This document shows positions 1 to 64,000 of a stretch of DNA of 64,000 nucleotides, one piece after another. The notes under the pieces are model-generated. The model was given only the letters and a program-made list of their open reading frames with translations, was not told where the DNA came from and searched no databases. Location: NCBI GenBank assembly GCA_030652475.1, contig JAUSAO010000114.1, positions 1 through 64,000 on the forward strand, read 5' to 3'. This DNA is from Gallionella sp. GTDB lineage: Bacteria; Pseudomonadota; Gammaproteobacteria; Burkholderiales; Gallionellaceae. Numbering within the stretch: position 1 is the stretch's first letter; every line of letters starts with the position of its first letter. The position numbers and the translations under genes were made by a program.

Positions 1-387
1 ACGAAAAAACACGAACAAATTCAAATGCATATCCCGATTTGTTGCATCACCCGTTGGGTGCGTTGCTCAATTTATGTAGTCGATTGTTTTCTTTCGTGAA
101 TTTCGTGCCTTTCGTGGATGAAATGAGGTTTTAAGGTTAAACGACAGCATACACAAGACGCGCATAATACCCGACAAATATACTATGGTAAATAATTACG
201 GAAAATATCCAAAAATAATTTGTAACCTTTTTTCAGCGCCAACCGAATCTGTCAGTGCGTGGACGAATTGCTGCGAAGCTATCAATAGATCAGGCCATTT
301 TTATCCATGCGTGGCATAGCCGGATTTTTTCCAAATTGCGATCTGGAGAAAATCCCTTCAGTTTATTTATTAAAAAGGAGTTCCAAC
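1..387. other. Gene-free left edge with a TTCGTG-rich dispersed repeat
   Basis: No convincing gene lies in this stretch. Bases 1-15 (ACGAAAAAACACGAA) and about 92-121 carry repeated ACGAA/TTCGTG units in opposite orientation, the look of a common intergenic palindromic repeat. The right half holds the candidate promoter of the bufferin operon and an AAGGAG ribosome binding site just before the ATG at 388. A short reading frame entering the operon from 255 has no support beyond being open. Confidence 0.5.
222..248 (+). promoter_or_regulatory. Candidate ECF sigma promoter of the bufferin operon
   Basis: GTAACC at 222-227 is followed after 16 bases by CGAATC at 244-249. This matches the general GTAACC-N16-CGAA pattern of ECF (SigF-like) promoters that drive several bufferin-type operons. 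The start codon of the precursor is about 140 bases downstream, leaving a long leader. No sigma factor gene is visible in the window, so the regulator would have to be elsewhere. The match is by eye only. Confidence 0.45.
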
Positions 388-678
388 ATGAAAAAACAAC
401 ACATCCTGACAGCTGCGATCGGTGGTTTACTGGCAATTGGTCTGGCGGGTAATGCGCATGCGGCGACAGGCAAGATGGAAATGGAGAAATGTTATGGCAT
501 CGCCAAAGCCGGCATGAACGACTGCGGCGGGAAAAAAGCCAGCCATTCCTGCGCCGGGCAAGCCACCAAAAACAGCGATGTCAACGATTTCGTCGCTGTA
601 CCCAAGGGCACTTGCAACAAGATCGCCAACGGCATGTTGACCGAAGGCGGCGACATGATGATGAAAAAGGCGATGTAA
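388..678 (+). CDS. bufA1: DUF2282 bufferin-type RiPP precursor (BufA1-like)
   Basis: This 96-residue protein has a Sec signal peptide (hydrophobic core about 8-21, cleavage expected after AHA at 23-25) and a Met/Lys/Gly-rich mature part with exactly four cysteines at 35, 46, 55 and 76. The layout matches the DUF2282 family, precursors of bufferins: exported peptides whose cysteines are modified by an MNIO enzyme and which bind copper in the periplasm. The ATG at 388 is chosen because AAGGAG precedes it and it begins the signal peptide; the longer frame from 307 lacks both. The stop overlaps the next start (TAATG), implying translational coupling. Copper as the ligand is inferred from the family. 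Confidence 0.88.
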
Positions 679-1511
679 TGAACTGCTCCGCAAGCAATAT
701 ATTGCCGTGTTCAGCAGGTATTGGCTTGCGGGCGCCTCATTATGCCGAGGTGCTTGAAACGCTGCCCGCGCTCGGCTGGGTGGAAGTGCATAACGAAAAT
801 TTTTATGGCGGCGGTGCTGCCTTGCACACCCTGCTCAAGGTACGCGAGCACTATGCCGTCAGTCTGCACGGCGTAGGCATGGGGCTGGCCTCTATCAGCC
901 CGCTCGATACACAACATTTATCCGCGCTGCATCGCCTGTGCGAAGTTATCCAGCCAGCCGCCGTATCCGAACACTTGTGCTGGAATTCAGCTGATGGCAT
1001 GACGGTTAACGATCTGCTTCCTTTCCCTTATACCCGCGAGTCACTGACTCATGTAGCGCGCCGGGTCGAACAGGTGCAAGAAAAATTGGGCCGCCCATTA
1101 CTGGTGGAAAATCTTTCCAGCTATTTATCCTTCACACACAGCGAAATGACCGAGGGTGAATTTCTCGCCGAACTCACGCGCCGCACCGGCTGCGGCATTT
1201 TATTCGATGTGGAGAACCTGTATGTCAATGTACGCAATCTCGGCGTGGATGCCGGGGCTTTCATCCAGGCCATACCGGCTGAGGCAGTCAAGGAATATCA
1301 TCTGGCCGGTTACAGCGTAAGAGACGGCTGTCTGGTGGATACGCACAACTTCCCGGTCTATCCCGAAGTTTGGGCACTCTATGAATACGTATTGCAGCAG
1401 ATCGGGCCGCGCCCCACTTTGATCGAGTGGGATAGTGATATTCCACCACTATCGGTGTTGATGGGCGAGGCTACCAAAGCGCAGCAATACATGGAGGCCT
1501 GTCATGGGTGA
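678..1511 (+). CDS. bufB: MNIO-family peptide-modifying enzyme (DUF692, BufB-like)
   Basis: This 277-residue TIM-barrel protein belongs to DUF692, the multinuclear non-heme iron oxidative enzymes that rewrite cysteines of RiPP precursors using oxygen. Likely iron ligands are visible in order: H64, E98-H99 (SEHLCW), E144-N145 (VENLSSYL), D177 and N180 (FDVENLYVN), H208 (YHLAGY), D221 and H223 (DTHNFPV) and E250 (IEWDSD). The ATG at 678 overlaps the precursor stop; a longer upstream frame only shadows the precursor. It should work with the DUF2063 partner encoded next, which in characterised systems delivers the precursor. Confidence 0.9.
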   Translation: MNCSASNILPCSAGIGLRAPHYAEVLETLPALGWVEVHNENFYGGGAALHTLLKVREHYAVSLHGVGMGLASISPLDTQHLSALHRLCEVIQPAAVSEHLCWNSADGMTVNDLLPFPYTRESLTHVARRVEQVQEKLGRPLLVENLSSYLSFTHSEMTEGEFLAELTRRTGCGILFDVENLYVNVRNLGVDAGAFIQAIPAEAVKEYHLAGYSVRDGCLVDTHNFPVYPEVWALYEYVLQQIGPRPTLIEWDSDIPPLSVLMGEATKAQQYMEACHG

Positions 1512-2286
1512 TTTGAACGGCGAACTTACCCATCTGGCACGCGCCATTGCGCAGGGCGGCGAGATTTCATCACAGGTCGGCACGACCTACTCGAATTATT
1601 GCATCGAAACCGCGCTTGAAGTCTATCGCAACAATTATCGCGGTAATTTACAGGATGCCCTGGCGGGCGCCTATCCTGTCATCAAGCAACTGGTCGGCGA
1701 TGATTTTTTCCGCTTTCTGGCGAAAAAATTTATTGAGTGCCACCCTTCGCATAGCGGAAACCTGTATCACTATGGCGCAGAGTTGGCTGATTTTTTATCG
1801 TCCTTCGTGCCTGCGCAAGGACTGATTTATCTGTCGGACGTGGCCGTGCTGGAGTGGGCTTGCCATCTGGCTTATTTCGCAACGGATGCGGACACACTCG
1901 CCCTCGACAGGCTGGCCGACATAGCGCCCGAACACTATCCGGAGCTGATTTTACTCATCCATCCGGCTTGTCAGGTGGTGCGTTCACACTATCCGATCAT
2001 CGCTATCTGGCAGGCACATCAATCAGATAATGACGGCGACTTTCACATCAACCTTGATGACGGGGGCGGTATCGCGCTGGTGAGCCGTAAGGATGATGTT
2101 GTGAAGGTCAGTAAATTATCCGGGGCGGAGGCCGACTGGTTGCAAAACATACAAGCCGGAAATCCGCTGGGCACGGCGACCGAGTCCGCACTCAAGCACC
2201 TGCCCGGTTTCGATTTGCAAACTGCGCTGCTGAATCTGGTCGCGCAAAACGTCCTGACGGGCTTTAAATCTGGAGCTACCCTATGA
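1504..2286 (+). CDS. bufC: DUF2063 RiPP partner protein (BufC-like)
   Basis: This 260-residue protein carries the DUF2063 N-terminal signature around residues 39-98, including VYRNNYRGNLQDAL, AYPVIKQLVGDDFF and a downstream HYGAELADFL. In MNIO systems such proteins bind the precursor leader and form a complex with the oxidase. The C-terminal half is a less conserved beta-rich region. The ATG overlaps the bufB stop by 8 bases and its own stop overlaps the following gene by 4, so the four genes look like one coupled operon. Confidence 0.87.
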   Translation: MGDLNGELTHLARAIAQGGEISSQVGTTYSNYCIETALEVYRNNYRGNLQDALAGAYPVIKQLVGDDFFRFLAKKFIECHPSHSGNLYHYGAELADFLSSFVPAQGLIYLSDVAVLEWACHLAYFATDADTLALDRLADIAPEHYPELILLIHPACQVVRSHYPIIAIWQAHQSDNDGDFHINLDDGGGIALVSRKDDVVKVSKLSGAEADWLQNIQAGNPLGTATESALKHLPGFDLQTALLNLVAQNVLTGFKSGATL

Positions 2287-2741
2287 ACCTGCGTCTTATC
2301 CGGCTTTACTACAGCGCAGCACACCGACTTGAATATCTGGCTCCTGCGCTCGATTTTGGATTAAGACTGTTTCTCGCGAATATCTTCTTCAAATCCGGCC
2401 TGAGCAAGATTCAAAACTGGGACAGCACTTTGTATCTGTTCAGCGATGTCTATCGCGTTCCGTTGCTCAATCCGGATTTTGCAGCCTATCTGGCAACGGG
2501 TGCCGAACTGGGATTGCCGGTGTTATTGGCAGCGGGCCTGTTCGGGCGCTTCGCAGCAGCGGGGCTGTTCATCCTCAATCTGGTCGCGGTCATCTCCTAC
2601 TATTCTGAGCTGAGTGTAGCGGGAATCAATCAACACCTGTATTGGGGAATATTGCTGGCTGTGCTGTTGCTGATCAGTCGCGGCGCATGGTCGATAGATT
2701 GCTGGTTGGAAAGACGATTGCGCACATCGTCTCTTGAATGA
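2283..2741 (+). CDS. DoxX-family membrane protein
   Basis: This 152-residue protein has about four hydrophobic segments and the DoxX-type opening FGLRLFLANIFFKSGLSKIQNW near residues 25-46, followed by a Gly/Ala/Leu-rich helix with GAELGLPVLLAAGLFGR. DoxX proteins are frequent last genes of bufferin operons; their role there is not settled, with redox coupling in the inner membrane being one suggestion. It starts on an ATGA overlap with bufC. Confidence 0.85.
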   Translation: MNLRLIRLYYSAAHRLEYLAPALDFGLRLFLANIFFKSGLSKIQNWDSTLYLFSDVYRVPLLNPDFAAYLATGAELGLPVLLAAGLFGRFAAAGLFILNLVAVISYYSELSVAGINQHLYWGILLAVLLLISRGAWSIDCWLERRLRTSSLE

Positions 2742-2928
2742 AGCGGGGATTTCAGCATAATGGCCTGCACCCGCTACGGGTAGTCGTTAATCTTCCAGCA
2801 AGGCAATTCAATTCCGGCAAGCTGTTGCACGATATTGGCAGCGTTCTTGCGGAAACCTCGCGCCCGTGAATACACTGAAATACTACAAAGCGCATCTTTG
2901 AACGACTTTACCCGCAACCTGACTATCC
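2742..2928. other. Convergent intergenic spacer
   Basis: This 187-base spacer separates the bufferin operon from the convergent prfC gene. No gene, tRNA or strong terminator is seen in it. Confidence 0.4.
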
Positions 2929-4575
2929 TCAGCTTAGCTGCTGGCCATGCTCACGCGTCGCGTAGAACTGCACTTTCGGCCAGCGTTCCTGTGCCAGGCG
3001 CAGATTCACGCCGGAGTCGGCAAGATAGGCGTAATTGCCGTCCACATCTTTCGCTAACCGGCTCTGGTTGGCCTTGACGAACTCGGCGAGATGCGCCGCA
3101 TCAGGGCAAGTTACCCAGCGCGCGGTTTGTATGCCGGCGCGTTCAAACACTGCGTCCACGCCATATTCGGCTTTCAGACGGTGTTCGACCACCTCAAACT
3201 GCAACTGGCCGACCGCACCGATCAGCGGGTTGCTGGTATCCACCAGCGGTTCGAATACCTGTACCGCGCCCTCTTCGCCCAATTGGCGCAAGCCTTTTTG
3301 CAATTGCTTGGCCTTCATCGGGTCACGCAGCCGCGCACGGCTGAACAGCTCCGGCGCAAAGTAGGGTATGCCCTTGAAGGTAAGCGCTTCGCCTTCGGTC
3401 AGCACGTCGCCGATCTGCAACTGGCCGTGATTGTGCACCCCGATGATGTCACCCGCATAAGCTTCGTCCATGCGTGTGCGCTCGTTGGCCATAAAGGTCA
3501 CCGCATTCGCCAGCTTCATTTCCTTGCCGGTGCGGCGGTGTTTGACCTTCATCCCTGAACTGTAACGTCCTGAACACACGCGCATGAAGGCGATGCGGTC
3601 GCGATGATTCGGATCCATATTGGCCTGAATCTTGAAGACAAAACCGGTGAAGGCAGGCTCGGTGGGCTGCACCATGCGCACATCCGTGGCGCGCGGCAGC
3701 GGCGCAGGCGCCCAATCCACCAGTGCGCGCAAAATCTCGCGCACGCCGAAATTATTCACGCCCGAACCGAAGAACACCGGCGTTTGCTGGCCTTTAAGGA
3801 ACTCCTGCAAATCAAAAGACGCGCCCGCGCCCAGTATCAGTTCGGTCTCGTCGCGCATGGTCTGCATCTCGCTCGGACATATCTTCGTGAGCTGGTCTAT
3901 CTGCGCCCCCTTCAGTGTTTCGACTTCCTGTCCTGACTTTGCTTCACCCGGCAGGAAACGCAACACCTCGTCATTGAGCAGGTGATACACACCCTGAAAT
4001 CGCTTGCCCATGCCGATAGGCCAGGTGACCGGCGCACAGGCGATTTTCAACACGGACTCAATCTCATCCAGCACCTCCAGCGGTTCGCGCACCTCGCGAT
4101 CCATCTTGTTGATGAAAGTGATGATGGGCGTATTGCGCAAACGGCACACTTCCAGCAGCTTGATGGTCTGCTCTTCCACGCCCTTGGCCGCGTCCACCAC
4201 CATCACCGCCGCATCCACAGCGGTCAGCACGCGATAGGTATCCTCGGAAAAATCCTGGTGACCGGGGGTGTCGAGCAGATTGATCACGCAATCGTCGAAA
4301 GTGAACTGCATCACCGAACTGGCGACGGATATGCCGCGCTGTTTCTCGATTTCCAGCCAGTCGGAAGTCGCATGACGTCCGCTCTTACGTGCCTTCACCG
4401 TTCCCGCCATCTGGATCGCACCGCCAAACAGCAGCAGTTTCTCGGTCAGCGTGGTCTTACCCGCATCCGGGTGCGAAATAATCGCAAAGGTACGACGGCG
4501 TTTCACCTCACGCACGACCCCCTCTGAACTCACGGGCACATCACCGGTACATATTTCTTCGGAAGTTTGGATCAT
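2929..4575 (-). CDS. prfC: Peptide chain release factor 3
   Basis: RF3 is a translational GTPase that recycles RF1/RF2 from the ribosome after termination. The 548-residue product shows G1 [11 protein letters not shown] at 35-45, G3 DTPGHQD at 102-108 and G4 NKMD at 156-159. The RF3-specific switch region ([19 protein letters not shown]) lies between G1 and G3. The length is slightly above the usual 526-535 because of a short N-terminal extension; the first basic, RF3-like stretch begins near residue 22. The gene stands alone on the minus strand, upstream of tRNA-Phe only by position. Confidence 0.96.
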
Positions 4576-4634
4576 TTCATTTCACCACAATGCAAAAAGG
4601 CTCACCTATTTCGGCAAGCCTTTTCAATATAATT

Positions 4635-4710
4635 TGGTGGCCCGGGGCGGAATCGAACCACCGACACAAGGATTTTCAATCCTCTGCTCTACCGACTGAG
4701 CTACCAGGCC
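4635..4710 (-). tRNA. tRNA-Phe (GAA), CCA encoded
   Basis: Read on the minus strand, the 76-base gene folds as a cloverleaf. The acceptor is GGCCTGG with CCGGGCC, then ACCA at the 3' end. The D arm contains AGCTCAGTCGGTAGAGC and the anticodon loop is TTGAAAA, giving anticodon GAA. The T arm is GGTGGTTCGATTCCGCC. The genomically encoded CCA is usual for gammaproteobacterial and betaproteobacterial tRNA genes. Confidence 0.97.
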
Positions 4711-4800
4711 ATTTTTAACACTCTGCTAAGTCTGGCAGTAACGCTTCCAGCCTTGAGAGCGGCGCATTATACCTGTATCCATAAAAACAGCAACACCAAT

Positions 4801-4888
4801 GGCAAACCCCGCCGAATAACCAGCGACTCAGCCGCTGTTGTTTAGCGGCCTAGTCGAATGGCTAGTAGTTTCATCAGCGGGGTTTGCC
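4801..4888. repeat. Nested inverted repeat downstream of groL
   Basis: A perfect 12-base inverted repeat (GGCAAACCCCGC at 4801-4812 with GCGGGGTTTGCC at 4877-4888) encloses CGACT/AGTCG (4824-4828 with 4852-4856) and GCCGCT/AGCGGC (4831-4836 with 4844-4849) around a 7-base loop. The whole could fold as one long arm. It could serve as the groL terminator, a structured transcript end, or a small repeat element. There is no clear U tract. Confidence 0.6.
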
Positions 4889-4916
4889 AAATTACCTGAT
4901 TACCAGCGTGATCAAA

Positions 4917-6563
<1,647 letters not shown>

Positions 6564-6568
6564 TTAAA

Positions 6569-6859
6569 TTACGCTTCGACTACGCCGATGATGTCATCTT
6601 CGCGCATGGTCATGTATTCCTGACCGTCCATCTTGAAAACCTGGCCCGCGTATTTTCCGAACAGCACGCGGTCGCCCACTTTAACGGTCATCGCTTGCAG
6701 CTTACCGTCGTCACCCATTTTGCCATTGCCCACGGCGATAATTTCGCCTTGATCCGGCTTTTCAGTAGCCGCATCGGGAATGACGATACCAGAAGCGGTT
6801 TTACGCTCTTCTTCCATACGCTTGACGATGACGCGATCGTTCAAAGGACGAATTTTCAT
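6569..6859 (-). CDS. groS: Co-chaperonin GroES
   Basis: This 96-residue lid of the GroEL chamber begins [18 protein letters not shown], with the mobile loop [19 protein letters not shown] near 20-38 and the C-terminal [11 protein letters not shown]. The length is typical. AGGAGATATAAGT precedes the ATG. It is the first gene of groSL, directly behind the sigma-32 promoter. Confidence 0.98.
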
Positions 6860-6928
6860 ACTTATATCTCCTGACTCAAATGGGTTGAATTAAATGCAGA
6901 GGCGAAACACTCCGCCTGCAAGCACTAA

Positions 6929-6957
6929 CAATGGGGATAGCGGCTTGCAATTTCAAG
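6929..6957 (-). promoter_or_regulatory. Sigma-32 heat-shock promoter of groSL
   Basis: On the minus strand CTTGAAA (6957-6951) is followed after 14 bases by CCCCATTG (6936-6929). This is a near-perfect match to the RpoH consensus CTTGAA-N13-15-CCCCAT. The start would lie about 60 bases before groS. No CIRCE-type inverted repeat is seen, so RpoH control is favoured over HrcA. Confidence 0.85.
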
Positions 6958-6971
6958 GGCGGAGATGAAAT

Positions 6972-8222
6972 TTATTTTTTAGGCGGCAAGGCGACCTGGT
7001 TATCCTTGCTGAACCGGTAGTCATGAAAGACGTGTTCGGCGGACAAGACCTGATACGTGCCATCTTCGTTGCGATGCGTAGTGTCCTTGAGGCGATAGGT
7101 GTAATGCCCGCAAGTCCAGAGATCATAGTTGCGCATGTGCGTGCACAGACAGGTTTTGTCCGGTACGGAATACTTTTTGGTATCAGGATTGGCCGCTACC
7201 ACACGGTTATAAGCGTCGATGTAGGCGCAACCCCCGTTACCGTCGAGCAGGTAGCCATAGGCTTCGCAATTCGGGCGTATGCCCGAACCGATTGCCGGAC
7301 AGCCCTTGATCATGCGCATCGGATAGCCAGTGGGCGAAATCATATTAACTTCGATATCGTCTTCGCTGGCCTTGAAATATTCCTGCTGCACCTTTTTCGG
7401 GATGCCACATTCATCAGCAACAGTGAAACGAGTCGCCACCTGCACCGCAGCCGAGCCGGTCTCCAGATAGCTTACCGCATCGCTGCCGGTAAAAATTCCA
7501 CCTGCCGGAATGACTGGAATATCCAGTTGTTCTTTTTTCAGGAAATCCTGTATCTCGGTGACGATGGTGCGCAAATCATACTGCGCCCAATCCATGCCGA
7601 AACCCAGATGACCGCCGGCCAGCGGACCTTCCACCACGACATAGTCAGGCAGACGGCCTACCTTGGCATTCTTGCGCAGAAACAATTGCAATGCGCGCAC
7701 CGAGGAAACAATGATACCCAGCTTCGCATCGTGGAAACGCGGGTGATCCTGCATCATCGCAAAAGAACCCAAGTGCAACCCGGCTGCCAGCGTAATGCCG
7801 TCTATCCCCTCATCCAGCGCGGCCAGCATGCGCGTACGCAATGTTTCGCGCGGCGCATTCATGGTGAGTTTTTCCATGCAGTTGACGAAAATCATGCCAT
7901 CGCCGCGCTTGGCCTCCATGGTGCTGCGCACATGCAGCCGCGTCGCTTCAGCAACTTGCGCCAGATCGAACTGCACAATCGACTTGTCCGGCTGCATGAT
8001 ATTCAATTTATATTGTTTCTGCTTTTCACTGACGAATTTAGTCTTGTAGCGGCGATCAGTCACGGTCGGCAGCATCGCGTCGGAAATATGCCCGATACCG
8101 CCCAAACGCGCCGCTTCCAGCGCCAATTCTGCGGTGGAAATATCCACTCCCATACCGCCTATCATGATCGGCACTAATTCGCGCTTACCCAAGCGCAGGC
8201 GAAAATCATCTACACATTTCAT
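6972..8222 (-). CDS. Nitronate monooxygenase-like FMN protein with Cys-rich C-terminal tail
   Basis: The 416-residue product has the FMN-binding TIM barrel of the nitronate monooxygenase/FabK superfamily. MIGGMGVDIS lies near 20-29, VVEGPLAGGHLG near 196-207 and IPAGGIFTGSDAV near 238-250. From about 300 onward it adds a region not expected in simple nitronate monooxygenases, with cysteines at 308, 319, 332, 358, 360 and 371, the last followed by GH. These could bind a metal or an iron-sulphur cluster, but that is inference. The substrate is unknown. It sits upstream of groSL on the same strand but that operon has its own promoter. Confidence 0.75.
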   Translation of the reverse strand: MKCVDDFRLRLGKRELVPIMIGGMGVDISTAELALEAARLGGIGHISDAMLPTVTDRRYKTKFVSEKQKQYKLNIMQPDKSIVQFDLAQVAEATRLHVRSTMEAKRGDGMIFVNCMEKLTMNAPRETLRTRMLAALDEGIDGITLAAGLHLGSFAMMQDHPRFHDAKLGIIVSSVRALQLFLRKNAKVGRLPDYVVVEGPLAGGHLGFGMDWAQYDLRTIVTEIQDFLKKEQLDIPVIPAGGIFTGSDAVSYLETGSAAVQVATRFTVADECGIPKKVQQEYFKASEDDIEVNMISPTGYPMRMIKGCPAIGSGIRPNCEAYGYLLDGNGGCAYIDAYNRVVAANPDTKKYSVPDKTCLCTHMRNYDLWTCGHYTYRLKDTTHRNEDGTYQVLSAEHVFHDYRFSKDNQVALPPKK

Positions 8223-8513
8223 GCTGCCATCCTCCCGCTACCGCCCCTGATTTTAAAAATCGGGACGTTATAAATAATTGTATTTGGTACATATAAGACG
8301 CGAAGTCTGCCACAGATAGAGCAATACTGAAAGCAAAGCCATCATTGCTGCATACATCTTGTTGAATATCCTGTCTTTTCAATAACTCACGCGCTGCTTA
8401 CGGCAATGTCAAACTTTTTTACAGTCAAATCACTGCTGGGATAGTTGCACGATTTATTCCCCCACACAAACTTAGTGCTGCGCGCAAATCACAAAATTCG
8501 TTATGATTCACGG
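8223..8513. other. Divergent spacer between flavoprotein gene and bioA
   Basis: This 291-base AT-rich region lies between divergent genes and should hold both promoters. No convincing operator, BirA-type palindrome or RNA structure was recognised. Confidence 0.4.
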
Positions 8514-9842
8514 ATGCAAGAGCACACTTTAACCAACGCCGATCTGATTCGCCGCAGCCTGGCTGCCGTCTGGCATCCCTGTTCACAGATGAAGCACTAT
8601 GAAACCTTCCCACTGGTGCCGATCTCACGCGGCCAAGGATCGTGGCTTTATGACTTTGACGGCAACAGATATCTGGATACCGTCAGTTCATGGTGGGTAA
8701 ACCTGTTCGGTCACGGCAATCCACGCATCAATGCCGCGCTGCGCGACCAGCTTGAAAAGCTTGAGCACGTCATGCTGGCAGGCTTCACCCATGAACCCGT
8801 GGTCGAACTATCCGAGCGATTGCGCGAAATCGCACCGCCCGGGCTGGGCCACTGTTTCTACGGCTCGGACGGCGCATCAGCCACCGAGATTGCGTTGAAG
8901 ATGAGCGCGCATTACTGGCGCAACAGCGGCAAACCCGGCAAGATGCAGTTCATTAGCCTGCAACACAGTTATCACGGCGAAACGCTGGGCGCACTATCGG
9001 TGACCGATGTCGCCTTGTTTCGCGACGCCTATGGCGCGCTGATCCGGCAGCAGGCGACCATCGCCAGCCCGGACTGGCGCAATGCCGAATGCGGAGAAAC
9101 TGCCGAAGCATACGCGTTGCGTTGCGCAGAGGCGCTGGAAACCCATCTGCAACAGCATCATGAACAGCTTGCCGCCTTCATCATCGAACCACTGGTGCAG
9201 GGCGCTGCGGGCATGGCGATGTATCACCCGGCTTACTTGCGGCGCGCCCGCGCGCTGTGCGACGAATACGGCGTGCACCTGATCGCCGATGAGATCGCGG
9301 TCGGCATGGGCAGAACGGGCACGATGTTCGCCTGCGAACAGGGCGGCATTACACCCGACTTTCTGCTGATTTCCAAAGGCATCACCGGTGGCTATCTGCC
9401 GCTATCCATCGTGATGACGCGCGACGCGATCTATCAGGCTTTCTATGCCGACCAGACCGCGCGCGGCTTTTTGCACTCGCACTCCTACACCGGCAACCCG
9501 CTGGCCTGCCGCGCCGCGCTGGCCACGCTGGATATATTCGCGCAGGACGATGTACTGAATACCAACCGCGCCAAGGCCGCGTTTTTCAACCGCATCGCAC
9601 AGCCATTGCGCGAACATCCGGCAGTCCGAAACTGGCGCAACACCGGCATGATCTGGGCGTTCGAAGTGGCGACACCCCACGCCGATTTCGCCCAGCGTTG
9701 CTTCACGCTGGGTTTACAGCACGAACTGCTGCTGCGACCGATGGGCAATACCGTCTATTTCATGCCGCCCTATGTGATAAACGAAGACGAGATGCAACTG
9801 CTCGCATCCCGCACCCTGACCGTGATCGAGGCGCTAACATGA
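8514..9842 (+). CDS. bioA: Adenosylmethionine-8-amino-7-oxononanoate aminotransferase
   Basis: BioA converts 7-keto-8-aminopelargonate to 7,8-diaminopelargonate using S-adenosylmethionine as amino donor in biotin synthesis. The 442-residue class III aminotransferase shows YGSDGASATEIALKM at 116-130 and HSYHGETLGALS at 151-162. D259-E260 bind the PLP pyridine and K288 (ISKGITGG) is the Schiff-base lysine. The ATG at 8514 gives the usual N-terminus; the longer frame from 8445 lacks similarity. The other bio genes are not in this window. The stop overlaps dacB by ATGA. Confidence 0.93.
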   Translation: MQEHTLTNADLIRRSLAAVWHPCSQMKHYETFPLVPISRGQGSWLYDFDGNRYLDTVSSWWVNLFGHGNPRINAALRDQLEKLEHVMLAGFTHEPVVELSERLREIAPPGLGHCFYGSDGASATEIALKMSAHYWRNSGKPGKMQFISLQHSYHGETLGALSVTDVALFRDAYGALIRQQATIASPDWRNAECGETAEAYALRCAEALETHLQQHHEQLAAFIIEPLVQGAAGMAMYHPAYLRRARALCDEYGVHLIADEIAVGMGRTGTMFACEQGGITPDFLLISKGITGGYLPLSIVMTRDAIYQAFYADQTARGFLHSHSYTGNPLACRAALATLDIFAQDDVLNTNRAKAAFFNRIAQPLREHPAVRNWRNTGMIWAFEVATPHADFAQRCFTLGLQHELLLRPMGNTVYFMPPYVINEDEMQLLASRTLTVIEALT

Positions 9843-11317
9843 AGCCCATTCCGTCGCACAAGTTAGCGTTGCGCTACCTGACACTCATTGGCTGGCTGCT
9901 CACATTCGTATTGGTCGCCGCCGCACAAGCAACTTCCCTCCCCCCATCTGTAAAAAACGAACTGAAAAAAGCCAACATCCCGCAATCCGGCATTGCGATC
10001 GTGGTGCAGGAAATCGGCAGGCCAAAACCGTTGCTCCGCCTCAATGCCGCACAAGCGATGAATCCGGCCTCGACCATGAAGCTGCTCACCACTTTTGCAG
10101 CGCTTGACCTGCTCGGCCCCGCCTACACCTGGAAGACTGAGGCGTATCTGGACGGCACGCTGGAAAACGGTGTACTGGATGGCGACCTGATACTCAAGGG
10201 CTATGGCGACCCCAAGTTCACCATAGAACAGTTCTGGCTGTGGCTCACCGAACTGCGTTCGCGCGGGCTGCGCGAGATACGCGGCGATCTGGTGCTGGAC
10301 CGCAGACACTTCGACCTACCGCCGTTTGATTCAGGCGCGTTCGACAACGACCCGGTGCGCGCCTACAACGTCGGCCCCGACGCGCTACTGCTCAACTTCA
10401 ACACCCTGCGGCTGCGCTACCTGCCGACAGGAGACGCGCTTAACGTGTTCGCCGAACCGCCGCTGGACGGCATCACGCTGGACAACCGGCTCGCCCCGCA
10501 ACCGTCCGGCGACTGCAGAAACTGGGATGACGGCATAGACGTACAACCGCACGGTGACAGCGTCGTGCTGCAAGGCGGCTACCCCGGCGAGTGCGGCGAA
10601 CGCGAGCACAACCTCAACCTGATGCCGCACACCCGCTATGTCGAAGCCGTGTTCCGCGCGCTGTGGAAAGAGCTGGGCGGCACGCTGCAAGGCAGACAGC
10701 ACGAGGGCGCTGCAGGCGACCACGCACTGTTGTTTTCGACGCATCGCTCCGAACCGCTCGGCTTGACCATCCGCGACATCAACAAATACAGCAACAACGT
10801 GATGGCCAGACAACTATTCCTGACACTAGGCGACACTTCGCCGCAGCACGCGGAAAACGACGACGAAGCCAACACGCCGCAGGTGATCGCCCCGCAAACC
10901 CTATCCATCGCACGCAGCGTGCAGACCGTGCATGACTGGCTGCAGCAGCAAAATCTGGATTTTCCCGAACTGGTGCTGGAGAACGGCGCGGGTCTGTCGC
11001 GCATCGAACGCATCAGCGCCGATCACATGGCAACGTTGCTGCAACGTGCGGCAATCCACCCGCTGAGCGCCGAACTGCAAGCCTCGCTGCCCATACTCGG
11101 CGTGGACGGCACGATGCGCAAACGGCTGAAAGAGCACGCGTCCTCCGGTCACGCCCACCTCAAGGGCGGCACGCTGGAAGGCGTTAAAACGCTTGCAGGC
11201 TATGTACGCTCAAAATCAGGAAAAGAATGGGTAGTGGTGTGCTTCATCAACGACCCCAACGCGCGCAATGGCAAAGCTGCACAGGACGCGCTGGTTGAGT
11301 GGGTACAGGGAAGGTGA
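9839..11317 (+). CDS. dacB: D-alanyl-D-alanine carboxypeptidase/endopeptidase (PBP4 type)
   Basis: This 492-residue periplasmic peptidoglycan hydrolase has an N-terminal signal/anchor helix (about 13-30). The class C penicillin-binding motifs are S78-T-M-K81 (nucleophile), S318-N-N and K442-G-G. The third motif is usually KTG, so the central Gly in HLKGGTLEGV is a variation worth noting. A large insertion domain between the first two motifs fits PBP4. It starts inside the bioA stop, an unusual operon partner. Confidence 0.9.
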   Translation: MKPIPSHKLALRYLTLIGWLLTFVLVAAAQATSLPPSVKNELKKANIPQSGIAIVVQEIGRPKPLLRLNAAQAMNPASTMKLLTTFAALDLLGPAYTWKTEAYLDGTLENGVLDGDLILKGYGDPKFTIEQFWLWLTELRSRGLREIRGDLVLDRRHFDLPPFDSGAFDNDPVRAYNVGPDALLLNFNTLRLRYLPTGDALNVFAEPPLDGITLDNRLAPQPSGDCRNWDDGIDVQPHGDSVVLQGGYPGECGEREHNLNLMPHTRYVEAVFRALWKELGGTLQGRQHEGAAGDHALLFSTHRSEPLGLTIRDINKYSNNVMARQLFLTLGDTSPQHAENDDEANTPQVIAPQTLSIARSVQTVHDWLQQQNLDFPELVLENGAGLSRIERISADHMATLLQRAAIHPLSAELQASLPILGVDGTMRKRLKEHASSGHAHLKGGTLEGVKTLAGYVRSKSGKEWVVVCFINDPNARNGKAAQDALVEWVQGR

Positions 11318-11440
11318 TAGTCCTTTATAAGTCCTGATAAGTATTGACTTATCCCATGCCTTTAACTTACATTGCACATCGGTGCAATACACCTTTACGG
11401 AAAATCTAGCCAACCCTAACAATTGAAGCAAAATTCAGCG

Positions 11441-11809
11441 ATGGCAAATGAAACTGAACGCTTTTTAGTTATCTCAAAAACGTTTGATGTAATTAAAGAT
11501 ATTGTCAAAGGTGCGACCTACATCGCTCTAGCATACTGGGCATTTCGTGCTATTGACGTGTTATCTGGCAAGCAGACCGATGCCTCATTGCTCGTTGGCT
11601 ACTTTACTTCTCAAGAAAATGATTACGGCTTGCCATGGCTAATCGCCATGATCGGAGTTGCATATGGATTTTTTGAGAGGCGATTAAGATTGCGAAAAAC
11701 AGAGTACTTACATAAACATAACCTTGAACTTGAAAAGCGAATTGATGCCAAAAGGCAGAGTAGTAATTTATTGCCGACTGGTGAAACCAATCCAAAGGAC
11801 GAGCTATGA
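11441..11809 (+). CDS. Unknown small membrane protein, first of a pair
   Basis: No family was recognised. The 122-residue product has a hydrophobic segment near 23-45 and a second near 62-80. A strongly basic stretch (FFERRLRLRKTEYLHKHNLELEKRIDAKRQ) and a polar tail follow, the pattern of a small two-pass protein with a cytoplasmic coiled-coil-like tail. The ATG at 11441 is preferred to an in-frame TTG at 11423. The coding sequence is visibly AT-richer than the surrounding genes. Its TGA overlaps the next ATG by 4 bases, so the two proteins are probably made together. Confidence 0.6.
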   Translation: MANETERFLVISKTFDVIKDIVKGATYIALAYWAFRAIDVLSGKQTDASLLVGYFTSQENDYGLPWLIAMIGVAYGFFERRLRLRKTEYLHKHNLELEKRIDAKRQSSNLLPTGETNPKDEL

Positions 11810-12366
11810 ACATTTACGCGAATACCATAAACACTATTGAACTAACCGTAGCAATTGCATTTCTTGTATGGTTCTTTTACGGGCCGTGGAATAGATTTGT
11901 CATTGACCTTGCCAGACAAAATTTGTTTGAGTTAAGAGACGAAGTATTTTTACTGGCTGCTGATAACAAACTAGAATTTTCTTCTGACATATATTGCCTG
12001 CTTCGTGAACGCCTTAATAAGATGATTCGCTTTTGCCATCACATGACTTTAGCCAATCTAATTGCCACACGACCTGCTGCGAAATCAAATCAGGCAAGCC
12101 GTGATGTTTTGACCTTAATTCGCGCGATCCCCGACCGCGAACTGGCCAGAAAACTGGAGAAAAATTACATATATGCGCTCATAATAATGCTGGGCGCGAT
12201 GTTTCTGCGCTCATTTGCTCTAATTCTTCCGTTTGTGTTGTTATTGCCAATCGCTATAGTCCTTGAACTCTTAAAAGGCGTAGGAAAATCTAACCCAATA
12301 GTAACCAAAGTACGCCATGCGGTTGAGCGTGATATTGATCTTGAATCTGCAGTACGTTGCAGTTAG
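11806..12366 (+). CDS. Unknown membrane protein, second of a pair
   Basis: No family was recognised. The 186-residue product has one hydrophobic segment at about 11-26 and a strong double hydrophobic region at about 123-155 (IIMLGAMFLRSFALILPF onward). A predicted cytoplasmic helical domain lies between them. Codon usage and base composition match the preceding AT-richer gene rather than bioA-dacB, which suggests the pair arrived together by transfer. It ends 67 bases before the convergent ubiD gene. Confidence 0.6.
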   Translation: MNIYANTINTIELTVAIAFLVWFFYGPWNRFVIDLARQNLFELRDEVFLLAADNKLEFSSDIYCLLRERLNKMIRFCHHMTLANLIATRPAAKSNQASRDVLTLIRAIPDRELARKLEKNYIYALIIMLGAMFLRSFALILPFVLLLPIAIVLELLKGVGKSNPIVTKVRHAVERDIDLESAVRCS

Positions 12367-12433
12367 CCACATAACACATCCCTCGAAATAGATTAGTAGC
12401 ACGATAAACGGAGGGCGTTCGCCCACCCCCGAA

Positions 12434-13897
12434 TCACAGCCCTAACTCACCCCACATCGCATCCACCCTGGCCTTCACCGCTTCATCCATCACGATGGTC
12501 GTGCCCCATTCGCGCTGGGTCTCGCCCGGCCATTTGTTGGTCGCGTCCAGCCCCATCTTGCCGCCCAGACCGGATACCGGACTGGCAAAATCGAGGTAGT
12601 CGATCGGTGTATTTTCGACCAGCAGGGTGTCGCGCACCGGGTCCATGCGAGTGGTAATCGCCCAGATGACCTCCTGCCAACTACGGATGTCGATATCGTC
12701 ATCCACGACGATGATGAATTTTGTATACATGAACTGCCGCAGATAAGACCAGATGCCGAACATTACGCGCTTGGCGTGTCCGGCATATTGTTTCCTGATG
12801 CTGACGATGGCCATGCGGTAGCTGCAGCCTTCCGGCGGCAGATAGAAATCGGCTATTTCCGGGAATTGCTTCTGCAGCAGCGGCACGAATACTTCATTGA
12901 GCGCCACGCCCAGCATAGCCGGTTCGTCCGGCGGCTTGCCGGTATAGGTGGAATGGTAGATGGGGTCACGGCGCATCGTGATGCGCTCTATGGTGAACAC
13001 CGGAAATTTATCCTGCTCGTTATAGTAGCCGGTATGGTCGCCGTATGGCCCTTCCAGCGCCATTTTGTCAGGATGGATCACGCCTTCCAATACAATTTCG
13101 CTACTGGCAGGCACTTGCAGATCACTGCCGAAGCACTTCACCAACTCGGTCTTGCTGCCGCGCAGCAATCCCGCGAACTGGTATTCGGACAAACTATCCG
13201 GCACGGGTGTGACCGCACCCAATATTGTCGCCGGGTCAGCACCTATCACCACCGCGACCGGAAAGGGTTGGCCGGGGTTCTGCTGACAATGCTCGCGAAA
13301 ATCCAGCGCACCGCCGCGATGCGCCAGCCAGCGCATGATGACTTTGTTCGGCGCAATCACCTGCTGGCGATAGATGCCGAGATTCTGGCGTGATTTGGCT
13401 GGGCCTCTGGTCACCACCAAGCCCCAGGTAATCAGCGGCGCGACGTCACCCGGCCAGCAATGCTGGATGGGCAAACGACCCAAGTCCACCTCGTCACCCT
13501 CCCACATCACATCCTGACACGGCGCACTGGACAGCACCTTGGGCGACATGCTCAGCACCTGCTTGAGTACCGGCCATTTTTCCCAGGCATCTTTCAGGCC
13601 TTTTGGCGGCTCCGGCTCTTTCAGATAGGCCAGCAACTTGCCCACTTCGCGCAGCGCCATTACCGATTCCTCGCCCATACCCAGCGCGACGCGACGCGGT
13701 GTGCCAAACAGATTGGCCAGCACAGGCATGCTGTGCCCGACCACATTTTCAAACAGTATCGCCGGACCTTGCGCGCGCAACACCCGGTCGCATATCTCGG
13801 TCATTTCCAGATGCGTGGAGACCGGCGCAGTCACGCGTTTCAACTCGCCAATTTTCTCTAATTGCGCGATAAAATCGCGTAAGTCACGGTATTTCAT
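12434..13897 (-). CDS. ubiD: UbiD prenyl-hydroxybenzoate decarboxylase
   Basis: UbiD removes the carboxyl group from 3-octaprenyl-4-hydroxybenzoate in ubiquinone synthesis, using prenylated FMN supplied by UbiX. The 487-residue product begins [21 protein letters not shown] and has the family segments [13 protein letters not shown] and [20 protein letters not shown]. The ATG at 13897 is chosen because this is the family N-terminus; the nine upstream residues are encoded by repeat DNA. ubiC, ubiA and a UbiH-type hydroxylase lie elsewhere in the window. Confidence 0.95.
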
Positions 13898-13899
13898 TT

Positions 13900-13937
13900 C
13901 CCTCTCCCCGCCCCTCTCCCGCACGCGGGCGAGGGAA
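13900..13937. repeat. CCCTCTCCC-type palindromic repeat
   Basis: A C-rich tract (CCCTCTCCCCGCCCCTCTCC from about 13900) is followed by GCGGGCGAGGGA, forming an inverted repeat between ubiD and the acyltransferase genes. The same family appears inside mod (44308-44370) and before nadD (54409-54448). Confidence 0.55.
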
Positions 13938-13944
13938 ATTTACT

Positions 13945-14817
13945 TCAATAAAATCTTTTTTCGCCTTCCGGCCTGGTTTTAAAGCGTTTATGCAGCCAAA
14001 AATATTGTTCCGGCATTTCCAGTATGCGCTGCTCAATGAATTCATTCATGCGCCTTGCATCAGCAGCGCTGTCACCGCTCGGATAATTCTCCCACGCGGG
14101 ATAGAAAGTCAGCACATAACCTTCACCACCCGGCAATATCCGCGTGACGCTGGGCACGACTTTCGCACCCGCCATCTGCGCGATGCGTGACACCGAGGTC
14201 ATGGTCGCGGCAGGCACGCCAAAGAAGGGAATAAACACCCCATCTTTGACACCCTGATCTTGATCGGGCGGATAGATGAACGGCATGCCCGCACGCATTC
14301 CCTTGAGAATGGGACGCAACCCCTGCTGACGGGAATAGAGGTACTGCTTGCGGAACCGGGCGCGCTTCCTCAAAAGCAGTCCGGTCAAATAAAGGTTTTT
14401 CTGGTTGGCATACATGCATACCGTATCGGTGTGCTGCGCGACCCACTGCCCGCCCGCATCCATCCCGATGAAATGCGGCGTGAGCAGTATGGCAGATTTG
14501 TCCTTGACGGCCTCAAAATGCTCGATACCCTCGACGCGAATCAAGCCACGTATGCGTTCGGCGCTCGACCACCACAGAATGCTGCGCTCGATAATGCCGC
14601 GACCGAACATCTTGAAGTGATCGCGCATCAGCTTCTTGCGCGCTTGAATGCTCATATCGGGAAAGCACAACTTCAAATTGATGTCGCCCACGCGGCGGCG
14701 CTCTGCGGCCAGCAGAAAAAGCAGCATCCCGACACCCTTGCCGATGGCGACAATGAGGCGAAACGGCAGCCAGTGAATCAACCACAAAATAAAAACACCC
14801 AGCCTTACCAACATCAC
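13945..14817 (-). CDS. Lipid A late acyltransferase (LpxL/HtrB family), copy with HX4D
   Basis: This 290-residue inner-membrane protein has an N-terminal hydrophobic anchor (about 5-36) and the catalytic HX4D motif HFIGMD. YPPDQDQGVKDGVFIPFFG follows, typical of LpxL-type enzymes that add secondary fatty acids to Kdo2-lipid IVA. The second member of the family is encoded directly upstream with a 4-base overlap. The pair could supply the two secondary acyl chains, or one could act on ornithine or other lipids. Confidence 0.87.
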   Translation of the reverse strand: MMLVRLGVFILWLIHWLPFRLIVAIGKGVGMLLFLLAAERRRVGDINLKLCFPDMSIQARKKLMRDHFKMFGRGIIERSILWWSSAERIRGLIRVEGIEHFEAVKDKSAILLTPHFIGMDAGGQWVAQHTDTVCMYANQKNLYLTGLLLRKRARFRKQYLYSRQQGLRPILKGMRAGMPFIYPPDQDQGVKDGVFIPFFGVPAATMTSVSRIAQMAGAKVVPSVTRILPGGEGYVLTFYPAWENYPSGDSAADARRMNEFIEQRILEMPEQYFWLHKRFKTRPEGEKRFY

Positions 14818-15674
14818 GACTCCCTGATCGCCGGCAGCACGCCGCGCGGAACTTTATAACGGTTGTAGCTCCACAAATATTGTGCGGGAAACTGACGAAT
14901 CAAACGCTCCAGTGCCGCATTGATCTGCAGCGGAACAGATCGCTCAAAATCCAGCAGTAAAGGTTCAAAACGTATGACGTATCCCTGCGCCTGTCGCTCG
15001 GCGCTGGTAAGCAACACCGCAGCACCACTGGCTTGCGCCAACCTGCCCACCAGCGTCATGGTATAGGCGGGGCGGCCAAAAAAATCTGCCCATTCGCCCT
15101 CTCCCACACTTGGCACCTGATCCGGCAGCAAGCCAATGGCCTCGCCACGCCTGAGCGCCTTGTACAACAAGCGAACGCCGCTTACATCCGCTTTGGCCAG
15201 CCTGACCTGTCCGCGCTCACGACCGCCTCGCATTACGCCTTCCAGCCATCCCAATCTGGGTGGGCGGTAGAGCACGGTAATCGGTAAATGTTGTGCCATA
15301 TACAGCGAAGCAATTTCGAAACAACCCAGATGCGGTGTCAGAAAGATAATGCCCTTGCCTCGCGCCCGAGCGGCTTCAACATATTCCATTCCCCGGCACT
15401 CCGATACGCTGTTTACCACGACACCGTAGGGTCTACCCCAAATCCAGGGCAACTCAACCAGGCTCTTGCCCGCTTCTGCGATACTCGCAGACAGCAGACC
15501 ATGTTTATCATCCGGAGAAAAACCGGCCTGTTGCAGATTTTCCCGCATGCGTGCTGCATACTGCCCTGACAGCACATAGGTCAGTCGCCCGAGCAGCGCG
15601 CCCAGGCGGTGCAAAATGCACAGCGGCAGGAAAGATAACAAGCGAAATATGTTTTTTAAAAAAAAAGTAGTCAT
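14814..15674 (-). CDS. Lipid A late acyltransferase (LpxL/LpxM family), copy with HX4E
   Basis: This 286-residue relative of the next gene has an N-terminal hydrophobic segment (about 6-33). The catalytic motif is HLGCFE, an HX4E variant, and LLPDQVPSVGEGEWADFFGRPAYTMTL follows in the substrate region. The ATG at 15674 is preferred to a TTG six codons upstream. Its stop overlaps the next start, so the two acyltransferases are co-translated. It is divergent from metK. Confidence 0.85.
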   Translation of the reverse strand: MTTFFLKNIFRLLSFLPLCILHRLGALLGRLTYVLSGQYAARMRENLQQAGFSPDDKHGLLSASIAEAGKSLVELPWIWGRPYGVVVNSVSECRGMEYVEAARARGKGIIFLTPHLGCFEIASLYMAQHLPITVLYRPPRLGWLEGVMRGGRERGQVRLAKADVSGVRLLYKALRRGEAIGLLPDQVPSVGEGEWADFFGRPAYTMTLVGRLAQASGAAVLLTSAERQAQGYVIRFEPLLLDFERSVPLQINAALERLIRQFPAQYLWSYNRYKVPRGVLPAIRES

Positions 15675-15752
15675 GTGTGGCGATGCTAGCAAGTTTTACG
15701 CAATTTGCTAGAATGCTGGTCTTTTAAATTATTCATAAGTGAGCGAGGGGCC

Positions 15753-16916
<1,164 letters not shown>

Positions 16917-17168
16917 GACCTCGCCTGCGGCGCTTGTCGGTATTTCGACGAAGAGTCATCTTCACGTAAGTGGGTATGACTCGCAGTCAAAACACCTTAG
17001 GGAAACGCTGCTTAAATCGCCTTGCCTTTAGCCGCGAGGCGCGTAGCGACGTGGCGCGTCATTGCGGGCAACGCGAAGCAATCCAGAGATTTTTCGTTTT
17101 GAGCGCCGACTGGATTGCCATGCTACGCAGCTCGCAAAAAACAGGATTTGCGTTTATAATCCGCGTCC
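16917..17168. other. Intergenic spacer with repeat fragments between metK and the SAH riboswitch
   Basis: No gene is seen. At 16997-17019 lies a sequence close to one end of the element at 18744-18860 (TTAGGGAAACGCTG). At 17078-17086 and 17110-17118 an inverted pair GCAATCCAG/CTGGATTGC with GCGCGTCATTGCGGGC upstream resembles another widespread intergenic repeat. These occupy most of the spacer. Confidence 0.5.
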
Positions 17169-17240
17169 TCCGAGAGGTGCTGCAGCGGGTTTGAACGCCC
17201 CCGTCAGGCTCGGAAAGTGATTCTGCATCAACGGCACCTA
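17169..17240 (+). ncRNA. SAH riboswitch upstream of ahcY
   Basis: TCCGAG at 17169-17174 pairs with CTCGGA at 17209-17214 as P1. The conserved core GAGGTGCTGCAGC and CCGTCAGGCTCGG match the S-adenosylhomocysteine riboswitch. GGTGC at 17176-17180 can pair with GCACC at 17234-17238 to form the expected pseudoknot. In this class, binding of SAH turns the downstream gene on, and here that gene is SAH hydrolase, 31 bases further on. Confidence 0.9.
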
Positions 17241-17271
17241 TTCATTAACCAATACAATGAATGGAGTTTTT

Positions 17272-18702
17272 ATGAACGCTGTTGCAAACGGATTCACCGA
17301 CTATATCGTCGCAGACATGTCTCTGGCCGCATGGGGCCGCAAGGAACTGGCCATCGCCGAAATCGAAATGCCTGGCCTGATGGCCATCCGCAAGGAGTTC
17401 GCAGTAACCCAACCGCTCAAGGGCGCGCGCATCACCGGCTCTTTGCACATGACCATCCAGACCGGCGTGCTGATTGAGACACTGCAAGCACTGGGCGCGG
17501 AAGTGCGCTGGGCTTCGTGCAATATTTACTCTACACAGGATCACGCTGCGGCTGCGATCGTCGCAACCGGTACACCCGTTTTCGCAGTCAAGGGCGAAAC
17601 ACTGACTGAATATTGGGATTACACCCACCGCATCTTTGAATGGAAAGACGGCGGCCTGTCCAACATGATTCTGGACGACGGCGGCGATGCAACGCTGTTG
17701 CTGCATCTGGGCGCGCGCGCCGAGAAAGACGCATCGTTGCTGAATAACCCAGGCTCCGAAGAAGAAATTTGCCTGTTCAATTCGATCAAGGCCAAGCTGG
17801 CAGTCGATAACACCTGGTATTCCACTCGTCTGGCCGCCATCATGGGCGTGACCGAAGAAACCACCACCGGCGTACATCGTCTGTACCAGATGCATGAGCG
17901 CGGCGAACTGAAATTCCCTGCGATCAACGTCAACGACTCCGTCACCAAGTCCAAGTTCGACAACCTGTATGGCTGCCGTGAATCGCTGGTTGATGCGATC
18001 AAACGTGCCACTGACGTGATGATTGCGGGCAAGATCGCGGTGATCGTCGGTTACGGCGACGTGGGCAAAGGCTCCGCACAAGCGATGCGCGCGCTGTCCG
18101 CTCAGGTATGGGTGACTGAGATCGATCCTATCTGCGCACTGCAGGCCGCAATGGAAGGTTATCGCGTCGTGACCATGGATTATGCGTGTGAGCATGGCGA
18201 CATCTTCGTCACCACCACCGGCAACTACCATGTCATCACCCATGACCACATGGCGAAAATGAAAAACAACGCCATCGTGTCCAACATCGGCCATTTCGAC
18301 AACGAAATCGACGTTGCGTCCCTCAAGCAATACACTTGGGAAAACATCAAGCCACAGGTTGATCACGTGATCTTCCCCCCTAGCGAGGACAAGCCGGACG
18401 GCAAGCGCATCCTGCTGCTGGCTGAAGGTCGTCTGGTCAACCTGGGTTGTGGCACCGGCCATCCGTCCTATGTGATGTCATCGAGCTTCGCCAACCAGAC
18501 CATCGCGCAGATCGAACTGTTTACCCGCCTCGACCAGTATCCTGTCGGCGTTTACACTCTGCCCAAGCACCTGGATGAGAAAGTCGCACGTTTGCAACTG
18601 ACCACGCTGAATGCGCAACTGAGCGAGTTGACAGACCAGCAGGCAGCTTACATCGGCGTACCCAAGAACGGCCCTTACAAGGCTGATCACTACCGCTATT
18701 AG
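17272..18702 (+). CDS. ahcY: Adenosylhomocysteinase
   Basis: SAH hydrolase splits S-adenosylhomocysteine to homocysteine and adenosine, removing the inhibitor of methyltransferases. The 476-residue product shows the NAD-binding [15 protein letters not shown] near 261-275. [10 protein letters not shown] lies in the active-site region and the C-terminus KADHYRY is typical. ATG 17272 is preferred to ATG 17257 because TGGAG precedes it. Control is by the SAH riboswitch just upstream, so substrate induces its own removal. Confidence 0.97.
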
Positions 18703-18743
18703 AAGCAGGAACGAGGACTGAGGACTGAGGGTTGAGTTAAAAT

Positions 18744-18860
18744 CTAGGGAAACGCTGATTTATTCGTCATCCCCGCGAAAGCGGGGATCCAGTGCCTTTA
18801 TCTAACTGGGTTCCCGCCTACGCGGGAACGACAAAACCGAATAAATCAGCGCTTCCCTAG
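18744..18860. repeat. 117-bp MITE-like element with 23-bp terminal inverted repeats
   Basis: The ends 18744-18766 (CTAGGGAAACGCTGATTTA...) and 18838-18860 match as inverted repeats at 22 of 23 positions. Inside, each half holds a smaller palindrome (CCCCGCGAAAGCGGGG near 18771-18786 and TTCCCGCCTACGCGGGAA near 18811-18828). Single ends of the same family occur at 16997-17019 and about 21982-22003. There is no coding capacity, so it would be mobilised in trans. Confidence 0.75.
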
Positions 18861-18933
18861 GCAACTGGCTTTCCTCGATCCAAAATCCTGAATTTCCGAT
18901 CCTCGCACCTCAATCCTCATTAAGGAGGTTCTC

Positions 18934-19284
18934 TTGAGACTCATCTTGATCTGGATATTGAATGCACTGGCGTTAATCGCCGTGGCGAATTTCGTACCTG
19001 GTATTCATGTAGAAGGATTCACCGCCGCGCTGATTGCCGCATTCCTGCTGGGACTGGTGAACACGCTGATCCGTCCCTTGTTGTTACTGCTTACTTTGCC
19101 GGTCACCCTGATCACGCTGGGCCTGTTCATTTTCGTGATCAACGGACTGCTGTTCTGGCTGGTTGGTTCGGTACTACGAGACTTTATCGTCGACAGTTTC
19201 TGGCATGGCGTTCTGGGTGCATTGCTGTACAGCCTGTTTACCTGGGCGATGACATCAGCAGCCGCACAATTATTGAGAAAATAA
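18934..19284 (+). CDS. Four-helix phage-holin-superfamily-IV membrane protein (YvlD type)
   Basis: This 116-residue protein is almost entirely hydrophobic, with four predicted helices. The family motif GLVNTLIRPLLLLLTLPVTLITLGLFIFVING lies across residues 40-71. Despite the holin name these chromosomal proteins have no proven lytic role. It starts with TTG at 18934 behind a strong AAGGAGGT site. It sits between ahcY and metF, an association seen in related bacteria, possibly by operon layout only. Confidence 0.82.
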   Translation: MRLILIWILNALALIAVANFVPGIHVEGFTAALIAAFLLGLVNTLIRPLLLLLTLPVTLITLGLFIFVINGLLFWLVGSVLRDFIVDSFWHGVLGALLYSLFTWAMTSAAAQLLRK

Positions 19285-19420
19285 TGCAAATGCATTTTTC
19301 GGGCAAATCGCGGTGTCGCGTGCTCGCTCAATCCTCGCCTATCTTGGCGATATGTCTCGTCTTTCGTTGCGCGGCTCCTTGCGCTTCATCCCGAAATTCT
19401 GAATTTATTGAGGTTTACTA

Positions 19421-20251
19421 ATGAATCACTCACATATCAGTTTCGAATTTTTCCCGCCTCAAACCAATGAAGGTGTGGAAAAACTCACCATCGCGCGCGG
19501 CAAACTCGCCGCGCTCAATCCCGAATTCTTCTCGGTGACCTTCGGCGCGGGCGGCTCCACCCGCGATCGCACGCTGGAGACCGTCACTCAAATCAAGGCC
19601 GAAGGCTTTGATGCCGCCCCCCACCTTTCCTGCGTCGGCTCCACCCGCGAAAACATCCGCGCCATCCTCAAAACCTATCAGGATGCAGGTATCCGCCGCA
19701 TCGTCGCGTTGCGCGGCGATCTGCCGTCCGGCATGGCTACGGCCGGTGAATTCCAGTATGCCAACGAGCTGGTGGAATTCATCCGCACCGAGACCGGCGA
19801 TCATTTCCATCTTGAAGTCGCGGCCTACCCAGAATTTCACCCGCAAGCGAAATCGGCGCACGACGACATCCTCAACTTCAAGCGCAAAATCGATGCGGGT
19901 GCGAATTCTGCAATCACGCAATATTTTTACAACGCAGACAGCTATTTTCACTTCGTGGAAGAATGTCAGAAACTGGGCATTACCGCCCCCATCGTGCCGG
20001 GCATCATGCCCATCGTGCGCTTCTCGCAACTGGCGCGTTTCTCGGATGCCTGTGGCGCGGAAATTCCGCGCTGGATGCGCAAGACCATGGAAGGTTTCGG
20101 CGACGACAACGAATCAGTACAATCCTTTGGTCGCGACGTAGTGACACGCATGTGCGAAAAACTGTTGGCCGGTGGCGCACCCGGCCTGCATTTCTATACG
20201 CTCAACCAGTCTGCGCCCTGCATCGGAATTATAGAAGGGCTATCCCTGTGA
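19421..20251 (+). CDS. metF: 5,10-methylenetetrahydrofolate reductase
   Basis: MetF reduces methylene-THF to methyl-THF, the methyl donor for methionine synthesis, and is FAD dependent. The 276-residue barrel begins with the signature ISFEFFPPQT. It has VTFGAGGSTRDRTLETV near 39-55, VALRGDLP near 95-102 and the FAD-region ITQYFYNADSYFHFVEEC. It completes the metK-ahcY-metF methyl-cycle group. The stop overlaps the next start (GTGA). Confidence 0.96.
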   Translation: MNHSHISFEFFPPQTNEGVEKLTIARGKLAALNPEFFSVTFGAGGSTRDRTLETVTQIKAEGFDAAPHLSCVGSTRENIRAILKTYQDAGIRRIVALRGDLPSGMATAGEFQYANELVEFIRTETGDHFHLEVAAYPEFHPQAKSAHDDILNFKRKIDAGANSAITQYFYNADSYFHFVEECQKLGITAPIVPGIMPIVRFSQLARFSDACGAEIPRWMRKTMEGFGDDNESVQSFGRDVVTRMCEKLLAGGAPGLHFYTLNQSAPCIGIIEGLSL

Positions 20252-21594
20252 GTCAGTTACGCGTACCGGAACTCTTATTACCCGCAGGAACGCTGGACAA
20301 GATGCGCGCCGCCTATGCCTTCGGGGCGGACGCCGTGTATGCCGGACAACCGCGTTACAGCTTGCGTGCGCGCAACAACGAATTCAAGATGGAAGAGTTG
20401 CAGATCGGTATTGCCGAGGCGCATGCGCTGGGCAAGAAGCTGTTTGTCGCCAGCAACCTGATGCCGCACAACGCCAAGGTGAAGACCTATATGGCCGACA
20501 TGGCGCCCGTCATCGCGATGAAGCCGGACGCACTGATTATGGCCGACCCCGGCCTGATCGCGATGGTGCGCGAACGCTGGCCGGAAGTACCCGTGCATCT
20601 GTCCGTTCAGGCCAACACGGTCAATTACGCGGCGGTGAAATTCTGGAAGTCACTGGGACTGACCCGCGTGATCCTGTCGCGCGAACTATCGCTGGACGAG
20701 ATCGAGGAAATCCGTCAGGAATGCCCTGACATGGAACTGGAAGTGTTCGTGCACGGCGCGCTGTGCATTGCCTACTCGGGTCGCTGTCTGCTGTCCGGCT
20801 ACTTTAATCACCGCGACGCCAATCAGGGAACCTGCACCAATTCCTGCCGCTGGGATTACAAGATGGACAACGCCGAAGAGAACGGCACCGGCGACATTGA
20901 AAAGCTGGATTTCGATTTCGACAAGGCGCTGAGCCAATCCGCGCTATCCGATTGCGGCGGACAAAAGCGCCACCCGATGGCCGACCGTGTTTACGTGATC
21001 GCTCGCCAGGATCATCCGGACGAACTAATGCCGGTGATGGAAGACGAGCACGGCACTTACATCATGAATTCCAAAGACCTGCGCGCGGTAGAACACGTCG
21101 AGCGGCTGGCGAAGATCGGCATCGACTCGCTGAAAGTCGAAGGCCGCACCAAATCTATCTACTACGTCGCACGTACCGCGCAGGTTTATCGTCAGGCGAT
21201 CGACGATGCGGTCGCCGGTCGCCCGTTCAACTACGGCCTGCTGGGTGCGCTGGATGCGCTGGCCAATCGTGGCTACACCGACGGCTTCTACGAGCGCCAC
21301 CACACCCACGAGCAGCAGAACTACATGCGCGGCCATTCCGAAAGTACCCGCCAGCAATATGTCGGCGACATCGTATCCTGTGCAGGCGGCTATGCTGAGA
21401 TCGACGTGAAGAACAAGTTTCAGGTCGGCGACCGCCTGGAAATCATCCACCCGAACGGCAATCAGATCATTGATCTCGCAGAAATGCGCGACAAGAAGGG
21501 CGCGGCCATCACCGTCGCACCCGGCAGCGGGCATCATGTACAGATACCGATGCAAGGGGATTTATCCAAGGGGATGATCGCGCGGTTTTTATAA
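20248..21594 (+). CDS. trhP: U32-family tRNA hydroxylation protein TrhP (YegQ)
   Basis: YegQ/TrhP takes part in prephenate-dependent hydroxylation of U34 in tRNA, the first step of cmo5U formation. The 448-residue product begins SQLRVPELLLPAGTLDKM. It contains VFVHGALCIAYSGRCLLSGY, then NQGTCTNSCRWDY, whose cysteines are thought to hold an iron-sulphur cluster, and SLKVEGRTKSIYYV. The GTG at 20248 overlapping the metF stop is the best start; the frame extends far upstream only as a shadow of metF. Confidence 0.9.
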   Translation: MSQLRVPELLLPAGTLDKMRAAYAFGADAVYAGQPRYSLRARNNEFKMEELQIGIAEAHALGKKLFVASNLMPHNAKVKTYMADMAPVIAMKPDALIMADPGLIAMVRERWPEVPVHLSVQANTVNYAAVKFWKSLGLTRVILSRELSLDEIEEIRQECPDMELEVFVHGALCIAYSGRCLLSGYFNHRDANQGTCTNSCRWDYKMDNAEENGTGDIEKLDFDFDKALSQSALSDCGGQKRHPMADRVYVIARQDHPDELMPVMEDEHGTYIMNSKDLRAVEHVERLAKIGIDSLKVEGRTKSIYYVARTAQVYRQAIDDAVAGRPFNYGLLGALDALANRGYTDGFYERHHTHEQQNYMRGHSESTRQQYVGDIVSCAGGYAEIDVKNKFQVGDRLEIIHPNGNQIIDLAEMRDKKGAAITVAPGSGHHVQIPMQGDLSKGMIARFL

Positions 21595-21606
21595 CTTCAC
21601 CAAAAT

Positions 21607-21632
21607 CCGTTCGCCCTGAGCTTGTCGAAGGG
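21607..21632. repeat. Left copy of TTCGACAAGCTCAGG repeat (reverse orientation)
   Basis: A 26-base copy of the dispersed repeat, in the CCTGAGCTTGTCGAA orientation, ends 25 bases before the GIY-YIG gene. It matches the right copy at 21958-21982 as an inverted repeat at 24 of 25 positions. Confidence 0.85.
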
Positions 21633-21657
21633 TGAACAACAACGGAGCAAATCAATC

Positions 21658-21987
21658 ATGAGCTTCTGGGTCTACATCCTTCGTTGCTCGGACGATTCAT
21701 ATTACACGGGACACACCGACAACCTTGAACAGCGCATCGGTGAACACCAGCATGGCCTGTGCGAAGGCTATACTTCCACTCGTCTGCCTGTTGAACTGGT
21801 ATTCAGCCAAGCGTGTGCAACCAGAGAAGAAGCGTTAGCCGCCGAACAACAAATTAAAGGCTGGAGTCGCAAGAAAAAAGAGGCGATGATGCGTGGCGAT
21901 TGGACCGAGGTCTCTCGTTTGGCGAAAGGCAATCAACGTGATGGTAAGTCAGTTCATCCTTCGACAAGCTCAGGACGAACGGATTAA
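21658..21987 (+). CDS. Small GIY-YIG nuclease-superfamily protein
   Basis: The 109-residue product is a single GIY-YIG domain. VYILRC with YYTGHT near residues 5-19 stands for the GIY and YIG strands. An Arg lies in the following helix (LEQRIGEHQHG) and a Glu near position 60 (TREEALAAEQQIKGWSRKKKEAM). Such stand-alone proteins (YhbQ/UPF0213-like) have unclear roles. The last dozen residues (SVHPSTSSGRTD) are encoded by the repeat at 21958-21982, and the mirror copy lies just before the gene, so the gene is bracketed by inverted repeats. Confidence 0.85.
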   Translation: MSFWVYILRCSDDSYYTGHTDNLEQRIGEHQHGLCEGYTSTRLPVELVFSQACATREEALAAEQQIKGWSRKKKEAMMRGDWTEVSRLAKGNQRDGKSVHPSTSSGRTD

Positions 21988-22003
21988 ATCAGCATCTCCC
22001 TAG
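21958..22003. repeat. Right copy of TTCGACAAGCTCAGG repeat joined to a MITE end
   Basis: CCTTCGACAAGCTCAGGACG and the following GAACGG at 21958-21982 overlap the end of the GIY-YIG gene. Immediately after, 21982-22003 (GATTAAATCAGC then TCTCCCTAG) resembles one terminal repeat of the 18744-18860 element, so two repeat families abut here. Confidence 0.75.
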
Positions 22004-22070
22004 AAATGGTGTGATTATCGACTAATGCGTATTGCATCAACAATTCCTTCCAATTTGGCACAATATAACC

Positions 22071-22523
22071 ATGATTCTCTCTGCCCTCTCTCAATCTGCC
22101 CGCTACGAAGCACTGCATCCGCTGTTTCCGCGCGCATTTGAGTATATCCGCGACACCAACCTGAACGCGCTGACACCTGGCGTTTATCAGATTATCGAGG
22201 ACAAACTGTTTGCCATCGTGGAGCATGTACCGGGACGCGCGCGCGAAGCAGCGAAGCTGGAGTGCCACCGTCGCTACATCGACATTCAACTGGTTCTGGA
22301 CGGCGATGAGACGATGGGCTGGAAACCGCTGGAGGATTGTTACAATCCGGTCAGCGAACACAACACCGAGCGTGACATCCGCTTTTTTCTCGATGTACCC
22401 GCGTCGTGGATCCCCGTGCCGCCCGATCATTTCTGCATCTTCTTCCCCGAAGACGCGCATGCACCGCTGGTAGGCAGCGGCCCGATCCGCAAGGTGATCT
22501 TCAAGATTGCCGTGCAGGACTGA
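22071..22523 (+). CDS. YhcH/YjgK/YiaL family protein
   Basis: This 150-residue beta-sandwich protein belongs to the DUF386 family (EbgC, TabA, NanQ), whose members act on sugar anomers or affect biofilm and toxin-antitoxin responses. Visible family features are ECHRRYIDIQLVLDGDETMGW near 64-84 with potential metal ligands, HNTERDIRFFLDVPASWI, and FPEDAHAP with the C-terminal VIFKIAV. The ATG at 22071 gives the usual length; the longer frame from 22032 is not supported. Confidence 0.85.
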   Translation: MILSALSQSARYEALHPLFPRAFEYIRDTNLNALTPGVYQIIEDKLFAIVEHVPGRAREAAKLECHRRYIDIQLVLDGDETMGWKPLEDCYNPVSEHNTERDIRFFLDVPASWIPVPPDHFCIFFPEDAHAPLVGSGPIRKVIFKIAVQD

Positions 22524-22632
22524 TGTTTGCTGAGCCAGACGCGAAAGATGCCGTACGCCGAGTTGCAGATACAGCCGCTGCTGACAAGGTTATAATCCAC
22601 ACCAGCAATCAACTACAGACAGGATTACCGAC

Positions 22633-23019
22633 ATGGCAAACAAGCAATTCATCCAGACCCCGGACGCCCCTGCCGCAATTGGCACCTATTCGCAGGCCAT
22701 ACGCGTGAATGACACCGTGTATCTGTCCGGCCAGATCGGCCTCGACCCCGCCACCATGCAAATGGTGGAAGGCATCGACGAACAGATACACCGTGTATTC
22801 CAGAATCTGCGCGCCGTGGCTAATGCGGCCAACAGCGATCTCAACGATCTGGTCAAACTGAACGTTTATCTGATCGACCTGAAAAACTTCGCCAAGGTGA
22901 ACGAAATCATGGCGGGTTATTTCCAGCAGCCCTATCCGGCGCGTGCCGCTGTAGGCGTCTCCGCATTGCCGCGCGGTGCGCTGATCGAAATGGACGGGGT
23001 GCTGGTGATTCAGGCTTAA
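22633..23019 (+). CDS. ridA: RidA family enamine/imine deaminase
   Basis: RidA hydrolyses reactive 2-aminoacrylate and related enamines formed by PLP enzymes such as threonine dehydratase, whose gene (ilvA) is at 42258. The 128-residue product has the family opening [21 protein letters not shown] and the C-terminal [25 protein letters not shown], where R103 (PARAAV) is the conserved carboxylate-binding Arg. The gene stands in front of recG. Confidence 0.93.
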
Positions 23020-23056
23020 ACAGCATGACAACGCCCCCGTCAGACCAGAGGGCGAA

Positions 23057-25189
23057 TTGACCGCACCCGCAAAAATCTCTCCCGCCGCCCTTGCTCGTCT
23101 GAGCAAACTGGGAATACATCATCGCAGCGAACTGCTGTTGCATCTGCCGTTGCGCTATGAGGACGAAACGCATCTCGCGCCGATAACCACGGTGCAGCCC
23201 GGCGAGACGGTGCAGGTTCAGGGCACCATTACGCACGCAGAAATCACCTTCCGGCCGCGACGCACGCTGGTCTGCCGCCTGCAGGACGCCGGTGGCGAAC
23301 TGTATTTGCGCTTTTTGAATTTTTACCCCAGCCAGCAAAAACAGCTCGCGGTAGACAGCCAGATACGCGCCATAGGCGAGATTCGCATGGGCTATTACGG
23401 GCTGGAAATGGTGCATCCGAAATGCCGCGCCGTAGATATCGATACGCCGTTGCAAACCAGCCTGACCCCGGTTTATCCGACCACAGCGGGGCTGTCTCAA
23501 GTCGCGCTGCGCAAGCTGATCGCCAACGCGCTGGAGGTGTTACCGATACCCGAGCATTTGCCGAAATCCGTGTTCGACCGTTTGAAACTGGCCGACTTTG
23601 CGGAAAGTCTGCGCCTGCTGCATAGCCCTACCGCGGATATTTCCGCACACAGCCTGGCAAATCGCAGCCATCCGGCATGGCAACGCATCAAATTCGACGA
23701 ATTGCTGGCGCAGCAACTGTCGATGCGCGTGCACCACAGGGAACGCAGCCAGCGCACCGCCCCCGCGCTGCCGCCGAGAAAACACCACACAGACGCGCTG
23801 TTGAAAAATCTGCCGTTTGCATTAACGAAGGCGCAGCGAAAGGTCTGCGGCGAAATCGGCGGCGATCTGGCAAAGCCACATCCTATGCAACGCCTGTTAC
23901 TGGGCGATGTCGGCAGCGGCAAGACCGTCGTCGCAGCGCTCGCCGCCTTACAGGCGATAGAAAACGGCTATCAGGTCGCACTAATGGCGCCCACCGAAAT
24001 ACTGGCCGAACAGCATTTTCTAAAACTTTCCGAGTGGCTCGCCCCGCTGGGCATTACCCCTGTCTGGCTGTCCGGCAGCCTGAAAAAAAAGGACAAGAAA
24101 CTGGCCGCAGAAAAGATCGCATCGGGCGAAACGCTGCTCGCCATCGGCACGCACGCGCTGTTTCAGGAGCAGATCAGCTTCCACAAACTGGGACTGGCCA
24201 TCGTCGACGAGCAGCACAAATTCGGCGTTCAGCAGCGTCTGGCGCTGCATGCCAAAGGCAAACACTCCACAGCCGTTCGTGGTGAGCCTGTCGAACCACA
24301 AGCGCCGCCTTCCCATCCCCTTCGACAAGCTCAGGGCGAACGGCCTGAGGAGCAAGCCAAAATACAAGAACCACACCAGCTGATGATGAGCGCAACACCG
24401 ATTCCGCGCACGCTGGCGATGAGTTATTACGCCGATCTGGACGTGTCGGTGATCGATGAATTGCCGCCCGGCAGGACGCCGGTGATCACAAAACTGGTCA
24501 GCGATACGCGCCGCGACGAGGTATTCGAACGGGTGCGCGCCGGATGCATCGGCGGACAGCAGGCCTACTGGGTCTGTCCGCTGATCGACGAATCCGAAGT
24601 GCTGCAATTGCAGAACGCGCTGGAAACACATCAGTTACTGACCGACACCTTCCCTGAACTGCGCATCGGTCTGGTACACGGCAAGATGGACAGCGCCGAG
24701 AAAGTCCGCGTGATGACGGCGTTCAAGGCCGGTGAGCTGCAACTGCTGGTCGCGACCACGGTGATCGAAGTCGGCGTGGATGTGCCGAACGCCAGCCTGA
24801 TGGTGATAGACCACGCCGAGCGCATGGGACTGGCACAGTTGCATCAGTTGCGCGGACGGGTGGGACGCGGTTCGGCGCAAAGCCTGTGCATCCTGCTGTA
24901 TCAAAAACCGCTCTCTGAACTGGCCCGAACGCGATTAAAAGTGATCTTCGAAAACACGGATGGCTTCGCAATCGCTCAGGAAGACTTACAATTGCGCGGG
25001 CCGGGTGAATTACTCGGCGCACGGCAGAGCGGCGTGGCGATGTTACGCTTCGCCGATATCGATGCAGACGAAGATTTACTGGAACAGGCGCGCGGCGTCG
25101 CCGACGAATTGCTGCACGACTACCCGGAGGCAGCACGCGCGTACTTACAGCGCTGGATGGCAAAAAAACATGACTATTTGCACGTATAA
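23057..25189 (+). CDS. recG: ATP-dependent DNA helicase RecG
   Basis: RecG remodels stalled replication forks and branched DNA. The 710-residue protein has an N-terminal wedge/OB domain (about 40-160), Walker A GDVGSGKT, motif II DEQH and motif III SATPIPRT. The helicase C-terminal lobe follows, with ATTVIEVGVDVPNASLMVI and QLRGRVGRG. About 30 residues between motifs II and III (402-434) are encoded by an inverted pair of dispersed repeats, an in-frame insertion in a surface loop. TTG at 23057 is the apparent start. The last 20 bases overlap ubiC. Confidence 0.95.
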   Translation: MTAPAKISPAALARLSKLGIHHRSELLLHLPLRYEDETHLAPITTVQPGETVQVQGTITHAEITFRPRRTLVCRLQDAGGELYLRFLNFYPSQQKQLAVDSQIRAIGEIRMGYYGLEMVHPKCRAVDIDTPLQTSLTPVYPTTAGLSQVALRKLIANALEVLPIPEHLPKSVFDRLKLADFAESLRLLHSPTADISAHSLANRSHPAWQRIKFDELLAQQLSMRVHHRERSQRTAPALPPRKHHTDALLKNLPFALTKAQRKVCGEIGGDLAKPHPMQRLLLGDVGSGKTVVAALAALQAIENGYQVALMAPTEILAEQHFLKLSEWLAPLGITPVWLSGSLKKKDKKLAAEKIASGETLLAIGTHALFQEQISFHKLGLAIVDEQHKFGVQQRLALHAKGKHSTAVRGEPVEPQAPPSHPLRQAQGERPEEQAKIQEPHQLMMSATPIPRTLAMSYYADLDVSVIDELPPGRTPVITKLVSDTRRDEVFERVRAGCIGGQQAYWVCPLIDESEVLQLQNALETHQLLTDTFPELRIGLVHGKMDSAEKVRVMTAFKAGELQLLVATTVIEVGVDVPNASLMVIDHAERMGLAQLHQLRGRVGRGSAQSLCILLYQKPLSELARTRLKVIFENTDGFAIAQEDLQLRGPGELLGARQSGVAMLRFADIDADEDLLEQARGVADELLHDYPEAARAYLQRWMAKKHDYLHV
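24273..24343. repeat. Inverted pair of TTCGACAAGCTCAGG repeats inside recG
   Basis: A reverse copy at 24273-24297 and a forward copy at 24319-24343 face each other across 21 bases within the recG reading frame, keeping it open. The forward copy is the better preserved one. Confidence 0.85.
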
Positions 25190-25718
25190 CGACACCTACT
25201 GGAACAGCACGGCGCTGGGCGCCGGAGCCGATTTATTCCCCTGGCTGCGCGACCACGGTTCGCTGACGCAGCGCATCCAGCAGCGCTGCGAATATTTTTC
25301 CGTACGCAAGCTATGCAACGGTCTGGCACGCATCGCACGGGACGAATCTGCCCTCCTCGGCATTGCACCGCAACAACTCGCCTGGTCGCGTGAAGTATTC
25401 CTGTATGCCGATGCCCATCCCGTGGTGTTTGCCCACAGCACCTGTGCCGCAAAAAACCTGCGTGGTGCCTGGCAGGCGGTCCGAAATCTGGGAAACAAAC
25501 CGCTGGGCGCAGTGCTGTTCTCACACCCGCAGGTCATGCGACAGCCCCTGCATTACAAAGCCTTGCACCCCCATCACCCGCTGTACCGGCGCGCCGCTGC
25601 CGTATTGCCTGACACCCCGGACCGGCTATGGGCGCGCAGATCCCTGTTTTATCTGCACAATGAAGCGCTGCTGGTGACGGAAGTTTTCTTACCCCATATA
25701 TTGCTGCTGAAAAAATGA
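25170..25718 (+). CDS. ubiC: Chorismate--pyruvate lyase
   Basis: UbiC makes 4-hydroxybenzoate from chorismate, the first committed step of ubiquinone synthesis. The 182-residue product shows the family pattern: [16 protein letters not shown] near 25-40, then [21 protein letters not shown] and [20 protein letters not shown] at the C-terminus with the catalytic Glu. ATG 25170 overlaps the end of recG; the longer frame from 24960 only shadows recG. It is coupled to ubiA by a 4-base overlap. Confidence 0.92.
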
Positions 25719-26581
25719 AGCTCTCCGAACGTCTGCATCTCTATTTACAGCTTACCCGCCTGAATCGCCCCATCGGCATACTGCTGCTGTTATGGCCGAC
25801 GCTGTGGGGCGTGTGGATCGCGAGCGAGGGGCATCCGGCCTGGCACATCGTGCTGATTTTCACGCTGGGTACGGTACTGATGCGCTCCGCCGGTTGTGCA
25901 ATCAACGATTTTGCCGACCGTCACATAGATAAACACGTCAAACGCACTGAGGCGCGCCCCGTCACCAGTGGCCGCATCAGGCCACATGAGGCCGTCTGGC
26001 TGGCTGCGGCACTCGCCGCCATCTCATTTTTTCTGCTTCTGCCGCTCAACACACTGACCAAGCTGATGTCGGTTCCGGCGGTGTTTCTGGCAGCCAGCTA
26101 TCCGTTCACCAAACGCTTTTTCCCCATTCCGCAAGCCTATCTGGGCATCGCATTCGGTTTCGGCATACCCATGGCCTTTGCCGCCCAACTGGACTACGTG
26201 CCGCCCGTGGCATGGATACTTTTATGCGCGAACGCATTCTGGGCAATCGCCTACGATACCGAATATGCGATGGTGGACAGAGACGACGACATCCATCTCG
26301 GCATCCACTCATCCGCCCTGTGGTTCGGCAAATACGATGTCGCGGCAGTGATGGTCTGTTATGCCGTCACGCTGTTGCTGCTTGCAATAGCGGGACAAAT
26401 GACCGGAATGGGCGCAGCGTATTACTTAGGCCTGCTGGCGGCTGCGGGCATCGCGCTTTATCATTACACACTGATCAGAAATCGCCAGCGCGATGAATGC
26501 TTCAAGGCATTCCTGCATAACAGCTGGTTCGGCGCTGCGGTATTCTCAGGCATCGTGCTGGATTATCTGCTCGCACACTGA
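25715..26581 (+). CDS. ubiA: 4-hydroxybenzoate polyprenyltransferase
   Basis: UbiA attaches the polyprenyl tail to 4-hydroxybenzoate in the inner membrane. The 288-residue protein has about eight to nine hydrophobic helices and both Asp-rich motifs: [15 protein letters not shown] near 64-78 and [14 protein letters not shown] near 178-191. It follows ubiC directly; the stop is 1 base from the convergent flavoprotein stop. Confidence 0.96.
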
Positions 26582-26582
26582 T

Positions 26583-27719
26583 TTACACGACCAGCTTCTT
26601 CGTCATTTCGCTACGCTCGCCGACATAGCCCCCGGTCAGCACAAATCCTGTCATCCGATTTTGCTGATCAAAAAATCCCATACTGACGCCGTCACCGCTT
26701 GCCAGCGTCTGCCATGACCCAAGCGCATCACGCGCCACCGGCGACACCGCGATGGGATGGGCCGGCGTCTTTACGACCACCGGCATCGCCGGAAAATCAA
26801 CCTGTGCATCGTCACCATTCAATACCTTCGCCAGCGCCCGCCCGGCATGCATGATAGGCAGTACAAATGGCAGTACGCGCCCCTCGATTTCGGCACAATC
26901 GCCCAGCGCAAAGATGGCTTCGTCCGAGCTTCGCAAACATTCGTTCACCACGATACCGCGATTCACCTCCAGCCCTGCTTCCTGTGCCAGCTGAATACGC
27001 GGACGCAAGCCGATTGCGGATAACACGAGGTCGGCATGAATCACCGTGCCATCAGTAAGCGTGAGCGCGTAACCGGATATTGCACTATCTACACGCTGCA
27101 CCGCCGTGCCGAAGCGCCATACCACGCCCAGATCAGCCAAGGGTTTGAGCAACTGACCGCCCGCCTGCGCTGGCATCAAGGAGGCAAGCGGGTAAGTCCC
27201 AGGGTCGATCACGCTGACCGCATAGCCTGCCACCGCGAGGTCATTGGCGAATTCGCAGCCTATCAGCCCGCCACCCATGATGATGACGGACTTTGCCGTA
27301 GCAAGCCGCTCACGAAGGTGCGAGTAATCCGACAGATCATTCACCGACAACACCGCATCTGCCGCATCGCCTTGCAACGGAATGCGTATCGGATCAGCTC
27401 CCGCCGCCAGCACCAGCTTGTCGTACTCAACCATCCCCGCCGTGGTAATCAGCGTCTTGTTTGCGCGGTTAATCGCACTCACGTCACACTTCGCCAGCAG
27501 CGTGATGCCCAACTTTTCTGCCATCTCGGCGGCAGGGGTCAACACCAGACTCGCCGCATCCTTGCCCTGCGCAAACGCATTCGACAGCATCGGCTTGGAG
27601 TAATAATCGCCGCTGTCGCGCGAGATCAGCGTGATGGGTACCTCGCGATTCAGTTTGCGCAACTCGCGCGCCAGCGTGTATCCGGCCAGGCCACTGCCCA
27701 GCACAACAATCTGTTTCAT
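26583..27719 (-). CDS. FAD-dependent rubredoxin reductase-like protein
   Basis: The 378-residue pyridine-nucleotide disulphide oxidoreductase-fold protein has an FAD motif GSGLAGYTLARELRK near 8-22. An NAD(P) motif GGGLIGCEFANDLA lies near 147-160 and the FAD-site ALGDCAEI near 279. It resembles rubredoxin-NAD reductases (RubB/NorW type). Its position downstream of catalase, rubredoxin and rubrerythrin genes on the same strand supports a role in passing electrons from NADH to rubredoxin for peroxide reduction. ATG 27719 is chosen over a TTG one codon upstream. Confidence 0.85.
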   Translation of the reverse strand: MKQIVVLGSGLAGYTLARELRKLNREVPITLISRDSGDYYSKPMLSNAFAQGKDAASLVLTPAAEMAEKLGITLLAKCDVSAINRANKTLITTAGMVEYDKLVLAAGADPIRIPLQGDAADAVLSVNDLSDYSHLRERLATAKSVIIMGGGLIGCEFANDLAVAGYAVSVIDPGTYPLASLMPAQAGGQLLKPLADLGVVWRFGTAVQRVDSAISGYALTLTDGTVIHADLVLSAIGLRPRIQLAQEAGLEVNRGIVVNECLRSSDEAIFALGDCAEIEGRVLPFVLPIMHAGRALAKVLNGDDAQVDFPAMPVVVKTPAHPIAVSPVARDALGSWQTLASGDGVSMGFFDQQNRMTGFVLTGGYVGERSEMTKKLVV

Positions 27720-27816
27720 CAAGCATTCCTAATCTTCCAGCATCCTGGCATTTTGTTCATGTACCGTCATGCCACTCAGGATTGCCCCCCGGGTTGAGGA
27801 CGCAACCTTGTAATGG

Positions 27817-29271
27817 TTAAATCACTTCCTTCATGTCAATTCCCAATCCGGTCGCCACACCCTGACCATAAGCCGGATCAGCCTGGTAAAAGTGTTGCAG
27901 TTGGCGCAACTGAATAAACGTCGGCACGTTTTTCATCGCACCAACCAGGTTATCGGTCAATTGACGTTTCTGCTCGGCGCTCATCAAGCGATACAGATTG
28001 CCCGCCTGCGTGTAATCGTCGTTGCCATCGCGGTGGTTATAGCGATCCGCGTCGCCGGAAATTTTCAGCGGCGGCTCCTGGTAATTCGCCGCATCAACCG
28101 GGCCATCAAAGCTATTCGGCTGGTAATTTACCGCACTGCCGAAATTGCCATCGAAGCGCGTCTGTCCGTCGCGGTGGTAGTGATGCACCGGACAATGCGG
28201 TTTATTGACTTCCAGCGCGGCATAGTTCACGCCGATACGGTAGCGGTGTGCATCGGGGTAGGACAGAATTCGCGCCTGCAACATCTTATCCGGTGAGGCT
28301 CCCATGCCACGCGGCAAGTTGCCCGGTTCAAAAGCAGCCTGTTCAACTTCGGCAAAATAATTTTGCGGGTTACGATTCAGCTCCAGCACGCCTGCTTCCA
28401 CCAGCGGGTAGTCTTTATGCGGCCAGACCTTGGTCACATCAAAAGGATGAATGGCATAACGCTCGGCTTCCTGCTCCGGCATGATTTGCAGCATCACGCG
28501 CCATTTAGGGAAGTCGCCTTTTTCAATGGAGGTGAACAAATCACGGCGGTGATAATCGAGGTCCTCACCGGCGATTTTGTTGGCTTCCGCCTGGGTCAGC
28601 GTCTGGATACCTTGCAGGGTTTTGAAATGCCATTTCACCCAATAGCGTTCTCCCTTGTCGTTCCACAGACTATACGTATGTGAACCGTAACCATTCATAT
28701 TGCGCAACGTGGCGGGAATACCGCGATCAGAGAACAGCGTGGTAATTTGATGCATGGATTCCGGCGACAAACTCCAGAAATCCCATTGCAGGGTGTTATC
28801 ACGTATCCCGGTTTGCGGATCGCGTTTTTGCGAATGAATGAAGTCGGAAAACTTGAGGGGATCACGAATGAAAAATACCGGCGTATTGTTGCCCACCATG
28901 TCCCAATTACCGTCTTCGGTATAAAACTTCACCGCAAAACCGCGCGGGTCACGCGCCGTGTCCGGCGAACCCAACTCGCCCGCCACGGTGGAAAAACGCG
29001 CAAAAGTCTCGCAACTGTTGCCTACTGCCGAGAAAAGTCTTGCGCCAGTGTATTTTGAAATATCACCCGTGACAGTGAATTTCCCATAAGCGCCCGCCCC
29101 TTTGGCATGCACCACCCGCTCCGGTACACGCTCGCGATTAAAATGCGCCATCTTTTCCATCAGTTGATAATCGGCCATCAACACCGGGCCGCGCGGGCCG
29201 GCGGTGAGGCTGTTCTGATTGTCGCCTATTCCGTTCCCGGCGGCAGTCGTCATTACGGGGCAGTTGCTCAT
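27817..29271 (-). CDS. katA: Monofunctional heme catalase
   Basis: This 484-residue clade-3-size catalase decomposes hydrogen peroxide. [18 protein letters not shown] near 46-63 carries the distal His, [15 protein letters not shown] follows, and [14 protein letters not shown] near 335-348 holds the proximal heme-ligand Tyr. It is 19 bases after the rubredoxin gene. The divergent oxyR suggests peroxide induction of the block. Confidence 0.96.
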
Positions 29272-29289
29272 GATTTTCTCCTTAGTTAG

Positions 29290-29454
29290 TTATATCTCCA
29301 CCATCTCAAAATCGGCCTTTGCCACGCCACAGTCCGGGCATGCCCAGTCAGCAGGGATATCCGCCCACGCTGTACCGGGACGGATACCCTCCTCCGGCAA
29401 ACCTGTCACTTCGTTGTAAATGAATCCGCATACTACACATTGCCATACTTTCAT
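29290..29454 (-). CDS. Rubredoxin
   Basis: This 54-residue one-iron electron carrier has the CXXCG pairs CVVCG near 6-10 and CPDCG near 39-43 and the family segment [18 protein letters not shown]. The ATG at 29454 is chosen because it begins the domain; the open frame further upstream lies inside the rubrerythrin gene. The gene sits 13 bases behind rubrerythrin, whose fused rubredoxin domain is absent, so this free rubredoxin probably takes that role. Confidence 0.95.
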
Positions 29455-29467
29455 GTTGCTCTCCTTG

Positions 29468-29941
29468 TTATGCAGATATTTTTGCCAATACGGCGCGATA
29501 CTGATTAGCGTGACGCTCCTCCACACGAGCCAGTGCGGCGAAGCGCTTGGCGGCTTTTTCCAGCGTCGCCTTGAACAGTTCGGCATGCTCCATCGATTCG
29601 CTGATCTGTTCGCTTATCTCCGACACGGCTGCCGCATTGCCCTCAGCCTGAGCCGTCTTGAGAAATCCCGGATACATCTCGGTGTACTCATACGTCTCGC
29701 CTTCGATGGCCATCTGCAGACAGCGCTGTGTGGTCAGTGTAGCCTTTGGGTAGAGCAGATCAAGATGTCCCAGTGCATGCTGCACTTCCTGATTGGCGGT
29801 TTCCTCGAACACTTTAGCCGTTTCTTCGTCACCCGCCGCGCGTGCAATTTTGGCAAAATAGCGATACTTGATATGTGCCATCGATTCCCCGGCAAATGCC
29901 GCTTCAAGATTGGCGATGGTCTTGATTTCTGGTCTTGCCAT
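29468..29941 (-). CDS. Rubrerythrin lacking the C-terminal rubredoxin domain
   Basis: Rubrerythrin reduces hydrogen peroxide at a diiron centre. The 157-residue protein has the four-helix ferritin-like domain with ligand sets near E19, E52-VQH ([12 protein letters not shown]), E93-E95 and ESMEHAELF near 129-137. The rubredoxin tail of classical rubrerythrins is missing, compensated by the separate downstream rubredoxin. It is the first gene of the minus-strand peroxide operon facing oxyR. Confidence 0.93.
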
Positions 29942-29992
29942 GATGTTCTCCTGTTCAGTAAATTAATGAGGTGTTTTGCTTGCGACGACCCC

Positions 29993-30052
29993 ACTATAGG
30001 CAAGGCTGACCGATATATCTAATTGATTGTTTAAACCATCGCGATTTATAAT
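29993..30052. promoter_or_regulatory. Divergent promoters between rubrerythrin and oxyR
   Basis: For oxyR, TTGATT at 30023-30028 and TATAAT at 30047-30052 are 18 bases apart. For the rubrerythrin operon on the minus strand, TATAGT (29998-29993) and TTAGAT (30022-30017) are also 18 apart. The -35 regions almost touch, leaving room for OxyR to bind over both, with ATAG/CTAT-like elements around 29996-30035. No exact OxyR site is claimed. Confidence 0.55.
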
Positions 30053-30073
30053 ACAAATCAATAGGAGCGCGAC

Positions 30074-30976
30074 ATGACCCTCAACGAACTACGCTACATC
30101 GTCGCCGTCGCGCAGGAACTCAACTTCAGGCGCGCGGCAGAAAAGGCTTACATCAGCCAGCCTGCCTTGTCTCTGGCGATACAGAAGCTGGAACAGGAAC
30201 TGGAGCTCAAGATATTCGAACGCGGTAAAAACAGCATCACCATCACGCCAACAGGCCACGCCATCATCGAACAGGCACAGCGCGTGCTGGAAGAAGCCGA
30301 ACGCATACGCGAAATCGCTCTGCAGGGACAGAATCAACTCACAGCACCATTGCGCATCGGGGTCATACACAGCGTTGGCCCTTACCTGCTGCCCGACCTG
30401 ATCCCCGCACTCAAGTTAATTGCGCCGCACATGCCGCTGGAAGTCGAGGAAAACATTACCGCCAACCTTGAAAGCCGACTGCGTAACGGCAAGCTTGACG
30501 TCATCATCATCGCCCTGCCGTTCGGCGACACCAGCATCCTGACCCGCCCCCTGTACGACGAGCCATTTTCAGTTGTCGTCAATATCGAGCACCACTGGTT
30601 TGCACGTCGCAGCATCAACGCACAGGAACTAGCCGATGAAAAGGTATTGCTGCTCGACAACGGACACTGTTTCAGCAACCAGGTGGCCGAGGCCTGCCCG
30701 GAACTTAACCGCAAGGGTGCTGAAATCCAGCAGGGCACCTCGCTGGAAACCATACGCAACATGGTGGCTTCGGGACTGGGCATCACCGTACTGCCCGCCT
30801 CGGCTAACAGCGCACGCTATCGCAGCCCTTTGCTGAAAACCATCCCGTTTGCAAAGCCCGCACCTTCGCGGCGGGTTGCCTTGGCATGGCGAAAAAGTTT
30901 TGCCAGAACCCAGGCAATTGATGCGCTTACACACGCCATCGCACAAGCCAAAATTACCGGAGTGATCCTGCTTTGA
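30074..30976 (+). CDS. oxyR: Peroxide-sensing LysR regulator OxyR
   Basis: This 300-residue LysR-type regulator has an N-terminal winged helix (MTLNELRYIVAVAQELNFRRAAEKA). C199 and C208 (GHCFSN...EACPEL) match the redox pair of E. coli OxyR in number and spacing. It should be activated by disulphide formation with peroxide and control the divergent rubrerythrin-rubredoxin-catalase operon. Its stop overlaps the next gene. Confidence 0.94.
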   Translation: MTLNELRYIVAVAQELNFRRAAEKAYISQPALSLAIQKLEQELELKIFERGKNSITITPTGHAIIEQAQRVLEEAERIREIALQGQNQLTAPLRIGVIHSVGPYLLPDLIPALKLIAPHMPLEVEENITANLESRLRNGKLDVIIIALPFGDTSILTRPLYDEPFSVVVNIEHHWFARRSINAQELADEKVLLLDNGHCFSNQVAEACPELNRKGAEIQQGTSLETIRNMVASGLGITVLPASANSARYRSPLLKTIPFAKPAPSRRVALAWRKSFARTQAIDALTHAIAQAKITGVILL

Positions 30977-31602
30977 AAATACCGACCGACTATCGCAGCA
31001 ATCCGCTGCTACGCATCAGCTACAGTCTGATTGCGCCGTTTTACGATCTGGTCATCGAGCGTCCGATGCGCGCAGCACGCAAGCAATCGCTCAGCGCCCT
31101 GACTGGCGATAAAGCCGAAAAAGTATTATTAAGCGGCCTCGGCACCGGACTGGACCTGCCTTTGCTGCCCGCCCTGCATCACTACACCGCGCTCGATTTC
31201 AATGCCGGCATGCTCTCACGCGCCAAGGCGCGCGGCGCAAATTTACAGGTAGACTGGATATTGGGTGACAGCATGGCGCTGCCGTTTCCCGATGCACATT
31301 TCGATCATGTCGTACTGCACCTGATCACCGCCGTCGTGCCCGAGCCGCAGCGCTGCCTCGCGGAAGCCGCCCGCGTACTGAAACCCGGCGGCTCTGTCAT
31401 CCTGTTCGACAAATTTCTGCGCCCGCAGCAACGCGCGCCGCTGCGACGCCTGCTTACCCCGCTTTCGCGCCGTATCGCAACGCGTATGGATGTGGTGTTC
31501 GAGGAGGTGTTGCTCGCCGCACCTGATCTGCAAATCGTCAGCGATGTGCCGATGCTGGCGGGCGGCTGGTTCCGGGGCATCGTGCTCCACAAAATGAAAT
31601 AA
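30973..31602 (+). CDS. Class I SAM-dependent methyltransferase
   Basis: The 209-residue Rossmann methyltransferase has motif I LLSGLGTGLDLP near 52-63, an acidic LDFN, LGDSMALPFPDAHFDHVVL near 97-115 and LKPGGSVILFDKFLRP. It resembles phospholipid N-methyltransferase and UbiE-like enzymes, but the substrate is not clear. TTG at 30973 overlaps the oxyR TGA, so it may be co-expressed with oxyR. Confidence 0.75.
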   Translation: MKIPTDYRSNPLLRISYSLIAPFYDLVIERPMRAARKQSLSALTGDKAEKVLLSGLGTGLDLPLLPALHHYTALDFNAGMLSRAKARGANLQVDWILGDSMALPFPDAHFDHVVLHLITAVVPEPQRCLAEAARVLKPGGSVILFDKFLRPQQRAPLRRLLTPLSRRIATRMDVVFEEVLLAAPDLQIVSDVPMLAGGWFRGIVLHKMK

Positions 31603-31629
31603 CCCGCCATTGGCGGGTTATTTCTCGTT
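31600..31629. terminator. Bidirectional terminator
   Basis: TAACCCGCC (31600-31608), loop ATT and GGCGGGTTA (31612-31620) are followed by TTTCTCGTT on the plus strand. On the minus strand ATTTCATTTT follows. It separates the convergent methyltransferase and hemF genes. Confidence 0.85.
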
Positions 31630-31635
31630 ACATTT

Positions 31636-32568
31636 TTACACCCAGTCTTTGGGTTGCAAAAATTTGTCGTATAACACCGCTTCCGGCGTGCCTGCCTCCG
31701 GATGCCAGTCGTAGCGCCATTTCACCAGCGGCGGCATGGACAGCAGGATGGATTCGGTACGACCATTGGATTGCAGGCCGAAAATGGTACCCCGGTCTAT
31801 CACCAGATTGAATTCCACGTAGCGTCCGCGACGATAGAGCTGAAAATCGCGCTCACGCTCTCCATAAGGCATGTCCATGCGCTTTTCCAGGATAGGCACA
31901 TAGGCCGACAGGAAGTGATCGCCTACGCTTTGCTGTATCGCAAATGCAGTTTCAAAATCAGGCACGGAAAGATCATCGAAGAAGATACCGCCGATGCCGC
32001 GCGGTTCCTGACGATGCTTAAGGAAGAAGTATTCATCGCACCATTTCTTGTATTTTGCATGCAGATCGTCGCCGAACGGCGTGAGCGAATTCTTGCAGGC
32101 CTGATGGAAATGCACCGCATCTTCCTCGAATCCATAATACGGTGTCAGGTCCATGCCACCGCCAAACCAGAACACTTTTTCGCCATCCGGCTTATGCGCC
32201 ATGAACATGCGCACGTTTGCATGAGTAGTCGGCGCATACGGATTGCGCGGATGCATCACCAGCGACACGCCCATCGCCTCCCAACTGCATCCCGCCAACT
32301 CGGGACGATGTGCGGTCGCCGAAGCGGGCATTTTGTCGCCCTGCACATGCGAGAACGCCACGCCGCCGCGCTCAAACACGTTGCCTTCTTCCAGGATGCA
32401 ACTGATGCCCTCGCCTTTAGTGATGCTGGAAGCCTGTCCTGAGCCTGTCGAAGGACGCTGCCACTTGTCGCGAATGAATTTCTTGCCATCCACCTGTTCC
32501 AGACGCTCGACGATCAGTTCTTGCAGTTCCAACAGATATTCTTTAACGGCTGCGCTATTTACGCTCAT
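31636..32568 (-). CDS. hemF: Oxygen-dependent coproporphyrinogen III oxidase
   Basis: HemF performs the aerobic oxidative decarboxylation to protoporphyrinogen IX in heme synthesis. The 310-residue protein has the conserved [51 protein letters not shown] and [28 protein letters not shown] segments. Residues 39-48 ([10 protein letters not shown]) after DKWQ are encoded by a dispersed repeat (32431-32454), an in-frame insertion in a loop absent from E. coli HemF. Confidence 0.96.
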
Positions 32569-32664
32569 GTTCTCTCCAGTTTCGCCATCATTCCCGCGCA
32601 GAGGCGTAAGCAGGCATACCGCAAAGCGGCTGCTCGCAAAGCAGGAATCCGGCTGATTAAAATA

Positions 32665-33222
32665 TTAACTGCGTACGATTCTACCATCCCGCCACGCGAG
32701 TATCCGCGAAGGCTGCTTGCGTTTCCCCACCTGCCCCGGCAGGACCCAGACTTTCCTGCCGAACTGACGCTGACATTCCGCATAAGTCTTGATCGATTGC
32801 TGACCGCTGCGATTGGCGCTGGTGGAAACCAGCGCGCTATGCACACCCTTGCACAGCAGCCTGGCGAAGGGGTGGGCAGTCAGGCGCACAGCCAGCGTGT
32901 CATGCGCACCGCGCAACCAGCGTGGCGCGGTAGCGCGTGTCGGCATCAGATAGGTAATCGCCTGCGCTCCGGCCTCGCGCAGCGTATGTTGCTGTGTCGG
33001 CGTCAGCGGCTGCAAATAACGCGCCACCTGCCCAAAGGACGATGCAATCAGAATCAGACCCTTGCGTTGCGGGCGCTGTTTAAGTCTGAGCAGACGCTGC
33101 ACGGCGGTGCGATTCGCCGGATCACACCCCAAACCGTAGCAGGATTCGGTGGGATAGGCGATCAGCCCGCCGCGCTTCAAATGGGCGGCGATACGGCGAT
33201 ATGCTACGCGGATACGATGCAA
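32665..33222 (-). CDS. tsaC: Sua5/YciO/YrdC-type threonylcarbamoyl-AMP synthase
   Basis: TsaC makes threonylcarbamoyl-adenylate for the t6A37 modification of ANN-decoding tRNAs. The 185-residue single-domain protein shows GGLIAYPTESCYGLGCDP near 18-35, LKQRPQRKGLILI, the LTPTRAT-like TYLMPTRAT and VSTSANRSGQ near 132-141. A TTG start abuts the purD stop, so it is the last gene of dusB-fis-purH-purD-tsaC on the minus strand. Confidence 0.88.
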   Translation of the reverse strand: MHRIRVAYRRIAAHLKRGGLIAYPTESCYGLGCDPANRTAVQRLLRLKQRPQRKGLILIASSFGQVARYLQPLTPTQQHTLREAGAQAITYLMPTRATAPRWLRGAHDTLAVRLTAHPFARLLCKGVHSALVSTSANRSGQQSIKTYAECQRQFGRKVWVLPGQVGKRKQPSRILAWRDGRIVRS

Positions 33223-34500
33223 TTATTTTCTGGGGGCGATCGCGCGATAGCCGATGTCGCGACGCATCTGACTACCGTCGAAATGAATCTCATCCGCCAC
33301 CTGATACGCGCGGCGCTGCGCCATACGCACGCTATCGCCCAGTGCCGTCACACAGAGCACTCGCCCGCCGCTGGTCACAACACTTCCGTCTTTCAGCGCC
33401 GTTCCCGCATGAAATACATGCGCATCTTCCTCGCCCTTGCCCGGCAAGCCGCTAATCACATCACCGCTACGCGGCGTATCGGGATAATGGGCTGCAGCCA
33501 TCACCACGCCCAATGCCGTGCGTCTGTCCCATTCCACCTCTATCGCGTCCAGCGTGCCGTTCACCCCGTGTTCCACCAGTTTGAGCAGGTCGCTCTTCAG
33601 GCGCAGCATGATAGGCTGGGTTTCCGGGTCGCCCAGACGGCAGTTGAATTCCAGCACCTTGATACTGCCATCCGGCGAGATCATCAGCCCGGCATATAAA
33701 AATCCCGTGTAGGTGTGCCCTTCCTTTTCCATGCCCTGCACGGTCGGCATGATGACTTCGCGCAGCGCGCGCGCATACACCTCAGGCGTGACCACCGGTG
33801 CAGGCGAATACGCACCCATGCCGCCGGTGTTGGGCCCCATATCGCCATCCTGCAGGCGCTTGTGATCCTGACTGGTCGCCAGCGGCAAGACGTTTTTGCC
33901 GTCCACCATCACGATGAAGCTGGCCTCTTCGCCGCTCAAAAACTCCTCAATCACCACGCGCGCACCCGCATCGCCCAGCTTATTATCCGACAGCATCATG
34001 TCAACCGCCTGATGCGCCTCATCGGACGTCATCGCCACCACCACGCCTTTGCCCGCCGCCAGACCATCCGCCTTGATTACAATCGGTGCGCCATGTTTAT
34101 TCACATAGGCATGCGCCGCCGTGACATCGCTGAAGGTCTCGTAAAACGCGGTGGGAATGTTGTGCCGCACCATGAATGCCTTGGCAAAATCCTTGGAAGA
34201 TTCCAATTGCGCCGCCGCTTTGGTCGGGCCGAAAATTTTCAATCCCACCCTACGGAACGCATCCACCACGCCTTTTGCCAGCGGTGCTTCCGGACCAACC
34301 ACGGTGAGATAGATATTTTCGCGAATTGCAAATGCCAGCAACTCATCGACGCTGCTGAGCGCGACATTCTCCAGCCCTTTTTCCAGCGCGGTTCCGGCAT
34401 TGCCGGGCGCTACATAGACCTTCTGCACTTTAGCCGCTTGCGCCAGACGCCACGCCATCGCATGTTCGCGACCACCAGAACCGATTACCAGAATTTTCAT
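33223..34500 (-). CDS. purD: Phosphoribosylamine--glycine ligase
   Basis: PurD joins glycine to phosphoribosylamine, the second step of purine synthesis. The 425-residue ATP-grasp protein begins MKILVIGSGGREHAMAWRLA. It has PIVIKADGLAAGKGVVVA near 134-151, SQDHKRLQDGDMGPNTGGMGAYSPAP near 210-235 and EFNCRLGDPETQ near 283-294. It lies behind purH with a repeat in the spacer. Confidence 0.97.
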   Translation of the reverse strand: MKILVIGSGGREHAMAWRLAQAAKVQKVYVAPGNAGTALEKGLENVALSSVDELLAFAIRENIYLTVVGPEAPLAKGVVDAFRRVGLKIFGPTKAAAQLESSKDFAKAFMVRHNIPTAFYETFSDVTAAHAYVNKHGAPIVIKADGLAAGKGVVVAMTSDEAHQAVDMMLSDNKLGDAGARVVIEEFLSGEEASFIVMVDGKNVLPLATSQDHKRLQDGDMGPNTGGMGAYSPAPVVTPEVYARALREVIMPTVQGMEKEGHTYTGFLYAGLMISPDGSIKVLEFNCRLGDPETQPIMLRLKSDLLKLVEHGVNGTLDAIEVEWDRRTALGVVMAAAHYPDTPRSGDVISGLPGKGEEDAHVFHAGTALKDGSVVTSGGRVLCVTALGDSVRMAQRRAYQVADEIHFDGSQMRRDIGYRAIAPRK

Positions 34501-34512
34501 GCTTACCTCAAC

Positions 34513-34572
34513 GTAGGGTGGGCAGTTTGCCCACCATTGTTATATCTCGCGTGGGCAGCTTGCCCACCCTAC
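34513..34572. repeat. GTAGGGTGGGCA inverted repeat between purH and purD
   Basis: GTAGGGTGGGCA at 34513-34524 and TGCCCACCCTAC at 34561-34572 are perfect 12-base inverted repeats. Each is part of a smaller palindrome (GTGGGCA with TGCCCAC on either side). The unit fits entirely in the purH-purD spacer. Confidence 0.7.
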
Positions 34573-34576
34573 ATTG

Positions 34577-36139
34577 TTAATGACGGAAATGACGGTAGCC
34601 GGTATAAACCATCGCGATGCCGTGTTCGTCCGCAGCCGCAATAACTTCCGCATCGCGCATCGAACCGCCGGGCTGAATCACGGCTTTGGCACCCGCTTCG
34701 GCCAGCACATCCAGACCGTCGCGGAACGGGAAGAAGGCATCCGACGCGACCACCGAACCCACCAGACTCAGCCCCGCATTCTGCGCCTTGATCGCGGCAA
34801 TACGCGTACTGTCCACACGGCTCATTTGCCCCGCACCGACGCCCAGCGTCTGGCCATTATTGCAGAACACAATCGCGTTGGACTTCACATATTTCGCGAC
34901 GCGCCAGGCGAACAGTAGATTTTGCAGTTGCGCGGCATCCGGCTGTACTTTTGTGACCACTTTCAATTGTGCAAGCTGCACGTTGAAAATGTCAGGTGTC
35001 TGCACCAGCAAACCGCCGCCGACGCGCTTGATGTCGTATTGATTGTGCGCATTGGACAGCGGCACGATCAGCACGCGTACATTTGGCTTGGCGGCGAATA
35101 CCTGCAAGGCCGCCTCGCTGTATTCGGGCGCAATCACCACTTCAACGAACTGCTGCGCGACGGCGACGGCTGCGGCCGCATCCACGGTGCGGTTGAATGC
35201 GATAATGCCGCCGAATGCGGACGTCGGATCGGTGGCGAATGCCAGTTTATAGGCAGATAGTGCCGTGTCGGCAATCGCCACGCCACAGGGATTGGCATGC
35301 TTGACGATCACGCAGGCGCATTGTTCGAAGGTCTTCACCAGCTCCCAGGTTGCATCCGCATCGCCGATATTGTTGTAGGAAAGCTCCTTGCCCTGCACCT
35401 GCGTATAGTTGGCGATACTACCCGCAACTGTCGTCAATTCGCGATAAAAGGCCGCATTTTGGTGAGGATTCTCGCCATAACGCATATCCTGCACCTTGGC
35501 GAAATTGAAGTTTATCTGCGCCGGGAACTCGCTGCGCGCACCGTCGCTGCCGACCGTGGTCAGGTAGTTGCTGATTGCGGAATCATAGGCTGCCGTGTGT
35601 GAAAATGCCTTCTTCGCCAGATCGAAACGGGTCGCATCGGAAACCGCACCGTTATTGGTCTGCATTTCGGCCAGCACGGAGCTGTAATCTTCCGGATCGG
35701 TGACAATCACAACATGACCGTGATTCTTGGCCGCAGCGCGCACCATGGTCGGTCCGCCGATGTCGATATTTTCGATCGCATCTTCCAGGCTGCAATCCGG
35801 CTTGGCGATGGTTGCCGCAAACGGATAGAGATTCACCACGACAAGGTCAATGGTGGGAATACCATGTGCCGCCAGCGTAGCAACGTGTTCCGGCAAATCG
35901 CGGCGTGCCAGAATGCCGGCATGCACCTTGGGCTGTAACGTCTTGACGCGACCATCCAGCATTTCCGGGAAACCGGTGTAATCTGCCACTTCGGTGCAGG
36001 GGATGCCGTTGTCAGTAAACAACTTGGCCGTACCGCCGGTGGAGAGAATTTTTACACCGAGGTCATTTAAACCCCGTGCGAATTCGAGTACGCCGGATTT
36101 ATCCGAAACGCTGATGAGTGCCTGTTTGATCGTTGCCAT
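34577..36139 (-). CDS. purH: Bifunctional AICAR transformylase/IMP cyclohydrolase
   Basis: PurH carries out the last two steps of IMP synthesis. The 520-residue product begins [23 protein letters not shown] (cyclohydrolase domain, about 1-200, with [12 protein letters not shown] near 129-140). It continues with the transformylase domain, including [11 protein letters not shown] and [15 protein letters not shown] 36139 is chosen as the family start; the open frame continues 40 codons upstream without similarity. It is preceded by fis. Confidence 0.97.
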
Positions 36140-36188
36140 GTTGAAGTCCAGTTGATAGTCGTTAGTTGGTGGTCGGGCTACGCCCGGC

Positions 36189-36440
36189 TTATTCAATCCC
36201 GTGCAGCAGCATTTTTTTGCGCAAGGTATTGCGATTGATGCCCAGCATGGCTGCGGCACGCGACTGATTGCCGCTCACCTGTGCCAGCACCATCTCGACC
36301 AGCGGCTTCTCGACACAATTTATCACCATGTCGTACAAGCCGCTGCAAGGTTCCTCGCCGTCGAGATCGCAGAAATATTCACTGAGTGAGAGGCGCACGT
36401 AACGTGCCATCTCGTTTTCGTCTATCGCGCAATCGCTCAT
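36189..36440 (-). CDS. fis: Fis-family nucleoid/regulatory protein
   Basis: The 83-residue protein ends in the Fis helix-turn-helix ([24 protein letters not shown] near 56-79) with an upstream dimerisation helix. Fis bends DNA and adjusts growth-rate genes. The gene overlaps dusB by ATGA, the same dusB-fis order as in enterobacteria, and leads into purH. Confidence 0.93.
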
Positions 36441-37459
36441 GCCACCACTCCCTCTCGCACCAGATCATCAAGATAGCGCAACTGCAATCCACGCTGCGCT
36501 TGTTCTGCAAAAAATTCATTCACCGCCGCCAGCTGCTCTTCAGGGTTTTCCAGGCGGTTCATTTGATGGCGAAAGTGCGCCGAACCGACCAGCCCCTTCG
36601 TATACCACGAGATATGCTTGCGCGCTACGCGCAGCCCGGTATGCTCGCCATAAAATGCATACAACTCATTTACATGCCCGAGCAAGACACGATGAATCTC
36701 GCCCACTTCCGGTGCTGGCAAATGCTCGCCTGTTTTTAGAAAGTATTCAATTTCGCGGAACAGCCAGGGGCGCCCCTGCGCCGCGCGGCCTATCATCACC
36801 GCATCCGCACCGGAATACTGCAACACATAACGGGCTTTTTCCGGCGTGGTGATGTCGCCATTGGCGATAATGGGAATGTTCACGCTGGCCTTCACCGCTG
36901 CAATCGTCTCATACTCGGCATCGCCGGTGTAGGCGCAAGCGCGGGTACGGCCATGAATCGCCAGCGCCTGTATGCCGGACGCCTCCGCAATTTGCGCGAT
37001 GCGTACCGCATTGCGATTGTGCGTGTCCCAGCCTGTGCGTATCTTCAGCGTCACCGGTGCATTCACCGCACCGACCACGGCCTCAAGCAATTTTGCAACC
37101 AGCGGTTCATTTTGCAGCAAGGCCGAACCCGCCATCACGTTGCAGATTTTCTTGGCCGGACAGCCCATGTTGATATCGATGATTTGCGCGCCGTTATCCA
37201 CGTTGTATTTCGCCGCTTCCGCCAGCATTTTAGGGTCTGCACCGACGATCTGCACTGAAATGGGATCGACCTCGCCTTCATGGTTGGCGCGTCGCTTGGT
37301 CTTTTCCGAACCATACAGCAGCGAATTGGATGCGACCATTTCGCTCACCGCCATACCCGCCCCCATGCGTTTGCACAACATGCGGAAAGGCCGATCAGTT
37401 ACCCCGGCCATAGGGGCAACGATGAGATTGTTTTTCAGTTGGTAAGGTCCGATGCGCAT
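36437..37459 (-). CDS. dusB: tRNA-dihydrouridine synthase B
   Basis: DusB reduces specific uridines in the tRNA D loop using FMN and NADPH. The 340-residue barrel begins MRIGPYQLKNNLIVAPMAGVTDRPFR. It has DINMGCPAKKICN near 95-107 with the catalytic Cys, TLKIRTGWD, AIHGRTRACAYTGDAEY, ANGDI and MIGRAAQGRPW. It is the first gene of the minus-strand fis-purH-purD run. Confidence 0.96.
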   Translation of the reverse strand: MRIGPYQLKNNLIVAPMAGVTDRPFRMLCKRMGAGMAVSEMVASNSLLYGSEKTKRRANHEGEVDPISVQIVGADPKMLAEAAKYNVDNGAQIIDINMGCPAKKICNVMAGSALLQNEPLVAKLLEAVVGAVNAPVTLKIRTGWDTHNRNAVRIAQIAEASGIQALAIHGRTRACAYTGDAEYETIAAVKASVNIPIIANGDITTPEKARYVLQYSGADAVMIGRAAQGRPWLFREIEYFLKTGEHLPAPEVGEIHRVLLGHVNELYAFYGEHTGLRVARKHISWYTKGLVGSAHFRHQMNRLENPEEQLAAVNEFFAEQAQRGLQLRYLDDLVREGVVA

Positions 37460-37534
37460 TGCTAACTTTCAGATAGGGTTGCGGATTATAAAGCATGCGG
37501 ACAGGCATGGAAAATATCGCTATGATTAAGCCCT

Positions 37535-38743
37535 ATGAAAACCTCGATGCAATACGACGTTGTGATTATTGGTGGCGGTCTGGTAGGTGCCAGTCTGGCC
37601 GCTGCGCTGAAAGACAGCGGGCTGTCGCTGGCGCTGGTGGAAGCCGGCCCTGCGCCCGCACTGAATGACCCCGCGCTTGCTGACGACTGGGACAGCCGCA
37701 TTTATGCGATCAGCCCCGGCAGCCGCCGTTTTCTCGAACAATCCGGCGCTTGGGCAAAGCTTGACCCAACACGCATTGCGCCTGTGGAAGAAATGCGCGT
37801 GTTCGGCGACACCGGCCCTTCGACCAAGCTCAGGACAGGCTCGAAACTCGAATTTTCCGCCTATCAGATGGGCGTGTCAGAACTGGCCTGCATACTGGAA
37901 AATCGTGCGCTGCAACACGCGCTGTGGCGTGTCCTGCGGGATCAGGACAACCTGACATTTTTCCATCCGGCACGCTGCAAGGCACTCTCGATAGCTGAAG
38001 CGTCCGCCGAACTCACGCTGGAAGGCGGGCAGACGCTGAGCGCAAGACTGATCGTCGGCGCCGACGGGCGCAACTCCTGGGTACGCAATCAGGCGGGCAT
38101 TTCTGCCGCGCCGGTGGATTACCAGCAACACGGCGTGGTTGCCAATTTCAACTGCGCGCTGCCACATCGCGGCATCGCCCACCAATGGTTCCAGGAGGAC
38201 GGCATTCTTGCCCTGCTGCCGCTGCCCGGCCTGCGCGTTTCCATGGTGTGGTCGGTCAGCCCTGAAAAATCTGCTGCGTTGCTGGCAATGTCGCCCGAAG
38301 AACTCTGCTCACAAGTCGCTGCCGCATCACAAAACACACTGGTCAATTTGCAGCTCATCACGCCGCCTGCCGCGTTTCCGCTGCGCTTGCTCACGCTGCC
38401 ACAAATCAGCGCACCGCGCGTGGCCTTGATAGGCGATGCCGCGCACAACATGCACCCGCTGGCCGGGCAAGGCGTGAACACCGGATTCCGCGATGCGCGC
38501 CAACTGGCGGAATTACTGACGAATCGCGGCGGATGCAGCGATTGCGGCGATGCGCAACTGCTGCGCCGATATGACCGGAAACGCAAGGAAGATATTTACA
38601 CCATGCAGGCCACCACCTATGGATTGAAGAAGCTGTTCTGCAACGACGATCCGCTGTTGCGCACCCTGCGCAATCTCGGCATGGACACCACGAACCACAT
38701 CGTTCCACTGAAAAAACTACTCATGCAACACGCCCTCAACTAA
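37535..38743 (+). CDS. UbiH/UbiF/VisC-type ubiquinone biosynthesis hydroxylase
   Basis: The 402-residue flavin monooxygenase has an N-terminal FAD motif IIGGGLVGASLAAALKDSG near 10-28. The internal VGADGRNSWVRNQAG lies near 171-185 and ALIGDAAHNMHPLAGQGVNTGFRDAR near 293-318. This family hydroxylates the ubiquinone ring; the exact position is uncertain. Residues about 94-103 (GPSTKLRTGS) come from a dispersed repeat at 37816-37843 inserted before LEFSAY, where relatives have a short turn. Confidence 0.9.
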   Translation: MKTSMQYDVVIIGGGLVGASLAAALKDSGLSLALVEAGPAPALNDPALADDWDSRIYAISPGSRRFLEQSGAWAKLDPTRIAPVEEMRVFGDTGPSTKLRTGSKLEFSAYQMGVSELACILENRALQHALWRVLRDQDNLTFFHPARCKALSIAEASAELTLEGGQTLSARLIVGADGRNSWVRNQAGISAAPVDYQQHGVVANFNCALPHRGIAHQWFQEDGILALLPLPGLRVSMVWSVSPEKSAALLAMSPEELCSQVAAASQNTLVNLQLITPPAAFPLRLLTLPQISAPRVALIGDAAHNMHPLAGQGVNTGFRDARQLAELLTNRGGCSDCGDAQLLRRYDRKRKEDIYTMQATTYGLKKLFCNDDPLLRTLRNLGMDTTNHIVPLKKLLMQHALN

Positions 38744-38756
38744 CCACCAAAACACC

Positions 38757-39476
38757 ATGAAAGCGAATGAAATGACTTTGGCCAAAAAAATTATTGCTCT
38801 GTTGCTGTTCCTTAGTTTCTCCGCCGCCCATGCAGGAGAAACCGAAATCCGCCTATCCCTGCAAAGCAAGTTTCCCGGCATCGGCAAACTTGAACATGTC
38901 GTCAAAACACCTTATTCAGGACTTTATGAAGTCGTGATTGGCGAACAGCTGCTATACACCGACGAGCTGGGTCTATACCTGTTCGATGGCAGCATCGTTG
39001 AAATCAAGAGCCGCACCGACCTCACCGAACAACGCCGCAACAAATTATTTGCCATCGAATTCAATAAACTACCGCTGGAATTTGCCCTCAAAAAAGTGAA
39101 GGGTAACGGACAGCGCAAAATGGCCTATTTCACCGACCCCAATTGCGGCTACTGCAAGAAGCTGGAAAAGGAAATTTCCAAAATTAACAATGTCACGCTG
39201 TATATGTTTATGTACCCGATTTTTCAAGGCTCGGATGAAATCGTACGCAATGTGCACTGCGCAAAAGACCCGGTCAAGGCATGGGACGATCTGATGCTCA
39301 AAGGAATCAAACCCGCCAACGCTTCCTGCAATACACCTACCGATAAGGTCGTGGCGACAGGCAAAAAACTGCGGGTAAACGGCACACCTAACCTGATTTT
39401 CTTCGATGGCACACAAGTCCCCGGCTACCTGCCTGCCGAACAACTGGAAAAACATCTGGACGAACATGGGCGGTAG
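38757..39476 (+). CDS. dsbC: DsbC-type periplasmic thiol:disulphide isomerase
   Basis: DsbC rearranges wrong disulphides in the periplasm. The 239-residue protein has a signal peptide (about 8-26, ending SAAHA) and an N-terminal dimerisation region. The thioredoxin-fold domain carries C130-G-Y-C133 and the cis-proline segment NGTPNLIFFDG. A second Cys pair (HCAKDP, ASCNTP) is the structural disulphide expected for DsbC. The gene follows the hydroxylase by 13 bases. Confidence 0.92.
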   Translation: MKANEMTLAKKIIALLLFLSFSAAHAGETEIRLSLQSKFPGIGKLEHVVKTPYSGLYEVVIGEQLLYTDELGLYLFDGSIVEIKSRTDLTEQRRNKLFAIEFNKLPLEFALKKVKGNGQRKMAYFTDPNCGYCKKLEKEISKINNVTLYMFMYPIFQGSDEIVRNVHCAKDPVKAWDDLMLKGIKPANASCNTPTDKVVATGKKLRVNGTPNLIFFDGTQVPGYLPAEQLEKHLDEHGR

Positions 39477-39575
39477 TCTTGTTTGCCCCGCCCCACACCC
39501 CCATCCCGGTGAAACGGCTGACTGCACCCCCCGGGGCGTGCCGCACGCCGACCGTCTGAATCAGGAGGGATCAGC

Positions 39576-40520
39576 GTGAATGCCTCACCCGAAATCACAC
39601 GCGACTTGCTCGCCCGGGCGGTCGATCAATCCCACGACGGCATCACTATCGCCGATGCGCGAAAAAAGGATTTCCCGCTGATTTATGTCAATGCGGGGTT
39701 TGAGCGGTTATCCGGCTACACAGCGGCCGAATTGCTCGGCAAGAGCTGCCGCTTTCTCCAGGGTACAGACACCGTGCAACCCGAGATCGCCGTACTGCGC
39801 GAAGCGCTGCATCAGGGGAAAAGTTGCATCGTCACGCTGCGCAACTACCGCCGTGACGGTACGCTGTTCTGGAACGAACTGAGCATTTCTGCGCTGCGCA
39901 ACGAGCAAGGCGAGCTCACCCACTTCATCGGCATACAGAAAGATGTGACCGAACGCACATTGACAGAGCAACACCTGCGTCAGTCGCATCTGGATCTGCT
40001 GAATCAGCCACACGACAGGCAGACCCATACCGACCCGCTGGTCGGGCTGAGCAACCGCCAGCACTTTGATGAGCAGCTGGATCACATGCTGAAAACCGCA
40101 CAACGCACGCACAGCCTGCTGTCGGTACTGGTGATTGACCTGGATCAGTTTGGACGTTTCAATGCGCGCTATGGGCGTCCGGCGGGAGATACCTGCTTGC
40201 GCATGGTCGGTGAGTGCATCGCCAAGTCGTTTTCACGCACCTCGGACTGTGTCGCGCGCTATGAAAATGATGAGTTTGCCGTCGTATCAATGGGCGACAG
40301 CCCCGGAGGTTTGCAGCAGCATGCAAGCAAATTGCGTGACCAGGTACGCGCCCTGAATATCCCGCATCACGATTCACCGGACGGCGTAGTCACGATTTGC
40401 ATAGGCTGCACCAGCCTGATACCGCAACGCGACACCCGCGCGGCCAGCTTGCTTAAACTGGCCGACAGCGCACTGCAACAAGCCAAACAGCGCGGATACG
40501 ACTACGAGCACATCGTTTAA
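39576..40520 (+). CDS. LOV-type PAS protein with degenerate GGDEF domain
   Basis: The 314-residue protein has an N-terminal PAS domain (about 14-130). It carries the LOV flavin motif GKSCRFLQG at 55-63, where C58 would form the light-induced adduct with FMN. A GGDEF-like domain (about 150-314) has DPLVGLSNRQHFDEQL and an inhibitory-site-like R221-T-S-D224, but the signature is ENDEF at 230-234 instead of GG(D/E)EF. It probably lacks diguanylate cyclase activity and may act as a c-di-GMP or protein-binding module. GTG at 39576 follows AGGAGGGA. Confidence 0.85.
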   Translation: MNASPEITRDLLARAVDQSHDGITIADARKKDFPLIYVNAGFERLSGYTAAELLGKSCRFLQGTDTVQPEIAVLREALHQGKSCIVTLRNYRRDGTLFWNELSISALRNEQGELTHFIGIQKDVTERTLTEQHLRQSHLDLLNQPHDRQTHTDPLVGLSNRQHFDEQLDHMLKTAQRTHSLLSVLVIDLDQFGRFNARYGRPAGDTCLRMVGECIAKSFSRTSDCVARYENDEFAVVSMGDSPGGLQQHASKLRDQVRALNIPHHDSPDGVVTICIGCTSLIPQRDTRAASLLKLADSALQQAKQRGYDYEHIV

Positions 40521-40573
40521 TTATTCGTCCGTGCAGATTATTACGGGAAGCCTGTCCTGCGGACAGCAGCCTG

Positions 40574-41779
40574 TTAATTAAGCGCCGGTTCTGCGCCTTT
40601 GGGAAACAGCACCCACATCTGACCACTTTGCTTCATGCGGCCGGCCTGGGCACCCGCCTGATCGCCAAAACCCCAGAAGAAATCCGCACGCACCGCGCCC
40701 CTGATCGCACCGCCCGTGTCCTGCGCCAGCATCAACCGGTTCAGCGGTTCTGCCGTATTCGGGTAAGTGGTAGACAGAAATACCGGCGCGCCCAGCGGAA
40801 TGGTGCGCGGATCAATCGCGATGCTGTATTGAGTAGTGAGCGGCACACCGAGTGCGCCCAGCGGAGCAGACAAACCTTCGGGCAATTCACGGAAAAACAC
40901 ATAACTGGGATTATGCTCAAGCAGCGCGGTTAACTTGGCAGGATTCTGCTCCGCCCAATGCTTGATACCCTGCATGGAGGCTTGCTCGATTTTGAGCTCG
41001 CCCATTTCGATCAGCTTCTTGCCGATGGAAATATAGGGGTGACCATTCTGATCGGCATAACCGACTTTGACCAGCGCGCCATCCGCCAACTCGATGCGAC
41101 CGGAACCCTGGATTTGCAGAAAAAACAATTCGACCGCATTTTCCACCCAGAATAATTCACGCCCACGCAGCGCGCCTTTACCTTCATCAATTTCGCCACG
41201 ACTGAAATAGGGCAGGATGCGCTTCCCTTCCAGCCGTCCGCGCAAACGCATATCTTTCAGCTGAGGATAAACTTCGCTCAAATCTATCGTCAGCATGTCA
41301 TCCGGCGCGGCGTACAGCGGATATTGGAAGCGCGCTGTCCTGACGCGGCTACCCGACAGACGAGGCTCGTAGTAACCGGTAATCAGCCCCTGCGAAGATC
41401 CATCGGGATTGAACACCTGATAAGGGGTAAACGTTTCCTCGAAGAACAGCCGCAACGCCTCATTGTCCGGCTGAACCAGTTCATGGGCGCGCGCGCAAAT
41501 CGTCTGCCAGCCCGGCTTATTCTTCAATGCGCGGCAGCTTTGCAGAAAAGCCACCCAACTCGGCTGAAAATTCATCTTCTGCCAGTCCGGCAACATTTCC
41601 CACTTACTGACCGCGAACGGTGCCGTGGGAGTGACCACGGGCGTCGGCACAGCCACGGGCGGCACAACGCATGCTGCCGGAGCAGGACAGGTCTGAGGCG
41701 CGGGGCATACCTGAGGGGCGTGTGGTGTGGTGCAGGCAGCCAGAAAAAGCAGCGGCGCCAGTGCGGTTCCGATTCGCAT
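40574..41779 (-). CDS. mltA: Membrane-bound lytic murein transglycosylase A
   Basis: MltA is an outer-membrane lipoprotein that cleaves peptidoglycan glycan strands. The 401-residue product has a lipobox LFLAAC near 11-16 and the MltA core GLITGYYEPRLSGSR. The C-terminal 3D domain DTGGAIRGAVRADFFWG carries the catalytic Asp. After the lipid-bearing Cys comes an odd CPAPQTCPAPAACVVPP run with three extra cysteines and a Pro-rich spacer. ATG 41779 is chosen to give a short signal; a GTG at 41806 is the alternative. Confidence 0.9.
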   Translation of the reverse strand: MRIGTALAPLLFLAACTTPHAPQVCPAPQTCPAPAACVVPPVAVPTPVVTPTAPFAVSKWEMLPDWQKMNFQPSWVAFLQSCRALKNKPGWQTICARAHELVQPDNEALRLFFEETFTPYQVFNPDGSSQGLITGYYEPRLSGSRVRTARFQYPLYAAPDDMLTIDLSEVYPQLKDMRLRGRLEGKRILPYFSRGEIDEGKGALRGRELFWVENAVELFFLQIQGSGRIELADGALVKVGYADQNGHPYISIGKKLIEMGELKIEQASMQGIKHWAEQNPAKLTALLEHNPSYVFFRELPEGLSAPLGALGVPLTTQYSIAIDPRTIPLGAPVFLSTTYPNTAEPLNRLMLAQDTGGAIRGAVRADFFWGFGDQAGAQAGRMKQSGQMWVLFPKGAEPALN

Positions 41780-41792
41780 TCCTGACAAAACC

Positions 41793-42176
41793 TTAATGGA
41801 GGACACGCGGTACGCTCAACACGAATTCCGGAATCTCGACTTCAAAATCCGTCCCCTCCGCGCCCTGCATCTGATAACTGCCGCGCATTGTGCCCACCTG
41901 CGTGGCCAGCACCGTACCGCTGGTATATTCAAAGCTCTGCTTAGGCTGCAACAACGGTTGCTCACCCACCACGCCCTGACCACGCACTTCCTGCACATGG
42001 TTAAACGCATCGGTGATAACCCAGTGACGACTGATGAGTTTGGCAGCCTGCGTGCCGAGATTGGTGATGCTGATGGTGTAGGCGAATACAAAACGATCAG
42101 CCGCTTCGTCAGACTGATCGACCAGGTATTTCACCTGCGTTTGTATGATAAAACCATGCTGTTCATTTTTTTCCAT
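41793..42176 (-). CDS. apaG: ApaG/Co2+-Mg2+ efflux-associated protein
   Basis: This 127-residue single-domain beta-sandwich protein has the family pattern FAYTISITNLGTQAAKLISRHWVITDA and QSFEYTSGTVLATQVGTMRGSYQM. The biochemical role is unsettled. ATG 42176 (MEKNEQ) gives the usual length; two further Met codons lie upstream. It is divergent from ilvA and just upstream of mltA. Confidence 0.92.
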   Translation of the reverse strand: MEKNEQHGFIIQTQVKYLVDQSDEAADRFVFAYTISITNLGTQAAKLISRHWVITDAFNHVQEVRGQGVVGEQPLLQPKQSFEYTSGTVLATQVGTMRGSYQMQGAEGTDFEVEIPEFVLSVPRVLH

Positions 42177-42257
42177 GCGTCGCATTTGAACCGATTTTAC
42201 GCGGTGTCGCAAGAGATAAAGCATGCTTTTATGCTAATCTGCGCAGCTGAAAGGCAA

Positions 42258-43772
42258 ATGAATATGAATAGCTATCTGAAACGCATCCTTAACGCCCGCG
42301 TCTATGACGTGGCGATTGAAACCCCGCTGGAAGTCGCGCCGAATTTATCGGCACGCACCGGCAATACCATCCTGCTCAAACGCGAGGACATGCAGCCGGT
42401 ATTCTCGTTCAAGCTGCGCGGCGCGTACAACAAGATGGCGCAGCTCACGCCGGAGCAGTTGAAGCGCGGCGTCATCGCCGCCTCGGCGGGAAATCACGCG
42501 CAAGGCGTGGCACTGTCCGCGCTCAAGCTCGGCTGCAAGGCTGTTATCGTGATGCCCACCACCACGCCGCAGATCAAAATTCAGGCCGTGTCCGGACGGG
42601 GTGCGAAGGTGGTGCTGTTTGGCGATTCCTACTCCGATGCTTACCAGCATGCGCTTGAACTGGAAAAGCAGAACGGCATGACTTTCGTCCATCCCTACGA
42701 CGATCCTGATGTCATTGCCGGACAGGGGACTATAGGCATGGAGATCTTGCGGCAGCGCAGCCAGCCTATCCATGCCATATTCTGCGCGATAGGCGGGGGT
42801 GGCCTGATTTCCGGTGTCGCCGCGTATGTCAAGGCATTGCGCCCCGAGATCAAAATTATCGGCGTACAACCGGTGGATTCGGACGCCATGTACCGTTCCA
42901 TCAAAACCAAAAAACGCATCACGCTCGACCATGTCGGACTGTTCGCCGACGGCGTGGCCGTCAAGCAAGTCGGTGTCGAAACACTGCGCCTGTGCCGCAA
43001 ACTGGTAGATGAAATTATTTTGGTAGACACCGATGCCGTTTGCGCCGCGCTCAAGGATGTCTTTGAAGATACCCGTTCCGTCCTCGAACCGGCGGGCGCG
43101 CTGTCTATTGCCGGAGCCAAGCTGTATGCGGAACGCGAACAACTCGGCGGCGAGACGCTGGTTGCTGTCACCAGCGGCGCGAACATGAATTTCGACCGCC
43201 TGCGTTTTGTCGCGGAACGCGCCGACATCGGCGAAAAGCGCGAATCCATACTGGCGGTAACCATACCCGAAACGCCCGGCAGTTTCCGCAAGTTCTGCGC
43301 CTTACTGGGAAAGCGCAGCATCACCGAATTCAACTACCGTTTTGCCAACCCAAACACGGCACAAGTCTTTCTCGGCATCCAGGTACGCGATCAGGCGGAA
43401 TCGGTCGAACTGGTAGAGAAATTGCAGAGCCATAATCTGCCCGCGCTGGACTTGAGCGACAACGAAATGGCCAAGCTGCACCTGCGCCATCTGGTGGGCG
43501 GGCATGCCCCCGAAGCGACGGATGAAATCCTGTTCCGCTTCGAGTTCCCGGAACGCCCCGGCGCGCTGATGCAATTCCTCAACAAAATGAACCACAGCTG
43601 GAACATCAGCCTGTTCCACTACCGCAACCACGGCGCGGATTACGGTCGCGTGCTGGTCGGCATGCAGGTGCCGGACCACGACAAACAGGTGTTCACCGAA
43701 TTCCTCGACACGCTGGGCTATCCCTACTACGACGAGACCGACAACCCGGCGTACAAATTATTCCTGGGCTAA
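42258..43772 (+). CDS. ilvA: Biosynthetic threonine dehydratase
   Basis: IlvA makes 2-oxobutanoate from threonine, the first step to isoleucine. The 504-residue protein has the PLP domain with K52 (FSFKLRGAYNKM), SAGNHAQGVALSA near 77-89 and the glycine loop AIGGGGLISG. Two C-terminal ACT-like regulatory domains (LAVTIPETPGSFRKFC and FRFEFPERPGALMQFLNKM) show feedback control by isoleucine and valine. ATG 42258 is chosen; the frame is open far upstream only as a shadow of apaG. Confidence 0.95.
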   Translation: MNMNSYLKRILNARVYDVAIETPLEVAPNLSARTGNTILLKREDMQPVFSFKLRGAYNKMAQLTPEQLKRGVIAASAGNHAQGVALSALKLGCKAVIVMPTTTPQIKIQAVSGRGAKVVLFGDSYSDAYQHALELEKQNGMTFVHPYDDPDVIAGQGTIGMEILRQRSQPIHAIFCAIGGGGLISGVAAYVKALRPEIKIIGVQPVDSDAMYRSIKTKKRITLDHVGLFADGVAVKQVGVETLRLCRKLVDEIILVDTDAVCAALKDVFEDTRSVLEPAGALSIAGAKLYAEREQLGGETLVAVTSGANMNFDRLRFVAERADIGEKRESILAVTIPETPGSFRKFCALLGKRSITEFNYRFANPNTAQVFLGIQVRDQAESVELVEKLQSHNLPALDLSDNEMAKLHLRHLVGGHAPEATDEILFRFEFPERPGALMQFLNKMNHSWNISLFHYRNHGADYGRVLVGMQVPDHDKQVFTEFLDTLGYPYYDETDNPAYKLFLG

Positions 43773-43799
43773 CATTCGCAACTTCCCTAGGAGGTACAA

Positions 43800-44210
43800 A
43801 TGATCTCGAAAAATACCCCGGTCATAGGTGATCCATCCTTTGAGAAATTGAAACAATCCAACGAACATGATGCCGAATACTGGAGCGCTCGCGACTTGCA
43901 ACCGTTGCTGGGCTATTCGCAATGGCGGCGTTTTGAGGATGCCATCAAGCGCGCGATAACCTCTTGTGAACAATCAGAAAATAATTCAGCGCATCACTTT
44001 GCCGATGCCGGCAAACTGATCGTAGGCGGCAAGGAAGTACGCGCTGCCATTGAGCGCATCGGCGGCACGCTCCCTGAGAAAATTGCTCCAGCCGAACACA
44101 TCAAGGAAGTCGAGAAACGCATCAAGAATGCCGTGCCGAAAATGGAACTGGACAAAAAAGATGCGGTCGGCTTGCTGGGCGGCAATCAAAACAAAACCAA
44201 CCACGAATAA
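43800..44210 (+). CDS. DinD-like protein with internal deletion
   Basis: Residues 1-78 match the N-terminus of DinD-type DNA-damage proteins (NEHDAEYWSARDLQPLLGYS, then EDAIKRAI and HHFADAGKLIVGGK). Residues 80-136 match the DinD C-terminus (VRAAIERIGGTLPE then HIKEVEKRI). The roughly 140 central residues of a normal protein of about 275 are missing, with the reading frame kept across the join near 44028-44040. AGGAGG precedes the ATG. The gene sits 3 bases before the type III methyltransferase gene. It may be a functional mini-protein or a decayed gene that remains open. Confidence 0.72.
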   Translation: MISKNTPVIGDPSFEKLKQSNEHDAEYWSARDLQPLLGYSQWRRFEDAIKRAITSCEQSENNSAHHFADAGKLIVGGKEVRAAIERIGGTLPEKIAPAEHIKEVEKRIKNAVPKMELDKKDAVGLLGGNQNKTNHE

Positions 44211-44213
44211 CCC

Positions 44214-46058
44214 ATGCCCACACTCAACTGGATCGGCAAACAAGCCGTCGTCAAACATCACAAGGAAGTGCCGTTCCGCCTGCTGGAACCTGTGGCGGAA
44301 CTATCCTGCCCCTCTCCCCCAACCCCTCTCCCCGGCGGGGAGAGGGTGGCCGACAGGCCGGGAGAGGGAAATGTGACTGAGAATCTCATCGTGCAGGGCG
44401 ACAACCTCGATGCGCTGAAAGCCCTGCTGCCGCGCTATGCCGGGCAGGTGAAGTGCATCTACATCGATCCGCCCTACAACACCGGCAACGAAGGCTGGGT
44501 TTACAACGACAACGTCAACAGCGCGGAAATCAAACGCTGGCTGGGCGAAGTGGTCGGCAAGGAAGGCGAAACGCTGGACAGACACGACCGCTGGCTGTGC
44601 ATGATGTATCCGCGTTTGCTGCTGTTGAAACAGTTTTTGCGCGAGGATGGGTCAATCTGGATTTCCATAGATGACGCAGCAATTACTTTGCTTCGATGTC
44701 TAATGGATGAGATATTCGGAACGGATAAATTTGTTGCGTGCAATGTTTGGCAAAAACGCTACTCGCGTGAAAATCGAGAAGCAATTGGCGATGTTCACGA
44801 GTATGTGCTGGTATATGCAATGAGTCCTGCCAACTTTAAGAAAACACGCCATAAAATTCCAATTGATGAGAAACAGGCCAAAATTTATCGGAATCCCAAC
44901 AGCGATCCTAAGGGGCGTTGGAGATCGGTTCCAATGACTGCACAAGCAGGTCATGCCACATCTGAGCAGTTTTATGAAATTACAACTCCTTCTGGCAAAA
45001 AGTTTCGCCCCTCTCAAGGGAGGTGCTGGGGGTTGGCTCAAAAGACTTTTGAACAACTAAGATCAGAAGGTCGAATCTATTTTGGGAAAAATGGAAGTTC
45101 ACAGCCGAACGTTATTCGATACCTGTCCGAAGTTGAAGGTGTCGTTCCGTGGACATGGTGGCCGCATGACGAGGTTGGCAATACGGATGAATCCACTAAA
45201 GAATTGATGGGTATCTTTGGAGGCGAAACCCGATTTAACACCACTCCGAAGCCTAGTCGCCTAATTCAGCGCATCCTGCAAATCGCCACCGACAAGGATT
45301 CCCTGATCCTCGATTCCTTCGCAGGCAGCGGCACGACCGGTCATGCGGTGTTGAAACAGAACGCCGAGGATGGCGGAAATCGTCGCTTTATTCTGGTGGA
45401 GATGGATGAAAACATCGCGCAAAACGTCACGGCGGAACGGGTGCGGCGGGTCAGTGAGGGTTATAGCAAAGGCGCCCTCTCCCCCAACCAGCCCCCTCGC
45501 GAGCTCTCCCCCGCAAGCGTGGGAGGGGAGAAATTGGTTGAAGGACTAGGTGGCGGATTCCAGTTTTGCACCTTGTCCAAACAACCGCTGTTCACCGCCG
45601 AAGGTCAGATTCGTGACGATGTCACTTTCGCGCAACTGGCGGAATTTGTCTGGTTTATCGAAACCGGAACGGGGTTAAACCTAAGCCATTCATTCGACCG
45701 TCATTCCCGCGCAGGCGGGAATCCAGACAATCAAACCACCGCCCCGCAAGGCGGGGCACAAAATCCAACAGCCCCTTTAATAAACTCACTGGATTCCCGC
45801 CTGCGCGGGAATGACGGCTTCGGTTTGTCGCCGCTGTTAGGCATCCACCAGGGCCGCGCCATTTACCTGCTGTATAACGGCATCCTCAAGGATAAATCGG
45901 TGGCGGGCGGCAATGTGCTGAGCGGCGCGGTGTTGGATATATTGCCCGCTTACGAGGGCGCGAAGGTCATCTACGCGGCGGCCTGCCGTCTGGGTACGGC
46001 GCGACTGCACCGCGAAAACATCGTGTTCAAGCAGACACCTTATGCGTTGGCGGTGTAG
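44214..46058 (+). CDS. Type III restriction-modification DNA methyltransferase (Mod)
   Basis: The 614-residue adenine-N6 methyltransferase has DPPYNTG at 85-91 before the SAM motif FAGSGTTGHA at about 369-378, the beta-class order typical of Mod subunits. The central target-recognition part (about 145-345) is AT-richer than the flanks. Three stretches come from in-frame dispersed repeats: about residues 32-53, 418-441 and 496-535. The last contains a perfect 28-base inverted repeat. It is followed by a toxin-antitoxin pair and then the restriction subunit gene. Confidence 0.88.
   Translation: MPTLNWIGKQAVVKHHKEVPFRLLEPVAELSCPSPPTPLPGGERVADRPGEGNVTENLIVQGDNLDALKALLPRYAGQVKCIYIDPPYNTGNEGWVYNDNVNSAEIKRWLGEVVGKEGETLDRHDRWLCMMYPRLLLLKQFLREDGSIWISIDDAAITLLRCLMDEIFGTDKFVACNVWQKRYSRENREAIGDVHEYVLVYAMSPANFKKTRHKIPIDEKQAKIYRNPNSDPKGRWRSVPMTAQAGHATSEQFYEITTPSGKKFRPSQGRCWGLAQKTFEQLRSEGRIYFGKNGSSQPNVIRYLSEVEGVVPWTWWPHDEVGNTDESTKELMGIFGGETRFNTTPKPSRLIQRILQIATDKDSLILDSFAGSGTTGHAVLKQNAEDGGNRRFILVEMDENIAQNVTAERVRRVSEGYSKGALSPNQPPRELSPASVGGEKLVEGLGGGFQFCTLSKQPLFTAEGQIRDDVTFAQLAEFVWFIETGTGLNLSHSFDRHSRAGGNPDNQTTAPQGGAQNPTAPLINSLDSRLRGNDGFGLSPLLGIHQGRAIYLLYNGILKDKSVAGGNVLSGAVLDILPAYEGAKVIYAAACRLGTARLHRENIVFKQTPYALAV
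44308..44370. repeat. CCCTCTCCC/GGGAGAGGG repeat inside mod
   Basis: CCCTCTCCCCCAACCCCTCT and the following GGGGAGAGGGTGG form an inverted repeat inside the reading frame, coding for a Pro/Gly-rich insert before the first conserved methyltransferase strand. Confidence 0.7.
45699..45816. repeat. Perfect 28-bp inverted repeat element inside mod
   Basis: 45699-45726 (beginning CGTCATTCCCGCGCAGGCGG) and 45789-45816 are exact inverted copies. Between them lie 62 bases that hold another small palindrome (GCCCCGCAAGGCGGGGC). The element is related to the sub-palindromes inside the 18744-18860 element and keeps the mod frame open. Confidence 0.85.
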
Positions 46059-46089
46059 AGTACGAGATAATTTTTATGGGGAGACAGCA

Positions 46090-46296
46090 ATGGGGAAACT
46101 GGAAATTATTAGTATGGCTTTGCAGTTAAAAGCAGCCGAGCGTTATGAAATAGCCGAGCAAATTATGCAAAGTCTGGATAAGCCCGATGCTGAAATTGAT
46201 CGTGTTTGGGCAGAGGAGGCAGTGCGCAGAGTGCAGGCGTGTACCGAGGGGCGCATGGCACTCGTCCCGTTCGATGAGATTTTTGGTAACGAATAA
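46090..46296 (+). CDS. Antitoxin of a ParE/RelE-type module
   Basis: This 68-residue acidic protein has the pattern of the addiction-module component family: an N-terminal helix with LKAAERYEIAEQIMQSLD and a C-terminal AEEAVRRVQACTEGRMALVPFDEIF. Such proteins neutralise the following toxin and autoregulate the pair. The ATG at 46090 is chosen since GGAGACAGC precedes it. The stop overlaps the toxin start by one base (TAATG). Confidence 0.8.
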   Translation: MGKLEIISMALQLKAAERYEIAEQIMQSLDKPDAEIDRVWAEEAVRRVQACTEGRMALVPFDEIFGNE

Positions 46297-46595
46297 TGGG
46301 TATTCATTTTGCGAACGCGGCCAAGGACGAATTGAATGAGGCTTGTGAGTGGTTTCAAACACAGCAACCGGGACTTGGATCACGTTTCAGGAATGAAGTG
46401 CGCAAAGCCACGCTTCAAATTGCCCGGACACCTTTGTTGTTCCCAATTGAATTGGGCGAAGTGCGGCGTTATGTGATGGCTTCATTTTCGTATACTTTGC
46501 GCTATTCCCTGCAAGGTAATGAGGTGTGGATAATGACTGTTTCTCATCAACATCGCCGCCCTGATTACTGGGTAGATCGCATCCCAAACCCATGA
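46296..46595 (+). CDS. ParE/RelE-superfamily toxin
   Basis: The 99-residue basic protein has the RelE/ParE fold pattern: an N-terminal FANAAKDELNEACEWFQTQ helix, central PLLFPIELGEVRRYVMASFSYTLRYSL, and an end YWVDRIPNP. Whether it cleaves mRNA or acts on gyrase cannot be told from sequence. It lies inside the restriction-modification operon, between mod and res, and overlaps the res start by 4 bases. Confidence 0.82.
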   Translation: MGIHFANAAKDELNEACEWFQTQQPGLGSRFRNEVRKATLQIARTPLLFPIELGEVRRYVMASFSYTLRYSLQGNEVWIMTVSHQHRRPDYWVDRIPNP

Positions 46596-49264
46596 CCACT
46601 TTCCTGCCCAAGATTTACCAGCAATCGGTACTCGATAGCGTCGAGACTTATTTCCGCGCCTGTTTGCAACTGGGCGATGCGGACATCGCGTTTTACCAGA
46701 CCACGCGGGAACTGTGGGGCGACGGCAGCAAGTACCGCCCGATCACAGGTTTTTCATCCGACATGCCGTATTTTTGTCTGCGTGTGCCGACTGGCGGCGG
46801 CAAGACCTGGCTGGCGGCGAAGAGTGTGGCATTGATTAACACGCATTTGTTGCGCTGCGAACACAGCGTGATTCTGTGGCTGGTGCCGTCCAAGGCGATA
46901 CGCGAGCAGACGCTGAACGCCTTGCGCAACCCGCAACACCCCTATCATTCCGCGTTGCGCGAAGCCGGGCCGCTGACGGTGCTGGAACTGGACGAGGCGA
47001 AAAGCGTGACGCGCGCTACGCTGGATACTTCCACCACGGTGATCGTGGCGACGGTGCAGGCGTTCCGCCGCGAGGATACTGACTGGCTGAAGGTGTATCA
47101 ATCGAGCGGCGCGCTGATGCATCACTTCGAGCATCTGACCTCGGAACAACGTGCTGAACTATTACGCGACGGCGAGACGATGCCGTATTCGCTGGCGAAT
47201 GTGCTGCGCCTGCGCCGCCCGTTCGTGATCGTGGATGAGGCACATAACAACCGCACGCCGCTGTCATTCAAGACCTTTGCCGATTTTCGTCCGAGCGGCA
47301 TTCTGGAGCTGACTGCCACGCCGGACACCGAGCAAACGCCGAGCAACGTGCTGCACAGCGTGTCTGCCGCCGAATTGAAAGCGGAACAGATGATCAAGCT
47401 GCCTATCATGCTGGAGACTGAACCGAACTGGCAGCAGTGTCTGGCAGATGCGCTGGCGCGGCGCGGCGAGCTGCAAACACTGGCTGATTTGGAAGCGCGG
47501 CAGGGCGCGGCGTATTTGCGTCCGCTGGTGCTGATACAGGCGGAGAAACGCCGCAAAGGAGTCGAGACGCTGGACGTGGATCGCGTCAAGCATGAGCTGA
47601 TCGAGAACCATCGCGTGCCACCGGAAGAAATCATCATCGCCACGGGCGAAGAACGCGGGCTGGAAAAAGTGGAGGCCGACTATCTGCACGGCATCGCCGA
47701 TACTGCCTGTCCGGTGAAATACGTTATCACGCAACAGGCGCTGGCCGAAGGCTGGGACTGCCCCTCCGCCTATATTCTGGTGAGCATGGCCGAACTGCAT
47801 TCGGCGACCTCAGTGGAGCAATTGCTGGGACGCGTGCTGCGTCAACCCGATGCGCGCCGACGCAACAGCCAGCCGCTGAACCAATCCTATGCGTTTGTGG
47901 TGTCGCGTAATTTTGCCGATACCGCCTCGGCACTGCGTGACCGACTGGTGCAGGGCGCAGGCTTTGACCGCCATGCGGCTGCGGAATTCGTGCAGGCCGT
48001 TGACCCGCTGCAAAGGCCGCTGGATATTGAGGGCAATGCGGGGCGCATCGTGATTCATCCTGTGGTGGTGACCCTGCCGGAAAAGCCTGACCTGAAAAGT
48101 ATACCCAAGGCGCTGCGCGACAAATTAAGCTGGGACGACAAGGCCAAAGAACTGACCATCTCGCAGCCTTTGTGCGAGGCCGAGCAGCAGAATATCGAAC
48201 AAGCCGTGCAAAGCATGGCCGCGAAAGCCGCCATCGGGCAGGCGGCGGTTGCCAGCCGCACCACGGCGGTGGAGTTTTTTTACACGCCTGCCGAACTGGG
48301 CACACGCTTTGTCGTGCCGCAAATGGCGCTGTCCATGCAGGGCGAATTCACCTTGTTCGACGACCCGGAAGTGCTTGAATATCCTTGGGATTTATCACGC
48401 TACGATGCCGCGCCAACGACGGAAAATCTGGCCGAACTGAATGCGGCGCTCAAGGTATCCGAAGGCGGCGAGATAGACGTGGACGATACCGGCAGAATGA
48501 CCGCGCGCTTTATCGCCGATATGCAACGGGATTTGGGACTGGCGTATCGACCGGAAAACTGGGACGAGGTGAAACTGGCCTCCTGGCTGTGCCGCAACCT
48601 TCCCGAACCCTCCATCACCCATGCCAGCAAACAGGCCTTTGTTGCGCACTGGATCAGCGAGCTTCTTGCCCGTCCCGGTTACGATCTGGGACGCACCAAC
48701 CGGCAGAAATTTCTGATCCGCAACCTGCTGGAACAGCGCATCAAGGCGCTGCGCATCGCGGCGGTCAAACAGGCGTATCAACAAACCCTGTTCGGCGCAG
48801 ACAATGAAACGCGCGTGGCGGTCAATGACAGTTACTGTTTCGAGTATCACCCGCAAGGCTATGCGCCCAGCCGCGATTATGACGGGCGCTTCGGACAGTT
48901 TACTTTTAAGAAGCACTATTACGGACGCATCGGCGATTTCGACAGCGGTGAGGAATTCGCCTGTGCCTGCTGGCTGGAAACTCAGGCACAAAAGGGGCGC
49001 ATCAATTTCTGGGTGCGCAATCTGGTGCGTAAGGAAGGCTGCTCATTCTTCCTGCAAAAAGCCGATGGGCGCTTTTATCCTGATTTCTTATGCCAGTTAC
49101 CGGATGGCACGGTACTCGTTGTCGAATATAAAGGCGCAAACGGTTGGGCGAACGCCGCTGATGATCGCCTGATCGGCAATTTGTGGGCGGAGTTATCCGG
49201 TGGTCGCTGCCGCTTCGTGATGGTGAAAGACAAAGAGTGGCAAGGAATAGAGGCAATTCTATGA
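46592..49264 (+). CDS. Type III restriction enzyme Res subunit
   Basis: The 890-residue subunit has the superfamily 2 translocase core with Walker A PTGGGKT at 66-72, DEAH at 215-218 and TATPD. Motif VI-like SVEQLLGRVLRQPDARRR follows. A C-terminal nuclease of the PD-(D/E)XK type shows D831 (FYPDFL), E845 and K847 (VVEYKG). With Mod it should cut unmodified DNA after long-range communication. No frameshift is seen, so the enzyme looks intact. Confidence 0.9.
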   Translation: MTTFLPKIYQQSVLDSVETYFRACLQLGDADIAFYQTTRELWGDGSKYRPITGFSSDMPYFCLRVPTGGGKTWLAAKSVALINTHLLRCEHSVILWLVPSKAIREQTLNALRNPQHPYHSALREAGPLTVLELDEAKSVTRATLDTSTTVIVATVQAFRREDTDWLKVYQSSGALMHHFEHLTSEQRAELLRDGETMPYSLANVLRLRRPFVIVDEAHNNRTPLSFKTFADFRPSGILELTATPDTEQTPSNVLHSVSAAELKAEQMIKLPIMLETEPNWQQCLADALARRGELQTLADLEARQGAAYLRPLVLIQAEKRRKGVETLDVDRVKHELIENHRVPPEEIIIATGEERGLEKVEADYLHGIADTACPVKYVITQQALAEGWDCPSAYILVSMAELHSATSVEQLLGRVLRQPDARRRNSQPLNQSYAFVVSRNFADTASALRDRLVQGAGFDRHAAAEFVQAVDPLQRPLDIEGNAGRIVIHPVVVTLPEKPDLKSIPKALRDKLSWDDKAKELTISQPLCEAEQQNIEQAVQSMAAKAAIGQAAVASRTTAVEFFYTPAELGTRFVVPQMALSMQGEFTLFDDPEVLEYPWDLSRYDAAPTTENLAELNAALKVSEGGEIDVDDTGRMTARFIADMQRDLGLAYRPENWDEVKLASWLCRNLPEPSITHASKQAFVAHWISELLARPGYDLGRTNRQKFLIRNLLEQRIKALRIAAVKQAYQQTLFGADNETRVAVNDSYCFEYHPQGYAPSRDYDGRFGQFTFKKHYYGRIGDFDSGEEFACACWLETQAQKGRINFWVRNLVRKEGCSFFLQKADGRFYPDFLCQLPDGTVLVVEYKGANGWANAADDRLIGNLWAELSGGRCRFVMVKDKEWQGIEAIL

Positions 49265-49668
49265 GCGAAGATATTTCAACCAGCCTGACACTCGCTGTAC
49301 CTGAGGGTTACGCCGACTGGTTGAAGCAATTAAAAACCGACATTGCCCGTGCCCAGCAGCGTGCCGCACTATCGGTTAATGCCGAGTTGGTGCAGCTTTA
49401 TGGGCGCATCGGGCGGGATATTTTGCAACGGCAGGATGCGCAGATTAAAGCGGATGACGACCATCCCACTATCGGCTTGTTGCTGTGCAAGAAACAGAAC
49501 CGCCTGGTCGCAGAATATGCATTGTCCGGTATAGACAAACCTATCGGAGTGGCCGAATACCAATTACTACGCGACTTACCGGAACAATTAGGAAAAATCC
49601 TGCCCAGTATTGCGGAAATTGAGGCCGAGCTGGCTGGCGAGCTAGGCTCGCCGAATAAAATCACATGA
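49261..49668 (+). CDS. DUF1016 (YhcG-type) protein with internal deletion
   Basis: Residues about 1-58 match the start of DUF1016/YhcG proteins (WLKQLKTDIARAQQRAALSVNAELV, then GRIGRDILQRQ). From residue 59 the sequence continues directly with the C-terminal end (DAQIKADDDHPTIGLLLCKK, then AEYALSGIDKPIGVAEYQLL). The middle of the normal protein of about 350 residues, including most of the PD-(D/E)XK nuclease core, is missing, with the join near 49432-49437 in frame. The ATG overlaps the res stop and the stop overlaps the next gene, both by 4 bases. Confidence 0.72.
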   Translation: MSEDISTSLTLAVPEGYADWLKQLKTDIARAQQRAALSVNAELVQLYGRIGRDILQRQDAQIKADDDHPTIGLLLCKKQNRLVAEYALSGIDKPIGVAEYQLLRDLPEQLGKILPSIAEIEAELAGELGSPNKIT

Positions 49669-50267
49669 ATATCACAGCTCAAAAAAAACAGATCAGAAAA
49701 GATATCCTCTCCGCGCGCGAGCAGTTGACGCCCGCGATGCGTGCCGTGCATAACGCGGCGATCACCGAACGTTTGTTAAAAATGCCGGAATACCGTCAAG
49801 CCAATACGGTGCTGGGCTATATGAACTTTGGCAGCGAGTATGACAGTGCATTGTGGATATCACAGGCGTTGGCAGACGGCAAACAACTGGCTTTGCCCAG
49901 GGTGAATCGTCATGGCAATACACTCGATTTGTATTGGGTAGATGACCTGGAAATCCAGCTGGCATCAGGTTTATGGGGGATACGCGAACCGATAGTCGAA
50001 CGCTGCAAACGGCTGAATGACATAAATGAGGTAGAATTCGCCCTGTTGCCCGGCGTCGCGTTTAGCCGGGATGGCGCGCGACTCGGGTACGGCGGCGGTT
50101 ATTACGATAAACTGTTGGCACAAATGACGCATCGCCCGACGCTGGTTTGCGCCGCGTTCGGGCTGCAAATCGTGGCGCAGATTCCACAGGAAGAGACAGA
50201 TATCAGAACCGCGTGGATTGTCACCGAGTCAGAAACGATAAACTGCTCAGCAACAGGAAATACATAA
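49665..50267 (+). CDS. 5-formyltetrahydrofolate cyclo-ligase
   Basis: This 200-residue enzyme returns 5-formyl-THF to the folate pool using ATP. It has the family segments KKQIRKDILSAREQLTP near 6-22, LPGVAFSRDGARLGYGGGYYDKLLA near 126-150 with the ATP-binding GYGGGYYD, and an N-terminal basic ATP site. In E. coli the gene is ygfA. It is coupled to the DUF1016 remnant by ATGA, so island and chromosome join at a tight boundary. Confidence 0.92.
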   Translation: MNITAQKKQIRKDILSAREQLTPAMRAVHNAAITERLLKMPEYRQANTVLGYMNFGSEYDSALWISQALADGKQLALPRVNRHGNTLDLYWVDDLEIQLASGLWGIREPIVERCKRLNDINEVEFALLPGVAFSRDGARLGYGGGYYDKLLAQMTHRPTLVCAAFGLQIVAQIPQEETDIRTAWIVTESETINCSATGNT

Positions 50268-50276
50268 AGCTCCGCC

Positions 50277-50296
50277 ATTCCGGCTTGCGCCGGAAT
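50277..50296. repeat. Hairpin repeat before aceE
   Basis: ATTCCGGC and GCCGGAAT pair as an 8-base stem with a TTGC loop between the folate enzyme gene and aceE. It may act as a weak terminator or belong to the ATTCCCGC repeat group. Confidence 0.5.
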
Positions 50297-50347
50297 AATG
50301 GACTAAAAAGTTTCCGGCAAGAATAACTTTAGTGAGAAAGTGAAAAG

Positions 50348-53005
50348 ATGGCGAACTTACCTGATTATGATCCGCAGGAAACCCAGGAGTGGCTGGATGC
50401 TCTTGAGTCGGTACTGAAAAATGAAGGCGCGGAACGCGCCCATTTTCTGCTCGGTCAGTTGATAGACAAGGCGCGCAGTTCCGGCGCAGGTGTGCCGTTC
50501 AGCGCAACCACGCCGTATTGCAACAGCATCGCGCTGGGCGACGAAGAACGCTCGACCGGCGATCGTGAAATGGAACATCGCATACGCGCGCTGATGCGCT
50601 GGAATGCAATGGCACTGGTGCTGAATGCCAATCGCGACTCCTCCGAACTGGGCGGACATATCGCCAGCTTCGCATCGGCGGCGACGCTGTATGACGTGGC
50701 GTTCAATCATTTCTTCCACGGCAAGACTGACACGCACGGCGGCGATCTGGTTTATTTTCAGGGCCACTCGTCCCCCGGTGTATATGCACGTGCCTATCTC
50801 GAAGGTCGCATCAGCGAAGAGCAAATGTACAAATTCCGCCAGGAGACGAGCGGGGATGGCCTGTCCTCCTACCCGCATCCCTGGCTGATGCCGGATTTCT
50901 GGCAGTTCCCTACCGTGTCGATGGGACTCGGTCCGTTGATGGCGATTTATCAGGCGCGTTTCATGCGCTATCTGCAACATCGCGGCCTGGTAGAAACCGA
51001 TGGGCGCAAGGTATGGGCTTATCTGGGCGACGGCGAAACGGATGAGCCGGAATCATTGGGCGCGATTTCCATGGCCGGACGCGAGAAGCTCGACAACTTG
51101 ATTTTTGTGGTGAACTGCAATTTGCAGCGTCTGGACGGGCCGGTACGCGGCAACGGCAAGATTATCCAGGAACTGGAAGGGGTATTCCGCGGCGCGGGTT
51201 GGAACGTCATCAAGATCGTCTGGGGCGGCAAGTGGGATCGCCTGTTCGCCAAGGACAAGAACGGCCTGCTGCAGAAACGCATGCAGGAAGTGGTGGACGG
51301 CGAATACCAGACCTACAAATCGAAAGATGGCGCCTATGTACGCGAACACTTTTTCGGAAAATATCCAGAGCTGCTGGAAATGGTCGCCGATATGTCGGAT
51401 GACGAAATCTGGCGTCTGAATCGCGGCGGCCATGATCCGCACAAAGTATTTGCAGCCTACGCGGCAGCCACCAATCACACCGGCCAGCCTACTGTGATTC
51501 TGGCCAAGACCGTCAAGGGTTACGGCATGGGCGAAGCGGGCGAAGCACAGAACATCACCCATCAGCAAAAGAAAATGGCAGGACAGGTACTGCTTAAATT
51601 CCGCGACCGTTTCAATATCCCGTTGAACGATGCGGAAGTGGCCAGCCTGAATTTTTATCGTCCGCCTGAGGACAGCCTGGAAATGAAATACCTCAAGGCG
51701 CGTACCGCGCAGATGGGTTCCGTACCTGCACGCAATCCGGCTACTGAGGCGCTGCAAATCCCCGCTCTGGATGCATTCGACTCCTTGCTGAAAAGTACAG
51801 AAGGCCGCGAAATCTCAACGACTATGGCGTTCGTGAGGATGCTGGGCATACTGGTCAAGGACAAGAACATCGGTCGTCAGATCGTGCCGATTGTGCCGGA
51901 TGAATCGCGCACCTTCGGTATGGAAGGCATGTTCCGTCAACTCGGCATTTTCTCGCAGGTGGGTCAGTTATATACCCCGCAGGATGCGGATCAGCTGATG
52001 TTCTACAAGGAAGTCAAAACCGGGCAGATTTTGCAGGAAGGCATCAACGAAGCAGGTGCGATGTCCTCGTGGATTGCGGCATCCACGGCTTATGCCAACC
52101 ACGGCAAGGCTATGCTGCCCTTCTATATCTACTACTCGATGTTCGGCTTCCAGCGTATCGGCGATCTGGCCTGGGCAGCAGGCGACATGCGCGCGCGCGG
52201 CTTCATGCTGGGCGGCACGGCAGGTCGCACCACGCTGAACGGTGAAGGTTTGCAACATCAGGATGGTCACAGTCACCTGATGTCGGCGATGATCCCGAAT
52301 TGCATATCCTACGATCCGACTTTTGCTTACGAACTGGCCGTGATCATTCATGACGGCATGCGCCGCATGTATGTCAATCAGGAAGACGTGTTCTATTACC
52401 TCACCGTGATGAACGAGAACTACGCGCACCCTGCCATGCCGGAAGGTGCGGAAGCCAACATCATCAAGGGCATGTACCTCTTCAGTGAAGGTGCAGGAGA
52501 TGAGAATAAGCCCAAGGTTCAGTTGATGGGCAGCGGCACGATATTACGCGAAACCATTGAAGCTGCCCAGTTGCTGGAAAATGATTTCGGCGTAATGGCA
52601 GATATCTGGAGCGTGACCAGCTTTACCGAATTGCGCCGCGACGGAATCGATTGCGAGCGCTGGAACATGCTGCATCCCGAAGAACAGCCGCGCTTCAGCC
52701 ACGTTGAACAATGCATGGCCGACCGCGATGGCCCGGTGATTGCCGCAACGGATTACATGCGTTCGTTCGCCGATCAGATTCGCGGTTTCCTGCCCAAGAA
52801 TTTCAAGGTGCTGGGCACGGATGGTTTCGGTCGTTCGGATACGCGCAAAAACCTGCGCCAGTTCTTCGAAGTGGATCGTTGCTACATCGCCGTGGCCGCA
52901 TTAAAGGCGTTGGCTGAAGAAGGCACAATCGATGCTTCCGAGGTCAGCCGTGCAATTGCACTTTACAATATCAATCCAGACAAACCCAATCCCGTATCGG
53001 TTTAA
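50348..53005 (+). CDS. aceE: Pyruvate dehydrogenase E1 component (homodimeric)
   Basis: This 885-residue thiamine-diphosphate enzyme decarboxylates pyruvate and acetylates the lipoyl group of E2. It shows the TPP motif GDGETDEPESLGA then NLIFVVNCNLQRLDGPVRGNG, and EDSLEMKYLKAR before the pyrimidine domain. The later GGTAGRTTLNGEGLQHQDGHSHL is characteristic of gram-negative AceE. Length is typical. E2 follows 52 bases later; no lipoamide dehydrogenase gene follows E2. Confidence 0.97.
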   Translation: MANLPDYDPQETQEWLDALESVLKNEGAERAHFLLGQLIDKARSSGAGVPFSATTPYCNSIALGDEERSTGDREMEHRIRALMRWNAMALVLNANRDSSELGGHIASFASAATLYDVAFNHFFHGKTDTHGGDLVYFQGHSSPGVYARAYLEGRISEEQMYKFRQETSGDGLSSYPHPWLMPDFWQFPTVSMGLGPLMAIYQARFMRYLQHRGLVETDGRKVWAYLGDGETDEPESLGAISMAGREKLDNLIFVVNCNLQRLDGPVRGNGKIIQELEGVFRGAGWNVIKIVWGGKWDRLFAKDKNGLLQKRMQEVVDGEYQTYKSKDGAYVREHFFGKYPELLEMVADMSDDEIWRLNRGGHDPHKVFAAYAAATNHTGQPTVILAKTVKGYGMGEAGEAQNITHQQKKMAGQVLLKFRDRFNIPLNDAEVASLNFYRPPEDSLEMKYLKARTAQMGSVPARNPATEALQIPALDAFDSLLKSTEGREISTTMAFVRMLGILVKDKNIGRQIVPIVPDESRTFGMEGMFRQLGIFSQVGQLYTPQDADQLMFYKEVKTGQILQEGINEAGAMSSWIAASTAYANHGKAMLPFYIYYSMFGFQRIGDLAWAAGDMRARGFMLGGTAGRTTLNGEGLQHQDGHSHLMSAMIPNCISYDPTFAYELAVIIHDGMRRMYVNQEDVFYYLTVMNENYAHPAMPEGAEANIIKGMYLFSEGAGDENKPKVQLMGSGTILRETIEAAQLLENDFGVMADIWSVTSFTELRRDGIDCERWNMLHPEEQPRFSHVEQCMADRDGPVIAATDYMRSFADQIRGFLPKNFKVLGTDGFGRSDTRKNLRQFFEVDRCYIAVAALKALAEEGTIDASEVSRAIALYNINPDKPNPVSV

Positions 53006-53057
53006 TACCGCAAGGGTCTGATATGAAGGTTACAGTTTGGAGTTATAGGAGAGACAC

Positions 53058-54362
53058 GTGGCAGATACTTCGACAAAGCTCAGTACAGGAATAAAACAGG
53101 TATTAGTGCCGGACATCGGCGACTACAAAGGGGTCAGCGTCATCGAGGTGATGGTCAAAGTTGGCGACACGATCAACGAAGAAGACACCCTGTTGACGCT
53201 GGAAACCGACAAGGCCGCAATGGATGTGCCCTCGCCCTATTCCGGCGTAGTCAAGGAATTGCATGTTGAAATCGGCGACAAGGTTTCACAAAATTCGCTG
53301 ATTCTGCTACTGGAGTGCGCAGAACAAATCCCCCCCAGCCCCCCTTTCACAAGGGGGGGGGCAGATAGTGTTCCCGCAGCGTCGCCTGCCCCTGCCGTAA
53401 CCCAAGTCGCTACTGCGCAAACACCCGTCGTCGCCCCCTTTGACAAAGGGGGGCTGGGGGGGATTTCAGCGCACGCCAGTCCGGCGATACGCCGTTTCGC
53501 GCGCGAGTTGGGCGTGGGCATTGCCCAGGTCAAAGGCAGCGGCGAAAAAGGCCGCGTGACAAAAGAAGATGTACAGAACTTCGTCAAGACCGCGCTGGCG
53601 CAGCCGCGTGCGGCGGCGGGCGGTAACGGTCTTCAGGTGCTGGATATGCCGGTGTTTGATTTCGCCAAATATGGCGCGATTGAAAGCAAGCCGCTGTCGC
53701 GCATCCAGAAGATTTCCGGCGCCAACCTGCACCGCAACTGGGTAACCATTCCACACGTCACGCAATTCGATGAAGCTGACATCACCGAGATGGAAGCCTT
53801 CCGCAAGCAACTGGGCGCAGAATACGCCAATCAAAACATCAAGATTACCCCGCTGGCCTTCATGCTCAAGGCGGTGGTCGCAGCCTTGCAGAAGTTTCCG
53901 AAATTCAATGCCTCGCTGGATGGCGAGAATCTGGTGCTCAAGCACTACTTCCACATCGGCGTGGCAGTTGATACGCCGGATGGCCTGATGGTTCCGGTGC
54001 TGAGGGACGTGGACAAGAAGGGCATCGTGCAACTGGCCAGCGAACTCGCCGAAATCAGTGCAAAAGCGCGCGACAAGAAAATCACGGCAAATGATATGCA
54101 GGGCGGCTGTTTCACCATTTCCAGCCTCGGCGGGATAGGTGGTACGGCATTTACACCCATAATCAACGCGCCTGAAGTCGCCATTCTGGGCGTGTCGCGT
54201 TCCTGCATGAAGCCGGTGTATCAGGATGGCGGTTTTGTGCCGCGTCTGATGCTGCCCTTATCGGTGTCCTACGACCATCGCGTCATCGACGGCGCGGCCG
54301 CAGCGCGTTTTACGGCCTATCTGGCGAAGGTGTTGTCCGATATACGCCGGTTGGCCCTGTAA
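53058..54362 (+). CDS. aceF: Pyruvate dehydrogenase E2 (dihydrolipoyl acetyltransferase)
   Basis: The 434-residue core subunit has one lipoyl domain (about 14-88, lipoyl Lys in LETDKAAMDVPSP) and a peripheral-subunit-binding domain (about 137-175, ASPAIRRFARELGVGIAQVKGSGEKGRVTKED). The catalytic domain ends with SVSYDHRVIDGAAAARF. Residues 4-11 (TSTKLSTG) and both ends of the linker (IPPSPPFTRGG and APFDKGGLGG) are encoded by dispersed repeats. GTG 53058 follows TAGGAGAG. Confidence 0.96.
   Translation: MADTSTKLSTGIKQVLVPDIGDYKGVSVIEVMVKVGDTINEEDTLLTLETDKAAMDVPSPYSGVVKELHVEIGDKVSQNSLILLLECAEQIPPSPPFTRGGADSVPAASPAPAVTQVATAQTPVVAPFDKGGLGGISAHASPAIRRFARELGVGIAQVKGSGEKGRVTKEDVQNFVKTALAQPRAAAGGNGLQVLDMPVFDFAKYGAIESKPLSRIQKISGANLHRNWVTIPHVTQFDEADITEMEAFRKQLGAEYANQNIKITPLAFMLKAVVAALQKFPKFNASLDGENLVLKHYFHIGVAVDTPDGLMVPVLRDVDKKGIVQLASELAEISAKARDKKITANDMQGGCFTISSLGGIGGTAFTPIINAPEVAILGVSRSCMKPVYQDGGFVPRLMLPLSVSYDHRVIDGAAAARFTAYLAKVLSDIRRLAL
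53326..53466. repeat. Long C/G-rich inverted repeat in the aceF linker
   Basis: 53326-53360 (AAATCCCCCCCAGCCCCCCT then TTCACAAGGGG) and 53434-53466 are near-identical inverted copies. They flank 73 bases of Ala/Pro-rich linker coding sequence and both remain in frame. Confidence 0.8.
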
Positions 54363-54477
54363 CGTGCATGAACAAGTGAACAACCTTGATAATGAAACTA
54401 CCATGCACGTTCCCTCACCCAAACCCTCTCCCAAAGGGAGAGGGAACAAACGAACGCTTGCGCGAGTTGCACGTTAA
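54363..54477. other. Spacer with CCCTCTCCC repeat before nadD
   Basis: The spacer holds CCCTCACCCAAACCCTCTCC and AAAGGGAGAGGG at 54409-54448, a palindromic repeat of the same family as inside mod. No terminator with a T run is seen. The direct repeats of GCACGT/TGCACG near 54363 and 54467 bracket it. Confidence 0.5.
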
Positions 54478-55131
54478 TTGAAACCGATCGGCATCCTCGG
54501 CGGCACATTTGACCCGGTACACTACGGTCACCTGCGTCTGGCCGAGGAGATGAGGGAGCTGGCCGGATTACAGCAGATCCGCTTCATCCCGACCGGCAAT
54601 CCGCCACATCGCGACGCGCCGCAGGTATCGGCACTGCATCGCAGCGCGATGGTGAAACTGGCGATAGTCGATCACCCCGATTTCGTGCTGGATGAACGCG
54701 AAGTCAGGCGCACTGCCAAGTGCTATACCGTGGACACCTTGCGCGAATTACGCACTGAGCTGGGTGAAGCCCAACCGCTGTGTCTGCTGATGGGCGGCGA
54801 TGCCTTCCTGCAATTGCATACCTGGCATCAATGGGAGAAATTGCTGGACCTCGCGCATATCGTGGTGGGTTATCGTCCGGGCTTCACGCTGGAGGAACGC
54901 ATCCACAGCGCGATGCCTGAATTACGCAAGCACTATCAGCAACGTCTGTGCAATGTGGATTTTTTATCGCAACACCCAGCCGGAGGGATTGCCGAACTGG
55001 CGATACCCAAGCTGGAAATATCTGCTACGCTGATCCGCAACCGGGTGGCAGAAAACCGCACCATACGCTACCTACTGCCCAGCGCAGTCGCTAATTACAT
55101 TTATCAACATCACTTATACGCCCCATGCTAA
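54478..55131 (+). CDS. nadD: Nicotinate-nucleotide adenylyltransferase
   Basis: NadD converts nicotinate mononucleotide to its dinucleotide in NAD synthesis. The 217-residue protein begins with GILGGTFDPVHYGHLRLAEE, containing the nucleotidyltransferase HxGH motif (HYGH). It has FIPTGNPPHR near 37-46 and the C-terminal ISATLIRNRVAENRTIRYLLP with the ISxTxIR motif. The start is TTG at 54478. It heads a nadD-rsfS-rlmH-maf-rng cluster common in proteobacteria. Confidence 0.95.
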   Translation: MKPIGILGGTFDPVHYGHLRLAEEMRELAGLQQIRFIPTGNPPHRDAPQVSALHRSAMVKLAIVDHPDFVLDEREVRRTAKCYTVDTLRELRTELGEAQPLCLLMGGDAFLQLHTWHQWEKLLDLAHIVVGYRPGFTLEERIHSAMPELRKHYQQRLCNVDFLSQHPAGGIAELAIPKLEISATLIRNRVAENRTIRYLLPSAVANYIYQHHLYAPC

Positions 55132-55487
55132 CTACTGAAGAAAAAACCAAAGCTGTTGTCGCCGCCCTGGAAGACATCAAAGCCACCGACATTACGGTAA
55201 TCGACACCAGCAAACTCAGTTCGCTGTTTGATCGCATGATTATCGCCTCCGCCACTTCCACCCGCCAGACCAAGGCGCTGGCTGACAACGTGGTCGTCAA
55301 GCTCAAGGAGCAAGGCGAAGTCGTGTTTGGCCGCGAAGGCGAAGAAAGCGGCGAATGGATACTGGTTGATTTGGGTGAAGTGCTGGTACACATCATGCAA
55401 CCAGCCACGCGCAGCTATTACAATCTCGAAGAACTGTGGAGCAAGGCACAGGCAGCGCGCCCCAAGCTGGCTCCAGCACCCGAGTAA
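55125..55487 (+). CDS. rsfS: Ribosomal silencing factor RsfS
   Basis: RsfS binds uL14 on the large subunit and blocks subunit joining in starvation. The 120-residue product has the core [32 protein letters not shown] and [22 protein letters not shown] near 73-94. It overlaps nadD by 7 bases. Confidence 0.95.
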
Positions 55488-55488
55488 C

Positions 55489-55959
55489 ATGAAGCTGTTC
55501 ATCGTATCAGTCGGACACAAAATGCCCGACTGGATCACGACAGGCTTCAACGAATACACCAAGCGCATGCCGCGCGAGGCAAGAATCGAACTGCTGGAAA
55601 TCAGGCCGGAACCGCGCACCACGGGTAAAACCACGCTGCAAATCATGGAAGCCGAAGCGCAACGCATTCTGCATGCGCTGCCGCAAACCTGCCGCCGCAT
55701 TGCGCTGGATGAACACGGCGCACAGCCCACCACCAAACAGCTCGCCGCACAGATGAAAGACTGGATGGGGGAGGGGCGCGATGTTGCATTCATCATCGGC
55801 GGCGCAGATGGCCTGCACGATACGGTAAAACAATCGGCGCAACAATTGATGGCTTTATCCGCTTTCACGCTGCCGCACGCTTTCGTGCGTGTGTTGCTCG
55901 CCGAACAGCTGTATCGCGCTTACAGCCTGATGCACAATCACCCTTACCATAGAGAGTAG
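55489..55959 (+). CDS. rlmH: 23S rRNA pseudouridine-1915 N3-methyltransferase
   Basis: RlmH methylates pseudouridine 1915 of 23S rRNA. The 156-residue SPOUT protein begins [16 protein letters not shown]. It has [15 protein letters not shown] near 65-79, [13 protein letters not shown] near 102-114 and the knotted C-terminus [32 protein letters not shown] 55489 follows one base after the rsfS stop. Confidence 0.97.
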
Positions 55960-55961
55960 GG

Positions 55962-56028
55962 AGTGGTAAGTGGGGAGTGGTTGTCCCTACTCACCACTGA
56001 GGCGCGCAGCGCAGATCCACTTACCACT
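55962..56028. repeat. AGTGGTAAGTGG inverted repeat between rlmH and maf
   Basis: AGTGGTAAGTGG at 55962-55973 and CCACTTACCACT at 56017-56028 are perfect 12-base inverted repeats filling most of the 83-base spacer. Related partial copies (GGAGTGG, CACCACT) lie inside. Confidence 0.75.
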
Positions 56029-56042
56029 TACGAGATTTTAAA

Positions 56043-56663
56043 ATGAGCATCATGCAGCCACGCATCTACCTCGCTTCGCAGAGTCCGCGCCGCCGCGAAT
56101 TGCTCAAACAGATCGGCATCCGTTTCGAGACCTTGTTATTGCGCGCTAACCCGCAGCGTTGCGTTGATGTGGATGAAACGCCGCACCCCGACGAATCACC
56201 TGCGGTCTATGTGCAACGCATCTGCCAGGAAAAAGCGCATGCCGGTTTTGCTGCCTTACACTTTCGCAATTTGCCGCTGTTCCCGGTATTAGCCGCTGAT
56301 ACCACGGTCACACTGGATGGCCGGATTTTTGGCAAACCGGATAGCGCAGAACAGGCCGCTGTGATGCTGCGCACACTTTCAGGCCGTGAACATCAGGTTC
56401 TGACAGCCGTCGCCCTCGCCACAGGTGAGCATGTGGAAGTGCGGCTGTCCACCTCCACGGTACGCTTCGCCCAGCTCGGAGAAGAACGCATCAAGCGCTA
56501 TCTGCAAACGCGTGAATATGCCGACAAAGCCGGCGGCTACGCCATTCAGGGCCAGGCTGGTGCATTCATTGAGCACCTCGTTGGCAGTTATTCCGGCGTA
56601 ATGGGCTTGCCGTTATTTGAAACCACTCAACTCCTGCAACAGGTTAATTACACTACGCCTTAG
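56043..56663 (+). CDS. Maf-family nucleoside triphosphate pyrophosphatase
   Basis: Maf proteins hydrolyse non-canonical or m5U/dTTP-type nucleotides and affect septum formation. The 206-residue product has IYLASQSPRRRELLKQIG near 7-24, VLAADTTVTLDGRIFGKP near 81-98, SGREHQVLTAVAL and the DKAGGYAIQGQAGAFIEHLVGSYSGVMGLPL C-terminal signature. It sits between rlmH and rng, as usual. Confidence 0.94.
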   Translation: MSIMQPRIYLASQSPRRRELLKQIGIRFETLLLRANPQRCVDVDETPHPDESPAVYVQRICQEKAHAGFAALHFRNLPLFPVLAADTTVTLDGRIFGKPDSAEQAAVMLRTLSGREHQVLTAVALATGEHVEVRLSTSTVRFAQLGEERIKRYLQTREYADKAGGYAIQGQAGAFIEHLVGSYSGVMGLPLFETTQLLQQVNYTTP

Positions 56664-56708
56664 CATGCCACCTCGACACAACGTTTGGATTATTTACACT
56701 ATAAAGCC

Positions 56709-58163
56709 ATGAGCGAAGAAATACTGATCAATGTCACCCCGCAGGAAACGCGCGTCGCAGTGATGGAATTGGGCGTAGTGCAGGAATTGCACATCGAACG
56801 CAGCAGCAATCGCGGCATCGCCGGCAATGTCTATCTCGGCCGCGTCAAGCGCGTACTGCCCGGCATGCAATCCGCTTTTATCGACATCGGGCTGGAACGT
56901 TCGGCATTCCTGCATGTGGCGGACATTTGGGAAAACAGCAATAACGGCGATGACGCCAAACCCATAGAAAAGATTCTGTTTGAGGGTCAATCCTTGCTGG
57001 TGCAAGTCATCAAGGAGCCCATCGGCAGCAAGGGCGCGCGCCTCACCACCCAACTCAGCTTCGCCGGGCGTCTGCTGGTGTTCCTGCCACAGGAAACGCG
57101 CATCGGCGTATCACAACGCATCGAGGGAACCGAACAGCGCGAAGCTTTGCGTAACAAACTACAGGACATTTTGCCCCCCGAACATCGGGGCGGCTACATT
57201 ATCCGCACCGTGGCCGAAGCGAAGGATGACGCCCATTTTGCGATAGATATCGCTTATCTTGACAAGCTCTGGGGCAATCTGCAGCTTGCCGCGCAAACAG
57301 CCAGCGCACCGCAAGTGCTGTATCAGGAGCTGGATATCGGCTTGCGTGTTTTGCGCGATTTCGTCGGTCTGGACACTACACGTATATTGGTGGACTCACG
57401 CAGCAACCACAGCAAGATGCTGGAATTTGCACAGAATTACAACGCGGAGGCGGCGGATCTGCTCGAACATTACCCCGGTGTGCGCCCGTTATTTGACATG
57501 TACAACATCGAGGAAGAAATCGAGCGCGCCTTGTCAAAACGCGTGGATCTGAAATCCGGAGGTTATCTGATCATCGACCAGACTGAGGCCCTGACTACCG
57601 TGGACGTCAATACAGGCGGATTTGTCGGCTTGCGCAATTTTGACGACACCATCTTCAAGACCAATCTGGAAGCCACTCAGGTCATTGCAAGGCAACTGCG
57701 CTTGCGCAATCTCGGCGGCATCATCATCTGCGACTTCATCGACATGGACAATCTGGAGCATCGCGATGCCGTGCTGGAAGAATTCAAAAAGGCACTGGCG
57801 CGCGACCATACCCGTATCAGCGTCAATAGTTTTTCTTCTTTAGGTCTGGTGGAAATGACGCGCAAACGCACCCGCGAGAGCCTCGCGCATGTGCTGTGCG
57901 AACCCTGCCCGACTTGCAAGGGACGCGGCGAGGTAAAGACTGCACAGACCATGTGCTACGAGATTTTGCGGGAAATTGTCCGTGAGGCGCGCCAGTTCGA
58001 TGCACGCGAATATCGCATCCTGGCCTCTCAGCAAGTCATCGATTTATTTCTGGAAGAGGAATCGCAAGCTTTGGCGGGACTTTCCGACTTCATCGGCAAA
58101 CCGATTTCGATGCTGGTAGAGACGCAATACAACCAGGAACAATACGATGTCATCCTGATGTAA
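56709..58163 (+). CDS. rng: Ribonuclease G
   Basis: RNase G trims the 5' end of 16S rRNA and decays some mRNAs. The 484-residue protein begins MSEEILINVTPQETRVAVMELG. It has an S1 domain near 38-120 (YLGRVKRVLPGMQSAFIDIG), the catalytic D-x-D region DVNTGGFVG and DFIDMDN near 340, and the zinc-link CEPCPTCKGRG near 398-408. ATG 56709 is preferred over 56685, which lacks family residues. Confidence 0.96.
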   Translation: MSEEILINVTPQETRVAVMELGVVQELHIERSSNRGIAGNVYLGRVKRVLPGMQSAFIDIGLERSAFLHVADIWENSNNGDDAKPIEKILFEGQSLLVQVIKEPIGSKGARLTTQLSFAGRLLVFLPQETRIGVSQRIEGTEQREALRNKLQDILPPEHRGGYIIRTVAEAKDDAHFAIDIAYLDKLWGNLQLAAQTASAPQVLYQELDIGLRVLRDFVGLDTTRILVDSRSNHSKMLEFAQNYNAEAADLLEHYPGVRPLFDMYNIEEEIERALSKRVDLKSGGYLIIDQTEALTTVDVNTGGFVGLRNFDDTIFKTNLEATQVIARQLRLRNLGGIIICDFIDMDNLEHRDAVLEEFKKALARDHTRISVNSFSSLGLVEMTRKRTRESLAHVLCEPCPTCKGRGEVKTAQTMCYEILREIVREARQFDAREYRILASQQVIDLFLEEESQALAGLSDFIGKPISMLVETQYNQEQYDVILM

Positions 58164-58253
58164 GGTTAAAGCGTTGAGCGGGTTGGTCTGCCAGACTATG
58201 CGTGCGATTTTTAATCGCGCGAAAATAAAAACCGTTCTACTCAGGGAGAAAAT

Positions 58254-59090
58254 ATGTATAAGAAACAACTGCTGCTTGCCATCACCGCCGCCGCGCTTTC
58301 TACTGCGGCCTTTGCCAGCGACCACGGCCATGCCGAACATGCATCAGCAGCAACCGCAGAAACGTGCACAGGATTTGGTCCGCAGACTCCGCGCGACATC
58401 GACAGCCGCAAGGGCGACAACAAGCGCACCTTTTCCATGGCACCCGACTACAAGAAAATGAATTTGTGTAACATCCATTTCCACGTGAACGCCGAGCACA
58501 AGGCCAAGGATTTCTCCATTCATGCGGAAGGCGAGCATGGCGCGGAAGGCGGCTACCAGTGCAACATGAGCAAACATCTGAGCGCAGCCGAATTGGCTCC
58601 GACCGCAGCGCCGATTTGCAAGAGCGAGCATGGCGAACTGAAGGCGGGTGACACCATTGAAGTACATTGGGTGCATTCCTCTTGCGACGTCAAGCCAGGT
58701 AAAGGCCTGGGTTCATGCCTGTCCGCTTCCTGCGCCAACCCGGATCTGCGCGTAGAGACTCAGGTTTTCACTCTGGTGAATGATGCAAATGCACTGGACT
58801 TCAACACCCTTAGTTACGACGGTCAGATGGTCAACGGCTTCCATCAGGCGAAGGCACTGCCGAGCAACACAGGCAAGCCAGTCGAGTTCATGGGTTCGAC
58901 CACCGGCCCGAAATACACGGAACAGGCCTGCTCTCCGCTGCAGGTTACCTGGAGCGTCCGTCCGCAGTGTGCCAAGGTTAACATCAACACCGTCGGGAAG
59001 TGGTGCGAGAAAAACGTGTTTGAGGAAGACCATGCTCATGGCGTACGTAAGCTGGTGACTTCTCCCCAACTGCTGTCCGGAATCAAGTAA
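58254..59090 (+). CDS. Delta-class carbonic anhydrase (periplasmic)
   Basis: The 278-residue exported protein has a signal peptide (1-21) and a His-rich segment after it. The delta-class pattern is CTGFGPQTPRDID near 38-50, then NLCNIHFHVNAEHK with likely zinc ligands H75, H77 and H82. GSTTGPKYTEQACSPLQVTWSVRP and NVFEEDHAHGVRKLVT follow near the C-terminus. It would interconvert CO2 and bicarbonate in the periplasm. Extra cysteines (around 102, 112, 134-155, 227, 239 and 251) suggest disulphides. A terminator follows. Confidence 0.82.
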   Translation: MYKKQLLLAITAAALSTAAFASDHGHAEHASAATAETCTGFGPQTPRDIDSRKGDNKRTFSMAPDYKKMNLCNIHFHVNAEHKAKDFSIHAEGEHGAEGGYQCNMSKHLSAAELAPTAAPICKSEHGELKAGDTIEVHWVHSSCDVKPGKGLGSCLSASCANPDLRVETQVFTLVNDANALDFNTLSYDGQMVNGFHQAKALPSNTGKPVEFMGSTTGPKYTEQACSPLQVTWSVRPQCAKVNINTVGKWCEKNVFEEDHAHGVRKLVTSPQLLSGIK

Positions 59091-59124
59091 GCCGTAATTT
59101 GCGGTGTGGCAACACACCGCACTT

Positions 59125-59164
59125 CAGCCGCCCCGCGCCTTGCAGCAGAGGGCGGCTGTTTTTT
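59125..59164 (+). terminator. Rho-independent terminator
   Basis: CAGCCGCC at 59125-59132 pairs with GGCGGCTG at 59151-59158, followed by TTTTTT. A separate perfect 8-base hairpin (GCGGTGTG-GCAA-CACACCGC) lies just before it at 59101-59120. Confidence 0.88.
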
Positions 59165-59236
59165 GAATCAAGTAAATCACAGGCCACGATCACGCAGGGC
59201 GCAGTCTCCGGCTACGCATCATGCTGCGACTGATTA

Positions 59237-59524
59237 TTATTGCTTGAGCAGGCTTTCCGGCATCACCTTGCTGCCGGTAATGGCGACCACTTTGTGGCGC
59301 GATTGCCCGCCCTGCCGTAGTTCAACCTGACGAAGCGGCACGTCAAATAGCTTTCCAAGAAACCCAAGCAATGCGTCGTTGGCGCGCCCCTCGACCGGCG
59401 GAGCCGCCAGACGGATTTTAAGCGCGTCGCCGTGTAATCCGACCAGTTCACTGCGTTTCGCGCCCGGCTGGACATGCAAGGTCAGGGTGATGACTTCACC
59501 GCTGCGGCGAAACCAGTCAGCCAT
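59237..59524 (-). CDS. yggU: YggU-type DUF167 protein
   Basis: This 95-residue conserved protein of unknown function has the DUF167 pattern LTLHVQPGAKRSELVGLHGDALKIRLAAPPVEGRAND near 14-50 and the C-terminal GGQSRHKVVAITG. ATG 59524 overlaps the yggT stop. It is the last gene of yggS-proC-yggT-yggU. Confidence 0.92.
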   Translation of the reverse strand: MADWFRRSGEVITLTLHVQPGAKRSELVGLHGDALKIRLAAPPVEGRANDALLGFLGKLFDVPLRQVELRQGGQSRHKVVAITGSKVMPESLLKQ

Positions 59525-60090
59525 CAAAAAAACCTGACTGCAATCCGCTCCAGCATACCGACCGGCACGATCATAATAAGCTGACAGATGACGAACAGCA
59601 GCAAGGGAGACAAGTCCACGCTACCCAGCATAGGCACGATGCGGCGCAGTGGCCGCATAAATCTTCCGGTAGCCGCTTCCAGCACCGAAGCCACCGAGGA
59701 ATGCGGATTAACCCATGACAGGATGGCCTGAGCAAACACGGCTCCCATCAGCAAATACAGGCTGATCTTGAGCAGCTTGACTGCCGCCAGCATCAGCAAA
59801 CCCGCCAGCGGTAAACCATGCCCTGAATAGCCCTGTATCCACATCACGCCTGCCAGATAGAGCGTTTCCGTCAGCAAGGCGAGCAGCAGCGTTGCGCTGT
59901 CCAGCCCCCATGCGGAAGGAATGAAGCGGCGTGCGCGCAACACGATGAAATCAGTGAACACCATGACGAATTCACCGACGGGATTGCGCAACGGTGCCCG
60001 CAACCATTGCAGATGAAAACGCAACAGCAATATCGCCGCAAAAGATTGCAGCACCACATCCAGCAGGAATAAAAACGCTTCGTTTAACAT
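59524..60090 (-). CDS. yggT: YggT-family membrane protein
   Basis: The 188-residue protein has two repeats of the YggT module, each with paired hydrophobic helices and a conserved FYLQW/LSWVNPHS-like motif (ILLLRFHLQWLRAPLRNPVG near 19-38; ILSWVNPHSSVASVLEAATGRFMRPLRRIVP near 123-153). The family is implicated in osmotic tolerance or cell division, with no firm function. The ATG abuts the proC stop by overlap. Confidence 0.92.
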   Translation of the reverse strand: MLNEAFLFLLDVVLQSFAAILLLRFHLQWLRAPLRNPVGEFVMVFTDFIVLRARRFIPSAWGLDSATLLLALLTETLYLAGVMWIQGYSGHGLPLAGLLMLAAVKLLKISLYLLMGAVFAQAILSWVNPHSSVASVLEAATGRFMRPLRRIVPMLGSVDLSPLLLFVICQLIMIVPVGMLERIAVRFF

Positions 60091-60899
60091 TATGATTTAC
60101 CCAATTCATCGCCCATTTCACGCGAACGCGCCTCGGCAGCCAGTGCCGCTTGCACAAGATGTGCCGCAACCTGACTCTCTTCCAGACTCAGCAGGGCGCG
60201 TTCGGTCGTGCCATTTTTTGAGGTTACGCGAGCGCGCAGCACAGCGACATCATCAGTGCTTGCGGCCGCCAACTTGCTGCCGCCGAGAAAGGTGGCCACG
60301 CTCAGGCGCCGTGCTTCTTCATCATTGAAACCTAGCTTGAGCGCGGCTTGTTGTAACGCTTCAATCAGATAAAACACATAAGCCGGGCCGCTGCCGGAAA
60401 TGGCTGTTACCGCATCCACCATCGCCTCGTCCTGCAACCACAGTGTCTCGCCCACGGCCGCCAGGATAGCTTGCGCCTGTTCACGCTGTGCACTGCTCAC
60501 GGCGGACATGGCATACAGGCCGGTCATGCCGCATTGTATCAATGCCGGGGTGTTGGGCATCGCGCGTACCACGGCCTGACTGCCCGCCCAGCGCGCCAGA
60601 TCCACGGCACGTATGCCTGCAGCGATGGAAATCAGCAGCTGTCCGTTGAGCAAAGGAGCCAACTGTTGGGCGACTTCACGCAATTGCTGCGGCTTGACTG
60701 CAAATACGATGACCTGGCTATCCGCCACGCCTTCTGCGAGACTTTCCACTGTCCGCACCGAAAAATCGCTTTGCAGACGCAGGCGATTTTCCGCATTGAT
60801 TTCCACCACGCTGATCTGCTGCGCACTAAACCCCTGCCCCAGCAGACCGCCGATCAAGGCCGTCGCCATGTTGCCGCCACCGATAAAACAAATATTCAT
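60090..60899 (-). CDS. proC: Pyrroline-5-carboxylate reductase
   Basis: ProC performs the last step of proline synthesis with NAD(P)H. The 269-residue protein begins MNICFIGGGNMATALIGGL with the Rossmann motif. It has FAVKPQQL near 69-76, RAMPNTPALIQCGMTGLYA near 113-131 and the signature DAVTAISGSGPAYVFYLIEALQQAA near 161-185. The gene lies 3 bases after yggS. Confidence 0.96.
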   Translation of the reverse strand: MNICFIGGGNMATALIGGLLGQGFSAQQISVVEINAENRLRLQSDFSVRTVESLAEGVADSQVIVFAVKPQQLREVAQQLAPLLNGQLLISIAAGIRAVDLARWAGSQAVVRAMPNTPALIQCGMTGLYAMSAVSSAQREQAQAILAAVGETLWLQDEAMVDAVTAISGSGPAYVFYLIEALQQAALKLGFNDEEARRLSVATFLGGSKLAAASTDDVAVLRARVTSKNGTTERALLSLEESQVAAHLVQAALAAEARSREMGDELGKS

Positions 60900-60902
60900 A
60901 GC

Positions 60903-61598
60903 CTATCCTTCCTTGTAAATCCGGTTGCCAAAAATGGCGGAGCCTACTCGCACGATAGTCGCGCCTTCGGCTATTGCTGCTACGAAATCATGCGACATGC
61001 CCATGGACAAGGTATCCAGCCGCAAACCCCGCAGATTGATTTGATCGCGCAGTTCACGCAATTGCGCGAATCCTGCACGCTGCTCTGCAACCTTATCCGT
61101 CGGCGCAGGAACGGCCATCAGACCGCGCAATTGCAAATTCGGCAACATCGCGACCGCTTCAGCCAGCGCCCCGATCTCATCGGGCTGAACGCCGCTTTTA
61201 CTGGCCTCATCGCTGATATTAACCTGCAGGCACACTTGCAACGGCGGCAAATGCTGAGGCCGTTGTACTGCCAGTCGCTCGGCAATCTTCAATCTGTCCA
61301 CGCTGTGCGCCCAGGCGAAGTTTCCCGCAATAGCCCGCGTCTTGTTGCTTTGTATCGGCCCGATGAAATGCCATTCGACAGGCAAATCATGCAAATCCGC
61401 CATTTTCCCCAGCGCCTCTTGCAGATAACTTTCGGCAAAACAACACTGGCCCGCCTGATAAGCCTCACGCAGCGCCATCGCAGGAAAATTTTTGCTCACG
61501 GCCAGCAGCTTAATTTCCCCTGCCGTTCGGCCTGCCGAAACAGCCGCTGCTACCATTGCAGCGCGCACGGCTTGCAAGTTGCAAGCTATTGTTGTCAT
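60903..61598 (-). CDS. yggS: PLP homeostasis protein (YggS/PROSC family)
   Basis: The 231-residue single-domain PLP-binding protein has the PLP-Lys motif KLLAVSKNFPA near 30-40, CCFAESYLQEALGK, EWHFIGPIQSNKTRAIAG near 76-93 and LSMGMSHDFVAAI near 197-209. It keeps the free PLP level low. It starts the minus-strand cluster with proC and is divergent from pilT. Confidence 0.95.
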   Translation of the reverse strand: MTTIACNLQAVRAAMVAAAVSAGRTAGEIKLLAVSKNFPAMALREAYQAGQCCFAESYLQEALGKMADLHDLPVEWHFIGPIQSNKTRAIAGNFAWAHSVDRLKIAERLAVQRPQHLPPLQVCLQVNISDEASKSGVQPDEIGALAEAVAMLPNLQLRGLMAVPAPTDKVAEQRAGFAQLRELRDQINLRGLRLDTLSMGMSHDFVAAIAEGATIVRVGSAIFGNRIYKEG

Positions 61599-61669
61599 AA
61601 TCCCCTACCCGCTTTCACCCGTCCTGAACGTGCGGCTGTCAGCCGCCACACCAAACCTGGAACATTATA

Positions 61670-62713
61670 ATGGATATCACAGAACTGCTTGCCTTCGGCG
61701 TCAAGAACAAGGCTTCCGACCTGCACCTCTCCTCCGGCCTGCCGCCGATGATACGTGTGCATGGCGACATGCGCCGCATCAATCTGCCCGCAATGGAACA
61801 TAAAGAAGTCCACGCGATGATTTATGACATCATGAACGACGGACAGCGCAAGTTTTATGAGGAAAACAAGGAAGTGGATTTCTCCTTTGAAATCCCCAAT
61901 CTGGCACGCTTCCGCGTTAACGCTTTCGTGCAGCAACGCGGCGCAGCAGCGGTCATGCGCACCATTCCTTCTAAAGTTCTCACCCTGGAAGACCTGAAAG
62001 CACCCAAAATATTTACTGATATCTCCAGCTTTCCGCGCGGCCTGGTGCTGGTGACCGGCCCTACCGGTTCCGGCAAATCCACCACGCTGGCGGCGATGGT
62101 CAACTACATCAACGAAAAAGAACTCGGCCACATTCTGACGGTGGAAGACCCGATCGAATTCGTGCATGAATCGAAGAAGTGCCTGATCAACCAGCGCGAA
62201 GTCGGCCGCGACACGCTGTCATTCAATGCAGCCTTGCGTTCCGCGCTGCGTGAAGACCCTGATGTGATTCTGGTCGGTGAAATGCGCGACCTGGAAACCA
62301 TACGCCTGGCGATGACGGCGGCAGAAACCGGCCATTTGGTGTTCGGCACGCTGCACACCAGTTCAGCGGCCAAGACCATAGACCGTATCATCGACGTGTT
62401 CCCCGCTGACGAAAAGGAAATGGTGCGTGCAATGCTGTCCGAATCGCTGCGTGCGGTTATTTCCCAGGCACTGCTCAAGACCAAGGATGGAACCGGCCGT
62501 GTGGCCGCGCATGAAATCATGATGTGTACCCCGGCCATCCGCAATCTGATCCGCGAAGCCAAAGTGCCGCAAATGTATTCCGCCATTCAGACGGGACAAA
62601 ACGTGGGCATGCAGACCCTGGATCAATGCCTGACCAATCTGGTCAAGAGCCATGCGATCACCCCGGCAGAAGCGCGCAGCAAGGCGATGAACAAGGACAT
62701 GTTTCCGGGATAG
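61670..62713 (+). CDS. pilT: Type IV pilus retraction ATPase PilT
   Basis: PilT powers retraction of type IV pili and twitching motility. The 347-residue hexameric ATPase shows Walker A GPTGSGKSTT near 129-138 and the Asp box EDPIEFVHE. Walker B ILVGEMRDLET lies near 203-213, with the His box FGTLHTSSAAKTID. The AIRNLIREAK motif that marks PilT lies near 288-297. It is followed by pilU. Confidence 0.97.
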   Translation: MDITELLAFGVKNKASDLHLSSGLPPMIRVHGDMRRINLPAMEHKEVHAMIYDIMNDGQRKFYEENKEVDFSFEIPNLARFRVNAFVQQRGAAAVMRTIPSKVLTLEDLKAPKIFTDISSFPRGLVLVTGPTGSGKSTTLAAMVNYINEKELGHILTVEDPIEFVHESKKCLINQREVGRDTLSFNAALRSALREDPDVILVGEMRDLETIRLAMTAAETGHLVFGTLHTSSAAKTIDRIIDVFPADEKEMVRAMLSESLRAVISQALLKTKDGTGRVAAHEIMMCTPAIRNLIREAKVPQMYSAIQTGQNVGMQTLDQCLTNLVKSHAITPAEARSKAMNKDMFPG

Positions 62714-62725
62714 AAATACAGCCGT

Positions 62726-62760
62726 TAGTCGCTAGTCGCTAGTCGCTAGTCGCTAGTCGC
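62726..62760. repeat. Five tandem copies of TAGTCGC
   Basis: Bases 62726-62760 are five perfect 7-base units in the pilT-pilU spacer, flanked by partial copies. It is a simple-sequence tract and could vary in copy number. Confidence 0.9.
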
Positions 62761-62812
62761 TAGCAGGCTGCTAGTTTGTAGTTGCGAAATCACCCTCATT
62801 TGGAGCAGTAGC

Positions 62813-63949
62813 ATGGAAAGAGATCAAGCCACCGAACTGATACACAACTTGTTGCGCGGCATGGCCACAAAGAAGGCATCGGATTTGTTCATTACCGCCG
62901 GCTTTCCGCCCGCCTTCAAGGTAGACGGCAAGATGACCCCGGTTTCCAGCCAGCCGCTTTCTCACCAGCACACGCGTGAACTGGCACGCAGCATCATGAA
63001 TGACCGCCAGACCGCCGAATTTGAAGCCACGCATGAATGTAATTTTGCAATCAGCCCGCATGGCATCGGACGCTTCCGCGTCAACGTATTCATGCAGCAA
63101 CAACACGTCGGCATGGTCATGCGTACCATCACCACCAAAATCCCCGACCTTGATGCGATGGGTATGCCTGCCATACTCAAAGATATCGTGATGACCAAGC
63201 GCGGCCTGGTGATTCTGGTCGGCGCGACAGGTTCGGGAAAATCCACCACACTTGCCGCCATGCTCGGCCACCGCAATCAGAACAGTTATGGCCATATCAT
63301 CACCATCGAGGATCCGGTTGAATACGTGCATGAGCACGGTCACTGCATCGTCACGCATCGCGAAGTCGGCGTGGATACCGAATCCTGGCAAGCCGCGCTG
63401 AAAAACACCTTGCGCCAGGCGCCTGACGTAATTCTGATCGGCGAAATCCGCGACCGTGAAACCATGGAATATGCCGTCGCTTTTGCCGAAACCGGCCACC
63501 TGTGCATGGCTACGCTGCATGCGAACAGCGCCAACCAGGCACTGGACCGCATCATCAACTTTTTCCCTGAAGAACGGCGCGAACAATTATTGATGGATTT
63601 ATCGCTGAACGTCAAAGCCCTGGTTTCACAACGCCTGATTCCAAAAAAAGATGGTGCCGGACGAGCCGCCGCAATGGAAATTCTGCTCAACTCTCCGCTC
63701 ATCTCAGACCTGATTTTCAAGGGTGAAGTACACGCGATCAAGGAGGTGATGGCCAAATCGCGCGAACTGGGCATGCAAACCTTCGATCAGGCACTGTTCG
63801 ATCTGTTTGAGGAAGATGCCATCAGCTATGAAGAAGCACTGAAAAATGCCGACTCAGTCAATGATCTGCGCCTGAGAATCAAGCTGGAAGGCAAGCACAC
63901 CGTAGACCGCGACGTGATGAGCGGAACCGGCCATCTCGAAATGACCTGA
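62813..63949 (+). CDS. pilU: Type IV pilus ATPase PilU
   Basis: PilU is the accessory retraction ATPase that works with PilT. The 378-residue protein has Walker A GATGSGKSTT near 140-149, EDPVEYVHEHGHC, Walker B ILIGEIRDRET near 207-217 and MATLHANSANQALDRI. The longer C-terminus separates it from PilT. AGCAGTAGC precedes the ATG at 62813. It ends 51 bases before the edge of the window, and no further gene is visible. Confidence 0.95.
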   Translation: MERDQATELIHNLLRGMATKKASDLFITAGFPPAFKVDGKMTPVSSQPLSHQHTRELARSIMNDRQTAEFEATHECNFAISPHGIGRFRVNVFMQQQHVGMVMRTITTKIPDLDAMGMPAILKDIVMTKRGLVILVGATGSGKSTTLAAMLGHRNQNSYGHIITIEDPVEYVHEHGHCIVTHREVGVDTESWQAALKNTLRQAPDVILIGEIRDRETMEYAVAFAETGHLCMATLHANSANQALDRIINFFPEERREQLLMDLSLNVKALVSQRLIPKKDGAGRAAAMEILLNSPLISDLIFKGEVHAIKEVMAKSRELGMQTFDQALFDLFEEDAISYEEALKNADSVNDLRLRIKLEGKHTVDRDVMSGTGHLEMT

Positions 63950-64000
63950 AGGCGCAAGCCTGAAATTCTGTGCCGCCTGACGCCATTACCGGGTCGGGCG

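Follow-up and report, generated by a model that had tools for sequence, protein, structure and literature searches.

A 64,000-nucleotide stretch of Gallionella sp. DNA (hereafter the window) carries a small GIY-YIG nuclease gene between two inverted copies of a hairpin repeat. We put the probability at roughly 60% that gene and repeats make up a minute mobile unit, in which the nuclease recognises its own hairpin ends and its cutting drives the spread of the copies. The observations behind this reading are the bracket geometry, the unit boundaries, sites empty of both gene and brackets, covariation of the stems and co-segregation of loop type with nuclease clade, which for two loop types (T2 and T3) extends to copy number. 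The preliminary description had seen in the layout an autonomous unit with non-autonomous copies, and this is well supported by brackets recurring across phyla, repeat-bound units, empty sites and clade-linked loops; that the nuclease itself moves the repeats is what we infer.

The nuclease gene and its hairpin brackets

The two repeat copies lie, as first described, at 21607..21632 (minus strand) and 21958..21982 (plus strand), inverted and identical at 24 of 25 positions. The left one has the loop TCGACAAGCTC, the stem CCCT/AGGG and the tail CGAACGG, and the right one the stem TCCT/AGGA; both tails point outward, and the single mismatch between the copies is half of a compensatory stem pair. 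Free-standing and between genes, the nuclease gene (21658..21987, plus strand) encodes 109 amino acids from the ATG at 21658, and with its two brackets it measures about 0.4 kb. The right copy overlaps the gene and does encode the C-terminus of the protein, as had been claimed, with the peptide HPSTSSGRTD. The protein was assigned to the GIY-YIG family by Pfam PF01541 (70.2 bits against a cut-off of 22.6; E 1.9e-19). Y6, Y15 and E63 are invariant in 24 aligned proteins and R26 is present in at least 90% of them; we take these conserved tyrosines, arginine and glutamate to be the catalytic residues. A fold model of residues 1-91 (mean pLDDT 91.9) shows the GIY-YIG core plus a C-terminal helix. 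The closest structures by profile and fold are the UPF0213 proteins 1ZG2 and 1YWL, followed by Slx1 at E 0.01 and weaker, but the UPF0213 profile match ends at position 78-79 and does not reach the C-terminal DWxEVSRLA helix.

The repeat of the window, type T1, consists of the loop TCGACARGCTC between flanks of 3-4 complementary bases, which vary in concert (CCT/AGG, GGT/ACC, GCT/AGC); strict copies end in the tail CGAACGG and other copies in ACAGGC. The orthologue loci supplied 180 distinct T1 copies, in which stem pairs -2, -3 and -4 are Watson-Crick in 173, 168 and 167 cases, against shuffled maxima of 126, 119 and 106, and the first stem pair from the loop hardly varies. The corresponding counts in the window's genome (25 copies) are 24, 21 and 17 against shuffled maxima of 23, 20 and 18, the third tested pair (17/25) thus not rising above its maximum of 18. 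The stems of the 13 T3 copies are invariant, so T3 is uninformative on covariation. Since the single hairpins of the window fold weakly (DNA folding energies at z -0.84 and -1.02), the case for a hairpin rests on covariation; a hairpin pair in recG folds well (z -3.48). Judged from the aligned copies, the repeat is a predicted hairpin with compensatory stem changes.

The pattern TTCGACAAGCTCAGG at up to 2 mismatches has 4 matches in the window (expected mean 0.09; none of 100 shuffles reached 4), and the genome holds 28 copies of TTCGACARGCTCAGG at up to 1 mismatch, with 0 for the reversed pattern; the shuffles and this control exclude a chance origin of the window repeats. All four genes named earlier as carrying further copies do so. 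In recG lies a 71-bp hairpin pair (24273..24343) with outward tails and two different stems, GGT/ACC and CCCT/AGGG, and in hemF a single copy (32430..32454, minus strand) with the tail ACAGGC. The copies in the UbiH/UbiF-family hydroxylase gene (about 37816..37840, plus strand) and at the start of aceF (about 53066..53090, plus strand) are called degenerate because each has one extra loop base. The recG pair is absent from recG of all 29 relatives read (35 of 40 genomes matched, 30 loci read), several of which carry other inserts at the loop that holds it, and the RecG loop is a permissive site in a repair gene. This loop precedes the motif MSATPIPRT (window about 24240-24380), and other inserts or longer stretches were noted there in loci L143-L149, L159 and L160. 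Mobile repeats would explain the short foreign peptides encoded inside RecG and HemF here.

Brackets, boundaries and empty sites among relatives

A scan of genome contigs gave 199 relatives, from which the best 80 were taken as orthologous loci; many of these come from metagenome assemblies, and the nearest hits mark the window as DNA of a Gallionella-like betaproteobacterium. With one mismatch allowed, a T1 loop was found near the gene (up to 400 nt upstream or up to 800 nt downstream of the gene start) in 65 of the 80 loci and on both sides in 48. A de novo inverted-repeat search, whose shuffled control scored at most 11, and inspection of the loci revealed another loop in the same frame at many of the remaining ones, namely T2 (TCGATACCTC), T3 (TCGAGAGCCTC), or T4 and T5, which have an inner hairpin. 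Flanking repeats at the gene ends of relatives, which the preliminary description had proposed to look for, were thereby found: 75 of 80 loci have beside the gene, in the 300 nt upstream or between +250 and +700, a loop that exactly fits one of six patterns (T1, T1g and T2-T5, the last four written after looking at the loci). Four of the other five have a one-mismatch T1 loop and the fifth a masked remnant. Loop density was 203 per 58.9 kb near the gene versus 21 per 197.5 kb far from it, a 32-fold difference. Strict patterns (T1-like, T2 and T3 cores) place a minus-strand copy on the left and a plus-strand copy on the right in only 53 of 80 loci, with 63 right and 60 left copies overall. Distant GIY-YIG paralogues (38-46% identity) lack any loop in 20 of 21 cases, and these paralogues are probably UPF0213-like; the lone exception, L121 in genome G114, has T1 loops with another tail.

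The query behind the 199 relatives contained the repeat-encoded protein tail. The resulting suspicion of bias was answered by a tail-free search, in which all 7 close hits (58-100% identity; one being the window itself and two already among the 80) have a typed loop nearby. At the 63 loci with a right copy, the reading frame runs through the repeat in 39, stops before it in 15 and inside it in 9. The tail of the nuclease is therefore dispensable, and a conserved function of this repeat-encoded part was ruled out.

Bracketed units recur across phyla. Relatives of the nuclease, none reaching 60% identity, were found on plasmids (3 records, E to 1e-20) and in phages (9 records, E to 1e-10). By eye, a Sphingomonas plasmid gene (L231, 56%) is bracketed by the loop TCGACTTCGCTC and a Methylobacterium plasmid gene (L233, 48%) by longer loops, and no brackets were seen around the third plasmid gene, which has an internal stop. 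Because L231 and L233 carry yet other loops in the same frame, more than five loop types probably exist. Two loci, L062 (T5) and L065 (T2), lie in another context than the nearest T1 genes, and the gene starting downstream of the nuclease there is presumably selB (MIIGTAGHIDHGK-type start). A palindrome family with the core CCAAGTCGCTGG was also noted, inside the T1 hairpin of the upstream bracket at L039, after the U32 gene at L207 and in recG at L147.

The limits of the unit were examined in 1722 locus pairs without homologous flanks, 85 pairs with homologous flanks being set aside. Where both loci have the right repeat (1110 pairs), homology passes its outer end by more than 20 nt in 7; the homologous block ends within 8 nt of the outer end in 218 and more than 20 nt short of it in 849. 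For the left repeat, homology extends more than 20 nt past the outer end in 6 of 983 pairs. Two complete T3 units (L058 and L097) lie 4.4 kb apart on one contig. The position of the gene is fixed in the 11 nearest relatives, with a U32 gene upstream in 10/11 and a DUF386 gene downstream in 10/11; beyond these the unit stands in unrelated flanks. Set against the hallmarks of a homing endonuclease (an intron, an intein or a fixed site), the place is thus fixed among the nearest relatives but not elsewhere.

Empty sites, also proposed earlier as a check, do exist: relatives were found that lack the nuclease gene and the brackets together. Within the family, the U32 gene was obtained from 29 of 40 genomes. 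It is followed by the nuclease gene in 2 of the 29, with both brackets in both, and by DUF386 without the nuclease in 18, within 27 nt in 7 of these; DUF386 was out of reach in the remaining 9. The gene-less U32/DUF386 sites showed no complete T1, T2 or T3 repeat; a tail-less T1-like loop is present at L214 and L228, and another palindrome at L207. No target-site duplication was identified.

Loop types, nuclease clades and copies without the gene

Placed on a tree built from residues 1-90 of 88 proteins, the five loop types can be accounted for by 8 changes, against a shuffled mean of 20.5 with 0 of 200 shuffles as low; the tree excludes the protein tail, has few columns and mostly open forks, and near-copies help to keep the change count low. 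For this count T1g was merged with T1, L071 was left stateless, and two genes are present twice (L114/L051 and L116/L065). Some states were set by hand: L041, L056, L093 and L099 as T1 from one-mismatch loops, L112 as T1, and L073 as T3 and L105 as T2, with two types lying near each of the last two. Candidatus Gallionella acididurans has two such genes, L034 of type T1 and L088 of type T2, and the brackets of each show the loop of its type; one T2 loop also occurs elsewhere in locus L034. The protein columns that best separate the loop types begin with three (91, 87 and 84) in the region of the C-terminal helix, the others being spread, and on the position of these three the helix is a candidate reading head for the loop. 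The correspondence of clade and loop offers a directly testable enzyme-substrate code.

T1, T2 and T3 copies were counted in 50 genomes, drawn from 50 of the loci. With the presence of T2 and T3 genes judged from the 80 loci only, the 6 genomes with a T2 gene hold 42, 55, 69, 6, 25 and 28 T2 copies, and the other 44 genomes have none (41 genomes) or 2-4 (three genomes). The 6 genomes with a T3 gene hold 35, 58, 27, 28, 12 and 17 T3 copies; among the 44 others one reaches at least 12 (G194, 26), followed by G165 with 10, G184 with 7, G163 with 6 and the rest with fewer. These T3 counts use a looser 12-base pattern, which gives 0-4 when reversed. The T1 repeat occurs in 47 of the 50 genomes, those with T2 and T3 genes included, and is not discriminating. 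Strict T1 repeats are present in 27 of 150 genomes of the order, comprising 7/7 with a close orthologue and 20/143 without; three of the 7 orthologues are T2, T4 and T5, so T1 counts there say little. The expectation that repeat abundance follows the gene thus held for T2 and T3, and for T1 it is partly contradicted by these 20 genomes. GIY-YIG genes were checked in 16 of the 20, the remaining 4 having a single repeat copy apiece, and 30 of 38 places were read; a T1-bracketed gene was seen in G114 and in none of the other 15. In genome G048 (3 contigs, completeness 100), which has 71 strict T1 copies, the one GIY-YIG match falls in a uvrC-like frame of 804 aa. Where T1 repeats stand without a matching gene, the gene may have been lost or overlooked, or the repeats may have another mover.

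Copies that lack the gene also occur as pairs. Among the listed places (17 genomes), 71 neighbouring copies lie within 100 nt of each other, 56 with tails outward, 8 with tails inward and 7 in the same direction, 5 of the last belonging to one tandem array of G184; these counts include G184, G171 and G181, and the source lists give only part of the places. The tails-outward geometry is that of the gene bracket, and in 53 of the 56 such pairs the two stems differ, against a mean of 39.2 and a maximum of 49 in shuffles.

Proposed mobility, rival explanations and known systems

In the mechanism we propose, the gene and its two brackets would be one small mobile unit, each bracket forming a hairpin with a stem of about 4 bp, variable but kept paired by compensation, and a loop such as TCGACARGCTC, and the CGAACGG tail could partly pair as an outer stem. 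The single-domain nuclease would recognise its own repeat by the loop and cut there, with the DNA most likely in single-stranded or extruded form. GIY-YIG enzymes hydrolyse DNA and are not known to join strands; host repair or replication after the cut would place copies elsewhere. Single hairpins and tails-outward pairs, REPIN-like and usually with two different stems, would be non-autonomous copies, which the nuclease probably helps to spread. Recognition, cutting and cutting-driven spread are all steps that we infer. Several findings count against the scheme: genomes with many T1 repeats in which no matching gene was seen, strict brackets on both sides in only 53 of 80 loci, the presence of T1 in nearly all counted genomes, the third stem pair and the weak single-hairpin folds in the window's own genome, the lack of an identified target-site duplication and the absence of known strand joining by GIY-YIG enzymes.

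The loop-clade match needs recognition, not mobility, and could also arise from a target system of the Ssn kind. Ssn, a GIY-YIG family, cuts repeated sequence in Neisseria, site-specifically on single-stranded DNA, and its homologues differ in target sequence, with the cognate repeat near the gene and over the genome. The nuclease here might likewise recognise and cut its cognate repeats without moving them, acting on single-stranded DNA such as arises during DNA uptake, the repeats being spread by recombination or another agent and kept as targets. The hydrolytic chemistry of the family agrees with this, and so do the repeats of genomes in which no matching gene turned up. Against it, gene and brackets are gained and lost together: homology seldom extends beyond the repeats, and sites without both exist. 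We hold such a system to be rather unlikely. Repeats without a matching gene would also suit an unrelated enzyme, such as a RAYT/Y1 transposase, for which landing beside the nuclease gene was incidental; the recG loop, which takes other inserts as well, fits too. It would leave unexplained why loop type follows nuclease clade, and a RAYT as mover was ruled out for the window's genome, where no Y1 transposase (Y1_Tnp) match exceeds the Pfam cut-off (best 21.2 bits versus 23), so that we think this very improbable. Least probable of all, with hardly any weight, are hairpins serving as regulatory parts (a terminator, or mRNA stability) of a vertically inherited gene. The place kept in the 11 nearest relatives, with its U32 and DUF386 neighbours, speaks for this, but the same hairpins lie inside coding genes, gene and brackets are missing together in relatives, the brackets are double and inverted, and the same bracketed unit occurs in unrelated contexts.

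If the mobile unit is real, it would be a further REP-type element, with a loop-reading hydrolytic nuclease plus host repair in place of a transposase. More tentatively, single-domain GIY-YIG nucleases might be the dedicated mobility enzymes of a superclass of hairpin repeats, C-terminal helix and loop co-evolving; it would comprise the TCGA...CTC loops described here and, for a second GIY-YIG branch, the CGTC REPs. A literature search found no paper that ties a GIY-YIG protein to the window repeat; many journals lay outside its coverage, and novelty is thus unproven.

Chenal et al. are said to have described the Ssn single-strand nucleases of Neisseria and their homologues in Nat Commun in 2025. 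A small GIY-YIG protein with a cognate genomic repeat is common to Ssn and to the window unit, whose repeat was met both near the gene and genome-wide. Unit anatomy, compensatory stems and pairs of different stems are results obtained here.

CGTC-tagged REPs (Di Nocera et al. 2013) are said to be without a dedicated transposase; they have a CGTC tag, a stem of 8-9 bp starting with AT pairs and a CCA tail, and occur mainly as dimers in opposite orientation (PMC3733652). The window repeat resembles them as a hairpin with a short tail found mainly in opposite-orientation dimers, but it differs in sequence and falls outside the CGTC definition. CGTC-type hairpins themselves were seen as an inverted pair in the window (about 45698-45726 and 45789-45817; CGTCATTCCCGCGCAGGCGGGAATCCA). 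At L003 (G000:C96, 1304-1870) a GIY-YIG gene with one internal stop lies between such hairpins (TGTCATTCCGGCGAAAGCCGGAATCCA), and among 30 places read, five in other genomes (L177, L178, L189, L191 and L198) have a GIY-YIG gene beside such hairpins as well. This second GIY-YIG branch may be the missing enzyme of the CGTC REPs.

A further parallel in layout is with REP/REPIN repeats and their RAYT (TnpA-REP) genes, the REPtrons. There, short hairpin repeats, often in inverted pairs, bracket a nuclease gene, and many repeat copies occur without it (PMC3733652, PMC8266576). A gene bracketed by hairpins, inverted pairs and many gene-free copies are common to both. The window unit, in contrast, has a GIY-YIG protein in place of the HUH tyrosine transposase, and its repeats have no GTAG tag at the hairpin foot but end in CGAACGG or ACAGGC.
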